Source: Candidatus Zymogenaceae bacterium
Lineage (GTDB): Bacteria > Desulfobacterota > Zymogenia > Zymogenales > Zymogenaceae
Assembly: GCA_016931225.1 (NCBI GenBank)
Contig: JAFGFE010000011.1
Span: 1 to 55,378 of the forward strand
DNA length: 55,378 bases
Reading direction: 5' to 3'
A program made the translations under genes and the position numbers. The notes under the pieces were generated by a model, which was not told the origin of the DNA, searched no databases, and saw nothing but the letters and a program-made list of their open reading frames with translations. Of this stretch, positions 1 through 55,378 are shown in pieces (position 1 is the first letter of the stretch; each line of letters opens with the position of its first letter).

Positions 1-35
1 ACGGTAGCCGAGGAAAGCGTAGCGTAGTATAGTAG

Positions 36-338
36 AACCGTCTTGCAGGAAGGCAAACTGTCAACACAACTCGTGACTACCGCACATTATCGAAGGCTCT
101 TGAAAAAATGGAGAAGGATAAAATAATTGATCTTCACCAAGCATTGAAAGAGGGATTCGATAAAATCTACGGCTGGACGAGCGACGAAGGCGGCATCAGG
201 CATGGTTTTTTTGGTGAAGGTTCAGATGTTAATAAAGAGGACGCAAGTTTCATGCTGGTGGCGGCGTCCGCCTTTGTCAACTACCTCAAGGAAAAGGCCA
301 TCAAGGCGGGCGTGGACTTTAAAGCATCAGATTCCTAA
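36..338 (+). pseudogene. 5'-truncated abortive-infection (AbiJ-like) C-terminal domain fragment
   Basis: The frame is open from a stop at 30-32 to the TAA at 336-338. The part from about position 84 on reads like the C-terminal domain common in AbiJ-type and related abortive-infection proteins: an ALKEGF helix, then YGWTSDEGGIRHGFFGE, then a DASFMLVAASAFVNYL helix. The first ATG in frame (108) falls inside the conserved domain, because the residues before it (LSKALEKMEK) also fit the family, so an upstream portion is missing. The full proteins are several hundred residues; about 75-100 remain. Either the gene was broken here or the window begins at a rearrangement. No Shine-Dalgarno sequence precedes ATG 108. 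Assignment to the family is by motif memory; loss of function is inference. Confidence 0.6.
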
Positions 339-350
339 TCAAATAACCCC

Positions 351-845
351 TCACCTCAGCACCGGTTTCTCGCCGGTGTATGTTTCTATCAGGTCGGAAA
401 GCAGAGTCAGGAATTCATCCATGCCGGGCATGTCCCGGGCGTCGTTGATCCAGACCGAAACGTCATGGGTGTTTTCCCCGTCCTCAAGGATAAAGGTATA
501 CCGCACCTCGTCCGGTACGCCGGGGCGGTCCTCCGGGGACATGGAGGGGATATCCAGCGCCGTCACCGCGTCCCAGAGGCGCGCCGCCTCATCGTTTGTG
601 AGGGTGAAGTCCCCGTAATCGACAACGTCCCCGGCCGTCTCATGGGAGATGCTCAAAACACCGTCTCCCGTGAGCAGTGCCCGCCATGCGCCCAGTCCCT
701 GAATGTGATACGCCCCGCCGCTGTCGAAGATAAGGGCCTTTGCCGCATCTTCTCCGCCGCCGGCGCGTTCCCCGGGACAGGCGAGCAGAAAAAGCACTGC
801 CGGCATCGTGATCATGAAAAGAAGTTTTCTTATAATCGATTTCAT
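351..845 (-). CDS. Putative lipoprotein, function unknown
   Basis: This is a protein of about 164 residues with a basic N-terminus, a hydrophobic stretch and a lipobox (LLAC followed by PGE), so it should be exported, lipidated on the Cys and anchored in a membrane. After a Gly/Glu linker the mature part alternates charged and hydrophobic residues and looks like a small beta-rich domain; I recognise no family. An in-frame TTG two codons upstream (851) has a better spaced AAGGA, so the start could be there. It is followed on the same strand, after about 20 bases, by nothing but the truncated Abi fragment in the opposite orientation. It probably belongs to the transcript that comes down from the permease gene at 867-1376. 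Confidence 0.6.
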   Translation of the reverse strand: MKSIIRKLLFMITMPAVLFLLACPGERAGGGEDAAKALIFDSGGAYHIQGLGAWRALLTGDGVLSISHETAGDVVDYGDFTLTNDEAARLWDAVTALDIPSMSPEDRPGVPDEVRYTFILEDGENTHDVSVWINDARDMPGMDEFLTLLSDLIETYTGEKPVLR

Positions 846-866
846 GGGCAAATCGTATCCTTTCCG

Positions 867-1376
867 TTATCCGAAGACATCGAGCTTCACCCCGCTAAAG
901 AGGAACTGAGCCAACGCCCCGGCAATGGGGGGGAAGAAAAACGAGCAGGCGAAGCGAATGAGCGTGTATTTCCATCCCATCATGCCGATTTCCATGGGCA
1001 TGCGGGAGATGGCCCACACCGACCAGGCAGTGAGATAGGCCACCATGGTGCCGATGCCCGCCCCGGAGCGCAACAGCCCCGCAGCGATGGGCATGCTCAC
1101 GTACGGCCCGCCGGGGGTGACGGCCCCGGCCAGGGTGCCGATGATGATTCCCCGGAACCCGGATTCCCCCCCCACCCATCTCGCCACCGTCTCCGCAGGG
1201 ACCAATTCCTGGATCATGCCGGCCATGATGAAGGCGAAGATGAGAAGCGGGGTGATCTCCAGAAACAGCTTCATCCCGCTGGTGACGCCGCCTATGTGTT
1301 CGCCCTCGCCCCGGAAGTATCCGACGGCCAGAAGGACGATGGCCAGAACACCCATAATGATCGTGGGTATAAGCAT
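867..1376 (-). CDS. Half-size predicted permease (DUF318/ArsP-like superfamily)
   Basis: A membrane protein of about 169 residues with four or five hydrophobic segments. The segment with PLLIFAFIMAGMIQELVP, the glycine-rich LAGAVTPGGPYVSMPIAAG and the final FPPIAGALAQFLF are typical of the permease family PF03773, whose full-length members carry two such halves in about 300-350 residues. Only one half is present here, so it would have to work as a dimer if it transports. Substrate unknown; some relatives export organoarsenicals. The start at 1376 is chosen because AAGGAAG lies seven bases upstream; ATG 1409 and GTG 1418 are in frame but have no such site. Confidence 0.65.
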   Translation of the reverse strand: MLIPTIIMGVLAIVLLAVGYFRGEGEHIGGVTSGMKLFLEITPLLIFAFIMAGMIQELVPAETVARWVGGESGFRGIIIGTLAGAVTPGGPYVSMPIAAGLLRSGAGIGTMVAYLTAWSVWAISRMPMEIGMMGWKYTLIRFACSFFFPPIAGALAQFLFSGVKLDVFG

Positions 1377-1562
1377 GGGCGATCTTCCTTTTTTCTGTGG
1401 TTTATTCATGCCGATCACGTGCGGTGCGATGTGGTTTGGTCTCTCTTGTCGATGTGCCGGGGGTGCGTTTTTGCATCGACCGGCTTTTCGGGTCGATAGT
1501 ATCCATTCCCGGTGCCGGTGTCAATGGGAAATCCGTATCGAAAGGCGGCGGGGGAGATGCCG

Positions 1563-2459
1563 CTACGATTCCTCCTGCTGTCGCTTGAATCCTTCTGTGA
1601 GACTCTTTTTAAATCCGCCGGTGAAGTAGTTCTCCGGGATCTCTTTTGTGACCAGGCGGTCCTTCGGGATGTCCGGGAAGGTAAGCCCCAGCACGATGTA
1701 GAGGAAGCTCAGGATGACGTGAAATGTGGCGCCCCAGAGTATCTCCCGGCCGTCGTGGTCGTCGATGGTCAGCGCCGGAAACCGCCACTGGTCCCGGCCC
1801 GAGGCCTTCCTGATGTCGTCGGGGACGGCGAAGTCGATCCAGTGATAGTTCCGCTCGTCCAGGAAGGCGTCGAGCCCGGCGTAGACCAGCCGATCCACCT
1901 CCCAGTTGATGGCGACCGGCCAGCGTCCCGTAAGAAGGCCCACCGAGGGGTAGATGACCCGGCGAAAGGAGGTGAGGCCGTAGGCGGGAAGCGATCCCAG
2001 ATAACGGACGCTCCTATATGGGAGGCCGGTTTCCTCCCATGCCTCCCTCAGGGCCGTGACCAGATAATCCGCGGCGATGCGAAAGCCGCGCCGTCCCGAC
2101 ACACGTCGGCCCACGGAAAGGCCCCGCCCCCGCACCAGGGGGGACAGCCCCCAGGAGACCAGGGCGCCGTGCCGGTGATCCCGCCGGGAGAGGTGCCCGC
2201 CGGGAAAGCAGAGGTCTCCGGGCTGAACCACATGGGGCGAGCGCTTGGTGAGTACGATATCGCAGTCGCCCGATTCGTTGTATCGGAGCAGCATCAAGAC
2301 GCCGGACGTGGCGAACCGCACCCCTTTTTTCGACTCCTCGCTGATGGTGTTCTGTTTCTCTATGAAGTCATGGGGATGCTCGCCCAGCCGCCGGACGATC
2401 AGATCGGCGAATGTGCGGGGATTTTTTATACTATTTGGATCGACGGTAATGAGGGACAT
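1563..2459 (-). CDS. Nudix hydrolase, CoA pyrophosphatase-like, with an insertion in the Nudix box
   Basis: This 298-residue protein resembles the CoA pyrophosphatase branch of Nudix hydrolases, which cleave CoA into 3',5'-ADP and phosphopantetheine. The front of the domain is seen as ATSGVLMLLRYNESGD and PGDLCFPGGHLSRRD, and the metal-binding helix as TALREAWEETGL, which keeps the REUxEExGU core. In ordinary members the GG loop is followed within about ten residues by that helix; here about 35-40 extra, Arg- and Gly-rich residues lie between. Whether the insert keeps the site active is open. The C-terminal third is longer than in E. coli NudL. The gene starts seven bases after the stop of the exported protein at 2467, so the two are likely cotranscribed. 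Confidence 0.7.
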   Translation of the reverse strand: MSLITVDPNSIKNPRTFADLIVRRLGEHPHDFIEKQNTISEESKKGVRFATSGVLMLLRYNESGDCDIVLTKRSPHVVQPGDLCFPGGHLSRRDHRHGALVSWGLSPLVRGRGLSVGRRVSGRRGFRIAADYLVTALREAWEETGLPYRSVRYLGSLPAYGLTSFRRVIYPSVGLLTGRWPVAINWEVDRLVYAGLDAFLDERNYHWIDFAVPDDIRKASGRDQWRFPALTIDDHDGREILWGATFHVILSFLYIVLGLTFPDIPKDRLVTKEIPENYFTGGFKKSLTEGFKRQQEES

Positions 2460-2466
2460 ATTCCGG

Positions 2467-3462
2467 CTATTCCTTCCATCGGCGCTGGAGCGTCAGGTCG
2501 TTTGAAAAGGCCCACCGCTCCCCCGGTTCGTGGTACAGAAGTCCCACATCCGGGGCGAACGCCATCTCCAGCGTGTGAAGTGTATCGGGGGCGTCGAGAT
2601 CGAAGGTGCCGGTCAGGACGACCACGACGCACTCATCGAAGGTCTTTCCCCTCTGGGTGATGGAGTAGTTCATGTCGACGATCTCGGCCGTCGCCGGGTA
2701 TCCCATGATGAGATCGAACGTCTCCCACGAGGCGCCTTCGGCCAGGGGGAATTTCAGGAGATAGAGCCTCTCTCCTAATTCGTCCCGCCAGACCCCGGTT
2801 TCGTCCACGTAATAAAACACCTCGGACACCACCGGATCGAGGTTCTTGGTTTTTTCCGGCGTGTAGGGAACCGATTCCAGGCGAACGGTCACCCGGTTCC
2901 CCTCCCGGGCGATGACGGTATAGGTGTCGCCGGGGGTGTCGAATCCCTGGAGGAACCAGGAAAAGCCGGGATAGAGGGGGAAGTAGTCGTAATCGAGACG
3001 GGATGAATCCGTGGCAGTGATGAAGAATGTATATTTTTTTTTCGCTTCCACGCCCAGGGTATCGGCCTCGAACGAGTCGAGGAGTATCGTCCCCCGGTTG
3101 ACCCCGGCGGTGGGCAGCGCCCTGACCCGAACACATGTCTCGTTCGGGATATCCGACTCGATGCAAAGTTCTATCACGGCGCCGTCCATGACTCCCAGAT
3201 CCGAAAGGTCCCCGGGATTCATCAGGGCCAGGTGCTTCAGGGCGTATTCCTTGGGGGCGGGGAGGACCGTGAGAAGAATCGGCTCCGGGGACGCCGCGAT
3301 CGGCTCGTCCAGGGCCGACGCAATTGATGGAACGCCCGCGGCAAAAAGCGACAGCACGGCGTACATGCACAGAGAGAAAACAATCCGTCCGCCGGGGATG
3401 GATGAGCGTTCGTTCGTTTGAGCCTTTCTCGGTCGGCGATTTTTCATCTTTTTTATCCTCAT
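2467..3462 (-). CDS. Exported beta-rich protein, possible double-psi barrel domain
   Basis: A protein of 331 residues with a basic N-terminus and one hydrophobic segment (about residues 28-48, ending near ASA) that looks like a signal peptide, so it probably acts in the periplasm. Residues about 70-150 follow the pattern of a double-psi beta-barrel as in Cdc48/VAT N-domains: a strand, 'LSDLGVMDGAVIEL', a strand, 'RGTILLDSFEADTLGV', then a strand; this is a pattern match only. The rest is beta-rich, with YFPLYPGFSW and a closing VGLLYHEPG typical of small lipoprotein-like beta domains. Its ATG overlaps the stop of the oxidoreductase upstream (ATGA), which indicates coupled translation. A second start six residues in (MKNRR) is possible. 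No function assigned. Confidence 0.6.
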   Translation of the reverse strand: MRIKKMKNRRPRKAQTNERSSIPGGRIVFSLCMYAVLSLFAAGVPSIASALDEPIAASPEPILLTVLPAPKEYALKHLALMNPGDLSDLGVMDGAVIELCIESDIPNETCVRVRALPTAGVNRGTILLDSFEADTLGVEAKKKYTFFITATDSSRLDYDYFPLYPGFSWFLQGFDTPGDTYTVIAREGNRVTVRLESVPYTPEKTKNLDPVVSEVFYYVDETGVWRDELGERLYLLKFPLAEGASWETFDLIMGYPATAEIVDMNYSITQRGKTFDECVVVVLTGTFDLDAPDTLHTLEMAFAPDVGLLYHEPGERWAFSNDLTLQRRWKE

Positions 3463-4544
3463 GATTCGATGCGTTCTGCGGTTTTGTAAATCTCGTCCAC
3501 CAGACGGTGGGCGGCCACGGCGTCCTCGAAACCGGGGGAGTACGGTTTTTTTTCACACACCGCCTCGAGGAATCGGTAGTCCTCCATGACATAGGAGCCG
3601 ATGGACCGATAATCCTGGGCCTCGAAAAAGCCTTTAGCCTTCGGGTCGGAAAAAGACTGCATGTCCAGAAAGCGGGCGAGGACCTCTCTCTCGCCCGTGA
3701 AACACTTCTCGTCGTCTCCCCGAGTGACCTCCACCGGGCCGATGAAGTCGTGATCGGTGCCCAGAAAGAGCCGCTCGAAGACGACCTCCAGCCTGCGGTT
3801 GGAGACCCGGGTGACCATGTCGTGCCAGATCGACATCAATACCCCCTCGGCGCCGTTTTGAAACCGCATGTTCACCCGGGCGTAATCCTCGATTCCCCGA
3901 TGACCCGTCCGGTAGCGAAGGAGCGCCCGGTCGATATGGGGAGCGCCGAAAAAGGAGGTCAGGATGTCCAGATCGTGGATGCTGTGCTCGATAACGGTTC
4001 CGCCCCCGGCGACGGCGGTCTCCACCCGCCAGCGGGAGTCGTGCACCCCGCGGACGGGAAGGACCTGGTCGTCCCGCATGGCGATGAGGATGGGTGAACC
4101 GGTGTCCGATTCCTCGATGATCGATCGCATGTACGAGTATGTGGGGGAATGGCGAAGCACCAACCCCACGCCCCCCGTCACGCCGGCGTCACTCACCGCC
4201 CGGGACATCTCACACGCCCCCTCAAGATCGATATACAGCGGTTTTTCGCAGAAGATGTGCTTATTGTTCCGGGCCGCCTCTATAACCAGATCCTTATGAA
4301 AGGCCGTGGGTGTGGCGATGAACACCGCGTCTATGCGTGTGTCTTCCATGATTTCCCGGGCAGATGAGGCGATGCGATCGACCCCCATATACGTCACCAG
4401 GTTTTCCGCCTTCGTGATGTCCGGGTCGTACACCGAGCGGACATCCAGGTCTATCAGGCCCGAGTCCCCGATACCCTTGAGGCACAGGGCGTGGGCGGTG
4501 CCCAGAAGTCCCCCGCCGATGATGCCGATTGTCACGTCCGTCAT
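3459..4544 (-). CDS. Gfo/Idh/MocA family NAD(P)-dependent oxidoreductase
   Basis: A 361-residue dehydrogenase of the glucose-fructose oxidoreductase/inositol dehydrogenase family. Residues 4-20 form the Rossmann entry (IGIIGGGLLGTAHA). The family hallmark EKP is in 'HIFCEKPLYIDLEGA' near residue 98. A later 'GGTVIEHSIHDLDIL' segment contains the His and Asp that usually bind substrate. Members oxidise or reduce sugars, inositols and related polyols with NAD(P); the substrate cannot be read from sequence. The stop overlaps the ATG of the next gene by the tetranucleotide ATGA. It is the first gene of the minus-strand run that goes on to the Nudix hydrolase and perhaps the permease. Confidence 0.85.
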   Translation of the reverse strand: MTDVTIGIIGGGLLGTAHALCLKGIGDSGLIDLDVRSVYDPDITKAENLVTYMGVDRIASSAREIMEDTRIDAVFIATPTAFHKDLVIEAARNNKHIFCEKPLYIDLEGACEMSRAVSDAGVTGGVGLVLRHSPTYSYMRSIIEESDTGSPILIAMRDDQVLPVRGVHDSRWRVETAVAGGGTVIEHSIHDLDILTSFFGAPHIDRALLRYRTGHRGIEDYARVNMRFQNGAEGVLMSIWHDMVTRVSNRRLEVVFERLFLGTDHDFIGPVEVTRGDDEKCFTGEREVLARFLDMQSFSDPKAKGFFEAQDYRSIGSYVMEDYRFLEAVCEKKPYSPGFEDAVAAHRLVDEIYKTAERIES

Positions 4545-4812
4545 TGATTCTGCTCCACGCTGCCGTCAGGTGGATGAAAAAAAAGGGGGGATAGAATCTA
4601 TCCTCCGTATCCATATAAATTTACCACAAAATGACTGACCTCACAAGGAAAAGAGACCGTGGGTAGTGGGAAAGACACCTCCGTCGCCCGCATGCAGCTG
4701 ATCCGTCGGGGGTGAAAGGGACTTCGATTCATGGCGAAGTGACCGGAAATGGTTGACTTTTTTATTACCCTTTGCTATATATTCCCGAAGAGACACAAGA
4801 CTTCGGACGAAT

Positions 4813-5820
4813 ATGGCCGACGACGGAAAAACAGATCTGTATACCACCTACGACGCATTGATCCTGGCGGGTGATGGGAAGGGAAGCCGAGAAGTTTTTA
4901 ATGAGAACAAGGCGCTTCTTACCATCAAGGGCCGGCCGACCATTGGATATATTATCGAAGCACTCAAGAATTCCCGCCATATCCGAGATATCTACATCGT
5001 CGGACCGAAGGATCGTCTCGAAAGCGCCCTGGCGGGTGATTCGTCCTTGACCGGAGGCGGGAACGTGGTGATCCTCGAGCAGTGGAACAACCTGATCGAA
5101 AATGCACTGAAAGGGTATCTCTCCACGATACCCGGACATACCGTCGGGACCGATCCGGACAGCTATCTCAACACGCCCTTTGCGGATAAAAAGGTACTGG
5201 CCCTTTCCTGTGACATGCCGCTATTGACCCCCTATGAGATCGACGAATTCCTGGAGGGCGTCGAGCCGGACACATATGACTACCAGGCCGGAATTACCAG
5301 CGACGAAACCCTCCACCACTATTACCCGGATCGCAGGAAGAAGAGAAAGGGCATCAGGCATGCATACTTTCATTTCAAAGAGGAGAATTACCGCCAGAAC
5401 AATATGCATTTCGGGGCGCTGCTGAGGCTCAGAAACAAAATATACATCGAGAAGATGTATGAATATCGCCACCAGAGGGAGTGGAAGGACATTATCAAAC
5501 TGGTTGTGGAGATACTCCGTACCGAGAAGGGGAGTTATAAGGCCCTTTATTATTTTGCATTGTTTCAGATGTGCATGTCCTTTACGTCGAAGGGATTATA
5601 TCCACTGACAAACCTGTTTCGGCGGCTGATACACCTTTCGGACGTCGAGCGGTTGATAGGGATCATCCTGGGGACCCGTTTCAAGACCGTGGAAACCCAC
5701 TATGGAGGCGGCGCCTTGGATATCGACAACGAGGCGGAGTTTGAGGCGATCAGGGAAAATTTCGAAGACTGGGCGGCCTATCAGAGACGACTCTCCGAGA
5801 AGAATGTGAAAGAGACATAA
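4813..5820 (+). CDS. MobA-like nucleotidyltransferase family protein
   Basis: About 335 residues. The N-terminus 'YDALILAGDGKGSREVF' followed by 'NENKALLTIKGRPTIGYII' has the order of the NTP_transf_3 (MobA/IspD/GlmU-type) fold: a strand, a glycine loop for the nucleotide, a Lys, and a G(R/K)P motif. The loop reads LAGDGKGSREVF rather than the usual LAGGxGxRM. A metal-binding Asp is plausible in 'ALSCDMPLLTPYEID'. The C-terminal half is helical and not recognised. Related proteins transfer NMP to sugars, cofactors or alcohols. ATG 4813 is chosen; a TTG at 4753 in the same frame would add 20 unlikely residues. Monocistronic, ended by a strong hairpin at 5841-5880. Confidence 0.7.
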   Translation: MADDGKTDLYTTYDALILAGDGKGSREVFNENKALLTIKGRPTIGYIIEALKNSRHIRDIYIVGPKDRLESALAGDSSLTGGGNVVILEQWNNLIENALKGYLSTIPGHTVGTDPDSYLNTPFADKKVLALSCDMPLLTPYEIDEFLEGVEPDTYDYQAGITSDETLHHYYPDRRKKRKGIRHAYFHFKEENYRQNNMHFGALLRLRNKIYIEKMYEYRHQREWKDIIKLVVEILRTEKGSYKALYYFALFQMCMSFTSKGLYPLTNLFRRLIHLSDVERLIGIILGTRFKTVETHYGGGALDIDNEAEFEAIRENFEDWAAYQRRLSEKNVKET

Positions 5821-5840
5821 GGCCCCATCGATACACGAAA

Positions 5841-5880
5841 AAAAACAGCGGGGAAGCGGTGAGAGCTCCCCGCTGTTTTT
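5841..5880. terminator. Bidirectional rho-independent terminator
   Basis: A perfect 14-bp inverted repeat, AAAAACAGCGGGGA and its complement, with a 12-base loop. It has a T-run on the plus strand and an A-run upstream that serves as a T-run on the minus strand, so it can end both the plus-strand nucleotidyltransferase gene and the minus-strand genes from 7507. Confidence 0.85.
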
Positions 5881-5900
5881 TGTGTGATTTTTTTATGTGA

Positions 5901-6701
5901 TCAGCCGCGAGGCATCATGTGCCTGATGGGGAGGATCGATCGGGCGGCGCCGTCGGTTTCGTCGATCTCGATGATAACTCCATTGACGATCGCCGCGCCC
6001 ACGGCGGGTTTTGAGAAGACCTTCATACCGGTGGTGAAGCGCATGATCTCCTTTTGAATTTCAAATCCGGCCACCGAATCGTACGCCCCCACAAGGCCTA
6101 TGTCGGTGATCGTCGCGGTACCCAGCTTCGTGACGGATTCATCGGCGGTCATCACCAGGGTGCCGGTGCCGATGAGGGCCGTCACCTCGCCGTCGATGAA
6201 ATGCCGCATAGCCGCCTTCTCCGCGCTGGGGATGGAGAAAAAATCCACGATGATAATCCGCGCCTCGCTCCTGATGGTATCGATAATGCCGCGGATCATC
6301 GGAAACGGGTTATCCGGGAGTATCCGCTGGATGAAGGAATAGCCGGAGAGGTTGATGACACCCACCGGGACGCCGCCCGGTCCCGCGGGCACCACCACGG
6401 TCCCTTTCCCGGGGCTGTTTTCCGGCAGGTTGCAGGGCCTGAGGATACGGGGCTGGGTGTCGATGATATCCTGAAGGGTCTTTTGGTCCCACACGTTCTC
6501 ACCGGTGGTAATCACATCCACCCCGGCGTCAAACATCTCCCGGGAGGCGTCCTCCGACAGGCCAATGCCTCCGGCGGCGAAGTTGCCGTTCGCCACCACA
6601 AAATCCGGCTTCTCGTCTTTCTCAGACAAGTATTCCAGATATCGGGCCAGGGCCTTCCTTCCGGTCGAGCCGACGATGACGCCGGTGATGAGAATCTTCA
6701 T
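5901..6701 (-). CDS. YmdB-family metallophosphoesterase homologue lacking the metal site
   Basis: Length (266) and order of motifs match the TIGR00282/YmdB family, which uses two metal ions to cleave 2',3'-cyclic nucleotides or similar phosphodiesters. The shape is plain: 'GVIVGSTGRKAL', 'PDFVVANGNFAAGG', 'VDVITTGENVWD', 'LIGTGTLVMTADE' and 'TDIGLVGAYDSVAGF' line up with GDIVGSPGR, VANGENAAGG, ITLGNHTWD, VGTHTHVQTADE and TDVGMTGPYDSV. All of the usual ligands are changed: Asp8 to Val, Glu to Asn40, Asn to Phe41, Asn to Glu68, catalytic His to Asn69, His to Phe155 and both His of the HTH motif to Gly180 and Leu182. The fold residues around them stay conserved, so this looks like a kept pseudoenzyme, not a decaying gene. 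It overlaps the previous gene by ATGA. The family is certain; inactivity is inference. Confidence 0.85.
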   Translation of the reverse strand: MKILITGVIVGSTGRKALARYLEYLSEKDEKPDFVVANGNFAAGGIGLSEDASREMFDAGVDVITTGENVWDQKTLQDIIDTQPRILRPCNLPENSPGKGTVVVPAGPGGVPVGVINLSGYSFIQRILPDNPFPMIRGIIDTIRSEARIIIVDFFSIPSAEKAAMRHFIDGEVTALIGTGTLVMTADESVTKLGTATITDIGLVGAYDSVAGFEIQKEIMRFTTGMKVFSKPAVGAAIVNGVIIEIDETDGAARSILPIRHMMPRG

Positions 6702-7507
6702 ATCTCCACTTCCCGGATGCTCATGGTTTCAAGATGAAGCCTGGTAACGATTTTTCGCTTCTTGAAGAATCCGAGGTTTATCGCCTCGGTATCGCCGATC
6801 CGTTTTTGTTGAATCCGTGGATTGTGCACGTGGCCGAAAAAGGCGTAAGACGGCCGGTGGGTGAGGATATATTCCAAGAGGGCCGTACTTGATGATTCGT
6901 TTCGCTTGGGGATCACGTCAAAAGTCAGATCATCGTCCACCGGCGGGACGTGGGTGACGATGACGTCCACCGGTCCCAGCGACTCGATCCTTCTTTTGTA
7001 TTCATCCTGAGTGATTTCTCCCGGAAAGCCGATGGTGCGAGGGCCCGAAGGGAGGCCCGAAACCATCCCGATCGTTCGACCTGAAAGCCTGACGACCCCG
7101 CTCTCCACAATCCGGCCTGCTCCGTCGAGCATCTCTTTCATGACGGCCGGGTAGTCGTCGTTGCCGTAGATGATGTAGTTCTCCTCGGGGAGGATGGCAG
7201 CCAGCGCCTCATATTCTGCCGTTATCCTGGGGAGCATTCGCTGATACTTTTCCTCTCCGGGGGTGGTGATCTCCCTGAACGCCTCCCGGATCAGATCCAG
7301 GTTGCCGGTGACCATTTCCTTGATGCCTGCGGCAAGCTCCTCGGGTGTGAAGGCCGCAGAGAGGATGGCCTTGGAAAAATCTTCAAAGTCCATGAAGGTG
7401 AGAGTGTCCCCGGCGATGATCAGGGTGTCGTCGGGGTGAAGCGCCCGGGCGAGGTCTTCGTAGGCGCCGTGAATATCTGCGGCGAGGACGATTTCTCCAT
7501 TTCGCAT
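6698..7507 (-). CDS. Calcineurin-like metallophosphoesterase
   Basis: About 269 residues. The metal site is complete: 'LAADIHGAYEDL' (Asp11, His13), 'IIAGDTLT' (Asp34), 'IIYGNDDYP' (Asn), 'VIVTHVPP' (His) and 'FFGHVHNPR' (two His). The fourth motif is GNDD where most of the superfamily has GNHD, so the usual catalytic His is replaced by Asp; some phosphoesterase groups also vary there. Substrate unknown. ATG 7507 is chosen over 7546 because AAGGGAA sits about ten bases upstream and residue 6 already begins the first strand. The stop overlaps the ATG of the inactive YmdB homologue (ATGA), so the two proteins are made together and may interact. Confidence 0.85.
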   Translation of the reverse strand: MRNGEIVLAADIHGAYEDLARALHPDDTLIIAGDTLTFMDFEDFSKAILSAAFTPEELAAGIKEMVTGNLDLIREAFREITTPGEEKYQRMLPRITAEYEALAAILPEENYIIYGNDDYPAVMKEMLDGAGRIVESGVVRLSGRTIGMVSGLPSGPRTIGFPGEITQDEYKRRIESLGPVDVIVTHVPPVDDDLTFDVIPKRNESSSTALLEYILTHRPSYAFFGHVHNPRIQQKRIGDTEAINLGFFKKRKIVTRLHLETMSIREVEI

Positions 7508-7742
7508 ATGGTTGTTCCCTTCGCGTCCGGGGATGTGTGAATGCACCTTTTGCCGTGCATCGATACGAAAAATACCTCGATATACGATTCGAGAGCACCC
7601 TCAAATTGAGAGGCTCCCGTCCCGGTTGGAGCGATTATCCGGTTATATCACAGACGTACAGGTATGTGCAAGCGTCACGGGCGACAGTTGAGCCATCAGA
7701 GCAATTTTTCCGGTCGTTTTACCGGGAGGATTTCCATTCGCC

Positions 7743-7775
7743 TTGACAGGCCGTACTCCCCTCGGATACTATAAT
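7743..7775 (+). promoter_or_regulatory. Candidate promoter directly abutting the ydjC-like start
   Basis: A consensus -35 TTGACA (7743-7748) is followed by 18 bases and TACTAT (7767-7772); a TATAAT overlaps at 7770-7775 but at 21 bases. With the 18-base spacing, transcription would begin at or within a base or two of the ATG at 7779. No Shine-Dalgarno sequence precedes that ATG, so the transcript may be leaderless. Confidence 0.5.
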
Positions 7776-7778
7776 TTG

Positions 7779-8507
7779 ATGAGCAGGGAAACATATCGCT
7801 ATGTCGTCGTAGCCGATGATTTCGGCATAACCGATGCCTCAAACCGGGGGGTGGCGCGCGCCGTCAATGCGGGGGTGCTGGATCACGTATCACTCATGCT
7901 GAAACGTCCGGCGTCCCGGGAGGCGGTGAAAATCGCACAGACGTGGACGGATGTGACGGTGGGGCTTCACGTGGATGTGGAGGATATCTTCGGGTTGACG
8001 GAAGAGTTCTGGATGGGGGCGCATCACCCAAAGGCAGGAGAGCGGCTCGGGGATGCCCGGCTGATTCAAAAGGTGCTGGAGGCGTCGAGGGTGGAAATCG
8101 AGGAGTTTCTCGGGCTGGGGTTTCCGCCCACATTTCTCAATTCCCACAACCACGTTCATTTCGTCCCTGAGGTCTTTTTCGACTTCACGGAGCTGGCGAG
8201 TGAGTACGGTTTTTCGTCGGTACGGTTTTCCCCAATCGATCCACTCTTTACCCATTCCGACATACCGATGCCGCAGACGCAGTTGGATCGGATGAAAGAA
8301 AAGTTGGAGCGGATGCATCTTGCCCACACCGATCGATACTTCATAACGCTCTTCCGTTTTTTCCCCCCGGCGCTGAAGCCGGGTACGACCGAGATCGTGG
8401 TGCACCCGCGGGAGGGAACCGGTGATATATACGAGCTCGATCTGGTGAAGCTCCTCTCCTGGGGTGCGTATTATCGGTCGGTGGAGTGCGAGGAGACGGT
8501 ATTATGA
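7779..8507 (+). CDS. YdjC/ChbG/HpnK family carbohydrate deacetylase
   Basis: About 242 residues. The N-terminal strand ends in ADDFGIT (Asp-Asp that bind the metal), 'VGLHVDVE' follows near residue 70 and 'NSHNHVHFVP' near residue 125; the order is that of the YdjC family, which deacetylates N-acetylated oligosaccharides such as chitobiose or, as HpnK, hopanoid-linked sugars. The ATG at 7779 gives the usual short lead into the first strand; a TTG at 7743 would add 12 residues that overlap the -35 box. The stop overlaps the ATG of the metallopeptidase gene (ATGA). Substrate not determinable. Confidence 0.85.
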   Translation: MSRETYRYVVVADDFGITDASNRGVARAVNAGVLDHVSLMLKRPASREAVKIAQTWTDVTVGLHVDVEDIFGLTEEFWMGAHHPKAGERLGDARLIQKVLEASRVEIEEFLGLGFPPTFLNSHNHVHFVPEVFFDFTELASEYGFSSVRFSPIDPLFTHSDIPMPQTQLDRMKEKLERMHLAHTDRYFITLFRFFPPALKPGTTEIVVHPREGTGDIYELDLVKLLSWGAYYRSVECEETVL

Positions 8508-8869
8508 GGTCGAGACCATTCATGCAATATGTCACCATGGCTCTTTCGGAGCTCCCCGAGGAATTTTCCCGGCGCCTTGATAACCTGGTCATCACCGTGG
8601 AACCGTACCCGAATCGCGAGGACCTGGCGTCGGTGGGATTAAAAGATCGCAGAAGCCTCCTGGGGCTGTTCCGGGGTCTCCCCTTCGGTCATGTCAGCTC
8701 GTTTCATGCGGGGCCCGTCATGCCGTCGGAGATCGTCTTGTACCAGGAGAACATTGAGCGTGTGGCCCGGACTGAACGGGAGCTGGTGGAACAGATTCGG
8801 GCGACGCTGCTGCACGAGATCGGCCATTACTTCGGTATGAGCGAAGAGGAGCTTGCCGAGTACACCTGA
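8504..8869 (+). CDS. Zincin-like metallopeptidase (PF06262, DUF1025 family)
   Basis: A 121-residue protein with 'LPEEFSRRLDNLVITVEPYP' (split here at LPEEF and VEPYP), a loop with LLGLFRGLPF, 'IVLYQENIER' and a C-terminal 'LLHEIGHYFGMSEEEL'. The HExxHxxGxxE zinc motif and the whole layout are those of the small minimal-gluzincin/zincin-like family that is widespread in bacteria and whose substrates are unknown. The start is ATG 8504, overlapping the ydjC-like stop by four bases, which fits coupled translation and makes the pair an operon. Cytoplasmic: no signal peptide. Confidence 0.85.
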   Translation: MRSRPFMQYVTMALSELPEEFSRRLDNLVITVEPYPNREDLASVGLKDRRSLLGLFRGLPFGHVSSFHAGPVMPSEIVLYQENIERVARTERELVEQIRATLLHEIGHYFGMSEEELAEYT

Positions 8870-8923
8870 CATGGCACGATACGCACGGGTGCTTTTATTC
8901 CTTTTTAAGAAAGGGTGTGTGAT

Positions 8924-9820
8924 ATGTGTGTGCGGGAAGTGAAAGCCGGCGTTCCGCCCCTATGCGCGGTGCTCATCGTGCTTATTCTGGCCGTGGCGAC
9001 CGCATCCCCCGGCGCCGAGTATATTTTTTACCCGGATATCGTCTACGGCGGGTGCGACGGGTGCGATGAAAATCTGGTGAGCCTGGATGTCTACACACCG
9101 AAAGCGGATGGGCCGTCTCCCGTGGTGGTGTTCATTCACGGCGGCTCATGGCAGATCGGGGATAAAACGCGCGTCGGCGACAAGGCGGTCTATTTCACGG
9201 AAAACGGATTTGTCTTCGTCAGCGTGAACTACCGGCTCTCCCCCGAGGTGATACATCCGGTGCATATCCAGGACGTGGCCCGTGCCGTTGCGTGGGTGTA
9301 TCGTAATATCGATGAATACGGCGGCGATCCGGATCGATTCTTCCTGATGGGCCATTCGGCGGGGGCGCACCTGGCGGCCCTGGCGACGTTGGACGAACGA
9401 AGGCTCGCGGTCGAGGGACTGGGCCCGGATATCATTTCGGGGGTGATCCTCCTGGACGGTGCGGGTTATGATATTCCCCTGCTCCTCTCCGGAGCCGGGA
9501 GGTTGTATGAAAAGCATTTCTTGCCTCCGTTCACCGACGAACCCCAAGTCTGGCGGGACGCATCGCCAATGCTTCACGTGGAGGACGATGAATCGCCGCC
9601 CCCGTTTCTCATCATATACGTCCGGGATCGTGAGGAGTCTTGTGTCCAGGCGGAGCTTCTGGCGGATCGCCTCACGAATGTGGGCGGTGACGTGACGCTC
9701 TACCACGCGCTGGAAAAGAACCACATCACCGTCAACAGAGCACTGGGGGACGAGGGCGACGAGGTGACGGCGGCCGTACATGATTTTATCGAGAAGACGA
9801 TGGACGTGAAAAAGGACTGA
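8924..9820 (+). CDS. Exported alpha/beta hydrolase (carboxylesterase, HSL-like)
   Basis: About 298 residues. The N-terminus has a hydrophobic segment (residues about 12-30, ending ATASPGA) that looks like a signal peptide. The mature enzyme has 'VVVFIHGGSWQIGDK' with the HGG oxyanion hole, 'GGDPDRFFLMGHSAGAH' with the nucleophile Ser in GHSAG, and a late 'LEKNHITVN' that offers the catalytic His; a likely Asp lies in 'IIYVRDREES'. This is the kynurenine formamidase/esterase-like branch of the lipase superfamily. Substrate unknown. ATG 8924 is preferred to GTG 8915 because AAGAAAGGG lies eight bases upstream. Confidence 0.8.
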   Translation: MCVREVKAGVPPLCAVLIVLILAVATASPGAEYIFYPDIVYGGCDGCDENLVSLDVYTPKADGPSPVVVFIHGGSWQIGDKTRVGDKAVYFTENGFVFVSVNYRLSPEVIHPVHIQDVARAVAWVYRNIDEYGGDPDRFFLMGHSAGAHLAALATLDERRLAVEGLGPDIISGVILLDGAGYDIPLLLSGAGRLYEKHFLPPFTDEPQVWRDASPMLHVEDDESPPPFLIIYVRDREESCVQAELLADRLTNVGGDVTLYHALEKNHITVNRALGDEGDEVTAAVHDFIEKTMDVKKD

Positions 9821-9842
9821 GGGAGAAGGCAAAAAAACTTTG

Positions 9843-9872
9843 TTTACAAGGTTGTCGGCATTCCTTTATAAT
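9843..9872 (+). promoter_or_regulatory. Sigma70-type promoter of the dodecin gene
   Basis: TTTACA (9843-9848), 18 bases, then a perfect TATAAT (9867-9872). The transcript would begin near 9879 and give a leader of about 100 nt before the dodecin ATG. Confidence 0.65.
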
Positions 9873-9982
9873 GAATTGCCGTGAGAAGCCCGTGATCTGT
9901 ACCGGGCGGGGTTATCTATGGAATACGGATGCAATCGTGCAAAAATATGTTGTCATTATCGAGCTTTTAAAGGAGGTATTGT

Positions 9983-10192
9983 ATGAGTGAACGAGTGGCG
10001 AGAGTTTCCGAGGTCATCGCCGGCTCCACCGTCAGCTTTGACGATGCCGTAAAAAAGGGGCTGAAGCGGGCCACCAAGACGCTTCGCAACATCGTCGGCG
10101 TGAAGGTCAAGGAATTTCGTATTCACGTGCAAGACGATGAGATCGAGGAGTATCGTGTCAATATGGATATCATCTTCCTGCTGGAAGAATGA
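9983..10192 (+). CDS. Dodecin family protein
   Basis: Sixty-nine residues with the dodecin pattern: VSEVIAGSTVSFDDAVKKGL, then an ATKTLRN helix end and a curved sheet ending YRVNMDIIFLLEE. Dodecins form hollow 12-subunit shells that store flavins or other small aromatic ligands. The Trp that sandwiches flavin in archaeal and many bacterial dodecins, in the stretch after TLRN, is absent here (VGVKVKEF), so flavin storage in the classic way is doubtful. A strong AAAGGAGG lies nine bases before the ATG, and a good promoter lies 110 bases upstream. Single-gene transcript. Confidence 0.9.
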   Translation: MSERVARVSEVIAGSTVSFDDAVKKGLKRATKTLRNIVGVKVKEFRIHVQDDEIEEYRVNMDIIFLLEE

Positions 10193-10248
10193 TATTGAAA
10201 AAAGAAACAGAAAACGAATCATAATAGATGGTTATAGATTCGACTAAG

Positions 10249-10272
10249 AACTGAACCAAAAACTGAACCAAA
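10249..10272. repeat. Tandem 12-bp repeat with an inverted partner at 14043
   Basis: AACTGAACCAAA occurs twice in a row. The 13 bases AGAACTGAACCAA (10247-10259) recur as the exact reverse complement at 14043-14055, on the other side of the hybrid kinase gene. Confidence 0.6.
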
Positions 10273-10317
10273 ACTGAGGAAACAGGTCAACTATTCGACC
10301 TGTTTCTTCGGTTTTGG
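10268..10317. terminator. Long hairpin at the end of the recombinase remnant
   Basis: GAAACAGGTC (10279-10288) pairs exactly with GACCTGTTTC (10297-10306) around an eight-base loop; the stem can be extended outward to about 21 bp with two mismatches. The stop codon of the recombinase remnant lies in the loop. Confidence 0.65.
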
Positions 10318-10600
10318 AAAGGTAATTATTTGGGACGGTTCCTCTCCTGAAACAAGAGGACTTTTGAACTCCATTGAACGGACGGCATTGTCTACCCTTT
10401 TTCCCATTACATGCACGTAGTATCGTTGTGTCGTCTCGAAACTGGAATGTCCGAGGATCTCTTTTTAAAACTGAAGGAGATACTCTTTTGGCTACTGCTC
10501 GACTGGCGAATGTCCGTTGGAATGTATGCAATGCCGTATATCTGGGGAACTCGAGTTCTCGGAGTACCAGGCGTAACCGAATCCTCATTTGATCGAGCAT
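10291..10600 (-). pseudogene. Tyrosine recombinase (phage-type integrase) C-terminal remnant with frameshift
   Basis: On the minus strand, the frame from 10600 reads PRYTALHTFQRTFASRAVAK and continues to about 10458, which matches the HxLRRTFAS(H) catalytic box of tyrosine recombinases. From there the other frame takes over and reads LGHSSFETTQRYYVHVMGKR, with the LGH box and the catalytic Tyr in QRYYVHV, and ends at TAG 10291-10293. So the C-terminal catalytic part is present but split by a frameshift, and the N-terminal domain and the first catalytic Arg are absent. This is a dead integrase and marks past mobility next to the hybrid kinase gene. Confidence 0.8.
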
Positions 10601-10854
10601 GCTTTCATTCTAAACACCCCAGTGTTTTTTGTAGATATGCAAACACCCTTAGATAAATTCATCACTAAGATGAAACAATAAATCAATTAGCCATACTTTA
10701 TAATCAAGAGACTATGCCGTATTGTCTGTGTGTAAATATGACAAATTTAGAAAGAATTTCACTAAAAATTCTGTATCTATGCTATTAAGGGGTATAATAA
10801 TGTAGAAAAAAAGTGTGCTTGCGCCTTTTCTTATCTCAAGTATAGAGAATATTA
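10601..10854. other. AT-rich non-coding stretch upstream of the hybrid kinase
   Basis: About 250 bases, far richer in A and T than the surroundings. I see no gene. A TATAAT at 10794-10799 could be the -10 box of the kinase gene, but no convincing -35 box stands before it. Confidence 0.35.
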
Positions 10855-13800
10855 ATGCAAATGACATCATATCCAGATTCCATCTCGAGTAAGGATATTC
10901 AGTCTGCCCTCGACGCTGCGAATGCTCTCATACTTATAATCGACGATAAAGGAAAGACAGCGTTCATCAACCGAAAAGGGGAAGAGATATTACAGAGGAA
11001 CAGGAATGAAATCCTCGGAAAAGACTGGTTTCTGACCTGTCTTCCGGAAACTGAGGGCAAGATTATAAGGCAGGCATTTTTTGATGTACTTTCGGGTAAG
11101 ATAGAGCTTCCAGAAAGAGTAGAAAATTATGTGGTCAGGAAGGATGAAGATAAGCGGCTTCTTTTATGGAAAAACTCTTTAATGAAAAATCATGCGGGAG
11201 ATATCAGTGGCGTTTTTTGTATAGCAGATGATATTACCGATAATTCCGACCTTAATAAGGGAAAGAATCTTCTCTTTAACCTTTCACTTGATTTCCTTTG
11301 TATTGCAGGATTCGATGGATACTTTAAGCTCCTGAACCCGACCTGGGCCCTTGTTCTCGGATGGTCTGAGAAGGAATTGATGAGCAAACCATTTATTGAA
11401 TTTGTACACCCCGATGACCGGGCAAGCACAATATCCGCCGCGGATTCGCTCCAGGACGGACAATTAGTATTTACCTTCGAAAACAGATATCAATGCAGAG
11501 ACGGGAGTTATCGTTGGCTGTCTTGGAACTCGTTGCCAATGACAGATGAACAGATGATCATCGCCGTAGCTCGGAATGTGTCGGAACAAAAAACGGTAGA
11601 GCATCAATTACGTGAGAGCGAGCAAAATTTCAAGACACTGGCCGAATCCCTGCCCCTGGCGCTCGGTTTATACTCCCTGGAGTCTCAAAAAATCATATAT
11701 CTAAATCCCGCATATGAACGGATCTACGGGTACTCAGTTGAATACCAATATGAAAATCCGCAGAAGTGGTTTGACATGATCCACAAGGAGGACCAGGATC
11801 GAGTTGTAAAGCTATTCATCGAAAGATATTCCGTCAGTTTTGATGTTGAATATCGTATATACCGACCCGATGGTGATTTGTGCTGGATCAGGCTCCATTA
11901 CATACCACAGAAAAACGAAAACAAAGAAGTGGCACAAATTATCTGGTTTTCTGAAGATATAACTGAAAAGAAGAAATCAGAAGAAGAGTTGATTGCTTCT
12001 GAAAGAAATTACCGTGAAATCTTTAATGCTACAAACGAAGCCATTTTTGTGCACGATGCGAATACCGGCGAAATTTTCGACGTCAATCCTGCGATGTGTG
12101 AGATTTTTGGATACTCTTACAAAGAAGCCCTGGCACTCACGGTGGAAGACATCAGTGCCGGGACTCCGCCATACACGAGCAAAGAATCTCTTGAATGGAT
12201 TCATAGAGCTGATACCGAAGGGCCACAGCTTTTTGAATGGCGCGCAAAAACAAAAAAAGGTGAATTATTATGGGTCGAGGTGAATCTCAAAAAGGGTTCC
12301 ATCGGCGGTGTAGATCGTATACTGGCGGTTGTCAGAGACATAAGCGAGCGGAAAAACGCTGAGCAGGCCCTCATCAAATCGCAGATGGAGTATCTGACAC
12401 TTTTTGAGGAATCCCCAATATCCCTCTGGGTTGAGGACTTCTCAGAAGTAAAAAAGCATATTGATAACCTCAGGGCATCTGGAATATCTAATTTTCGAGA
12501 ACATTTTGAAGAACATCCTGAAGAAGTGAATTCATGCTTTGAGATGGTAAGGGTATTGAATATTAATAATACGACCGTCAGGATGTACAAGGCAAAAGAC
12601 AAAAAGGAGTTTTTCAGAGGGCTCCATAATGTCTTTCACGAGGATGCGTATGCTTTTGCGAGGGAGGAGTTGTTAGCCATTGCGGAGGGCAAGACCTTTT
12701 TTGATGGTGAAACGGTAAATATGACACTGGATGGCGACATCATGGATATTGCCATTCGATGGACAACTGCTCCCGGGCACGAAGATACCTATTCAAGAGT
12801 TCTCGTTTCCATCACGGACCTGACCGAATACAAGAGAATAGAAAAACAGCTGCACCAAGTACAGAGAATGGAAACCGTCGCCACGCTGGCCGGGGGTGTC
12901 GCCCACGATTTTAATAATCTCTTGGTGGCTATTCTTGGATATGCCTCCTACCTGAAAACAAAGGTGGACGAGACTGATCCTTTATTCAAGGGACTAAACA
13001 ATATCGAGTCATCAGCACTTAGGGCTTCCGATCTAACAACTCAACTGTTAACCTATACGCGACATCAAGAAAAGCAGGTCAAACCGATAGATCTCAATCG
13101 AGTTGTTAGAGAAGTATACGAGCTCATATCAAAAACATTTGAAAAAAATATTCGAATCAAGATAACGACCGCCGAAGATCTCAAGACCGTAGAGGGCGAT
13201 GAATCACAGTTGAACCAGGTTGTCATGAATCTTGCAATGAATGCCCAACAGGCAATGCCGCGGGGCGGTGTATTGAAGATAGAGACTTCAATGGAGAATA
13301 TACCTGAAAATATAAAACAGGGCCGATTATGCAAGATAATGGGACAAGCTATCTGCCTGAGAATCACAGATACCGGTATCGGCATGGACGATGATACCCA
13401 GAGAAGGATTTTTGAGCCCTATTTCACGACTAAGGAGAACAGTGGTGGAACGGGACTCGGGATGAGTGTTGTATACGGTATTGTTGAGGGCCATGGAGGT
13501 TTAATACATATAGAAACCACACCTGAGGTGGGTACAGAAATTGCTGTGTATCTACCGGCATCCCAAAAGAAAGAAAAAATCAGAAAAAAGAGAAGTGTTT
13601 TTCTGAAAGGCGGCACGGAAACCATACTTGTTATCGACGATGAAAGTATTGTGTTATCCACCATGAAGGATGCTCTTGAAGATGCCGGCTATAAGCTTAT
13701 TACCTCCAATTCAGGACGAACGGGCATCGAGGCTTTTAAAGAGCATCAAGAACGGATTAAATTGGTGATTCTTGATATTAAAATGCCGGACATAAACGGA

Positions 13801-13977
13801 GAGGAAGTATTTCAAGAACTTAAGAAGATTAATGGTAACGTAAAAGTTCTCTTTGTAAGCGGATATGTGAACCCAAAGTTGCGAGTAAAGCTGCTTGATG
13901 ATGGAGCTGCCGGTTTTCGTCCAAAACCATTTCTGGTATCCGAACTTCTTGAGGATATCAGAAAAATACTGGATTAA
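10855..13977 (+). CDS. Multi-PAS hybrid histidine kinase with C-terminal receiver
   Basis: A 1040-residue soluble sensor. Five PAS units follow one another: about residues 10-130, 135-255, 260-380, 385-505 and 510-660 (each later unit opens with an ESEQNF/SERNY/KSQMEY helix; 'DITEKKKSEEELIASERNY' and 'DISERKNAEQALIKSQ' are PAS-linker signatures). Then a HisKA domain with the phospho-His in 'AGGVAHDFNNLL', an ATPase domain with 'NLAMNAQQAMPRGG', 'DTGIGMDD' and 'GTGLGMSVVYGI', and a receiver domain from about residue 920 with 'VIDDE', phospho-Asp in 'LVILDIKMPDINGEE' and 'RPKPF'. No membrane segment, so it senses a cytoplasmic cue. The gene is visibly more AT-rich than the genes on either side, sits beside a dead integrase and is bracketed by a short inverted repeat, which suggests it was acquired. 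Confidence 0.92.
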   Translation: MQMTSYPDSISSKDIQSALDAANALILIIDDKGKTAFINRKGEEILQRNRNEILGKDWFLTCLPETEGKIIRQAFFDVLSGKIELPERVENYVVRKDEDKRLLLWKNSLMKNHAGDISGVFCIADDITDNSDLNKGKNLLFNLSLDFLCIAGFDGYFKLLNPTWALVLGWSEKELMSKPFIEFVHPDDRASTISAADSLQDGQLVFTFENRYQCRDGSYRWLSWNSLPMTDEQMIIAVARNVSEQKTVEHQLRESEQNFKTLAESLPLALGLYSLESQKIIYLNPAYERIYGYSVEYQYENPQKWFDMIHKEDQDRVVKLFIERYSVSFDVEYRIYRPDGDLCWIRLHYIPQKNENKEVAQIIWFSEDITEKKKSEEELIASERNYREIFNATNEAIFVHDANTGEIFDVNPAMCEIFGYSYKEALALTVEDISAGTPPYTSKESLEWIHRADTEGPQLFEWRAKTKKGELLWVEVNLKKGSIGGVDRILAVVRDISERKNAEQALIKSQMEYLTLFEESPISLWVEDFSEVKKHIDNLRASGISNFREHFEEHPEEVNSCFEMVRVLNINNTTVRMYKAKDKKEFFRGLHNVFHEDAYAFAREELLAIAEGKTFFDGETVNMTLDGDIMDIAIRWTTAPGHEDTYSRVLVSITDLTEYKRIEKQLHQVQRMETVATLAGGVAHDFNNLLVAILGYASYLKTKVDETDPLFKGLNNIESSALRASDLTTQLLTYTRHQEKQVKPIDLNRVVREVYELISKTFEKNIRIKITTAEDLKTVEGDESQLNQVVMNLAMNAQQAMPRGGVLKIETSMENIPENIKQGRLCKIMGQAICLRITDTGIGMDDDTQRRIFEPYFTTKENSGGTGLGMSVVYGIVEGHGGLIHIETTPEVGTEIAVYLPASQKKEKIRKKRSVFLKGGTETILVIDDESIVLSTMKDALEDAGYKLITSNSGRTGIEAFKEHQERIKLVILDIKMPDINGEEVFQELKKINGNVKVLFVSGYVNPKLRVKLLDDGAAGFRPKPFLVSELLEDIRKILD

Positions 13978-14042
13978 TCAGTAAATTAGTCCGAGAGTTT
14001 GAGGAAGATCGTAACTTTTTCACGTAACATTTTTTAGATAAT

Positions 14043-14055
14043 TTGGTTCAGTTCT
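14043..14055. repeat. 13-bp inverted partner of the repeat at 10247-10259
   Basis: TTGGTTCAGTTCT here is the exact reverse complement of AGAACTGAACCAA at 10247-10259. The two copies enclose the integrase remnant and the hybrid kinase gene. Confidence 0.5.
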
Positions 14056-14148
14056 GGAAGAGCTTTATTTAGTTTAGAAAGCACCAGTAAATACAAGTAT
14101 TTATGATGTGATCTGTATACTGTTTGAGGAGTAATCTCCTGGAAAAAA

Positions 14149-14172
14149 CGGACGGCGATTGATTGTCGTCCG
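14149..14172. terminator. Hairpin downstream of the hybrid kinase
   Basis: CGGACGGCGATTGATTGTCGTCCG folds into an eight-pair stem with one G-T pair. It may end the kinase transcript, though the tail is not T-rich. Confidence 0.4.
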
Positions 14173-14183
14173 TGTGGCATTGA

Positions 14184-14213
14184 AACGCCCCGGTGGGATA
14201 CCGCCGGGGCGTT
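14184..14213 (-). terminator. Terminator hairpin of the pur-cytochrome operon
   Basis: AACGCCCCGG pairs perfectly with CCGGGGCGTT over a ten-base loop, 27 bases past the stop of the glycerophosphodiesterase gene. Stable GC stem without a long T-run. Confidence 0.6.
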
Positions 14214-14239
14214 CCGCATGTGTGGGATTAAACGCGGAT

Positions 14240-14986
14240 CTATCGTTTCAGGGTGTCGACGAGGAGGGCCGGGAGGTTCGAGATGATCCCCGATACTCCC
14301 ATGTCGCGAAGCTCCCGCATACGCCCGGCATCGTCCACGGTCCAGGTGTTGACGAAGAGCCCCGCATCTTTTGCGGCATCGATCAGCTCCCCGGTGACGG
14401 TGCCGTGCTCCGGGTGGATACCGTCAGCAAGGGCGTTTTTGGCGGGGGCGATATGGTCGATGAGTCCTGCGTGGTAGAGGATGGCGGTCATTACCTTCGG
14501 GTCGATGGACTTGATTGTTTTGACGAGGCGGTGGTCGAACGAGCTGATGATGACCCGGTTGCTCATGGCGTGATCGTGTATGCGGGAAAGCGCATTCTCG
14601 GCGATTTTCGGGTAAACGATCGGGCCGCTCTTGATTTCAAGGTTCAGGGCCACATCGGTGTTTCCGATCAGTTCGAGAAGCTCGTCGAGGGTCATGATCC
14701 GCTCGCCGGCAAACGCTTCGCTCATCCACGAGCCGAAATCGAGCTTCTTGATCTGTGCGAGGGTCATATCCGCAACCAGGCCCGTTCCGTCGCTCAGGTG
14801 ATCCACCGATTGGTCGTGAATGATCACCGGGACGCCGTCCTTGGTCTGGTTGATATCAGTCTCTATCATGTCGATGTCGTACGCCAGCGCCGATCGAAAG
14901 GCGGATTCGGTGTTCTGGGGCTTGACCAGCGGATCCCCCCGATGGGCGACGGCGAGGGTTCCTGAACTGATAAGGTCTCGTATCAT
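14240..14986 (-). CDS. Glycerophosphodiester phosphodiesterase (GDPD/UgpQ-like)
   Basis: About 248 residues, the length of a plain cytoplasmic GDPD. Motifs are 'AVAHRGDPLVKPQNTESAF' with the His-Arg and the metal-binding Glu of ENT (here QNTES), 'DMIETDINQTKDGVPVIIHD' split as IETDI and IHDQS with the catalytic His, and 'NLEIKSG' with the third Glu. Family members hydrolyse glycerophosphodiesters from membrane lipids to sn-glycerol 3-phosphate and an alcohol. The start at ATG 14986 has GGGGGAAC just upstream and gives the usual N-terminus. It lies 11 bases after ccsA, as the last gene of the run, before the terminator at 14184. Confidence 0.9.
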   Translation of the reverse strand: MIRDLISSGTLAVAHRGDPLVKPQNTESAFRSALAYDIDMIETDINQTKDGVPVIIHDQSVDHLSDGTGLVADMTLAQIKKLDFGSWMSEAFAGERIMTLDELLELIGNTDVALNLEIKSGPIVYPKIAENALSRIHDHAMSNRVIISSFDHRLVKTIKSIDPKVMTAILYHAGLIDHIAPAKNALADGIHPEHGTVTGELIDAAKDAGLFVNTWTVDDAGRMRELRDMGVSGIISNLPALLVDTLKR

Positions 14987-14997
14987 GAGAGTTCCCC

Positions 14998-15819
14998 CTA
15001 TAGATATGAGTGAAGACCTGCCAGGACGAAGTTGACGCCGAAGAAGGTAAACAACACCGCGAGAAAGCCGATGATCGAAAGGAGTGCGGTGCGCCTTCCC
15101 TGCCATCCGGCCATCAGCCGCGCATGGAGAAACAGGGCGTACACGATCCAGGTCACCAGGGACCAGGTCTCCTTCGGATCCCATGACCAATACGACCCCC
15201 ACGCGTAGTGCGCCCATGCGGATCCGGTGATGATGCCGATGGTCAGAAGCGGCATCCCCACGAGGATTCCCCGGTAAATCAGCTCGTCCAGGGTCTTCTC
15301 AGGAGGGAGGATGCTCTCCTCCCTGTTTTTTCGCCACAGGTAAAGGATCGCCACCACGAAGGAGAAGGCGAAGGCGGCGTAGGAGAAGAAGCACGTCAGT
15401 ACGTGAACCGTCAGCCAGTTGCTCTGGAGCGCCGGAATCAGCGGGCGAATGCTCCGCTCCACATCCGGCATCAGGGACGCATAGGCCAGGGCCAGAAGCG
15501 GCAGGGGCATCATGAACGTGCCCAGAAACGAATATCTCGTCTTCAGGCGAAAGATCAGATAGGTCAGGGTCAGAAACAGGGAGAAGACGATGAGGGATTC
15601 GTAGAGATTGGTCAGGGGTACGTGACCGTTCTCGAGAATCCGGTACGATTCGATCCAGCGGATGATAAGGGCTGTGAGATGGGCGATCGCCCCCAGTCCG
15701 GCGGCGATATCCCCGGCCGTAACGAAACCCTTTCGCTTTGTCAGGTGAAAGAGCATGAACAGAAGAAACGAAAGTCCGTACACGAACGTCACATACGTGA
15801 GTATTTCCGAGCTCAGCAT
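14998..15819 (-). CDS. ccsA: Cytochrome c biogenesis protein CcsA/ResC (system II)
   Basis: A 273-residue membrane protein with about eight hydrophobic segments. The tryptophan-rich haem-binding motif is seen as 'WAHYAWGSYWSWDPKETW', with conserved His residues in flanking loops ('LTVHVLTCFFSYAAF' and 'ALFLHARLMAGWQG'). Together with ResB it exports haem and attaches it to apocytochromes c on the outer face of the inner membrane. Its first 7 bases overlap the end of the resB gene, so the two are translated as a pair. Its substrate is probably the tetraheme cytochrome two genes upstream, among others. Confidence 0.92.
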   Translation of the reverse strand: MLSSEILTYVTFVYGLSFLLFMLFHLTKRKGFVTAGDIAAGLGAIAHLTALIIRWIESYRILENGHVPLTNLYESLIVFSLFLTLTYLIFRLKTRYSFLGTFMMPLPLLALAYASLMPDVERSIRPLIPALQSNWLTVHVLTCFFSYAAFAFSFVVAILYLWRKNREESILPPEKTLDELIYRGILVGMPLLTIGIITGSAWAHYAWGSYWSWDPKETWSLVTWIVYALFLHARLMAGWQGRRTALLSIIGFLAVLFTFFGVNFVLAGLHSYL

Positions 15820-17129
15820 AGCGTATCCTTGATGCGGTGAACGAGGGTGTGAAAGGCGTCATCGAAGCCGATACTGATACGTCCCGGGGCGCCGGAAACG
15901 GTCAGAGACGAGGATCCCTCGCCACTCTTTTCGATGACCGCCTTAAAACGCGGGCCCGTGCCCATTAATGGAAAGAGAAAGCCGATACAGATCAGAATGA
16001 AACCGATCCAGATGAAGGGGAGCCCCGGCTGCCTGACCGCGGATATCCCGGAATAGGGGACCTGGAAGTAGTCCGTAAGCGTGATGTAGAGGCCGTCCGA
16101 CCCCGGTATCTCCACGGCCCCCTCGACCAGAGAGACCCAGAGGCCGTATTCTCCGCCGCTGGTTTGAACGAACAGGTGCACGGCGGGTCCCGTGCCCGCA
16201 AGGTCCGGGGAATAATCGACGATCATCACCAACAGGTCTCGTTCGGACAGCGATACCGGGATGAGAGGGAACATGTCCCCGGAATAGAGCGTTGTGCCGT
16301 CTGTCGATGTGATCTCCATTATCGCCCGCTCGAGGTCCATCCATAAGCTGATCTGGTAGAACCGCACCCCGTTGAATTCGGCGGGATGGTTCACCATGAT
16401 GGAGGCGTCTTCGGTTTCCGTGTCCGTTATGAATGTAATGTTGCTGATATACTCCTTCGGAGTGCCGTCTTCATACTGTTCGAGGATGAATTCATTGAGC
16501 CTGATCGAGAAATCGAGGCTGTAGGCGGTGTTTTTGAACACGATAACGTCCGTGGCGGATCCCTCCCGAAGGGCCATATCGCCGGAAAAGCCGAACAAAA
16601 ACGACAGGAGTCCCCCCAGGAGAATCAACAGGATGCTCACGTGCACGATGACCGCCCCCAGGGAGAACATCGGGCGAGGGAAGACGGAGACGGTTATGGT
16701 GTCGCCCTCCGATGATTCCGCGAGCCTGCGGGACGGTCGGGACATCTCCCGCCGTATGGTTTTTGTGATGGCCCCGACATCCTTTTCGGAGGAGAACGTT
16801 TCGCTCACTGTCGGGGCGTATCGGGGCTCGGTGCGGGAGAGGGCCGCCCGCAGTCGCCTGGGGGCGAAGGCGACGGTGCAGAGGATGATGTTTATTATCA
16901 GCAGGAGCAGAAGGGCGTTGAAGGTGACACTGTGGTATATGTCGGTTATGGAGAGAGACGTGAGGATATGATATCCCCGGTGGCCGAACCGGGAGACGTA
17001 ATACTCCGGGGACTGATTTTGACCCACCAGAGTTCCCGCGGCACTCACGACGGCGATGAGGATCAGCACTACGACGGTGAACCTAACGGAGCGCAGATAT
17101 GCCAGAGATTCCTTGATGATTGAAGACAT
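15813..17129 (-). CDS. resB: ResB/Ccs1-type cytochrome c biogenesis protein
   Basis: About 438 residues. The start MSSIIKESLAYLRSVRFTVV leads into the first membrane segment; two more follow near residues 60-80 ('NALLLLLIINIILC') and about 160 ('VIVHVSILLILLGGLLSF'), then a large periplasmic beta-rich domain, and a last segment near the C-terminus ('IGFILICIGFLFPLMG'). This is the ResB layout of system II cytochrome c maturation: ResB binds apocytochrome and passes haem with CcsA. ATG 17129 is chosen because the sequence upstream in that frame belongs to the cytochrome gene on the same strand. Overlaps ccsA by 7 bases; 22 bases after the cytochrome gene. Confidence 0.88.
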   Translation of the reverse strand: MSSIIKESLAYLRSVRFTVVVLILIAVVSAAGTLVGQNQSPEYYVSRFGHRGYHILTSLSITDIYHSVTFNALLLLLIINIILCTVAFAPRRLRAALSRTEPRYAPTVSETFSSEKDVGAITKTIRREMSRPSRRLAESSEGDTITVSVFPRPMFSLGAVIVHVSILLILLGGLLSFLFGFSGDMALREGSATDVIVFKNTAYSLDFSIRLNEFILEQYEDGTPKEYISNITFITDTETEDASIMVNHPAEFNGVRFYQISLWMDLERAIMEITSTDGTTLYSGDMFPLIPVSLSERDLLVMIVDYSPDLAGTGPAVHLFVQTSGGEYGLWVSLVEGAVEIPGSDGLYITLTDYFQVPYSGISAVRQPGLPFIWIGFILICIGFLFPLMGTGPRFKAVIEKSGEGSSSLTVSGAPGRISIGFDDAFHTLVHRIKDTLC

Positions 17130-17151
17130 GGTCGTTTTCCTGGAAAAAATA

Positions 17152-17568
17152 TCAATCCGATCGGTGACAGGAGGTGCAGGTGATCTCCACCGAGCTGTTT
17201 CCTTCTTTGATCTCCCGGACGTGACACCCGACGCACGACAGGTGGAAGGCGGCCAGGGTCGAAGGGGTATCGTCATTCGGGTGCGAGACGTGGCACTCAC
17301 CGCAGGCGGGGGGAGTCTCACCCAGGTTTGATGTGTGATGACACATCCTGCACGACGGCGGGGATGTCCCGGTGGCGCCGTGTTCTTCGTGGATGAAGGT
17401 CACAGGGCCTGTGCCCCTGTCATATTCATCCAGGGTGATGAGGGCGGAGCCTGAGCCGGCGTCTCCCTGGGCCAGAGTCAGGGCCCAGCCGAAAGCAATC
17501 GCCGCAGCTATTACGATACCTATCGTCAGCGTCGTCACCCCCGATTTTTTCGTCCGTGAAGGAGCCAC
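17152..17568 (-). CDS. Membrane-anchored tetraheme c-type cytochrome (class III-like)
   Basis: A 138-residue protein: an N-terminal hydrophobic segment (residues about 11-34, uncleaved anchor or signal), then four CxxCH haem sites at about residues 73, 89, 112 and 131. His residues placed as distal ligands are seen at 60 and 63 ('FIHEEHG'), 78, 96 and 109. The 'FIHEEH' opening and the small size are like the c7/c3 family that carries electrons in the periplasm of anaerobes. GTG start at 17568 with AAAGGAA upstream. It sits directly before resB and ccsA, its likely maturation system, and after purE. Partner enzyme not in the window. Confidence 0.88.
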   Translation of the reverse strand: MAPSRTKKSGVTTLTIGIVIAAAIAFGWALTLAQGDAGSGSALITLDEYDRGTGPVTFIHEEHGATGTSPPSCRMCHHTSNLGETPPACGECHVSHPNDDTPSTLAAFHLSCVGCHVREIKEGNSSVEITCTSCHRSD

Positions 17569-17611
17569 AATTATTCCTTTACTTCAAACCAGGCGCATGT
17601 CAACCCGTGGA

Positions 17612-18112
17612 CTATTCGGTCTCACGGAGTTTTTTGTCCGCCTGGAGAATGGAGTCTCTGGTTTCGGCCCGCCGGGCCTCCAAGGCCTTCTGTACGCTCT
17701 CGTCGGTGACGGCGATGATCTGCGCCGCCAGGATCGCCGCGTTCTTCGCGCCGGCCTTTCCGATGCCCACGGTGGCCACCGGGATTCCGGGCGGCATCTG
17801 TACCGTGGAGAGGAGCGAGTCGACGCCCACAAGATCCGAAGAGGCCAGGGGCACGCCGATGACCGGGAGGGTGGTCTTTGAGGCGATGACCCCCGCCAGG
17901 TGGGCGGCGTACCCTGCGCCGGCGATGATGACTTGTGTCCCCCGATCTCTTGCGGCTTTCGCCAACTCATCGGTGGCATCGGGGGTTCGATGGGCCGAGG
18001 CGATACGCATCTGAGCGGAGATATTGAGCTCATCCAGGGTTTTCTTCGCCTCCTGCATCACCGGGAGATCGGATGCGCTCCCCATGACGATCAGGACCTG
18101 TTCATGAGCCAT
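17612..18112 (-). CDS. purE: N5-carboxyaminoimidazole ribonucleotide mutase (PurE)
   Basis: 166 residues with the class I PurE signatures 'VMGSASDLPVM', 'ISAQMRIASAHRTPD' and 'VIIAGAGYAAHLAGVIAS', including the catalytic His in SAHRTP. It rearranges N5-CAIR to CAIR (or, in class II enzymes, carboxylates AIR directly) in purine synthesis. No purK is present in the window. The start overlaps the end of purD by 11 bases, so it is translated with it. Confidence 0.95.
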   Translation of the reverse strand: MAHEQVLIVMGSASDLPVMQEAKKTLDELNISAQMRIASAHRTPDATDELAKAARDRGTQVIIAGAGYAAHLAGVIASKTTLPVIGVPLASSDLVGVDSLLSTVQMPPGIPVATVGIGKAGAKNAAILAAQIIAVTDESVQKALEARRAETRDSILQADKKLRETE

Positions 18113-19379
18113 ACTTCAATCCTTTCGCGCCGATGTCGGTTCTGTAGTGCGCCTCGTGAAAGTCGATGAGATCAACCGCCTCATAGGCGAGGTCTATCGC
18201 GCCCTTCAGGTCTTCTCCCAGGGCCGTCACGCCCAGCACCCGGCCGCCGGCGCTGTTGAGGAATTTCCCCACCATGGTGGTGCCCGCATGAAAGACGACC
18301 ACGTCGTCTAATGACTCGGCCCTGTTTACGCCGAAAATCTGTCGCCCGATTTGGTACTTGCCCGGGTAACCGCCGCTTGCCATCACCACGCAGACCGCAG
18401 GACGGGGATCCCAGTCGAGAGTGTGGCCTGCGAGCTTTCCATCGATGGCGGCGTCAATGATCGGGCTCAGGTCGCTTTTCAGGCGCATCAAAAGCGGCTG
18501 GGCCTCGGGATCGCCGAAGCGGGCGTTAAACTCCAGCACCTTCGGCTCCCCCTTGGAGATCATCAATCCCGCGTAGAGTATGCCGACATACGGATGCCCC
18601 TCCGCCTTCATGGCCCGAACCGTGGGGATCATGATCTCCCGCATGGTCCGCTCGAAAAGCTCGTCTGTGATCACCGGCGCGGGGGAATATGCGCCCATGC
18701 CCCCGGTGTTGGGGCCGTTGTCGTTGTTGTATACCGGCTTGTGATCCTGGGAGGTGGCAAGCGGCAGGACCGTTTCGCCGTCGCTGAACGCCAGAAACGA
18801 GGCCTCCTCTCCCTTCAGCAACTCCTCCACCACCAACCGGTTGCCCGCGGCGCCGAATTCCTTCTTGACCATGATGCGATCCACGGCGTCGACGGCGTCC
18901 TGAAGCGTATGACACGGCAGAACACCCTTGCCCGCCGCCAGGCCGTCGGCCTTGATGACCATGGGACGGCCGAAATTGATGATGTAGTTACGGGCGTCTT
19001 CGGGAGAGTCGAATACGTCGAATTCGGCGGTGGGGATGTTGTACTTTTTCATGAGGTTCTTGCTGAAGGACTTGCTTCCCTCGATTCGGGCGGCAGATCT
19101 ATTCGGGCCGAATATCCTCAAACCCCGTTTCGTAAACGTATCGACGATGCCCTTGGTGAGCGGTTCCTCGGGGCCGACGATGGTCAGGTCGATTTCCTCC
19201 CGGACGGCGATATCCGCCAGGTAGTCGATGTCATCGACCTTGCTTGGGACGTTCGTTCCGATCTTTGATGTGCCGCCGTTTCCCGGAGCGGTGAATATCT
19301 TTGAGATCCGCTGTTCCTGGGAGAGCTTCCAGGCCAGGGCGTGTTCCCGGCCGCCTCCGCCAATGATCAGTACCTTCAT
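18102..19379 (-). CDS. purD: Phosphoribosylamine-glycine ligase (PurD)
   Basis: A 425-residue ATP-grasp ligase that joins phosphoribosylamine and glycine to make GAR. 'VLIIGGGGREHALAWKL' opens the protein; 'VIKADGLAAGKGV' is the ATP-binding strand; 'GPNTGGMGAYSPAP' and 'FNARFGDPEAQ' (metal-binding) follow in the usual order. Length is standard. It lies between purH (34-base gap) and purE (11-base overlap), so three purine genes are cotranscribed. Confidence 0.97.
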   Translation of the reverse strand: MKVLIIGGGGREHALAWKLSQEQRISKIFTAPGNGGTSKIGTNVPSKVDDIDYLADIAVREEIDLTIVGPEEPLTKGIVDTFTKRGLRIFGPNRSAARIEGSKSFSKNLMKKYNIPTAEFDVFDSPEDARNYIINFGRPMVIKADGLAAGKGVLPCHTLQDAVDAVDRIMVKKEFGAAGNRLVVEELLKGEEASFLAFSDGETVLPLATSQDHKPVYNNDNGPNTGGMGAYSPAPVITDELFERTMREIMIPTVRAMKAEGHPYVGILYAGLMISKGEPKVLEFNARFGDPEAQPLLMRLKSDLSPIIDAAIDGKLAGHTLDWDPRPAVCVVMASGGYPGKYQIGRQIFGVNRAESLDDVVVFHAGTTMVGKFLNSAGGRVLGVTALGEDLKGAIDLAYEAVDLIDFHEAHYRTDIGAKGLKYGS

Positions 19380-19413
19380 GGTTTACCTCGTCATCTATCG
19401 AATATCGGCTTTG

Positions 19414-20976
19414 TCAATGACGAAAATGTCGCTGTTCGGTCAGTACCATAGCCATGTTGTGTTTGTCCGCCTCTTTGATCGCATCGTCGTCCCTGATGCT
19501 TCCGCCGGGCTGAATAACCGCCGTGATTCCGGCCCGGGCCGCGGCCTCTATGCCGTCCGGATGGGGGAAAAAGGCGTCTGACCCCATGACGGCGCCCTCG
19601 GTGGTAAGCTGCGCCTTCATTTTTGCGATGTTCACCGAATCGACCCGGCTCATCTGGCCCGCGCCCACACCCACAAGCTGGTGCTCGTTGGCGAATACGA
19701 TGGCGTTCGACTTCACATGCTTGACCGCCCGCCACGCCAGCTCCAGGGCGTTCCACTCTTCCTCCGTGGGCGCCCGCTTGGTGACCACCTTCGCCTTTCT
19801 GACGTCGATTGACGCGGTATCCCAGTCCTGCACCAGGAGCCCGCCGTGGACCCTTCTTAAGTTGAAACCGTCCTCGTCTCCCGCCGGTCCCGTCGGCACC
19901 ACCAGGAGCCTCAGGTTTTTCTTGTCTGCAAGGATATCCTTTGCCTCGTCCGAGAAACCGGGGGCAACAACCACCTCGAGAAACGTCTCGGCCAGGGCTT
20001 CCGCGGTCTCCTGGTCCACCGGTCGATTCAGGGCGACGATGCCGCCGAACGCGGAGATCGGGTCGGTCTCCCGGGCGTTTTTGTATGTCTGGGCCAGGCT
20101 TTCCCCGCCGATGGCCATCCCGCAGGGATTGGCGTGCTTGATGATCGCCACCGCGGGCTTTTCGATATTCCTGACCACGTCCATTGCCGCATCCGTGTCC
20201 ATGATGTTGTTGTAGGAGAGCTCCTTGCCCTGGAGCACCTTGGCGGAGGTGAGGGTCGCGGGGTATTTTTCATGCTCCGCGTAGAAGGCCGCCTGCTGGT
20301 GGGGATTCTCCCCATAGCGCAGAGACTGAACCTTCTGAAACTGGAAGGTGATGCTTTTGGGGAAGCGGATGCGCTTGTTATTCTCGTCGAGGGACGTCAG
20401 AAAATTGGAAATCGCCCCGTCGTAAGCCGCGGTGCGGGTAAAGGTTTTTTTGGCAAGCTCAAAGTTCGTTGACTCTGAAACCTCCCCCTTGTTATCCTTC
20501 ATTTCACCGAGAACGCGATCGTAATCGGCGGGATCGACGATGACCGTGACAAAGCGGTTGTTTTTTGCCGCGGCCCTGAGCATTGTGGGTCCGCCGATAT
20601 CGATGTTTTCAATCGCGTCCGCCAGGGTCACGTCTTTTTTCTCCACCGTCTCCTCGAAGGGGTAGAGGTTGACCACCACCATGTCGATGAGGGTCATCTG
20701 ATGCTCGGATGCCTTTTCCATATGGGCGGTATTGTCTCGGACGGCCAGCAGTCCTCCGTGTACCTTCGGATGCAGGGTCTTGAGGCGGCCGTCCATCATC
20801 TCCGGGAATCCGGTGTAGTCGGATATATCGGTGACGGAGATGCCGTTATCAGAAAGCAGTTTCGCGGTACCGCCGGTTGATATAATCGAAACGCCCATGG
20901 CGGAAAGCTCCTGGGAAAACGAGACTATTCCGGTTTTGTCAGAGACGCTGATCAGTGCTGTTTTGATGAGAGCCAT
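19414..20976 (-). CDS. purH: Bifunctional AICAR formyltransferase/IMP cyclohydrolase (PurH)
   Basis: A 520-residue enzyme that makes the last two steps to IMP. The N-terminal IMP cyclohydrolase is seen in 'ALISVSDKTGIVSF', 'GGTAKLL' and 'HPKVHGGLLAVR'. The formyltransferase half carries 'RYGENPHQQAAFY', 'IIKHANPCGMA' (catalytic Lys-His) and 'DAFFPHPDGIE'. Length is standard. GAGGAG and AAGG lie before the ATG. It is the first known gene of the minus-strand operon; its promoter appears to be at 21233-21261, which leaves a leader of about 250 nt. Confidence 0.97.
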   Translation of the reverse strand: MALIKTALISVSDKTGIVSFSQELSAMGVSIISTGGTAKLLSDNGISVTDISDYTGFPEMMDGRLKTLHPKVHGGLLAVRDNTAHMEKASEHQMTLIDMVVVNLYPFEETVEKKDVTLADAIENIDIGGPTMLRAAAKNNRFVTVIVDPADYDRVLGEMKDNKGEVSESTNFELAKKTFTRTAAYDGAISNFLTSLDENNKRIRFPKSITFQFQKVQSLRYGENPHQQAAFYAEHEKYPATLTSAKVLQGKELSYNNIMDTDAAMDVVRNIEKPAVAIIKHANPCGMAIGGESLAQTYKNARETDPISAFGGIVALNRPVDQETAEALAETFLEVVVAPGFSDEAKDILADKKNLRLLVVPTGPAGDEDGFNLRRVHGGLLVQDWDTASIDVRKAKVVTKRAPTEEEWNALELAWRAVKHVKSNAIVFANEHQLVGVGAGQMSRVDSVNIAKMKAQLTTEGAVMGSDAFFPHPDGIEAAARAGITAVIQPGGSIRDDDAIKEADKHNMAMVLTEQRHFRH

Positions 20977-21058
20977 GTACCTTCACTCCTCAATCGTTGT
21001 TCGCGCCGCCTGTTATGCTTTTCCGGCACTTGCAGCGGCAAAGCTGATGGTCTTCGTA

Positions 21059-21184
21059 TCACATATGTCGCAGCGATGTGGATCTACTCGCCGCCGGTCC
21101 AATCTCTCCGGCCTGCCCGGTAATCGCTGCGGCAATAGCCGAGGCAATCACTGCGGTAAAAAGTGGGAATGATTCCCGGCTCAT
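21059..21184 (-). CDS. Possible 41-residue hydrophobic small protein in the pur leader
   Basis: An ATG at 21184 opens a frame of 41 residues: a short polar start, a hydrophobic helix (PLFTAVIASAIAAAITGQ), then a polar Ser/Arg tail, ended by TGA. It could be a single-pass membrane micropeptide or a leader peptide that senses translation. There is no clear Shine-Dalgarno site, which speaks against it. Unrecognised; real only as a candidate. Confidence 0.25.
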   Translation of the reverse strand: MSRESFPLFTAVIASAIAAAITGQAGEIGPAASRSTSLRHM

Positions 21185-21232
21185 GCCGAACGGGCGGTCC
21201 ACTTTCGACTTATCTTTGCAGGCGGAACCGCT

Positions 21233-21261
21233 TTTATAACAGGAATTGGTGTGAAAATCAA
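21233..21261 (-). promoter_or_regulatory. Promoter of the purH operon
   Basis: On the minus strand TTGATT (21261-21256), 17 bases, then TATAAA (21238-21233). Transcription would begin near 21226. Confidence 0.55.
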
Positions 21262-21323
21262 GAATTCAATATCCTGAAAATCACGCGGCTCCCCCTCTCT
21301 TTAAGAGTCCATGAAAAGACCCG

Positions 21324-22700
21324 CTATTTAGATCTAACCGTCCGCCGCATGGCGCGGATGACGACAATCCCCAGGACCAGGGCCGCGAGACCCAGGGCGA
21401 CCCATATCAACATCCGGTAGCGTTCCGAGTACGGTATCTCCCGGCTCGGAACGTAGTACGGATTTTCCCTGAGCGCGCCCGCCTCGCAGGGGGAAAACGT
21501 CGACTTGTCCAAAAATGGAAAGGTTGTGCGTAAATCATAGGACGGTGTGTGGGCCCGGACGTTGCCGGTCAGGAGGAAATAACTCTCCCCTTCTTTCACT
21601 GCGAATGTCACATGCCGGGGGACGCCCGTGATATTCGATACCGTCATATCGAGGGGCGCGTCGTCCCGGTCGTGTATGATAAACTCCAGGTAGCGTTCCT
21701 TTGTTTCGGGATATTCCAGGGTAAGCCGCTCGGTTTTGAAAGATTCTGTGGTTATTCGATGGATGACACCGCTTGAGACAACTCGAAATGAGTCGTCATC
21801 CGAGAACGTGTCCCGGGCGGGCGGATCGTTCGAGGCGCGGATTGTAACTTCCCGGGAGAAGGTTGCGTCACCGGCTTCGAACTCCACCGCGTTCGAGGGA
21901 ATGTGCCTGTACCCGAGATCGACGAGGATGTGGGTGGTTGTATCATCAGTGGTCGTCTCGATTTTTCGTATGTTCAGGGGGACGCGTTCTCCCTTGACAC
22001 TCTCCCGGATGGAAACGGATCCGCCCACATCCGAAAGCGGCGTGTCCCCGTTGTCCCACAGCGTTACCCGGATGTAGCGATAGTCGGTGGTGGGATAGGA
22101 TACCGTGGTGTCGGCGACGCCGTGATCGGTGGTGAAGTCGAAAATTTGTATGTCGTTGGTGAGGACGGCGAAATGCCGATTGTCCGGAGATCCCTCCACG
22201 GTGACTCTGCGAACGAAATCGACGGACGATGTTGTGACGGTGACGGCATTTGTTCTGACGTATTCATCCCCCAGGTCGATGGTGAAGGTTGTGTGGCTCT
22301 GGGGAACGTAAGCGGTATTGATGATATCCGAGACGATGCGATGTGATGTTTTCTCGGCACGTTCGGTCCAGATGACGAAGGGGATTTCACGCCCGTCATC
22401 GGTGACGATCCTGATGTCGGAGAGATCCGAAAGAGATCGATCGTATATCTCCGGCGTCACGTTGAACGTCACGTATCCACCGGCTTTTCCGCAGTTACTG
22501 TCGGACAGGTCTCCGGTTTTTCCCGCGATGGGGGACTGCCACCGGTAGCGGGAAGAGTCGAGGGCGAGGGCCGCCGTGGAAGCTGCGCCGATGAGAAACA
22601 CCACAGCCATTGCAGCGGCTACCGTCACCGCAAGTGCCTGAAGGGTGGGACGGGAGGCGCGGCTCGGTGTAACAATTCGTTCACGATTACAGGTCTTCAT
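21324..22700 (-). CDS. DUF3999 family exported membrane-anchored protein
   Basis: About 458 residues. A signal sequence near residues 20-48 (AAAMAVVFLIGAAS...LALD) is followed by a long beta-rich periplasmic part with repeated units that resemble discoidin/carbohydrate-binding folds ('RYIRVTLWDNGDTPLSD', 'ERYLEFIIHDRDDAPLD'), and the C-terminus has a single membrane helix ('LIWVALGLAALVLGIVVI') and a basic tail. The layout is that of DUF3999. Members are usually encoded next to DUF2339 membrane proteins, as here; the role of the pair is unknown. ATG 22700 is chosen since it overlaps the DUF2339 stop by 14 bases; further Met codons at 22739 and 22751 are possible. Confidence 0.8.
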   Translation of the reverse strand: MKTCNRERIVTPSRASRPTLQALAVTVAAAMAVVFLIGAASTAALALDSSRYRWQSPIAGKTGDLSDSNCGKAGGYVTFNVTPEIYDRSLSDLSDIRIVTDDGREIPFVIWTERAEKTSHRIVSDIINTAYVPQSHTTFTIDLGDEYVRTNAVTVTTSSVDFVRRVTVEGSPDNRHFAVLTNDIQIFDFTTDHGVADTTVSYPTTDYRYIRVTLWDNGDTPLSDVGGSVSIRESVKGERVPLNIRKIETTTDDTTTHILVDLGYRHIPSNAVEFEAGDATFSREVTIRASNDPPARDTFSDDDSFRVVSSGVIHRITTESFKTERLTLEYPETKERYLEFIIHDRDDAPLDMTVSNITGVPRHVTFAVKEGESYFLLTGNVRAHTPSYDLRTTFPFLDKSTFSPCEAGALRENPYYVPSREIPYSERYRMLIWVALGLAALVLGIVVIRAMRRTVRSK

Positions 22701-24618
22701 TATCTTCCCGAAGCGTATTCTGGACAGGTTTTTGCTCATCCCCGATGACAAGGTCGATGATGGAGTCCTTGAATCGGGTATACAGGTACGAAACGGCCAG
22801 GAGGATGACGCCCAGGCCGATGAACGACACGATGCGGTAGAACCGCTCGAGCCGGGAGAGGTCGAAGAAAAACACCTTGATGATGGTTACGGCAAAGAGG
22901 GAGATGGCGAATATCCGGGCGGTGCGGTTTTTTGCTGCGATGCCGAAGACGATAAGCACAGCCGAATAGACCATCCATATCCCCGAGAGCGACAGGCGCT
23001 GGGCGTAGAGAACCGCGTCGGCGAATTTATATATGTCTCCCTGGACCACCGGCACGGCTGCGCGTTTCATCTCAAAATAGTCATATGCTTCCGCCGAGAG
23101 CGCCGCGATCATCACAAAATGCGCGGCGATGAAGAACATTGTTGCAGAGACCTTTCGGAACGTATCGCCCGGGTCTTTTTTCAGGGCGCGCTGTGTCATA
23201 TACACACCGAAGCCCAGGGCGGCGGCCACATACAGGGCCGTCAGGAATCGTTCATTGAGAATGATGCGAAAGGTTTCGGCTGTGATATCCACGTCGAAAT
23301 CGAGGATGAACAATCTCCCCAGCACCACCAGAAAGAGCGCCAGCCCGCCGATCCCCACCGCCCGGCTCTGTACCGCCAGCCCGATCCAGACCAGGGCCGC
23401 GGCCTGGGTGGCCCAGCCCACGGTAATCCACGCGCCGTCGAGCTCGATAGGTATCATCACCATGACGAAGGCCAGTGCCACCGAGTAGAAACCGAGGATC
23501 AACAGAGAGTCCCCGGCGTTTCGCCTGTGGGTCAGGTATCCCAGACCGAAGTAGATTGCCGCCATGCCCCCGGCGAAGACGCCCATGAGGGATTCGTATT
23601 CAGGGGTCAGGTTGGCGTATGAGGCGCTGAAAAACGAAAAGGCCGTTGCGAATATCAGCAGGAGATCCCACACGCTCGTCTTTTTCCGATGGGTGATGTT
23701 GTAGGAAAATGAGAGCGCCGCAAAGATGACGAGGAAGATGGTGAGAAACACCTGGGTGGGGACGAGATGGGATTCATGGATGTAATATTTATCCGCCCAC
23801 AGGCCGAAGATGATGAGGGTGGCGAAAAACGCCAGGAAGTTGATGATCTTCCAGTTTTTCTGATAGGCCGCCGCAAGGACCCCCAGGTTCAGGACGGTCA
23901 CAAAGGTCAACAGCGACACCTGGTGGTCGTCTGCAAATCCGAGGAGAAGCGGTGTCGCGAATCCACCGACGAGGACGATGATGAAAAGAGCGATGTCGTC
24001 GCCAACGGCGGAGAGGATCACCGCCGCCGCGGTGATGAATGCCACGGCGACCAGGGCCGCCCCATAGGGGATGAGGGCGTAGAAATCATGGGCGGCGAAG
24101 ATCGAGACATATAATATGGCGATGCCCCCGCCGATGAGCCCCTGGGCGTAGATTCGATATGTACGGTAGAGATATTGACCCCAGCCGACGAGTCCAAGGC
24201 CGGAGAGTATTCCCAGGACGATCCTCCCGGTGGGGCCGATCCAGTTGTTGTCGAAGGCGTACTTGATGAAAAAAGCCACACCGATGACCACCGCAACGAT
24301 GCCGATCCTATTGAGCCACCGGCCGCCGATGCGCGTTTCCAGAGACTCCCCCTCCGATTTTACCCGTTTTACCGGGCCGGGTTTTTTCGGTTTTTCCTCT
24401 TTCCGTGCGGGGACGGCGGCGGCCGGCTTTTTCGCCCGGTCCGCGGCGGTGATGTCGTCCGTCCGCTCAGGGCGTTCCTGTTCCGTCTCTTCCAGGCGGG
24501 AGAGCCTCTCTTTCAGAGAAGAGACCTCGCTCCTGAGAAGCTTCATCTCCTGGAGGATGGTATCGATGCGGTCGTCACCGCCCGTGCTGTTGTTGTTGCG
24601 GCGTCCGTTGTCGTCCAT
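22687..24618 (-). CDS. DUF2339 family multi-pass membrane protein
   Basis: A 643-residue protein. Residues 1-85 are polar and hold a coiled coil ('ILQEMKLLRSEVSSLKERLS') and a Lys/Pro-rich linker; 'ETRIGGRWLNRIGIVAVVIG' is the typical entry to the membrane part, and about eighteen to twenty hydrophobic segments follow to the C-terminus. This is the DUF2339 family, present in many Gram-negative bacteria, function unknown; some authors suspect a role in the envelope. The start codon of the DUF3999 gene lies within its last codons, so the two are translated together. Upstream, 24619-24753, no gene is seen. Confidence 0.88.
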   Translation of the reverse strand: MDDNGRRNNNSTGGDDRIDTILQEMKLLRSEVSSLKERLSRLEETEQERPERTDDITAADRAKKPAAAVPARKEEKPKKPGPVKRVKSEGESLETRIGGRWLNRIGIVAVVIGVAFFIKYAFDNNWIGPTGRIVLGILSGLGLVGWGQYLYRTYRIYAQGLIGGGIAILYVSIFAAHDFYALIPYGAALVAVAFITAAAVILSAVGDDIALFIIVLVGGFATPLLLGFADDHQVSLLTFVTVLNLGVLAAAYQKNWKIINFLAFFATLIIFGLWADKYYIHESHLVPTQVFLTIFLVIFAALSFSYNITHRKKTSVWDLLLIFATAFSFFSASYANLTPEYESLMGVFAGGMAAIYFGLGYLTHRRNAGDSLLILGFYSVALAFVMVMIPIELDGAWITVGWATQAAALVWIGLAVQSRAVGIGGLALFLVVLGRLFILDFDVDITAETFRIILNERFLTALYVAAALGFGVYMTQRALKKDPGDTFRKVSATMFFIAAHFVMIAALSAEAYDYFEMKRAAVPVVQGDIYKFADAVLYAQRLSLSGIWMVYSAVLIVFGIAAKNRTARIFAISLFAVTIIKVFFFDLSRLERFYRIVSFIGLGVILLAVSYLYTRFKDSIIDLVIGDEQKPVQNTLREDNEDL

Positions 24619-24753
24619 ATGGTATTCTCCCGAGCCTTCTCTGTTCGGCCGGGGCTTTCATTCGTCCGGCGCGTTCTACGGGAACCGTGGTATGGTAGGG
24701 TTTGTCCGGCATAGATGAGACACTACCGGTTCCGCCCACCCGATCAAGCCTGT

Positions 24754-24849
24754 CCATTCACAGCCTCACGGCCATGACTGGGCCTGTCCAATCACAGCCT
24801 TACGGCTCTGATTGGGCTTGTCTATACATAACCGTAAGGCTATGTATAG
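24754..24849. repeat. Three tandem 34-bp hairpin repeats
   Basis: Three near-palindromes of 28 bases start at 24754, 24788 and 24822, exactly 34 bases apart. Each has 12-base arms and a four-base loop (TCAC, TTAC, GTAA). The second (CCAATCACAGCC with GGCTCTGATTGG) and third (CTATACATAACC with GGCTATGTATAG) each have one mismatch, the first has three. A six-base TGTCC/TGTCT spacer separates them. The third runs into the last codons and stop of the RACo gene. This may be a REP-like or terminator-derived element. Confidence 0.8.
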
Positions 24850-26459
24850 GAAAACGAAAGGCGCTTGATAAAGCGCTCGTTGAATCTGGAATCCGAAGAC
24901 AGCTCGATGTATTCGATACGTTCCGCCAGGGCTTCGATCTCCTCCCGGGCGCTCTCATCGGCCACCACGGAAGCGGCGCCCGTGAGGGCCGCGTCACCCA
25001 CGAAATGGATAGACCCAATGAGCCCCGGAGGGATGATCCCCACGCCCACGATGCTTTCGGGCTTGAGGTAGTTGCCGAAGGCCCCGGCGATGAGTACCCT
25101 GTCCACATCCTCCCAGGCGAGGGAGGCCTCCATGAGGAGTATCTCTGCCCCGGTTTGAATCGCCCCCTTGGCGAGCTGCACCTGTCGGATATCCTTCTGG
25201 GTGATGCCCAAGATGCCGCCTATCCGGCTGTCGTTGTGGTTGGCGGAAGAGAGGACGAACTCGGTGCCGTTTTCGTCCTTTCTGATGCGCTCGGCCAGGG
25301 GGTTTTTGGCGCCCGGGGACGTGATCCTTCCCGCTTCGGTCAGGACCCGCGCCCGGAGCATCTCGGACACGGCGTCGAACAGGCCGGAGCCGCATATCCC
25401 CCTGGGCGGGACGTCTCCCTTGACGGTGACGGTGACATCGGTATCGGATATGACGACCCCCTCAATGGCGCCCAGGTCCGCCCGCATCCCGTGCGTGATC
25501 TGGGCCCCCTCAAAGGCGGGCCCGGCGGCCGCGGAGCATGCCAGTATCCGTCCACCGGCGCTCAGGACGATCTCGCCGTTGGTGCCGATATCGATGCCCA
25601 GCATGACCTGGCTGTCTTTGTGCATGCGCGCCGAATGGATGAAGGCCAGGGTGTCTCCGCCCACGTAGCCGGAGATTACCGGGAACAGGTACACATCGGC
25701 GTCCGGGTCCGTTTTCAGGCCCAGGTCGCCCGCCTTCTTCACCTGGGCGTCGGTAAAGGCCGGGGAGAAGGGGGCGAGGGCGATGGATGTGGGGTCGATA
25801 CCGAAAAAGAGGTGCTCCATCGTCGGATTTCCCGCCACCGTGATGCGCGTGATGCGATCCGGAGTCGTTCCCAGGCGCTTGACCATCCGCTCTGCGAGTT
25901 CGTTTATCGCGCCCCCCGCAAGCCGTGTGAGCGTATTGAGGCTATCAGGGTTTTTCGATACGGCGTTGATACGGGAGATGACATCGGCGCCGTAGGGCGC
26001 CTGGGGATTGAGGGTGGAGGATTGGGCGTATATGCGGCCCGAGTTCAGAGAGACCAGGGCCGCGGCGATGCTGGTGGTTCCCAAATCCACCGCAAGACCC
26101 AGGCGCTCCTCACTTTCCGAGTGATCCGTGGATATCCTGACGTCGTCCCAGCTTCCCGCCGCCTCGTTTATTCTGAGCGCCGGGGGAACGTGGACCTCCA
26201 TGCTGTCCGTAACCAGAACGCTGCAGGCCAGCCGGAGTCCCTCGGTCAGGACCGACTCCCGAAGGAACCGGCGATCGTTCTCCGTCGGCGGCGGGGCGTT
26301 GGTTGATATCCGCACCAGGCACTTGCCGCAGCGGCCCTCGCCGCCGCAGGGGAGCGTCAGGTGAATTCCAGCGCGATTGAGCGCCTCCACCAGCGGGGTG
26401 CCGGTCTCCACCGACAGGGTCATGTCGTCGGGAAGGATGGTGAGAATGCAGGGGCTCAT
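24840..26459 (-). CDS. RACo-type corrinoid-activating ferredoxin (2Fe-2S plus ASKHA domain, DUF4445)
   Basis: A 539-residue protein. Residues 1-90 are a plant-type 2Fe-2S ferredoxin with Cys at 38, 44, 47 and 79 (CGGEGRCGKC then LACS). From about residue 118, 'LGLAVDLGTTSIAAALVSL' begins an ASKHA ATPase domain with 'GIDIGTNGEIVLS' and 'VLIAGAFGNYLKPE' motifs. This is the architecture of RACo, which reduces inactive Co(II) corrinoid proteins with ATP hydrolysis in methyl-transfer pathways of anaerobes. No corrinoid protein or methyltransferase is in the window. The last residues (RLSFSYT) are encoded by the third hairpin repeat; family members end near an F-P dipeptide, so the repeat seems to have replaced the natural end. 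The start overlaps the stop of the lipoprotein gene upstream by ATGA. Confidence 0.9.
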   Translation of the reverse strand: MSPCILTILPDDMTLSVETGTPLVEALNRAGIHLTLPCGGEGRCGKCLVRISTNAPPPTENDRRFLRESVLTEGLRLACSVLVTDSMEVHVPPALRINEAAGSWDDVRISTDHSESEERLGLAVDLGTTSIAAALVSLNSGRIYAQSSTLNPQAPYGADVISRINAVSKNPDSLNTLTRLAGGAINELAERMVKRLGTTPDRITRITVAGNPTMEHLFFGIDPTSIALAPFSPAFTDAQVKKAGDLGLKTDPDADVYLFPVISGYVGGDTLAFIHSARMHKDSQVMLGIDIGTNGEIVLSAGGRILACSAAAGPAFEGAQITHGMRADLGAIEGVVISDTDVTVTVKGDVPPRGICGSGLFDAVSEMLRARVLTEAGRITSPGAKNPLAERIRKDENGTEFVLSSANHNDSRIGGILGITQKDIRQVQLAKGAIQTGAEILLMEASLAWEDVDRVLIAGAFGNYLKPESIVGVGIIPPGLIGSIHFVGDAALTGAASVVADESAREEIEALAERIEYIELSSDSRFNERFIKRLSFSYT

Positions 26460-27811
26460 GGGAGTGAGCGTTCCTTGTAATAGAATGGGGCGTCGATATA
26501 CTCGATGTTATCCCGGACTGTTTTGATATACAGATGATGCAGTATCCGCATCTCCCGGGTCCCCTCGTCGTCGATGTTCGAGGAATACACCTCAAACAGC
26601 GGCAGATAGTTTCTTTTAAAACCGTCGTCATACAACGGCAGAGGGTAGAGAATCGTCGTCTGTTCGACGCCGGATTCATACAGCCTCCGGTTGTAGACCG
26701 GGAACAGGTAATCCCAGCGCGCCCTGGTTCCGTTGGTGTAGGTGATGGTCTGAAACTTATCGATCAGGAAAAATCGATAGGTGTCCTCCCGCTTGGTTTC
26801 GGATGCGAAGTGATATTCCTTGTAGACCGGGTAGAACAGGTACATGCTGGTGGTGATGTCTTCTCCCTCGATGGTTTCCGAGCGGCGATAGATCGGGGCG
26901 ATCTCCGTGGTGCTGGAGATGTCCGACGTCGAAAAAGTAACAAACGGCCACAGGAAGGAATATTTCCGGTAGTTGACCCGCTCGTCATACGCGTAGGATA
27001 CCAGGGAGAACGGCCAGACGATGGAGATCGTTTCGGAATAGGGCGATTGTTGGTAGGCGAAGAGCGGCAGCACCAGCACATCGGTGAGGGGCGCCTCGGT
27101 TTCCAGATATTGCCCCCTGACCGTGATGAAGGGGAAGAGGGCGGTGGTTTTGTATTCTCTGCCGGTGATCTCCTCGTGACCGAACAGCGGCAGGACCCGA
27201 AATCCCCAGCCCCCCTCGCCGGTCACCACACGAACGATCGGCCACAGAAATGTATCGGAGCGAAATCCCTCTTCCGTGCTCATCGAGTAAACCGGCCAGA
27301 ACAGGAACATCGCCTCGTCCTTGCCGAACCTTTTTTTCAGCGTTCCGTAAACGGGGAATAATCCCCCGTATGGCTCATTGTCCTCGGAGGTCCCCCAGTA
27401 GAGGGGAAAGTAATCGTGATTGGTACGGAGCTTGTCGTCAAGGACTTCGTGGGTTTCGTCCTTGATGATCGGAAAGAGCATGAATTCCCGGTCCAGACCC
27501 CGCTGTTTGTATTTCCCGATCGGGTAGACCATATCCAGGACGGTCACGTCTTCGGTGTCATCTCTGAAGTAGGAAAAGACCGGGCGGAGGGCGATCTCAC
27601 GGGTTTCTTCGGTACGGTGAAAGTATATCAGCGGCGTCAGCACCGACACCGTCACTGTCTGTCGGGCCTCGTCCTGGCTGTAGTAGAACAGCGGCCAGGC
27701 GTTTATCCTGTCTGTGCCTGCCGTGGCGCAGGAGACGGTGCCGAACATCAGGACGGGCATCAGGACGCACAAAACCGCCCGGCAGACACCATGTCGAAGA
27801 GGATGTATCAT
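26456..27811 (-). CDS. Beta-rich lipoprotein with repeated aromatic-Pro strands
   Basis: A 451-residue protein with a signal peptide and lipobox (FGTVSCATAG). The mature part repeats a pattern: an amphipathic strand with a FP, WP or LP dipeptide (LFPFIT, FLWPIV, VLPLF, IVWPFS, FLWPFV, FPVYN, YPLPLY) every 15-30 residues, about fifteen in all. That periodicity and the aromatic girdle suggest a transmembrane or membrane-associated beta-barrel. I do not recognise a named family. It follows mlaD directly (one base between) and overlaps the RACo start by ATGA. Its place in the mla operon suggests an outer-membrane partner of the lipid transporter, but this is inference. Confidence 0.7.
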   Translation of the reverse strand: MIHPLRHGVCRAVLCVLMPVLMFGTVSCATAGTDRINAWPLFYYSQDEARQTVTVSVLTPLIYFHRTEETREIALRPVFSYFRDDTEDVTVLDMVYPIGKYKQRGLDREFMLFPIIKDETHEVLDDKLRTNHDYFPLYWGTSEDNEPYGGLFPVYGTLKKRFGKDEAMFLFWPVYSMSTEEGFRSDTFLWPIVRVVTGEGGWGFRVLPLFGHEEITGREYKTTALFPFITVRGQYLETEAPLTDVLVLPLFAYQQSPYSETISIVWPFSLVSYAYDERVNYRKYSFLWPFVTFSTSDISSTTEIAPIYRRSETIEGEDITTSMYLFYPVYKEYHFASETKREDTYRFFLIDKFQTITYTNGTRARWDYLFPVYNRRLYESGVEQTTILYPLPLYDDGFKRNYLPLFEVYSSNIDDEGTREMRILHHLYIKTVRDNIEYIDAPFYYKERSLP

Positions 27812-27812
27812 A

Positions 27813-28643
27813 TCAGAAGATCAGGCCGAAGATCGTTGCCATGACGGAGATGGGCGTCTGCTCCTGGATTCCTTCCGCGGATTTCCTGAGTTCCCTCATG
27901 GCGTTTTCCGCCTCGGTGTAGAGGGAGTCGTCCTGGACCAGCCGTCCGATGGTTCCCTCTCCCTCCTCCACCTTGTCCGCCACATCCTTCAGGGCCCTGG
28001 TGGAGTCCTTGACGTCGTAGTAGAGGGATTCATCGGTCATCAATTTTCCCAGGGTTCCCTCTCCTGCATTCACCTTCGCCGTCATGATCCTGATGTTCTC
28101 GGATGCCTCACGGATGTTGCTGATGGTCGCCCGCATGTCCTCCTTGGCTTCCTCGGTGCCGAAGACCGCATTGATGTTTTCGGCCACGCCGGAGATTTCA
28201 TCTGCGATATACTCCACATTTCTGAGTACCTCGCTGAGATCGACCGGAGAGATCGTGTTGGTGATGGTATCCCCGTCGGCAAGCTCGCCGGTCACGGGAT
28301 CTCCCGGGGTGATCATCACGTACATATCTCCCAGGGCGCCGTATGTTCTCATCTCGGCCGTACCGTCCCGATAGATGGGCACTTCTTTGCGTATCGTCAT
28401 CTTCACCCGCGCCCGTTCTCCGGCAAGTTCGATATCGGTAACATGCCCGATATCGACGCCCGCCACCGTTACCGGCCCGTTCAGGTCCAGACCCGACACA
28501 TTATCAAACTCTGCGTACAGGGTGTAGCCGGTCTTGTGGGTCAGGGAGCGATCACCGACGAATAGGGTGATGATTGTAATAATAAAGATACCAAGCAGGA
28601 TGAAGAAACCGACCCGTACTTCCGTATAGGTATTGTCTTCCAT
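27813..28643 (-). CDS. mlaD: MlaD-like MCE-domain lipid-transport protein
   Basis: A 276-residue protein with one N-terminal membrane helix (VGFFILLGIFIITIITLFVG) and an MCE domain from about residue 38 (LYAEFDNVSGLDLNGPVTV, AGVDIGHVTDIEL). MCE proteins form hexameric rings in the periplasm that carry phospholipids between membranes. The C-terminal third is an alpha-helical coiled-coil-like region with a repeated 'GEGTLGKLMTDESLYYD' and 'GEGTIGRLVQDDSLYTE' unit, as in MCE proteins of many Gram-negatives. It is the substrate-binding part of the Mla transporter with the next two genes. Symbol by analogy to the E. coli operon. Confidence 0.88.
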   Translation of the reverse strand: MEDNTYTEVRVGFFILLGIFIITIITLFVGDRSLTHKTGYTLYAEFDNVSGLDLNGPVTVAGVDIGHVTDIELAGERARVKMTIRKEVPIYRDGTAEMRTYGALGDMYVMITPGDPVTGELADGDTITNTISPVDLSEVLRNVEYIADEISGVAENINAVFGTEEAKEDMRATISNIREASENIRIMTAKVNAGEGTLGKLMTDESLYYDVKDSTRALKDVADKVEEGEGTIGRLVQDDSLYTEAENAMRELRKSAEGIQEQTPISVMATIFGLIF

Positions 28644-28702
28644 GGAGCTCTGTCCCCTCCTTCTTTGAGGTTGACATGAATTCTTACGTAAAAAAGCCCT
28701 CG

Positions 28703-29434
28703 TTATCGCTCACTGTTTCCGTTCATATAGCGGGCAATCACGGTATTCTCCGAAGAGCACAATTCATCCGGAGTGCCCTCGGCAATGATCTTCCCGTCGA
28801 ATAACAGGGCGATCTTATCGGCGATGTTCATGGTAAATTCAATATTATGGCTGATCATGACGTATGTGCTTTTCTGAGTTCGGTGGAGACGTATGATCAG
28901 GTCGCGGATTGAGTTTTCCGTAATCGGATCCAGGCCCGCCGTGGGCTCGTCAAACAGGACGATTCTCGGATTCGTCACCAGCGCCCGGGCCAGGGCCACC
29001 CGTTTTTTCATACCCCCGGAAAGCTCGGCGGGGATTTTGTGTTCCATACCGGCCAGCCCCACCTCCTTGATGCCCTTCGTCACCAGCTTTTCGATCTCAC
29101 TTTTCGGGAGGTTGAGACGCTCCTTGAGGGGAAACGCCACGTTATCCCACACGGTGATGGAATCAAACAGGGCTCCCTCCTGAAAGAGCATGCTGAACTG
29201 CTCTCGTATTTTGTCCATTTGCCGGTCGCCCAATTGGGTAATCTCCACGTCATCGATATAAATCTCGCCGCTGTCCGGCTTCAACAGGCCGATGATGTGC
29301 TTGATCAAAACGCTCTTCCCGGCGCCGCTGCGCCCCAGGATAACGTTAATGCTGCCGGTCTGAATCGTCAGGTTGACTCCCTTGAGAACCTCCTGATCTC
29401 CGAAGGATTTTTTTAAATTAACGATACGAATCAT
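28703..29434 (-). CDS. mlaF: MlaF-like ABC transporter ATPase
   Basis: A 243-residue ABC ATPase. Walker A '[13 protein letters not shown]', Q-loop '[17 protein letters not shown]', signature '[15 protein letters not shown]', Walker B '[14 protein letters not shown]' and H-loop 'ISHN' are all complete. The MKKR variation after LSGG is typical of MlaF. It drives lipid movement through MlaE. Lies 59 bases upstream of mlaD and 65 bases downstream of mlaE. Confidence 0.93.
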
Positions 29435-29499
29435 GCCGATATAACACGCTCATGTAAGGAATGTGAAAGCAAAAACATGCTTCGCCGGTGTTGGTCGGA

Positions 29500-30270
29500 T
29501 TATCCGAACATCAGTGCTGAGAGAAAGTAATCGGCCACGACGATGGAGACGCAGCCGGTCACCACGGCCTTGTTGGTGGCTTTGCCCACCCCCTCGGCAC
29601 CTCCCCGGGCGTTGAAGCCGTGAAAGCAGGCGATCAGCGTCAAGAGAAGGCCGAATACCACCGACTTGATCATCCCGTTGGTATAATCTTCGAGGTTGAC
29701 GATTTCAGTGACGTTGGCCATGAAGAGGCCGCTGTTGATGCCCAGTAATTTTACGCCGACGAAGTAGGATCCCGCAAAGCCGGTAAGGGAAAAAATCGAT
29801 GCCAGTATCGGCATCATGGTAATGCCGGCGACAAGTCGGGGAACCACCAGGTACTTGACCGGGTTGATCGACATGGTGATGAGGGCATCGATCTGTTCGG
29901 TCACCCGCATGGTTCCCAGCTCCGCCGCCATGGCCGAGCCGGCCCGCGCCACGACCATAATGGACGCCAGTACCGGGCCCATCTCTCGGGCCATGGCCAC
30001 GGCAACCGTACCCCCAACCATCGTCTCCATGTTTATCATCGAGAAGGTTTCATACCCGTGCAGGGCCAGCACCGCCCCGGTGAAAATGCCGGTGAACATC
30101 ACGATGCTGAAGGATTTCACCCCAACGAATTCCATCTGTTTGATACAGTTTCTGAACCTGAGCGGGGGGATCACCGACAAACGGACGGCGTTATAGAACA
30201 TGATGGTGATGCGTCCGAATTCTGCCAACTGATCTTTCAACCAATGGATGATAAACGGCTTGTAAGACAT
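29500..30270 (-). CDS. mlaE: MlaE-like lipid ABC transporter permease
   Basis: About 256 residues with five or six hydrophobic segments. Family signatures are 'FTGIFTGAVLALHGYE', 'AREMGPVLASIMVVARAGSAM', 'AAELGTMRVTEQIDALITM' and 'PRLVAGITMMPIL'. It is the membrane part of the Mla complex. The ATG at 30270 is chosen since AGAAGG lies about ten bases upstream; ATG 30309 has no such site. First gene of the mla set; MlaA, MlaB and MlaC homologues are not in the window. Confidence 0.93.
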   Translation of the reverse strand: MSYKPFIIHWLKDQLAEFGRITIMFYNAVRLSVIPPLRFRNCIKQMEFVGVKSFSIVMFTGIFTGAVLALHGYETFSMINMETMVGGTVAVAMAREMGPVLASIMVVARAGSAMAAELGTMRVTEQIDALITMSINPVKYLVVPRLVAGITMMPILASIFSLTGFAGSYFVGVKLLGINSGLFMANVTEIVNLEDYTNGMIKSVVFGLLLTLIACFHGFNARGGAEGVGKATNKAVVTGCVSIVVADYFLSALMFG

Positions 30271-30354
30271 GTACGATAACCTTCTGTTGAAGAATATCTC
30301 CGGGCGCATTTGGAAGCATCGACGACGCCGAGATACGCGTTGTGTTGACGCGGA

Positions 30355-32586
30355 CTATTTTGTTTTGATATCGAAAACGCCGTCCCAGTCTGCTTCCGGA
30401 GGATTGTGTTTCGCTTCAGTGATCCTGTCGATATAGAGGGCGGTTGGTTTATCGTCAGGAAATTGCACCTGCACTTCCTTGAAGATCGCCAGGGCCACAT
30501 CCCAGTCCCGTTCTCTGGCCGCGGCCATCGCCTTTTCAAAGAGATGAACCAGTTTCTGAAGCTCTTGATCACCGTTTTGTTTGCCGAGCACTTCGTATAT
30601 TTTCACCGGTTTGGTCTTTCCCTTTACCCGTACCAGGTCGAGTTCCCGGCACAGGATGAGCTCGTTGACGTGCTCGTAGGTGAATTCGGAGATGATAATG
30701 TTCGTACCGTAGATTTTATTGATGCCCTCAAGCCGGGACGCCAGGTTTACGTTGTCTCCCATGACGGTATAATCGAATCGTTTTTCCGATCCCATGTTCC
30801 CCACCGCGGCGAACCCGGAGTTGACGCCGATGCGGATTTCGAGCTTCGGCCTGCCTTCCCTTTTCCATTTCTCCTGCAGGTGCCCAAGCTCGCTCATCAT
30901 ATCAAGAGCCGTCAGGCACGCCTTGAGATGATGATCCGGCTGCTCCAGCGGCGCGCCGTAAACCGCCATGATGGCGTCGCCGATGTACTTGTCCAGGAGT
31001 CCCCGATGGGTGAAGACCACATCGGTCATTGCGGTGAGGTATTCGTTGAGAATGTGAACCAGTTCTTCCGGGCTGAGATTTTCCGAAAAGGTCGTGAAAC
31101 CGGCGATGTCGGAAAACAGGATGGAGACCTCTTTCCTGTCTCCACCCAGGGTGAGCTTGGAGGGATCCTTGATAATCTCATCCACAACCGCCTCGGGGAC
31201 GTAAAACTCGAAGGCGCTCTTGATCTGGCGTCCCGCCCGCTCCACGATGATGTATCGAATCAGGGTGAGGGTGGTATATGCCATGGCGACGGTGAGCAAA
31301 GGCGGCATGATCTCGATCCACGCCAGATTATGTCGAAACATGTACTCGGTGTATCCCAGCCATCCCGCCACTAGGATGATACTGACGATGGCGCCCTGCC
31401 AGGCGTTTACTCGGGGGAGGACGAATCCGAGCAGAATGCCGAAAATCAATATGACCAATATGACCAAAAACGGTTCCCAACGGGGTACGTAGAGGAAATC
31501 CTGGTGCAGGATGTTGTCGATAATGGTCGCGTTGATCTCCATGCCCGGGATCTCGCTGGTGAAGGGGGAAACCCGCAGATCATAGGTTCCCATTGCTACC
31601 GTTCCGATGATGGCGATCTTGTTTTCGAATTCGTCGGCGGAGAATTTCCCATGGTACACGTCGGTGAAAGAGTAATAGGGGTAGGTGTAAAGACCTCCCC
31701 GGTAGTTGATAAGCATACGGCCCTGGGGATCGACCGGGATTTCTATATCCCCCAGCTCGATTTTATAGGCGCCCTCTTCCCCGACGGAAATACCGGGTTT
31801 GGGGGCACCCAGGTAGGCCCGGGCCACCTCGAAAGCGAGGGAGGGGAAGAAGACATCCCTATCCTTGTATCTCATGACCAACTGCGTCCAGCGGTTCGTG
31901 CCGTCAAGGTCGGGGAAAACGTTGAAGAATCCGAATCCATCGGAAAATTTAGAAATGATGTCGATATTCGGTTCCGGCAGTACACCCTCTGGGATAACGT
32001 CCGTATTTGAATATACCGACGACTTATACACGTAACCAAAACTTGATTTTTTATCAAGGTAATAATAGTAATTCTCTCTTTCCTCATCGGTGAGATGGGC
32101 GATGTTTTTTTCGTTCATGTGAAAAAAATACGCCAACACCACTTTCGGCGTATTATCCAGTTCCATGGCGAAATGATAATCGCTGTCCAGGGTGGCTCGG
32201 GTTTCTGCGAAAAAGAGCGTCAACTTCGAGTCATAGGTAAGGATATCCTTGATGTGCTCCTGGATATAGTCCACGGTTTCCATGCCGGAGTATTTGTCCG
32301 GCTCGTCGAAAACCATATCAAACGCAATGACGCTTACGCCCCATTTGTTAAGGTTTTTTACCACCCCAGCGAAGTAGCGGCGGGGGAAAGGCCAGCGGCC
32401 CAGCTCGTCCAGGGTTTTCTCATCGATGGCGATGATGACCACCTCGTCCCCCGGCTGTGTGGGTCCTCTGAGGAGGAAGCGGAAGTCCAGTACCTTGTTC
32501 TCGATGGTGTAAAAGAGGTTATTCCGTAACAGAATGAGCACAAGAATCGAGATGACAATACCGATGATGATGGCGAATTTTTTCAT
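30355..32586 (-). CDS. CHASE2-domain adenylate/guanylate cyclase
   Basis: A 743-residue membrane sensor. A first helix (residues 4-24) is followed by an extracytoplasmic CHASE2 domain (about 25-330, with 'VIIAIDEKTLDELGRWPFPR'), three helices (about 335-425), and a class III cyclase domain with 'VSILFSDIAGFT', 'LLDKYIGDAIMAVYGAP' (two metal Asp) and 'KRFDYTVMGDNVNLASRLE'. The residues after SEKRFDYTVMGD suggest ATP rather than GTP. The C-terminal 70 residues resemble TPR helices. It would make cAMP in response to an envelope cue. It follows the potassium-channel gene on the same strand, after 105 bases; the cue is unknown. Confidence 0.92.
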   Translation of the reverse strand: MKKFAIIIGIVISILVLILLRNNLFYTIENKVLDFRFLLRGPTQPGDEVVIIAIDEKTLDELGRWPFPRRYFAGVVKNLNKWGVSVIAFDMVFDEPDKYSGMETVDYIQEHIKDILTYDSKLTLFFAETRATLDSDYHFAMELDNTPKVVLAYFFHMNEKNIAHLTDEERENYYYYLDKKSSFGYVYKSSVYSNTDVIPEGVLPEPNIDIISKFSDGFGFFNVFPDLDGTNRWTQLVMRYKDRDVFFPSLAFEVARAYLGAPKPGISVGEEGAYKIELGDIEIPVDPQGRMLINYRGGLYTYPYYSFTDVYHGKFSADEFENKIAIIGTVAMGTYDLRVSPFTSEIPGMEINATIIDNILHQDFLYVPRWEPFLVILVILIFGILLGFVLPRVNAWQGAIVSIILVAGWLGYTEYMFRHNLAWIEIMPPLLTVAMAYTTLTLIRYIIVERAGRQIKSAFEFYVPEAVVDEIIKDPSKLTLGGDRKEVSILFSDIAGFTTFSENLSPEELVHILNEYLTAMTDVVFTHRGLLDKYIGDAIMAVYGAPLEQPDHHLKACLTALDMMSELGHLQEKWKREGRPKLEIRIGVNSGFAAVGNMGSEKRFDYTVMGDNVNLASRLEGINKIYGTNIIISEFTYEHVNELILCRELDLVRVKGKTKPVKIYEVLGKQNGDQELQKLVHLFEKAMAAARERDWDVALAIFKEVQVQFPDDKPTALYIDRITEAKHNPPEADWDGVFDIKTK

Positions 32587-32691
32587 GAAAGGCTCGTTTT
32601 CCGCAGAAGTCGGAGTGAATACTCAAGTTATAGAGTATTAGAGTTTTAGAGAATAATCAAGAAAGAAATATTGTCCTCTTTTTAAAAACGA

Positions 32692-33705
32692 TTATGTCTC
32701 GGCCCGGGCCAAGGATTGGAGGTCCTCAATTTTTCCCAGGGCGATTAACACATCGTTCTGCTCGATGGCGGTGCTGGGTGGAGGATTGAAGAGCATCTGG
32801 CCGTCCGGTTTGAGTATGGCCACGATAATGACGCCGTATCTGTTTCGGACCGCAGAATCGATGATGGTCTTGCCCAGAAGCTGGGAGGTTTCGCTGATTT
32901 TGATCTCCTCCATCGCCAGGGCCAGGTTCTTTCGGGCGACCGCCAGGTCCACAAATTCCACCACGGCCGGGCGCAGGACGAAATTGGCCATGCGGCGGCC
33001 GCCGATGGCGTAGGGACAGACCACCTCGTCCGCTCCGGCCGCCCTCAGGCGTTTTTCCGTGATATCATCGTTGGCCCGGCCCATCACGAATATATCCGGG
33101 TTGAGGGCCTTGGCGCTGAGGGTTATGTATACGTTATCCGCAGCGGACCCGACGGCGGCGATCAAACCCGTGGCCCGCATGATGCCGGCGTCGAGGAGGA
33201 TCTCCTCCTCGACGGAGTTGCCGAACACGGCGGGAAAATGCGCCCTCGCCAGCTCCTCTATTTTTTCCATGGCTGCATCAATCACCACGAACGGGACCTT
33301 CTGGTAGTGAAATTCCTGGGCGATGACCTTTCCGATGCGGCCGAATCCGCAGATAATATAATGATTTTTCAGGTTTTTTATTTCTTTGGCCAATCTCCTG
33401 CTCCCCATAAACTTCAGGATTTCACCCTCGATCAAAAAGCGGGTAAACGAACCCAGCGCCACCGCCGCCACAAGGATGCCGGAGGTCAACAGGATAATGG
33501 TGAAAATCCGGCCCTCTCTGCCCAGAGGTTTGACTTCACCAAATCCGGTGGTGGTCAGGGTAATGACCGTCATATAGAGGGAATCGAGGATGTTCCACTT
33601 CTCGACGAACATATACCCGATGGTTCCGAAGAGGATAACCAAAAACAGAAGCCCCAGGGAATACCAGATCCTCCGGGTCGAGGTAAAAAATCCCGTATCT
33701 ATAAT
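32692..33705 (-). CDS. Two-helix potassium channel with RCK (TrkA-N/TrkA-C) domains
   Basis: About 337 residues: a helix (WYSLGLLFLVILFGTIGYMF), a pore loop with the selectivity filter TTGFGE (GFG where GYG is common), a second helix, then a Rossmann-type RCK domain opening with 'HYIICGFGRIGKVIAQEF' and a TrkA-C domain at the end. It should be an NAD- or nucleotide-gated K+ channel of the MthK type. No ATG, GTG or TTG stands before the first helix inside the frame except far upstream within the glycosidase gene. An ATT at 33705 overlaps the glycosidase stop and has GGAG four bases upstream, so I give that as the likely start. The channel would be translationally coupled to the glycosidase. 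Confidence 0.8.
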   Translation of the reverse strand: MIDTGFFTSTRRIWYSLGLLFLVILFGTIGYMFVEKWNILDSLYMTVITLTTTGFGEVKPLGREGRIFTIILLTSGILVAAVALGSFTRFLIEGEILKFMGSRRLAKEIKNLKNHYIICGFGRIGKVIAQEFHYQKVPFVVIDAAMEKIEELARAHFPAVFGNSVEEEILLDAGIMRATGLIAAVGSAADNVYITLSAKALNPDIFVMGRANDDITEKRLRAAGADEVVCPYAIGGRRMANFVLRPAVVEFVDLAVARKNLALAMEEIKISETSQLLGKTIIDSAVRNRYGVIIVAILKPDGQMLFNPPPSTAIEQNDVLIALGKIEDLQSLARAET

Positions 33706-35003
33706 GTTGCTCCGTATGCTTTGACGAGGGAATGATCGATGTGGTTGTTTTTCGCGATTTGGGCGAACATCTCTCCCGAGGGTTTGACGGTACGCGCCTG
33801 GGTGTCGAAATCCACATGAATCATGCCGAACCGCATGGTGTAGCCCTCGGCCCATTCAAAATTATCAAGGGTGGACCAGAAGAAATATCCCCTCACGTCA
33901 CTGTCTTCCTGAATCGCCCGTCCGACCTCGGCGATATGCTGGCCCATGTATTTGACCCGGTAGGTGTCGTCCTCGGTGGCCACGCCGTTCTCGGTGACAT
34001 ACAGAGGCTTTTCATAGCGTCTCAGCTCGCGAAGCAGTCGGTAGATGCCGTGGGGATAGTATTCCCCCTCGCCCAGGTGGGAGGTCTCCGCACCCGGCGG
34101 AACAATGGTTTCGCCGAAGAGCTGAAAGGGGCTCGAGAGGGAAAACATCACCTGGTCCCGGGCGTAGTAGTTCAGGCCGATGAAATCATACGCTCCCGCG
34201 ATGACGTCTCTGTTTTTTCGCGAGACCTTTATGAGTCCGTGGGACGCGCCGTCGTAGAGAGCGTCGAGCATGTCCCAGTTGAAGCTTTTCGCCTGCCTGT
34301 TGGCCACGGCGATATCCCGCTTGTTTTCCGGCCGGTGGGGATCGAAGACCCGAAGATGTCGGTTGAAGCCGACCTGGGCGTGGGGAATATGCTCCTTGAT
34401 TTTCCGGTAGGTCAGGGCGTGGGCCAGCAGCATGTGTGAGGCGACCCGAAAACCCTTCAGGAAGCTTTTCCGTCCCGGGGCGTGGGTGCCCAGGATATAT
34501 CCCATGTAGGCATAGATCATCGGTTCGTTTATGGGCATCCAGAAGGTGACGTCATTTCCCAGGGCCGAGGCGACAACCCCCGCGTAGGAGACGAAGCGCT
34601 CTATCGTCTCCGGGTTTGACCAGCCCCCCTTTTTCGCCAGCCACAGCGGTGTGGTGAAGTGGTGCAGGGTCACGAGCGGTTCCATCCCATTCTCGCGCAA
34701 GACCACCGTCATGTCTCGATAGTGATCCAGCGCCGCCCTGCTGAAATATCCGGGCGCCGGCTCCACCCGGCTCCATTCCACACTGAAGCGATGGGCGTTG
34801 TGATTGAGAGTTTTCAGGAGGGCGAAATCTTCAGGATAGCGTCGAAAGTGGTCGCACGCGTCACCGGAGATGGAGCCGTCGATTATCGTCCCCGGTTTTT
34901 GTTCATGCGCCCACCAGTCGTTGTTGGTATTGCCCCCTTCAACCTGATGGGATGAGGTGGCGCCGCCCCACAAAAAGCCATCCGGAAACATATATTCGGT
35001 CAT
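33699..35003 (-). CDS. Glycoside hydrolase family 1 (beta-glucosidase-like)
   Basis: A 434-residue GH1 enzyme. The signature 'FPDGFLWGGATSSHQVEG' opens it; the acid/base Glu is in 'MPINEPMIY' (usual TFNEP) and the nucleophile Glu in 'LYVTENGVA'; 'RFSVEWSRVEP' is the ligand strand. These enzymes hydrolyse beta-linked glucosides or related sugars. No signal peptide, so it acts in the cytoplasm. ATG 35003 is chosen with AGGAAG upstream; the N-terminal extension of the longer frame is not GH1. A paralogue follows at 35266-36591. Confidence 0.92.
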   Translation of the reverse strand: MTEYMFPDGFLWGGATSSHQVEGGNTNNDWWAHEQKPGTIIDGSISGDACDHFRRYPEDFALLKTLNHNAHRFSVEWSRVEPAPGYFSRAALDHYRDMTVVLRENGMEPLVTLHHFTTPLWLAKKGGWSNPETIERFVSYAGVVASALGNDVTFWMPINEPMIYAYMGYILGTHAPGRKSFLKGFRVASHMLLAHALTYRKIKEHIPHAQVGFNRHLRVFDPHRPENKRDIAVANRQAKSFNWDMLDALYDGASHGLIKVSRKNRDVIAGAYDFIGLNYYARDQVMFSLSSPFQLFGETIVPPGAETSHLGEGEYYPHGIYRLLRELRRYEKPLYVTENGVATEDDTYRVKYMGQHIAEVGRAIQEDSDVRGYFFWSTLDNFEWAEGYTMRFGMIHVDFDTQARTVKPSGEMFAQIAKNNHIDHSLVKAYGATL

Positions 35004-35207
35004 GAATGCTCTTCCTCGCTGGGTATATTCATCAGTGAAAAGATCACATCGGCTCGATACGATGTGTGCGCTCACCCGATGTGTCCCGTACGTCGTGAAA
35101 TTCGTGCGAAACGGCCTGCATGGGGGTCATTCATTATTGTAGCCCATCCAGTTTTTTATTCAAGGAAAAACAGTGATCGTGATCCTGTTGTTTCATCTCC
35201 CATCGAC

Positions 35208-35240
35208 AAAAAAAGGGGATGTGCTCGCAGACACATCCCC
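35208..35240 (-). terminator. Rho-independent terminator after the second GH1 gene
   Basis: GGGGATGTG pairs with CACATCCCC over an eight-base loop (35215-35240). Read on the minus strand it is followed by seven T residues. Confidence 0.9.
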
Positions 35241-35265
35241 GCTGTACGCCCGGGTATGGGCGTTT

Positions 35266-36591
35266 TTATTCGACGGTTACATTGTACTTTTTGCAGATCG
35301 TATCGTCCAGTGCGTTTTTCTTCGCAATATCTCCAAAGAGCTTCGCGGAATCGTTGACGGTGCGCTCGAAGGTTTCAAAGTCGACATGGATCATGCCGAA
35401 GCGCATGAGGTATCCCTCGTTCCACTCGAAGTTGTCCAGCGTCGACCAGAAGAGATACCCACGGAGATCCACGCCGTCCTGGACGGCCCGGCCCGCCTCG
35501 GCGATGTGGTTGGCCATGTATTTCACCCGGTAGGCGTCGTTGTCGGTCGACACGCCGTTTTCGGTGATGTACACCGGCTGACCGTATGATCCGAGGATCT
35601 TCAGGAGTCTCCGGATGCCGTGGGGGTAGTATTCGCCCTCGGGCTTGTCTCCGTACGCCCCCTCGTGGGATGTTTCCGCGCCCTCGGGCATAACGATTTT
35701 GCCGAAGAGGGTCCCGGGGTGAAAGATGCTGAACTTGATGCTGTCCTTGGAGTAGTAATTGAGGGAGAGAAAATCACTGCTTTCACGGACGGTCGATTTC
35801 TCCGTTGCCGGCACCTTTATGCGGCCCGTGGTCTCGCCGGTAAAGAGGGCGTTGATGATGTCCATGTTGAATACCTTATCCATTCGGGCCGCCGCCGCCC
35901 GATCCCGCTTGTTGTCCTCCCTGAGGGGATCAAAGATACGCATGTGTTTGTTGAATCCGACCTGGGCGTCGGGATATTTTTCCTTGATAATCCGGTACGC
36001 CCGGCCGTGTGCCACCAGCATGTGGGTCATGACGTTGAATCCGGCCAGCGGTTTTTTCATTCCCGGGGCGTAGCTGCCGTCCATGAACGACAGGAATGTA
36101 TAGACCACAGGCTCATTTATGGGCATCCAGAAGGTGACGATATCCCCCAGGGCGTCCACCATGACGCGTGTGAATTTTTCGAATCGCTCGATCGAGTCCG
36201 GATTGAGCCATCCCCCGGTACGGGCAAGCCAGATCGGTGTGGTGAAATGATGCAGGGTCACAAACGGCTCCATGCCGTTTTCCCTGATGCTTTCGGCCAC
36301 CTGGCGGTAATGGTTTACCTCCACCTTGGAGATGTAGTCCCGGGCGGGCTCCACACGGCTCCATTCCACACTGAAGCGATGGGCGTTGTGATTGAGGGTT
36401 TTGAGGAGGGCGAAATCCTCGCGGAAGCGGGAGTAGTGATCGCAGGCGTCCCCGGAGACGGTTCCGTCGGTTATTTTCCCGTAAAGCTGCTCGAAGACGA
36501 ACCAGTCGTTGTTGGTATTTCGCCCTTCGACCTGGTGTGATGATGTGGCCCCGCCCCAGTAGAAACCGGCGGGAAAAGTAATCGGCTTCAT
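35266..36591 (-). CDS. Glycoside hydrolase family 1 (paralogue)
   Basis: A 441-residue GH1 enzyme, similar in sequence and order to the one downstream: 'FPAGFYWGGATSSHQVEG', 'RFSVEWSRVEPA', 'WMPINEPVVYTF' with the acid/base Glu, and 'VYITENGVS' with the nucleophile. The two genes are tandem duplicates that have diverged, which suggests separate substrates. Cytoplasmic. A strong terminator lies between it and the next gene (35215-35240), so the copies are separate transcripts. No sugar transporter is nearby. ATG 36591 is the start; the longer frame is not conserved. Confidence 0.92.
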   Translation of the reverse strand: MKPITFPAGFYWGGATSSHQVEGRNTNNDWFVFEQLYGKITDGTVSGDACDHYSRFREDFALLKTLNHNAHRFSVEWSRVEPARDYISKVEVNHYRQVAESIRENGMEPFVTLHHFTTPIWLARTGGWLNPDSIERFEKFTRVMVDALGDIVTFWMPINEPVVYTFLSFMDGSYAPGMKKPLAGFNVMTHMLVAHGRAYRIIKEKYPDAQVGFNKHMRIFDPLREDNKRDRAAAARMDKVFNMDIINALFTGETTGRIKVPATEKSTVRESSDFLSLNYYSKDSIKFSIFHPGTLFGKIVMPEGAETSHEGAYGDKPEGEYYPHGIRRLLKILGSYGQPVYITENGVSTDNDAYRVKYMANHIAEAGRAVQDGVDLRGYLFWSTLDNFEWNEGYLMRFGMIHVDFETFERTVNDSAKLFGDIAKKNALDDTICKKYNVTVE

Positions 36592-36745
36592 GATACGCCC
36601 CTTCTTTCCTGGTTGGTTGCCGTCTCTTTTTTTAATTCGTCTCGTGTATGATGTATCGATATTCACCTGTAGTAAGACAATAGTATTGCAAAAAAAAGGC
36701 CCGGCCACAAGAAAAATGGGACGTTGGCACCCAAACAAAAATGTT

Positions 36746-36774
36746 TTGGCGCATGATTTGTATTATGCTATCTT
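36746..36774 (+). promoter_or_regulatory. Candidate promoter of the TPR-CHAT gene
   Basis: TTGGCG (36746-36751), 17 bases, TATCTT (36769-36774); a modest match to sigma70. Confidence 0.35.
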
Positions 36775-36821
36775 TTCATCAACAGAGAATAATGTGAATC
36801 GATAAAAAAGGGGAGGAATAC

Positions 36822-39800
36822 ATGGTCGGTGGATATCGAGTCTCGGTGCTGGCGGCGGTGTGTGTCGTAATGCTTACCGGATTTGCCAAAGGCGAAGAAG
36901 CAGACGCCGCCGGCGCGCTTGAAAGGGGTCATGCATATATGGATCGGGGAGAGACGGCCGAAGCCCTGGTGGAGTACGATCGAGCGGTGGAGCTGTCCCG
37001 ACAGGCCGGGGATACGGACTCTCTTGTAACTTCCCTGAACTGGGCGGGGTTGGCCGCGTTCGGACTGCGTGAGTTCGACACAGCCGTGGAGTATTACCTC
37101 GAGGTCGTGGTGATCGAACAGGAGACGGGAGACCGAATCGGCGTGGGAAATGCGCTGGAGTTTATCGGGAAGGCATACATTTTTCTCGAAGAATACGACA
37201 CCGCCGGCGCATATCTTGCCGAAGCCATGAACATCGCCGTGGAAACCGGGGATGATTCGTTGAGGTGCGATGTGCTTTCGAATATGGGACTGCTGGCCGG
37301 TTGGGCCGGCGACTATGTCGGGGCCGAGTCGTATTATAGGGAAGCCCTGGATACGGCCCTGGCACAGAAGGACGATGCCGCTGTCTATTTCGTACGGTCC
37401 GATCTCGGCTTTCTGGAGATGCGCCGGGGCGATTACGAAAAAGCGGTCGAACACTTCTCCGGCGCGGTTGACGTTGCCCATCGGATCGGGAATACGGACT
37501 TGGTTCGGGACGGCCTGGAAAACCTCGCGTACGCCGAGAAGCGGGCGGGGTTCTATGACGAGGCCATTGAGCACTTCACGGAAATCCTCCATGCCGAAGA
37601 TGCGCTGGAATATATTGATGCGGATCTTGATCTGGAAATGGACATCGCCGAAACGCTTCGGGATGCGGGGCGATATGAAGAGGCGCTCTCCAGCTATGAG
37701 GCGATACGGGTGAAATACCGGGAGCGGGGAGACATCCCGGGCGAGATCGACGCCCTCGGTGGGGCGGCGTGGGCCCTGGAGAGTCTGAATCGTTTTGAGG
37801 AGGAGCTTGCCCTCCTGGAAGACGCCCGCGGGCTGGCCCAAAGTATAGGGGATCTCGAAACCGAGGGGACGCTTCTCGTTCGGCTCGGTATGATACTGGC
37901 TGTCCTTGGAAAACAGGGGGAGGCTCTCGCCGTTCTTGAAGACGCCCGTGAAGTGAACCGGAAGGCGGGGATACGGGCCATGGAAGCGCAGTCCCTTGTG
38001 GGATTGGCCACCGTCACCCTCGATGATCCGGACCGATCTCTGGAATATGCCGAGGAGTCGCTGGAAATCTACCGGGAGCTCGAAGACCGGGTGGGGGAGG
38101 GGATTATTTTGGGAATAATCGCCACGGCATACTACAATCAGGGGAAAAGCCTCAAGGCGGCGCTCTATTACAAGAAAGTACTCAGGATCGCTGAAGAGGT
38201 GGGAAGCGATTTTCCCCTGGCGGTGGACCCGCTGATAACCGGCATGCTGCTGGTGGGAGCCGGTGAATATAAACATGCCGTTGGGTATCTGGAACAGTCC
38301 CTTTCCGCCGGTATGGAAAACAACGATGTTAACACGATCGGCTATTCGGCGGCGTACCTCGGATTTTCGTATAAAAACCTGAAAGACTATGAACAGGGAG
38401 TGACATATTACGAGATCGCCATCGACGCCCTTGAGTCCGTCAGAGGAACCATCCAGACCGAGGAGCTTCGCACATCCTACATGTCCGGGAAAATGCAGGT
38501 CTATGAGGATATCATAACGATGCTTATCGAATTGGGACGGTATGATGAGGCGTTTGAATTTATGGAGCGCTCCCGATCCCGCTCGTTCCTTGACATGCTG
38601 GCGTCTCGGACCATCACGGTGGCGGATGAAGCGGGCAGTGAATACCTCAGACGGGAGCGGGAGCTCCGGCGACTCCTCAAAGATGCGACACTCATGCCGT
38701 CCGCCGGTGGCGACGCACAGCCGATTAAAGAGACACGGGAGGCGCACGACGCCCTCGATCGGTCGCTTGACATCCAGAAGGAGTATCTGCGTCTCATCGA
38801 AACAATAAAGTCAACAGACCCGAGGCTGGCATCCCTGGTGACGGTCGTTCCCCCCTCTCTGGAAGCGGTCCGGGAGAGCCTCGGAGACGACGTCTGCCTG
38901 ATTGAATATTTCATCTCCGATGAAAGCTTCACGGCCACAGGAGAAAGCAATCTCTTCGTCTTTGTGGTCACTCCCCGCCGCATCGATGTGCTCACCATCG
39001 ATACAAATCGTGATTTCCTGGAGGACGCGGTCTCCCGTCTGAGGGATGCCGTTCGATACCTTGACGACGAGGCCTTTCTCTCACTGTCGGTGCAATTGTA
39101 CGCACTCATCCTGGAGCCGGCCCTGGAGGGGGTCGATGCGGAAACCCTCATTATCATTCCCCACGGGCCGCTTCATTATCTGCCATTCGCCGCCCTCTCC
39201 GACGGTGAGAGCTTTCTCATCGACCGGTACGATGTGGTGGTAAACCCCAGCGCCGGCGTCATGGAGTATATCGGCGAAAAAAGAACGGATGATCCCGGGG
39301 AAAAAATCATCGCCTTTGGAAATCCGGAAACGCCCCACAGTCCCCTGCCGTTTGCGGAGGATGAGGTGACCAAAATCGCCGCCATCATGGAGCCGGAGGC
39401 CGATGTGTCGGTATATCTCGGGTCGGAGGCAACGGAAAAAAGAGGGAAGAGCCTCTTTCGCGAGTATGACCTGGTACACCTTGCCTGCCATGCCTCGTTC
39501 GATGAAACCGATCCCCTGGATTCCGCCCTATACCTGACGGCGGGAGGGGGCGAGGACGGTCGGCTGACGGTGGCGGAGCTGTTCGCCCTGGAACTGGACG
39601 AGACGATGCTTGTGGTGCTCTCGGCCTGCGAGACCGGACTTTCCCGGGTGACCGGGGGGGACGAGCTGGTCGGCCTGACCCGGGGTTTCCTGTATGCCGG
39701 AACGCCGTCGATGGTGGTGACGCTGTGGGAGGTGGCGGACGACTCCACGGCCTCTGTCATGACCCGTTTCTATGAAAACCTGAAGGAAGGACAGACCCCG

Positions 39801-39902
39801 TCTTCTGCCCTGAACGAGGCCCAGCGGTGGGCGAAATCGAGCACCGATTATAAGAGCCCCTTTTTCTGGGCGCCCTTTGTGCTGGTGGGAAGTTGGGAAT
39901 GA
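36822..39902 (+). CDS. Exported TPR-CHAT protease
   Basis: A 1026-residue protein with a signal peptide (residues 1-24, ending GFAKG), about ten tetratricopeptide repeats (residues about 30-560) and a C-terminal CHAT (caspase-like) domain from about residue 690. The catalytic His is His890 in 'LVHLACHASFDETDPLDS' and the catalytic Cys is Cys936 in 'VVLSACETGLSRV'; both are intact. CHAT proteases are usually cytoplasmic; here the N-terminus looks exported, so the target and activator would be periplasmic or extracellular. No gene for a target lies next to it. Start by AGGGGAGGAA upstream of ATG 36822. Confidence 0.9.
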   Translation: MVGGYRVSVLAAVCVVMLTGFAKGEEADAAGALERGHAYMDRGETAEALVEYDRAVELSRQAGDTDSLVTSLNWAGLAAFGLREFDTAVEYYLEVVVIEQETGDRIGVGNALEFIGKAYIFLEEYDTAGAYLAEAMNIAVETGDDSLRCDVLSNMGLLAGWAGDYVGAESYYREALDTALAQKDDAAVYFVRSDLGFLEMRRGDYEKAVEHFSGAVDVAHRIGNTDLVRDGLENLAYAEKRAGFYDEAIEHFTEILHAEDALEYIDADLDLEMDIAETLRDAGRYEEALSSYEAIRVKYRERGDIPGEIDALGGAAWALESLNRFEEELALLEDARGLAQSIGDLETEGTLLVRLGMILAVLGKQGEALAVLEDAREVNRKAGIRAMEAQSLVGLATVTLDDPDRSLEYAEESLEIYRELEDRVGEGIILGIIATAYYNQGKSLKAALYYKKVLRIAEEVGSDFPLAVDPLITGMLLVGAGEYKHAVGYLEQSLSAGMENNDVNTIGYSAAYLGFSYKNLKDYEQGVTYYEIAIDALESVRGTIQTEELRTSYMSGKMQVYEDIITMLIELGRYDEAFEFMERSRSRSFLDMLASRTITVADEAGSEYLRRERELRRLLKDATLMPSAGGDAQPIKETREAHDALDRSLDIQKEYLRLIETIKSTDPRLASLVTVVPPSLEAVRESLGDDVCLIEYFISDESFTATGESNLFVFVVTPRRIDVLTIDTNRDFLEDAVSRLRDAVRYLDDEAFLSLSVQLYALILEPALEGVDAETLIIIPHGPLHYLPFAALSDGESFLIDRYDVVVNPSAGVMEYIGEKRTDDPGEKIIAFGNPETPHSPLPFAEDEVTKIAAIMEPEADVSVYLGSEATEKRGKSLFREYDLVHLACHASFDETDPLDSALYLTAGGGEDGRLTVAELFALELDETMLVVLSACETGLSRVTGGDELVGLTRGFLYAGTPSMVVTLWEVADDSTASVMTRFYENLKEGQTPSSALNEAQRWAKSSTDYKSPFFWAPFVLVGSWE

Positions 39903-39986
39903 TGGGGAAACTCCGGCGGAACATCAATCTCCGTGGTGTAGACATGTCTTGCATCATACATTCCACATCGGTTCCGTCATAATGAA

Positions 39987-40012
39987 GAACGCCCCGTATC
40001 GCGGGGCGTTCC
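39987..40012. terminator. Strong hairpin between convergent genes
   Basis: GAACGCCCCG pairs with CGGGGCGTTC around a five-base loop, between the ends of the convergent TPR-CHAT and aldolase-like genes. No T-run on the plus side. Confidence 0.6.
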
Positions 40013-40074
40013 CTGTCGGACGTTATAGATGTATGGTGTGTCGAAATCCCGCAGTAAAGCCCGACGGACGGTGA

Positions 40075-40929
40075 TTATTCCCAGCTTCCGCGAAAGAGGC
40101 GTATCATCTCAACGACGATTCTGGTGATGTCTTTTCGGGCCGAAGCGGTAATTTCATAGGAAAGTGTGGTCTTGGGCGCCTTCTCCATGGCCTCCTTGAT
40201 GTTCTTCAGGTAGGTGGTGCGCATGGCGGTGGAGATGTTGATTTTTACGGCGCCGTTCTCGATGAGAGAACGATAGTCCCGGTCGGACAGCCCCGATGCC
40301 CCGTGAATGGTCATGCCGATGGAAAGAGAGTCCTTCAGGGTCTTGAGCAGATTGAAGTTAAGATTCGGCTTATTGATGTATGAACCGTATACGTTGCCGA
40401 AGGACGGCACAAAGATATCTATATCCGTTTCCTTCACAAAGGTCTTGGCCTCTTCCGGATCGGTAAAGGTTTGGGTGACCTTTTTCTCAAGGTCTTCACG
40501 TCCCCCCAGTATCCCCAGTTTTCCCTCCACAGCCGCATTGTATACCTCCGCAATCTCGACCGCCTGTCGGGTCAGTTCGATGTTGTCCTTGAAATCGAGA
40601 AACGATCCATCGATCATCACCGAGGTAAAGCCGGAGTCCAGGGCGGTGCGAATCTGGTCCAGGTTTTCGGCCATGTTCAGATGAAGCACCACCTTGGCCT
40701 CGCGATCCTGGGCCAGGGAGGCGATGGAGCGGCCGAAGGCGCGGATGTCGTACAGTTCCGAAAGCGGCCGAGCCCCGCCCTGGATGATGACCGGGAAGTT
40801 CAGCTCCTCGGCGGCGTCCAGTATGGACATGATGAAGTCCGGGTTTCCCGCATTGGTGTCGAAGGCGCCCAGTGCGAACCCGTTTTCCCGTGCGTCTTGG
40901 TACTGGTCGATAGCGTCGATAAGGGGCAT
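40075..40929 (-). CDS. Class II aldolase (FbaA/GatY family) homologue lacking catalytic residues
   Basis: A 284-residue protein with the full class II fructose/tagatose-bisphosphate aldolase outline: 'GAFDTNAGNPDFI', 'LHLNMAENLDQI', 'SVMIDGSFLDFKDNI', 'GKLGILGGRED', 'FVPSFGNVYGSY', 'IHGASGLSDRD' and 'AVKINISTAMR'. Compared with the canonical motifs LHLDHG, VEAELG, GTxHGxY and HGxSG, Asp85 is Asn, the zinc His86 is Met, Glu137 is Lys and the zinc His181 is Tyr; only His209 of the three zinc ligands remains. Fold and phosphate-binding loops are kept. It cannot be an ordinary zinc aldolase, and may be a sugar-phosphate binding or regulatory protein. The dyad at 40989-41006 lies 60 bases upstream. 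Confidence 0.85.
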   Translation of the reverse strand: MPLIDAIDQYQDARENGFALGAFDTNAGNPDFIMSILDAAEELNFPVIIQGGARPLSELYDIRAFGRSIASLAQDREAKVVLHLNMAENLDQIRTALDSGFTSVMIDGSFLDFKDNIELTRQAVEIAEVYNAAVEGKLGILGGREDLEKKVTQTFTDPEEAKTFVKETDIDIFVPSFGNVYGSYINKPNLNFNLLKTLKDSLSIGMTIHGASGLSDRDYRSLIENGAVKINISTAMRTTYLKNIKEAMEKAPKTTLSYEITASARKDITRIVVEMIRLFRGSWE

Positions 40930-40988
40930 ACATGACTCCTCTTATGTATAAAAAAGGTTGGGAATGATACGAAAAGCATACATGAAAA

Positions 40989-41006
40989 ATGCAGGACATC
41001 CTGCAT
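40989..41006. promoter_or_regulatory. Perfect palindrome, candidate operator
   Basis: ATGCAGGA-CA-TCCTGCAT, 8-bp arms, 60 bases upstream of the aldolase-like start and 180 upstream of the CBS gene. Divergent intergenic region; the binder is unknown. Confidence 0.45.
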
Positions 41007-41185
41007 GGAAGTGTCAGGGTATTGTTATCATAGGATAAAATATTTGTCAATTACTTCAAGTCCGCCCGTTTCCTGTTGATTTTTCTCGCAAAATGCGGTA
41101 TGTAAAATAGGTTGGATATTTAATTCGCCAAAAGCGCACCGGAGAGGAAAAACGGCGTATTTTTGTGTTTACGTGAGGGTGATGT

Positions 41186-41599
41186 ATGAAAAATTTCGTA
41201 CTCTTGTACGTCAAGGATGCCATGACCACCGATCTTATCACGGTTTCTCCTACTACCAAACTCAAGGGGGTCGAGGGGCTGTTTGACACCTATGATTACA
41301 ATTTCATCCCTGTTATGGAAGAGGGACGCATGGTCGGGATCGTTTCAAAGCTTGATATACTCAAGCACTTCGTGTTTACTCCCCAATCGATGATCCCCCA
41401 TTATGACCGGCTCCTGGAGGACGAGGTGCGCCTCGTTATGAACAAGGGCGTGCTGACCGTATCCACCGATACTCCCCTCACCAGAGTGCTTGAGCTGATG
41501 GTGGAGACGAAGCTCAGAAGTTTCCCGGTGGTGGACAGTGAGATGAACCTTCTTGGAATCATCTCTCGAGACGACATTCTGAGACAATTACGGGAATGA
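41186..41599 (+). CDS. CBS-domain pair protein
   Basis: A 137-residue protein of two CBS units: 'VKDAMTTDLITVSPTTKLKG' with 'YDYNFIPVMEEGRMVGIVSK' and 'MNKGVLTVSTDTPLTRVLEL' with 'SFPVVDSEMNLLGIISRDD'. Such stand-alone pairs bind adenosine nucleotides and report energy state to partners. No enzyme or transporter domain is fused. Upstream region shows a weak TTGATT/TATGTA pair (41076-41104). Confidence 0.9.
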   Translation: MKNFVLLYVKDAMTTDLITVSPTTKLKGVEGLFDTYDYNFIPVMEEGRMVGIVSKLDILKHFVFTPQSMIPHYDRLLEDEVRLVMNKGVLTVSTDTPLTRVLELMVETKLRSFPVVDSEMNLLGIISRDDILRQLRE

Positions 41600-41857
41600 T
41601 GACGGGTCGGATGTGCGAGGGAAATACGCGCCTTTCAAGTGTATCAAATCCGATAAAAAAATGATCCAAAAAAGCCATATGTGAGTTCGATGAGACACAC
41701 CCGATAATCATCGGCGTATCACATAAAATGGAAATATGTATCCTCCTTCATGTTGGTTCAATTTTAATATGTAATATTCAATATGTTGCAAGTCGTGCTG
41801 GTTGGAGATGACCGGAACATGACATCACGTCATATGAACATGCAGGAGGTATCTGTT

Positions 41858-42745
41858 ATGACTCATGCAGTGCGTTGGGATACGAAAAATGGGACCATAC
41901 TTCTGGATGGAAACGGACAACAAGAACGGGTGATACTGCTTCGCCGGGGGTTTTGGGATGGATTCCTGCCCGAAATCGTGGGCATCCTGGGTGAAGACGG
42001 TATGTCGATAATGATGAGAAACCTTGTGGAGCGTGTGGGACTGAACGGTGAGTTCGGCGACAAGCTGAGTTTCCGTACATTGATACAGGTGTTCGACAAG
42101 CGAATCCTGCCGGTGGACAAGGCAAGCAGCGTTATACATGAGACCGTCACCTGGGATAAGGACGATCGTGAAATCACCGTTTTCGGCGATACCGTCTGGA
42201 TTCTCCAGGATATCTTCACCATTCAGAGGTTCAAGGATGTTCTGGTGGACGTGCTCGACGAAAACGGAGCCAACGCCATTATCAGGTCCGTCAGCAGAAA
42301 AGGCGGCCTGGTGGTGGGAGAAACGGCCCTGAAAAACTACGGCTGGAAGAACATCGATGACGCCTTGGCATCCCAGAACGAAAAGGTGTTTGCCTATACG
42401 TTCAGTGTTGCGGGGTGGTGTCGGGCCCGTTCGGCTTACGCAAAAGGACCGGACGGCGAGCAGATGCTGGTGGCGGTGTGTGACAACACCTACGAATCCG
42501 AAGGCGTTACCGCGAAGAAGCCGTCGTGTCGCATCCTGGCAAGTTACATGGAGGGATTCTACAAGGGGGTGCTCTCCCGACTGGGGGACAAGGCGGTGGA
42601 GTGCCGGGAGGTGACCTGTCGCGCAACCGGAGCCGATCACTGCACGTTCGCCTTCAAAATGAAGGATGCCAAGGCCGCCCCGCTGGAGTGGGACGGTTTG
42701 GCCGGTGAGTGGCAGGCCCTGGAAGCCCAGCTTCTCGGGCAGTAA
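41858..42745 (+). CDS. V4R-domain protein (heme/hydrocarbon-binding type)
   Basis: About 295 residues. Two similar N-terminal repeats (about 1-70 and 75-150, each ending 'FxDGFLPEIVxILGE.G' or 'FKDVLVDVLDENGAN') are followed by a C-terminal 4-vinyl reductase domain (V4R): residues about 160-290 end with 'ECREVTCRATGADHCTFAF', which has the Cys/His triad of the family. V4R domains bind metals and small organic ligands; some are part of bacteriochlorophyll synthesis or of sensors. No kinase or output domain is fused. ATG 41858 is chosen because AGGAGGT lies seven bases upstream. Confidence 0.8.
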   Translation: MTHAVRWDTKNGTILLDGNGQQERVILLRRGFWDGFLPEIVGILGEDGMSIMMRNLVERVGLNGEFGDKLSFRTLIQVFDKRILPVDKASSVIHETVTWDKDDREITVFGDTVWILQDIFTIQRFKDVLVDVLDENGANAIIRSVSRKGGLVVGETALKNYGWKNIDDALASQNEKVFAYTFSVAGWCRARSAYAKGPDGEQMLVAVCDNTYESEGVTAKKPSCRILASYMEGFYKGVLSRLGDKAVECREVTCRATGADHCTFAFKMKDAKAAPLEWDGLAGEWQALEAQLLGQ

Positions 42746-42787
42746 ATAGTATACGAGCCGGCGTTTCGCCTTGGACGTATCATGCTG

Positions 42788-42818
42788 AAAAGCGGGGGAC
42801 AGCATCCTCCGCTTTTTT
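42788..42818 (+). terminator. Rho-independent terminator after the V4R gene
   Basis: AAAGCGGGGGA with TCCTCCGCTTT (one mismatch) over a short loop, followed by a T-run. Confidence 0.85.
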
Positions 42819-43039
42819 GGTATCCATCCCGCCGGGTGACGGACGTGTTGTGGATCGTTATATAGGTTCGATATGCCGTATTTCCTTAATTCCTCTTGCA
42901 ATCCACGCGATAAAAACTATAGCTCCATTCATCAACATCAAAACGAGTGTATGAAAATCCTTCATTTTGTGTTTTTGAACGACGGTATTTTTTTCTTGAC
43001 ATCTCACCGGGAACACCATATAAACAGCCGGTGAAAGAC

Positions 43040-43051
43040 GAACGTACGTTC
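43040..43051. promoter_or_regulatory. TetR operator candidate 1
   Basis: GAACGTACGTTC is a perfect 12-bp palindrome, flanked by a further CATTC half that resembles the second site (TTCATTC). Likely bound by the TetR regulator encoded at 43311. Confidence 0.5.
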
Positions 43052-43086
43052 ATTCGGGGAAACGGGGGTTACGGAGGAGCGGAAAA

Positions 43087-43107
43087 GGGAGATGGGTGTG
43101 GGGAGGG
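43087..43107 (+). promoter_or_regulatory. G-quadruplex motif
   Basis: Four G-tracts with loops of four, three and one bases: GGG AGAT GGG TGT GGGG A GGG. It fits the G3+N1-7 rule on the plus strand in front of the TetR and synthetase genes. Not tested. Confidence 0.4.
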
Positions 43108-43199
43108 AGAAAGAGAGGTTGGGTAACGTGGAGAGGGCGGCGTCGGAAGCCGTGAAGAAAAGAGACTCGCATAGAAGTTTTTTTATATGATGTTCGGCG

Positions 43200-43217
43200 A
43201 ATGAATGTTCGTTCATT
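43200..43217. promoter_or_regulatory. TetR operator candidate 2
   Basis: AATGAATGTTCGTTCATT has the arms AATGAA and TTCATT, as in fatty-acid TetR (FadR-type) sites. It shares the TTCATT half with the site at 43040. Confidence 0.5.
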
Positions 43218-43310
43218 TTTGTGGATAAGTTGCCGTATTCAGTAGACGGGTAAACGTTTTTTCAACAAAGCGCATTCTCACAGAACGGTACCCGACGGGA
43301 CGCGGGGAAG

Positions 43311-43904
43311 ATGAAACGGGTCAAGTCTAAAGTCAAGGACAAGCACCTTGTCGACGAAAAACGAAAAAAAATCGTTGACGGGGCCATCTCCGTGTTCAGC
43401 GAAAAGGGATATCCCAACGCCACGGTACGGGAAATCGCCGGGGCGGCGGGGCTGGGGCTGGGGAGCATTTACGATTACGTTAAATCAAAGGACGATATCC
43501 TCTATCTCTTTTACGAAAACTACATGAACCGCTTCTACGAGAAGCTCAGCACCGCAGATACCTGCGACGCCGATCCGAAACGTCGGCTCCTGGTCACATA
43601 CACGGCCCTCATCGATGTCTGCTTCGAGCTTGAAGACCAGGTGATGCTCGCCTACACCCAGGCCCGATATATGAAAAGACATTATCTCAAGGAAATCCTC
43701 ACCCGAGAGGCCGAAATCGTCGAGAGGTTTTTTGACATCCTTACGGACATGGGAATAGAACGGGGCGATGCGGATCTCCGGGCCAATTTCCTGGTATATT
43801 CCGCAGTGTTCGGTGTACTGCGTCGCTGGAATTTGAAAAACCTGCACGATCGGTCGAGCATCACCGAATACCTGATCGATACCAATTTGAAACCGTATGT
43901 ATAG
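43311..43904 (+). CDS. TetR family regulator (fatty-acid type)
   Basis: A 197-residue regulator with an N-terminal helix-turn-helix ('ISVFSEKGYPNATVREIAG' and 'GLGSIYDYVKSKDDIL') and an all-helical ligand-binding part. It lies 41 bases before an acyl-CoA synthetase gene and behind two palindromes at 43040 and 43200, so it probably represses itself and the synthetase and responds to acyl-CoA. The ligand is inference. Start at ATG 43311; no good upstream alternative. Confidence 0.85.
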   Translation: MKRVKSKVKDKHLVDEKRKKIVDGAISVFSEKGYPNATVREIAGAAGLGLGSIYDYVKSKDDILYLFYENYMNRFYEKLSTADTCDADPKRRLLVTYTALIDVCFELEDQVMLAYTQARYMKRHYLKEILTREAEIVERFFDILTDMGIERGDADLRANFLVYSAVFGVLRRWNLKNLHDRSSITEYLIDTNLKPYV

Positions 43905-43945
43905 AGACATAGAAACGAACAATCGGAATATGAAGGAGGAACTGT

Positions 43946-45868
43946 ATGCATCACGACACCACACGTTTTCTGCCTCATAATACCTATGAGGCGCTGCATA
44001 AGATGTCCGTGGAGGATCCGACGGGCTTCTGGGGCGGTTGTGCTGAGCATCTTCACTGGTACAAGAAATGGGACAAGGTGCTGGATGATTCGAAAGCGCC
44101 GTTTTATCGCTGGTTTCCCGGCGGCAAGACGAATATCTGCTACAATGCGGTGGATCGCCACGCCCTTGGCGCCAATCGCGGCACGGCGGCGATCATCTGG
44201 GAGTCACCCACCACCGGCAATTCCCGGGTCTTGACGTACTTCCAGCTCTATCGCGAGGTCAATCGGTTCGCCGGGGTTTTGAAGAATCTGGGCGTCAAAA
44301 AAGGAGACCGGGTGGTTATCTATCTCCCGATGGTGCCCGAAGCCGCCGTGGCCATGCTGGCGTGTGTACGTATCGGCGCCATCCACAGCGTTGTCTTCGG
44401 CGGATTTTCCGTGGAGTCCCTGGCCGGTCGGATAGACGACGCCGCGCCGAAAATTCTCATCTGTGCGGAAGCCGGCAGCCGGAAGGGGAAAGAGGTACCG
44501 CTCAAGAAGATCGTCGATGATTCCCTCGACTACGCCTCACACAAGGTCGATCGCGTGATCGTCCTGGATCGGGGTATCGGAAAGGCGAATCTGAAAGAGG
44601 GGCGGGACATCCTCTGGACCGACGCCCTGGAAAAGCACGGCGAACTGTTCGTGGAGCCGGAACAGCTTGATTCCACCGACCCGTCCTATATCCTCTATAC
44701 CTCCGGCACCACCGGCAAGCCCAAGGGCGTCGTCCGGGATACCGGCGGATACATGGTGGCGCTCCACGCCTCGATGGGGCAAATATACGACGTGGGCGAG
44801 GGAGACGTATACTGGTCGACGTCGGACATCGGCTGGGTGGTGGGCCACTCCTACATCATCTACGGCCCGCTGCTCAAGGGCGTACCGACACTGATGTTCG
44901 AGGGGACGCCGGATCACCCGGATCCCGGCATCTGGTGGGACGTGGTGGAAAAATACGGCGTGACCCACATCTTCAGCGCCCCCACGGCGCTCAGGATACT
45001 CAGAAAATTCCCCGAAAAATGGTTCAATGAGCGGGATCTCAGCTCCATCAAGTACTTCTTTATGGCGGGCGAGCCGCTGGACGAGCCGACGTATCACTGG
45101 GCCACCGGGGCCCTGGGAACCAAGGTTATCGATCACTACTGGCAGACCGAGTCCGGCTGGCCCATGCTCACCAACATGCCCGGCGTCGAGTCTCTCCCCA
45201 TTAAGCCCGGCTCCCCCACCAAGGCGGCCCCCGGGTATAAATTTCAGGTGGTGGATGAAAAGGGCAATGAGATGCCCAGGGGCGAGAAGGGATACTTCAT
45301 CGCCGAGGGACCGCTGCCGCCGGGAACTCTCATGACCATTTGGGGTGAAGACGAGCGATACAAGGAGACCTACTGGGAGGTGTATCCCGGCAAGATGTTT
45401 TACCATACGGGTGACTTCGCCATCCAAGACAAAGACGGCTATTTCTGGATGCTGGGACGGGCCGACGAGGTTCTCAACGTGGCGGGCCATCGCCTGGGCA
45501 CCCGGGAGGTGGAGGAGGTGATCTCCAGCCATCCGAAGGTCGCGGAGACGTCGGTCATCGGCGTCAAGGACGAGCTCAAGGGCGAGGGGATCTTTGCATT
45601 TGTGGTACTCAAGGCGGACGTGGAGCCGTCCGAGACCATCGAGAAAGAGCTGGTACAGCTCATCCGGGAAAAGATCGGCCCGGTGGCGACGCCCAAGGAG
45701 CTCAGGTTTATCAAGGCGCTGCCCAAGACCCGAAGCGGAAAGATCATGCGCCGGGTCATCAAGGCCATCGCCGAGGGACAAGCGTTGGGAGATCTCTCCA
45801 CCATCGAAGACGGTGCCACGGTTGACGAGGTGGGAAAGGCCCTGGAATCAATGGGAATGAAAAAATAG
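43946..45868 (+). CDS. Acetyl/propionyl-CoA synthetase (AMP-forming)
   Basis: A 640-residue enzyme of the ACS/PrpE family. 'YILYTSGTTGKPKGVVRDTG' is the P-loop, 'WSTSDIGWVVGHSYIIYGPLL' and 'YWQTESGWPM' are the acetyl/propionyl-type motifs, and 'LPKTRSGKIMRR' holds the Lys that deacetylases control. It activates acetate or propionate with ATP and CoA. An excellent AAGGAGGAA precedes the ATG. Cotranscribed with the TetR gene. Choice between acetate and propionate cannot be made from sequence alone; the SGWPM pattern suggests PrpE-like. Confidence 0.9.
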   Translation: MHHDTTRFLPHNTYEALHKMSVEDPTGFWGGCAEHLHWYKKWDKVLDDSKAPFYRWFPGGKTNICYNAVDRHALGANRGTAAIIWESPTTGNSRVLTYFQLYREVNRFAGVLKNLGVKKGDRVVIYLPMVPEAAVAMLACVRIGAIHSVVFGGFSVESLAGRIDDAAPKILICAEAGSRKGKEVPLKKIVDDSLDYASHKVDRVIVLDRGIGKANLKEGRDILWTDALEKHGELFVEPEQLDSTDPSYILYTSGTTGKPKGVVRDTGGYMVALHASMGQIYDVGEGDVYWSTSDIGWVVGHSYIIYGPLLKGVPTLMFEGTPDHPDPGIWWDVVEKYGVTHIFSAPTALRILRKFPEKWFNERDLSSIKYFFMAGEPLDEPTYHWATGALGTKVIDHYWQTESGWPMLTNMPGVESLPIKPGSPTKAAPGYKFQVVDEKGNEMPRGEKGYFIAEGPLPPGTLMTIWGEDERYKETYWEVYPGKMFYHTGDFAIQDKDGYFWMLGRADEVLNVAGHRLGTREVEEVISSHPKVAETSVIGVKDELKGEGIFAFVVLKADVEPSETIEKELVQLIREKIGPVATPKELRFIKALPKTRSGKIMRRVIKAIAEGQALGDLSTIEDGATVDEVGKALESMGMKK

Positions 45869-45892
45869 TTGCATCGTGATTCGAGAATAAAG

Positions 45893-45925
45893 AAACGGGG
45901 TCGGCAATACAGCCGGCCCCGTTTT
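45893..45925. terminator. Rho-independent terminator after the synthetase
   Basis: AAACGGGGTCGGC pairs with GCCGGCCCCGTTT (one mismatch) around a six-base loop; T-run follows on plus, A-run precedes. Confidence 0.8.
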
Positions 45926-46111
45926 CATTGTGGTGGACAAAACGCATCGGGCGTGATGGAGTTTCGGGCGCCGGATCGTTCGTCTCTTCTTGTGGGTTAA
46001 GGTTTTGTTGCGCCGGTATACGGCGGTTGAAGCATGTCGGTTTTGGACACACACCACCGATCGTCCGATCTGTGTCGGGAGGGTTCAGCTCCTAAAGGTA
46101 AATACTACTTC

Positions 46112-46480
46112 CTATGGAAGCGCCTGGCCGAAACAGGTGGTGATGTATTCCGTCCTTTCAGCCGTCAACGGTTTGGTGGCGCACCAAAAAATGCCGTCCG
46201 GATTCATGAGCATCTGCTCAAGCAACCGTCGCATTCCCACACGGGAGAGCATGACCCCTCCCAGTTTCGGCCGTATCTTCCTCATCGCCCACAGGACTCG
46301 AAATCCGTCTCCGTCCGGCAGGTTCACGTCGATATAGGAAAGATCAACATGATTCTGTTTGACGTGATCGACGGCCTGGCGCCCGTTAGAGACGCACACA
46401 ACATCATGCCCCAGTTTCCGCATGGTGCCGCTGAGAAGATCTCGCACGCCCGCATCCTCATCAACAACAAGGATATTCAT
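46112..46480 (-). CDS. Stand-alone response regulator receiver
   Basis: A 122-residue CheY-like domain. 'ILVVDEDAGVRDLL' provides the acidic pocket, the phospho-Asp is in 'LSYIDVNLPDGDGF', and 'ATKPLT' gives the conserved Lys-Pro. No output domain. The middle part is less conserved (VMLSRVGMRRLLEQ). An AT-rich region upstream (46481-46620) probably holds its promoter. Partner kinase unknown; the hybrid kinase at 10855 has its own receiver. Confidence 0.85.
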   Translation of the reverse strand: MNILVVDEDAGVRDLLSGTMRKLGHDVVCVSNGRQAVDHVKQNHVDLSYIDVNLPDGDGFRVLWAMRKIRPKLGGVMLSRVGMRRLLEQMLMNPDGIFWCATKPLTAERTEYITTCFGQALP

Positions 46481-46687
46481 GGCGACACCTCAATTGAAAA
46501 TAGACAGTGTATATATATTCTACTACCCTGATACAATATTGCATAGTACTTTTTACATTAATTTTTTTTATAAAAATTTTGTTTTTGTGTATGTATCCGT
46601 ATTCGATTTTGATTTGACAGACTATTGACAAAATACATCCGTCATGATAGCCAGAGAAAGTGTGGAAGATTTTCAACTGGAGGTTGC

Positions 46688-48199
46688 ATGAAGATCATTG
46701 TTATCGGTTCAGGAGTTTCCGGATTGACCGCCGCTGCGTTGCTTGCACAAGCGGGCCATGACGTAACGGTTTTTGAGCAGTTTGATACCGTCGGTGGCGT
46801 AACCGCCACCATAGAACAGGACGGGTACCGCTGGGATCTCGGCCCCATGCTGGTGCCGGATTTGATGCCGGGGGAACCGGGCGGACGGGTACTGGAAAAG
46901 CTGGGAGTTGCCGACAGTGTTTCTCTTTCGAAATCCTACCGGGGAAACGTATTCAGAGATTTCGAGGTGTTTCGGCCGAAACGGCACACGACTCCCTATG
47001 GAAGAAAAGAGCGACTCAAGGAGATTTTCCCCCACGAACGGAGGGGGCTGGATGGATATTACCGGTTTCACGAGAGGGTGATGGATGTGATATCCCTCTA
47101 CAACCAGGAGGGCGTCCTCGCGAAGCTGAAATTCTTTTTCAGGCTGCTCTCGATCCTTCCGCGGAAGAACTGGAGCGCGCAGCGCCTGATGGATCACTAC
47201 TTCACCGACGAGAGGCTCGTTGCGGCGTTCATCGGGATGCTCGCCGACTACACAACACATCCAAACGAATTCCCGGCCATCTTCGTACCCTTCATCAATC
47301 CCGAGGCCTGCTTCGACGAGCGAACCCCCCTGGAATATCCGGGGCACGAGCGCCGATCCTCCTGGACGATGGTGGTGGGCGGCATGCAGACCCTGGTGGA
47401 CGCCCTGGCGGAGGCGATCGAGCGGTTCGGCGGAGCGGTCAAAACGGGCGCCGCGGTGCAAAAGGTACGCATTGAAAGGGGGAGGGTGGCGGGGGTCGTT
47501 CTCGAAGACGGTGCCGGGATTGACGCCGATATTGTTCTGGCCAGCGGCGGCGCCCGGGAGCTGTTTGAGAATATGGTGGGTCGGGAGCACCTGCCGGAAA
47601 AATTCTTTCGGGAGCATCTGGATGATTTTTCCCAGACCGATTCGGTCTTCATGGTGCACCTGGGTGTCGATTACGACCCCACGGTTTACCAGCACGGCGC
47701 CCCTCTATGTTATTACTACATGACCTACGACATCCCCGGGGCCATTAAGGAGCTCGAAGAGGACATCTATCACGAAGGGAAGGACGGCTTTCTGGTCTTC
47801 TGTCTCTCTGCCGTTTCCCCGGACATGGCCCCGCCGGGCCGCCACACGATAACCGTCTATACCATCGCCCCGAATTTTCCAAAGAACGGCTCGTGGGAGG
47901 CGGACAAGGAGCGGTGGGCGGACACGCTGCTTGCGTATGCCGAACAGTACGTGCCTGGTCTCAGGGCGCATACCACAACCCGGGTAATCGTCACGCCGGA
48001 GGATTTCAGAAAGCGCACGTATCTTGCGCATCACGCGTTCGGCGGCTGTACGCCGAGGTTGGGGAGAAAACCGATCGAGGCAAAGACACCCGTCGAGGGC
48101 CTCTGGTTCATCGGGGCTCAGAGCGAGACCTTTGGGGGCGTCACCAGCGGCATCACCGGAGCGAACCGGGTAGTGGAGCGGATTATAAGGGGAAAATAA
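46688..48199 (+). CDS. Phytoene-desaturase-like FAD-dependent oxidoreductase
   Basis: A 503-residue protein. 'IVIGSGVSGLTAAALLAQAG' is the dinucleotide-binding loop, 'VFEQFDTVGGVTATI' the Glu and GG motif, and 'GGVTSGITGANRVVERI' the C-terminal FAD site, as in CrtI-type desaturases and retinol saturases. It should oxidise or reduce a polyene or other lipid; no other carotenoid genes are in the window, so a hydrophobic substrate is likely but not carotenoid specifically. ATG 46688 is chosen since GGAGG stands six bases upstream. Monocistronic, terminator at 48248. Confidence 0.85.
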   Translation: MKIIVIGSGVSGLTAAALLAQAGHDVTVFEQFDTVGGVTATIEQDGYRWDLGPMLVPDLMPGEPGGRVLEKLGVADSVSLSKSYRGNVFRDFEVFRPKRHTTPYGRKERLKEIFPHERRGLDGYYRFHERVMDVISLYNQEGVLAKLKFFFRLLSILPRKNWSAQRLMDHYFTDERLVAAFIGMLADYTTHPNEFPAIFVPFINPEACFDERTPLEYPGHERRSSWTMVVGGMQTLVDALAEAIERFGGAVKTGAAVQKVRIERGRVAGVVLEDGAGIDADIVLASGGARELFENMVGREHLPEKFFREHLDDFSQTDSVFMVHLGVDYDPTVYQHGAPLCYYYMTYDIPGAIKELEEDIYHEGKDGFLVFCLSAVSPDMAPPGRHTITVYTIAPNFPKNGSWEADKERWADTLLAYAEQYVPGLRAHTTTRVIVTPEDFRKRTYLAHHAFGGCTPRLGRKPIEAKTPVEGLWFIGAQSETFGGVTSGITGANRVVERIIRGK

Positions 48200-48247
48200 C
48201 ACATGTTTGGGGCGGCGGCAGCGCCCCGTTTCGTCTCGGCGAGGCAC

Positions 48248-48280
48248 AAAGCGCACCCCGGAATACCGGGAGGCGCTTTT
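48248..48280 (+). terminator. Terminator after the oxidoreductase gene
   Basis: AAAGCGC...CCGG and CCGG...GCGCTTTT pair around a four-base loop, with two small bulges and a T-run on plus. Confidence 0.75.
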
Positions 48281-48381
48281 CTATTTGAATTATATAGGGG
48301 AACAATGGTATCGCCTTCGGGGAAGACGGCGGTCTTCTTGTTGTATCTGCACAGAGGTGCCCTACGGGCAAAGAGGTGGCG

Positions 48382-49518
48382 CTACGGCTTCGCCCCGATG
48401 AGGGGGAATATCTCCGTGTGAATATACTCGATGATCCGGTCGATTTCGTAGGTATTCTTTGTCTTGGTGGGACCGGTGATGTAAATGGGGCGGTCGGTGA
48501 GGTCTCCCATCTCGATGTCCGGCCCGCCCATCACCCCGCCGATGATGCCGGCGTACGGATTTTCAAGTACGATGTCATTGAAGGCGGCCCAGGCCAGGGC
48601 CCAGCCCCGGGTGGCGTTATCCAGGTTGTACCCCCCGCCGCCGGTGGCGATCACCTTGGTGCCCAGGGTCGAGAGCTCCTCTGCGATCCTCTTGTAGCTG
48701 TTGTTGGTCAGGGAGAGGTTGGTCAGGGGATCGTTGTGCATGGAGTCGGTGCCGATCTGGACGATGAGGGCGTCGGGGGAGAAGGCCTCCAGGGCCGGGG
48801 GTACGATGGCGAAAAACGCCTTGAGATAGAGCTCGTCGTCGGTGCCGGGGGGCACCGGGATATTGATGGTATAGCCCCGTCCCTTTCCCGTCCCGAACTC
48901 GTATTCGAACCCGGTGCCCGGATAGAGGGTGCGGCCGCTCTGATGGAGGGAGATGACCAGGGCGCCGTCGTCGTCGTAAAAGCCGTGCTCCACACCGTTG
49001 CCGTGATGGGCGTCGATATCGATGTAGGCGAACCGCAGCCCGTCCCTTCTCAGGATCTTGCCGGCGATGGCCAGATCGTTGATGTAGCAGAATCCCTCGG
49101 CGTGATCGGGATAGGCATGGTGGAAGCCGCCGATGGGATTGAAGGAGTAGGCGCGGCCGTCCGACTCCATCACCCGGCGCATACCCACGATGGTTCCGCC
49201 GCTGACCAGGTTGAGCCGGTCGAACATGTCAGAGAAGATGGGACAGTCCGGGGTGCCCAGCCCGGCCATGAGCGTCCGCTCGTCCACCGACCCGCCGCCT
49301 GCGGCGTCCAGCGTTTCAAGATATTCCTCGGTGTGGAAGAGAAGAAGGTCATCGGTGGTCAACGGCTCAGGCTCGATAATATTGATCCAATCCCGGTCGA
49401 ACAGGTCATACTGCATGCACAGATCGTACATCATCTGTGTCCGCTCGGGTCGGAAGGGATGGTCCGGGCTGAGTTCAAACTTCGATGAGTCCGGAGAGTA
49501 TATCAAAAAGCTGTTCAT
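48382..49518 (-). CDS. Histone-deacetylase-like amidohydrolase (AcuC-like)
   Basis: A 378-residue class I HDAC fold. 'PIGGFHHAYPDHAEGFCYIN' has the His pair, 'YIDIDAHHGNGVE' two zinc ligands (Asp, His), 'QIGTDSMHNDPL' the last zinc Asp and 'IATGGGGYNLDN' the C-terminal loop. In AcuC the usual target is the acetylated Lys of acetyl-CoA synthetase, and a synthetase with that Lys motif lies 2.5 kb away (43946-45868). No acetyltransferase AcuA is in the window. So lysine deacetylation of the synthetase is plausible. Confidence 0.88.
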   Translation of the reverse strand: MNSFLIYSPDSSKFELSPDHPFRPERTQMMYDLCMQYDLFDRDWINIIEPEPLTTDDLLLFHTEEYLETLDAAGGGSVDERTLMAGLGTPDCPIFSDMFDRLNLVSGGTIVGMRRVMESDGRAYSFNPIGGFHHAYPDHAEGFCYINDLAIAGKILRRDGLRFAYIDIDAHHGNGVEHGFYDDDGALVISLHQSGRTLYPGTGFEYEFGTGKGRGYTINIPVPPGTDDELYLKAFFAIVPPALEAFSPDALIVQIGTDSMHNDPLTNLSLTNNSYKRIAEELSTLGTKVIATGGGGYNLDNATRGWALAWAAFNDIVLENPYAGIIGGVMGGPDIEMGDLTDRPIYITGPTKTKNTYEIDRIIEYIHTEIFPLIGAKP

Positions 49519-49721
49519 GTGAACGGGAACGCCGTGGGTGTATCATAAAAGGGCGGAGGCCTCGCTGAGAACACTTCGCCGGGTGTCATCAGCCGATATC
49601 CACTCCCCTGAATTATATATGATGCAGGGGGCAAGTCAAAGGAAAACCGTACATCGCCCCTCTTCTTTGCCGATGGAGACCGAAAATTCGTATGCCCGGG
49701 AGTCGAAAGGAACGGACGCCC

Positions 49722-50141
49722 TCAGCGGTTCATTCCGGCGCACACCAGCCCCCCCGCCACGGCACCGATCAGGCCGGAAACCGTCCAGGTCAACACCATC
49801 GGGAACGATATCTGGAAGCTGCTGTAGGTGATGACCATGCCCGGTATTGTTGCGATGATCCAATAGGCGAATCCGTACAGAGCCCCCCGACCCCAGGCAC
49901 TTTTCCCCCTGAATGTGCTCTTCACCCGGTTCCAGAACCAGGCAAGGGCGAGCCCCATGACGAAGGGATAGGCGAAGTAGATGGACATGAGCGGATCGTT
50001 CCAGGCGCGGAATAGCCAGATATTGGCGTATTCCGCCATCAGGCCCGGCAGCACCAGGTTCGAGAGAAATGCAAGTCCCATCTCCACGGCCAGCATCGCA
50101 AGCCCCGCCAGAAGACCCGTTACGATAATGTTTCTGAACAT
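49722..50141 (-). CDS. Small membrane protein, four helices, unknown
   Basis: About 139 residues with four hydrophobic segments: residues about 5-28 (VTGLLAGLAMLAVEMGLAFL), 50-72 (SIYFAYPFVMGLALAWFW), 85-105 and 115-136. Basic loop 'NRVKSTFRGKSAWGRG' in the middle. No family recognised. ATG 50141 has AAGG about ten bases upstream; a GTG at 50150 is the alternative. Stands alone between the deacetylase and a V4R gene of opposite strand. Confidence 0.6.
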   Translation of the reverse strand: MFRNIIVTGLLAGLAMLAVEMGLAFLSNLVLPGLMAEYANIWLFRAWNDPLMSIYFAYPFVMGLALAWFWNRVKSTFRGKSAWGRGALYGFAYWIIATIPGMVITYSSFQISFPMVLTWTVSGLIGAVAGGLVCAGMNR

Positions 50142-50435
50142 TGTAGACACCTTAAAATTTTATAAAACAAAGTCATGATAAATAGAAAAACATCTTGATC
50201 TTGATGGACTGATAAAGTATATCATATCCATCCGCTGGTCTCATCCTTCTCTGTTTTGAATGAATATGTGCCGTCACTTTGCTTTGAATGCTCGGTGTAT
50301 GGAGGGTCTCCCGTGTCTTGCGGTCCTTCGGTAAAATACGATATAATGGAATAGTATATATAGTAAAGGAATATGCTGGCACGTGGGAGGGAACACGCGG
50401 TTCGGTTCGGATTTCCACGGGGCGAGAGGTGTATC

Positions 50436-51023
50436 ATGACCGCAACAGGAAAAATGGCGACGAATATGGCGATTCACTCGGTGATGGATTCCATCGAGGA
50501 GATCATCGGCGAAAAGGCCCTGAGAATTATATTTCGAGCCGTGGAAATGGAATACTTGTTGGACGACCCGCCGCCCTATGACTGGGAGCCCTGTATTTCC
50601 ACCGAGGACCAGGTGAAGATCTACTGGGAGGTGGAGAAGCTTCTGGGTCTCAACGGTGCTCTCGGCGTGTGGCGCCGTATCGGATATAACAACATCAAGC
50701 ACGCGGTCGAGACGGCACATGTGCTGGACGGCTTTGTCGATCTGGAGCCGGTGGAGAAATTTCAAAAGGCGCTGGAGCTTGCGGTTATAGGATCAGGAAA
50801 GGGACGGGCCGTGCCCAACGATGAATACGGCGCGGACCTGGACGTGTTCGACTGTCTTCTCTGCAAGAACGACACCGCGGACAAGCCGATCTGTTCTTTG
50901 TATGAAGGGGTGATGCAGTATATCAGCGAGTGGGCCTTCGGGAAGGGTGCGTATCTTCCCCGGGAGACACAATGTATGGCCAAGGGGGATTCGACCTGCT
51001 ACTTCGTCCTGGTCAAAAAGTGA
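50436..51023 (+). CDS. V4R-like domain protein
   Basis: About 195 residues. The N-terminal helical part is followed by the domain end 'VFDCLLCKNDTADKPICSLYEG' (CxxC then C; split) and 'PRETQCMAKGDSTCYFVLV', which is the conserved C-G-C pattern of V4R/hydrocarbon-binding domains. A second V4R protein lies at 41858. ATG 50436 is the start; GGGGCGAGAGG is upstream. Function unknown; probably a ligand- or metal-binding sensor. Confidence 0.7.
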   Translation: MTATGKMATNMAIHSVMDSIEEIIGEKALRIIFRAVEMEYLLDDPPPYDWEPCISTEDQVKIYWEVEKLLGLNGALGVWRRIGYNNIKHAVETAHVLDGFVDLEPVEKFQKALELAVIGSGKGRAVPNDEYGADLDVFDCLLCKNDTADKPICSLYEGVMQYISEWAFGKGAYLPRETQCMAKGDSTCYFVLVKK

Positions 51024-51064
51024 CGGCAACCCCTGCTTTCCAAAAACAGTTTATTTCATGCTCC

Positions 51065-51094
51065 ACCGGCGGCGCATCACGGCCGCCGGTTTTA
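51065..51094 (+). terminator. Terminator after the second V4R gene
   Basis: ACCGGCGGC pairs with GCCGCCGGT over an eight-base loop, with TTTT at the end. Confidence 0.8.
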
Positions 51095-51151
51095 TGTAGA
51101 GTGTCGGCGGTATTCACGGGGTGATCGGATGGACGGTATGCGCCGTGTGCG

Positions 51152-51625
51152 CTATGGATATCGGGGGAGGTCCCGCACCTTTTTGTAATACTTCACCGCC
51201 CCCAGCTCTTTCATGCTCTCGTTGTTGGCCCGCCATTTCTCCAGGAGTGGTCCGGACATCCCCGAGCGGTCGCAGGGGAACAGGTCGCACTGGAAGCAGA
51301 AATCGACCCCCCGCTCCACGACGCATTCCCGGACCCTGCAGAGGGAGAAGGGACACTCACCGCTGCGGCACGATCTGCAGGACCCGTGTGCGAAGTAATC
51401 CAGGAGCGCACGGAACGCCTCGTACCCTTCGAACACCGGGTCAACGGCGGAGAACAAGCGCTGGGCGTAGGAGCCGAAGTTCGGCCCCAGGGCGTCGCCC
51501 AAAGCGGCACTGAGCTGCTTGATTTCGCCGTCGATGTGGAGAGCGCACTTACCACAGTTCAGCCCGCAGGGGGCGATCTGCTCCCTGACGGTGTCGTATG
51601 ACACGGTTTCCCGATCATCGGTCAT
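51152..51625 (-). CDS. DUF3795 family Cys-rich protein
   Basis: A 157-residue protein with 'IAPCGLNCGKCALHI' at the start, then 'GSCRSCRSGECPFSLCRVRE' and 'GVDFCFQCDLFPCDR'. These eleven or so Cys in fixed pairs are the DUF3795 family of anaerobes, presumed to bind iron-sulfur clusters or zinc. No enzymatic role is established. ATG 51625. Separate from its neighbours. Confidence 0.85.
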   Translation of the reverse strand: MTDDRETVSYDTVREQIAPCGLNCGKCALHIDGEIKQLSAALGDALGPNFGSYAQRLFSAVDPVFEGYEAFRALLDYFAHGSCRSCRSGECPFSLCRVRECVVERGVDFCFQCDLFPCDRSGMSGPLLEKWRANNESMKELGAVKYYKKVRDLPRYP

Positions 51626-51742
51626 GACAGAATCCTTTCAGATGACGAGACCGACGTCAAACGTATCACGATATGGATGGAATGCCAATCGGAAAAATGT
51701 GAGGAAAGCAAGCATATGATCGTCCGCCCTGGGGGCGGCTCC

Positions 51743-52600
51743 TCACGAGGAGGCGGCCCGGCAGTTTCGTACGTACTCGTCGATGAGGCGGTCGTATTCC
51801 GCCATGAGTCGCCTCACCTGTGGGTGGTCCACCCGGAAGGAACGGCCGTCGATGGTGTGGATGGGCAGGAGCTTCGCCGACGTGCCGGTCAGGAAGGCGG
51901 CGTCGAATCCGCCCAGGTCACGCCGGTGCACCCTGGTCTCGATCAGGGGGATGTCAAGACGTGCGGCGATCTGGATGACCTTCATGCGGGTGATGCCCGG
52001 CAGCACGTCATTCTCCGGCGGGGTGATCAGGGTGTCGTGATCGACCAAAAAGACGTTGTGTTTACTTCCCTCGGTCAGAAACCGGTCGGCGCTCTCCAAG
52101 AGCAGGTCGTGGTGCCCGCTCTTTTCCAGCTTTGTCCGGAGTCTTCGCCTGAGCTCAGGGTTGTACTGTTTGACGGTCGGATTGTGTCTTTCTCCGGAAA
52201 AGATCCCGACGCTCACACCATTTTGATACATGGCGTCTGCGGGGTACCGGCTGGCGATGAAGGAGATGAGACAGACGTCTTCCGACGGATTGCCTCCTCC
52301 CAGGGCCACCTTCACATTGCCGGTCGTCAACCCTGTGTGTCGCACAAGCTCGCCGATGAAATCGGAGAGGTGCTCCGCCGGCACTTTAAGATGCGTGTCG
52401 GTAAGCCGCGCCGAGCGGACCAGGCGGGCCGCGTGCTCTTCCAGGAAGAGGGGGACGCCATCGATGATCCTGACGACCTCGTAGACGAAGCCCATGACCT
52501 TGCTTGTGCGATCGGCCAGCTCATCGATGGGGCGGATGTCGCCGTTGTCGATGAAGTGGGTGCCGATCGGCTCGTCCGAGAGGAAACCGGTGGGTGTCAT
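51743..52600 (-). CDS. Class IV PLP-dependent aminotransferase (IlvE/D-Ala type)
   Basis: A 285-residue enzyme of fold type IV. 'VYEVVRIIDGVPLFLEEHAARL' (split here) is the N-terminal domain, the lysine for PLP lies in 'NPTVKQYNPELRRRL', and 'LTEGSKHNVFLV' and 'VLPGITR' are the cofactor-phosphate motifs. It makes or uses branched-chain or D-amino acids or aminodeoxychorismate; the choice is open. Lies upstream of nothing; downstream of an S1P-lyase-like gene with a hairpin between. Confidence 0.85.
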   Translation of the reverse strand: MTPTGFLSDEPIGTHFIDNGDIRPIDELADRTSKVMGFVYEVVRIIDGVPLFLEEHAARLVRSARLTDTHLKVPAEHLSDFIGELVRHTGLTTGNVKVALGGGNPSEDVCLISFIASRYPADAMYQNGVSVGIFSGERHNPTVKQYNPELRRRLRTKLEKSGHHDLLLESADRFLTEGSKHNVFLVDHDTLITPPENDVLPGITRMKVIQIAARLDIPLIETRVHRRDLGGFDAAFLTGTSAKLLPIHTIDGRSFRVDHPQVRRLMAEYDRLIDEYVRNCRAASS

Positions 52601-52612
52601 ATATATCCGGAT

Positions 52613-52643
52613 CGGGGCGGCCCCGTTATTCCGGGGCCGTCCC
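52613..52643. terminator. Hairpin between the decarboxylase and aminotransferase genes
   Basis: CGGGGCGGCCCCG pairs with CGGGGCCGTCCCG (one G-T) around a short loop. No T-run on minus, so it may be an attenuator or a weak terminator. Confidence 0.5.
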
Positions 52644-52699
52644 GGCGTATCGATTTGGAAAGAAATCCGAGGCGATGTTCCATCGGGCGGATTTTGTAA

Positions 52700-53983
52700 T
52701 CACATATATTTCAGAATGGATTCCGAGGTGATTTCGCCCGCGCGGACGCCCTTGGCCACCTCGTCCACCGCATTGATGAAGCTGTCGACGACCTGGTCCG
52801 ACACCGGGTCGCAGATGAACTGGATGAGCATCGGCTCGTACACCGGGAACACGAACTTCTGGCGGTCAAACAGCCCCGCCATGAAGGAGAGGTAGTCGTG
52901 ATCGCCCACGTCCAGAAGCAGCGGAGTCAGGTCGTTTTCCCATATTTCAACGCCCTCGACGGCGTTGAGGCCGTCGATGTAGCGCTTCCTCACCTCGATA
53001 AAACGCTTCGCCAGATTCATGTATCCGGACTCGCCCAGGTACATCATCACCGCCCAGGCCGACGCGATGGACCCGGCGGGAAACGACCCCAGGATCGCCT
53101 CGGTGTTGTAGGGCCCGGACGGCCAGTCCGACGGATGGCACCAGTGGTGCTCCTGCAGTTCCTTGTTGCGGAAGAGGATGACCGAGCAGGGCTTCGCCGA
53201 GTACCCGTATTTGTGCAGGTCCGCAGACAAACTCATCACGCCGGGGACGGAGAAATTCCACTTGGTCGGGATGGGAAAGCCGAGCTTCTCCACCCAGGGG
53301 GCCAGAAATCCCCCCAGGCAACCGTCGGAGTGCATCCACAGGTCGTGTTTCCGGGCCAGGGCCGCCAGCTCCTCGATGGGATCATAGAGACCGTAGGGCC
53401 AGCAGGGGGAGGAGCCCGCGATCATGATGGTGTTCTCGTTGATTGCCGCCTCCATGGCCGCCACGTCCGCCCGGAAGTCCGGCCCCACCGGGATGCGGTT
53501 CAGGGTGATGCCGGTGTAGTGGCACCACTTGCTGAACGCGGCGTGGATGGTATAGGGGGCCACGATCTCAGGCGCGGTGATGTGGGGCTTTGTGGCCTTG
53601 GCCCACTGACGAGCCGCGTTGATGGCGCAGTAGAGACTCTCAGAACCCCCGGAGGTGATATTCACTCGGGCGTCGTCGCCTGCGTCCAGGATTTCCACCA
53701 CCATCCGCTTGACCTCCTGCTCGAGGGTCTGCATGCCGTGGGCGATCTCCTTGACCAGCATGTTCTTCTTCAGATACTTGTTGAAGGCCATCTTCGAGAC
53801 TTCGTTGACCTCGTAATGATCCTGGAGCGTGGTGGCGTAGATCATTACGTGGCCGTCCACCGGCTTCGCGTCTTCGTCGTAGATATCGTTCAGCCTTTTT
53901 TCGACGTCGTCCGCGCTCTTTCCCTTATTGGGAAATACCGGGTGATCGAAAACAACGTCCTGTCCCTCTCCGAAATAACCCAT
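52700..53983 (-). CDS. PLP-dependent decarboxylase, sphingosine-1-phosphate lyase-like
   Basis: A 427-residue group II PLP enzyme. 'ITSGGSESLYCAINAAR' binds the cofactor phosphate, 'WMHSDGCLGGF' has the Asp that pairs the pyridine, and the internal-aldimine Lys is in 'SADLHKYGYSAKP'. The sequence is closer to sphingosine-1-phosphate lyase (Dpl1) than to glutamate decarboxylase. Bacterial members can split sphingoid base phosphates or decarboxylate acidic amino acids. A TetR regulator lies 80 bases upstream on the same strand. Confidence 0.88.
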   Translation of the reverse strand: MGYFGEGQDVVFDHPVFPNKGKSADDVEKRLNDIYDEDAKPVDGHVMIYATTLQDHYEVNEVSKMAFNKYLKKNMLVKEIAHGMQTLEQEVKRMVVEILDAGDDARVNITSGGSESLYCAINAARQWAKATKPHITAPEIVAPYTIHAAFSKWCHYTGITLNRIPVGPDFRADVAAMEAAINENTIMIAGSSPCWPYGLYDPIEELAALARKHDLWMHSDGCLGGFLAPWVEKLGFPIPTKWNFSVPGVMSLSADLHKYGYSAKPCSVILFRNKELQEHHWCHPSDWPSGPYNTEAILGSFPAGSIASAWAVMMYLGESGYMNLAKRFIEVRKRYIDGLNAVEGVEIWENDLTPLLLDVGDHDYLSFMAGLFDRQKFVFPVYEPMLIQFICDPVSDQVVDSFINAVDEVAKGVRAGEITSESILKYM

Positions 53984-54063
53984 ATCATGCCTCCTTGGTA
54001 TTCACAAAACGGTTGTGTGAACGCCGGCGACGATCCGTCCCGGCGGCGATATATGATACTGAT

Positions 54064-54669
54064 TTATAAATCCTGTTTCATGCCCAGGAATTTCTTGATG
54101 TGCGTCTTGAAATACTTGCCGTACTCCTCGACGTCCCGGACGTATCCCGCCACGGCCCAGTAGTAGTCGAATCCCTCCAGCAGCATCATCACGAAGACCG
54201 CCGCCTTCTCCGGTTCCTCGACGTCTATGACGCCCCGGGCCGTCCCCAGCTCGATCTCCCGGACGAGGAATCCCTTGAGCCGATCGTACATGAGGCTGAA
54301 CCGCTCCCGGACCCGCTCGTTCATCAATGAGAGGTAGAAGCAGGAATAGAAGACGCGGTAGTCGACGATTTCCGTCCATTGTCTGCCGAAGATGATATCA
54401 AGGGATGTCTCCAGGCGCCGGTCCGGGTCGTCGATGCCGGCGACCAGCCCGGCGAACGCCTCCTCGTATCGGTCGGTGATGAAATCGACCAGGGAGACGA
54501 TCATCTCGTCCTTGGTGGAAAAATAATAGGTGATGAGGCTCTTGTGGACCCCCGCCCGCTTCGCGATGCGGGAGAGGGTGGCGCCCTCGATGCCGTCATC
54601 CCTGATTACATCGCAGACATGCCCGAGCAGCTCCAGGCGTTTCTGTTCCGATCTGTTTTTCCGTCCCAT
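54064..54669 (-). CDS. TetR family regulator
   Basis: About 201 residues. The helix-turn-helix is seen in 'EGATLSRIAKRAGVHKSLI' and 'TYYFSTKDEMIVSL'. The ligand domain is aromatic-rich ('DYRVFYSCFYLSLMNERVRE'). It is in front of the S1P-lyase-like gene and probably regulates it. ATG 54669 chosen; the longer frame adds 60 unlikely residues. Confidence 0.85.
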   Translation of the reverse strand: MGRKNRSEQKRLELLGHVCDVIRDDGIEGATLSRIAKRAGVHKSLITYYFSTKDEMIVSLVDFITDRYEEAFAGLVAGIDDPDRRLETSLDIIFGRQWTEIVDYRVFYSCFYLSLMNERVRERFSLMYDRLKGFLVREIELGTARGVIDVEEPEKAAVFVMMLLEGFDYYWAVAGYVRDVEEYGKYFKTHIKKFLGMKQDL

Positions 54670-54908
54670 GTTGTTCTTTGTGTGTTTTTCTATATAAATT
54701 AGTTGGCCGACCGTATAAACTATTCGTGAATCGTACGCCTGTTTTTGATTGCTGTCAATGGTTTTTTTAGTTTTTTCGTATTGGGAGAGGGGCACGAGGA
54801 AATCGTGCGTATGGGGAATCCTGGTGACAGTCCCAAGGTGTATCATCGGACGAAGATGTATTGTCCACGAGATTTTTTCGCCTTTTTTTCGTCCGTGGAT
54901 TCTCTATA

Positions 54909-55289
54909 TTAATTTTTCCTTCTTTCAAACTTGCGTTTGATAGACGAGATTAGTAAATAGATGAAAATTGCTGAAAAACTTAATTGTAAAAAAGTTAAAA
55001 AGTAGATTGATGTGCCATCAAGTAGGACATCATATTGAAACTTTCCCATAGTCATGACAACAAGACTATACATAAGTGCATGTATATAGTCATATATGAA
55101 TTTTGAAGAAATAAATTGAAGAGTGAATGCGATTCTGTAATCAATAGGATTTCCATTAATAATAAGACCACCAGTCAGCAGATAGAGTGAAGGGAAAATT
55201 AGAGTGGTAGACACTAGCCAAGCAAAAGCTCTTAGCGGTCGTTCATAATATAAAGAAAATAGTCGATGAAGAATAAGAACTAGCTGCAT
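54909..55289 (-). CDS. Small AT-rich membrane protein, unknown
   Basis: About 126 residues with three hydrophobic segments ('LVSTTLIFPSLYLLTGGLII', 'YDYIHALMYSLVVMTMG' and 'TFLQLSFSAIFIYLLISSI') and a basic tail. The order, a 'ERPLRAF' motif before the first helix, a middle loop and a last helix then basic residues, is like the C-terminal membrane part of some pentapeptide-repeat or two-helix channel proteins, but no channel filter is seen. The region is far more AT-rich than the rest. ATG 55289 has AGGA upstream; a TTG at 55343 is possible. Window edge is near, so it may be a fragment. Confidence 0.45.
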   Translation of the reverse strand: MQLVLILHRLFSLYYERPLRAFAWLVSTTLIFPSLYLLTGGLIINGNPIDYRIAFTLQFISSKFIYDYIHALMYSLVVMTMGKFQYDVLLDGTSIYFLTFLQLSFSAIFIYLLISSIKRKFERRKN

Positions 55290-55378
55290 AGCTGTCCTGA
55301 ACGAGACTTGAGTTGACAGTGGCCGTACCTCCCGGCATGTCAATGGCGGTTACACAGTCATAACCTGCCGATCCAGAT

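Follow-up and report, generated by a model that had tools for sequence, protein, structure and literature searches.

Genomic Context of a Class II Aldolase Homologue

The window, that is, the whole 55,378-nucleotide stretch of DNA analyzed here, comes from a Candidatus Zymogenaceae bacterium (GCA_016931225.1, contig JAFGFE010000011.1). It carries on its minus strand an open reading frame of 284 codons plus a stop (Table 1), the product of which matched the family PF01116 (F_bP_aldolase) over residues 10 to 280 with 227.1 bits, against a gathering cut-off of 25.5. Identity with solved class II fructose-bisphosphate (FBP) and tagatose-bisphosphate (TBP) aldolases was approximately 30%. The protein missed the cut-offs of all NCBIfam aldolase subfamilies (TIGR00167, TIGR01859, GatY, KbaY, and others), with a best score of 194.5 vs. 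a cut-off of 396, and 192.6 vs. 215.6 for TIGR00167. The gene product should be labeled a homologue of class II aldolases and not itself called an aldolase.

Table 1. Positions of the aldolase homologue, its active-site codons and its neighboring features in the window.
Feature	Position	Strand	Basis
Class II aldolase homologue (PF01116), remodelled active site, 284 aa	40075..40929	-	ORF and profile match
Asn85 codon (catalytic Asp in canonical enzymes, HLDH)	40675..40677	-	Asp in 62/62 canonical homologues; Asn throughout the clade where data exist
Met86 codon (canonical first zinc His; Gln in orthologues)	40672..40674	-	Alignment
Lys137 codon (canonical Glu of VEAELG)	40519..40521	-	Glu in 63/63 canonical homologues
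Tyr181 codon (canonical second zinc His, GTxHG)	40387..40389	-	Alignment
His209 codon (third zinc His, retained)	40303..40305	-	Alignment
Probable sigma-70 promoter of the aldolase homologue, TTGACA ... AACAAT	41021..41050	-	TTGACA recurs upstream of orthologues
Palindrome ATGCAGGA-CA-TCCTGCAT in the leader of the aldolase homologue	40989..41006	.	Perfect; not conserved
TPR-CHAT protein, convergent syntenic neighbor	36822..39902	+	Domain match
Divergent two-CBS-domain protein	41186..41599	+	Domain match; syntenic neighbor

Our sample of the class Zymogenia comprised four genomes, three of which (the genome of the window, G000, as well as G002 and G003) carry the homologue. The order GH1, TPR-CHAT, aldolase homologue and divergent CBS pair is kept in these three, allowing for small insertions and for a contig break in G003. 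The fourth genome, G001, represents a third, related genus in which the GH1, TPR-CHAT, CBS, TetR, and acyl-CoA synthetase genes are present with no aldolase homologue at the locus. Its slot between TPR-CHAT and CBS (L074:7625-9415) holds an unrelated gene, named by eye as membrane-glycosyltransferase-like. Because the CBS gene is present in G001 without the homologue, it is not an obligate partner, and no conserved partner or operon mate that would back a regulatory role was found at the compared loci.

Other genes of the region were also inspected. The TPR-CHAT protein has a signal-peptide-like start, and both residues of the CHAT protease dyad are intact in it, the His in VHLACHA and the Cys in VVLSACETG; all four genomes of the class encode it beside GH1 genes. 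A block conserved across the family includes two beta-glucosidase-like GH1 genes in tandem (33699-36738), which score below the TIGR03356 cut-off and have the catalytic NEP and TENG motifs. A CHASE2-adenylate/guanylate cyclase protein (30355-32586) adjoins an Mla-type transporter operon, and a V4R-domain protein with a weak BchJ match (41783-42745) is encoded downstream of the CBS gene.

A TTGACA box followed by a TGATA element was found upstream of all three orthologues, the window gene included, each of which is also preceded by a purine-rich ribosome site. On the minus strand, the leader palindrome forms a hairpin followed by a T-run; the hairpin folds marginally better than shuffled sequences (z = -1.95) and, with the T-run, could serve as an attenuator. 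The palindrome was absent from the orthologous intergenic regions, and every other copy in the genome had two mismatches or more, those with two being near the control level. These two results rule out a shared operator. An earlier note on this DNA had taken the nearby palindrome and the CBS-pair gene as fitting regulation. Both features are real, but neither holds as a pointer to regulation, since the palindrome is unconserved and the CBS gene occurs in G001 without the homologue.

Remodelling of the Active Site

Residues were mapped by aligning the window protein with solved class II aldolases and approximately 60 homologues from the phylum. The canonical comparison set comprised 61 to 63 homologues from the phylum and from viral contigs, the number varying by site. 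In this set Asp85, His86, Glu137, and His181 were 100% conserved, and all four are changed in the clade formed by the window protein and its orthologues. The alignment bore out, with exact numbering, the replacements listed in the earlier note, namely Asn85-Met86 for Asp-His, Lys137 for Glu, and Tyr181 for His, with His209 kept. None of the approximately 60 canonical homologues sampled has any of the clade substitutions. Asn85, Lys137, Tyr181, His209, and Ala235 are common to the orthologues wherever a fragment spans the site, Ala235 standing in all clade members in place of the Asp/Glu that follows N-x-x-T. Position 86 varies within the clade (Met in the window protein, Gln in the orthologues), a drift indicating that selection does not maintain a metal ligand there. 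The catalytic Asp of HLDH is therefore missing from the window protein and its orthologues alike, His209 is the only one of the three zinc-binding His that remains, and the Glu of VEAELG that lies beside the metal is Lys in all members. Given these swaps an ordinary zinc mechanism is implausible, in agreement with the earlier view that a zinc aldolase could not work with this site.

Other parts of the protein are better preserved. Among the 36 near-invariant columns (at least 95% conserved in canonical homologues), 23 are kept in the clade, including E135, E145, H209, G210, G213, K229, and N231, and the other 13, which include the four catalytic and metal columns, differ in one or more members. 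The phosphate contacts of HGxS and NxxT are kept as S212, N231, and T234. The suggestion that the phosphate loops are retained thus holds for these residues and for the intact H209-G210-A211-S212 stretch, but not for the MIDGS motif, which the orthologues have lost (MISTG), nor for the loop after strand 2, QGGA[RK]PLSELYDIRAFGR, which is specific to the clade. Asp24, at the end of strand 1, is likewise clade-specific.

The retention of His209 and Glu135 leaves room for a metal enzyme with altered ligation, in which another divalent ion would sit on His209, Glu135, and Tyr181 and support a different reaction; Tyr can ligate some metals. A bound cation is hard to square with a Lys in place of the metal-side Glu and with the Met/Gln drift at a former ligand, and we consider such an enzyme very unlikely.

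Orthologues, Distribution, and Selection

Orthologues were found in two other Candidatus Zymogenaceae genomes: one in G002 (69% identity) and two at contig ends of G003 (70 and 63%), one of these contigs being a Candidatus Zymogenus record. The clade thus rests on three genomes, and the window protein and one orthologue are its only full-length members. The two G003 contig ends (L061 and L062) both stop inside the aldolase homologue, with 93% identity in the overlapping protein, and are probably strain variants that broke the assembly.

No further clade member was seen among the matches inspected from 395 genomes of the phylum and from 12 and 63 genomes of two other classes. Two class-wide searches around the best canonical scorers returned canonical sites only, and a scan of viral contigs for the clade found nothing. 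Scanning genome contigs with short N-terminal peptide patterns, which falls short of an exhaustive census, returned the G003 contig alone. A plasmid search gave 403 records, all below 60% identity and the best near 33 to 36%, compared by identity only. The clade has so far been seen only in Candidatus Zymogenaceae, with profile searches confined to its phylum. No description of a comparable pseudo class II aldolase turned up in a literature search that covered subscription papers only in part.

In the phylogenetic tree the clade was monophyletic (support 100/100), with a stem of 2.68 changes per site and tips of 0.13 to 0.55; its sister group is unsure (85/94, long branches). Pairwise dN/dS among orthologues ranged from 0.02 to 0.13 where it could be estimated, synonymous change being near saturation in most pairs. 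These sequence comparisons indicate a single remodelling on the stem followed by purifying selection. A burst of change on a stem, with constraint afterwards, speaks for the gain of a new function rather than for decay. The earlier note had proposed that a conserved N-M/Y variant clade would support neofunctionalisation, and such a clade is present in the tree, though with Met or Gln at position 86.

A decaying or mis-assembled copy has in its favor the loss of catalytic residues and nothing more. Against it stand the fixed substitutions shared with other genomes, the open reading frames, the low dN/dS, and the conserved promoter and synteny, making it extremely unlikely. Local decay or a sequencing artefact, which the earlier note had set against its own reading, is excluded by the conserved orthologues under purifying selection.

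Predicted Structure and Structural Relatives

An AlphaFold2 model built from a ten-sequence alignment is a TIM barrel (mean pLDDT 86.8, pTM 0.86). In this model N85 and M86 end strand 3, K137 ends strand 5, Y181 lies in the loop after strand 6, H209 follows strand 7, and N231 is on strand 8. The model is weak at the loop 144-152 and at the block 181-190, which includes the Tyr181 loop (mean pLDDT 61); we take these two regions to match the mobile loops of class II aldolases.

Among solved structures, the model came closest to class II aldolases acting on sulfofructosephosphate, fructose bisphosphate, and tagatose bisphosphate (Z about 35). The best match was 8q5a (Z 35.8 over 273 residues, 2.4 Å), a structure of the class II sulfofructosephosphate aldolase SqiA, followed by 8q57 (Z 35.5), with 31 to 32% identity to SqiA. 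Unlike the window protein, SqiA is a zinc enzyme with a canonical HLDH/E/H/H center, as seen in the alignment with 8q58. Class II FBP/TBP aldolases (KbaY/AgaY 1gvf, FbaA type) resemble the window protein in fold over the full length and in sequence, and share with it His209, Glu135, Glu145, Ser212, Asn231, and Thr234. What sets the window protein apart from them is the replacement of the catalytic Asp, of two zinc His, of the Glu beside the metal, and of the acidic residue (Asp/Glu) that follows N-x-x-T.

Elsewhere in the genome, at C5:47279-48181 on a different contig, lies a further PF01116 gene, of canonical type, which scores 353.5 bits against the family; among solved structures its product is closest to the Giardia and Thermus fructose-bisphosphate aldolases (FBA). 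With this canonical FBA present, the glycolytic role is covered and the window copy freed from it.

The canonical paralogue and the fold, kept entire in the model, would also fit a structural role without catalysis, in which the window protein joins a complex with a different aldolase or other enzyme in the manner of GatZ/KbaZ with GatY/KbaY. Class II aldolases of the FbaA/KbaY type are oligomers, and GatZ/KbaZ is an aldolase-fold protein that supports rather than catalyzes. The likeness to GatZ/KbaZ (PF08013) is one of working only, as the window protein belongs to a different Pfam family; it matched PF01116 alone, and no PF08013 member was found in the class either. Moreover, the gene stands alone between convergent and divergent neighbors, and is not near the canonical fba gene, and the pocket is conserved in a specific new form that a pure scaffold would not need. 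A structural partner is thus possible, though unlikely.

Putative Role of the Remodelled Protein

The reading that we prefer, and to which we give an even chance of being right, is that the gene encodes a family-specific, neofunctionalised paralogue of the FbaA/KbaY type that is now a metal-free, non-catalytic, sugar-phosphate-binding pseudo-aldolase. The TIM barrel would survive, as would part of the donor-phosphate pocket, while the zinc/Asp center would have become an Asn85-Lys137-Tyr181-His209 site, with Lys137 supplying positive charge in place of the lost metal. A phosphorylated sugar, a triose or a similar anion would then be bound and not cleaved, and the protein may act as a sensor, a sink or a regulator of a partner. 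We infer the loss of zinc and of aldol cleavage, the retained ligand binding, the ligand itself and the regulatory role.

Zinc is probably not bound, because two of the three His are gone, the adjacent Glu is now Lys, and position 86 drifts. In the class II mechanism the metal polarizes the ketone and the Asp handles the C4 hydroxyl. Class II aldol cleavage should not be possible because the ketone-polarizing metal and the Asp are both missing. The H. pylori residue H180 presumably corresponds to the second zinc His. True enzymes carrying single substitutions at matching sites have been crystallized with substrate, as indicated by the PDB titles: the Giardia D83A mutant with FBP (3gb6, D83A being visible in HLDHG) and the H. 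pylori H180Q mutant with DHAP or FBP (5ud2 and 5ud3). As such Asp and His mutants crystallize with substrate and S212, N231, and T234 are kept, predicted binding of a sugar or triose phosphate by the window protein is plausible.

A Lys and a Tyr newly fixed at the barrel mouth in the model would equally be expected of a new metal-free catalyst, and the main rival to a binding protein is that Lys137 and Tyr181 form a metal-free catalytic pair. We know of no aldolase with a Schiff-base lysine at strand 5 of the class II fold family, which counts against such a catalyst. Class I aldolases use a Schiff-base lysine and class II aldolases a divalent metal (PMC12965863). The window protein would be an active, class I-like enzyme on a class II barrel, in which a ketone, for example dihydroxyacetone phosphate, would be bound as an iminium by Lys137 on strand 5, with Tyr181 or Glu145 as the acid/base. 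Several observations are consistent with this proposal: the clade has fixed Lys137 and Tyr181, which no canonical homologue has; Glu135, Glu145, Ser212, Asn231, and Thr234 are retained; strand 1 ends in a clade-specific Asp24; and purifying selection is strong. The locus, however, has no adjoining pathway gene, and overall we regard the lysine catalyst as unlikely. If it is right, class I aldolases and the window protein would have in common a TIM barrel with Lys and Tyr at its mouth, but no sequence relation to them was detected and the window lysine is on strand 5 of a class II scaffold. It is quite unlikely that this class II barrel, having lost zinc and evolved a Lys137-Tyr181 site, crossed naturally from metal-enolate to Schiff-base chemistry within a single fold family.

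In this narrow lineage a textbook active site has been remodelled, and the change is real and conserved; the fold is known and the variant is new. The metal/Asp center is otherwise invariant in the homologues sampled, and class II is one of the two textbook solutions to aldol chemistry. A conserved clade with this center replaced would offer either a clear case of an enzyme that has become a binding protein, as we favor, or a test of whether the class II scaffold can cross to lysine chemistry. For PF01116 matches in such genomes, an annotation as fructose-bisphosphate aldolase is unwarranted.
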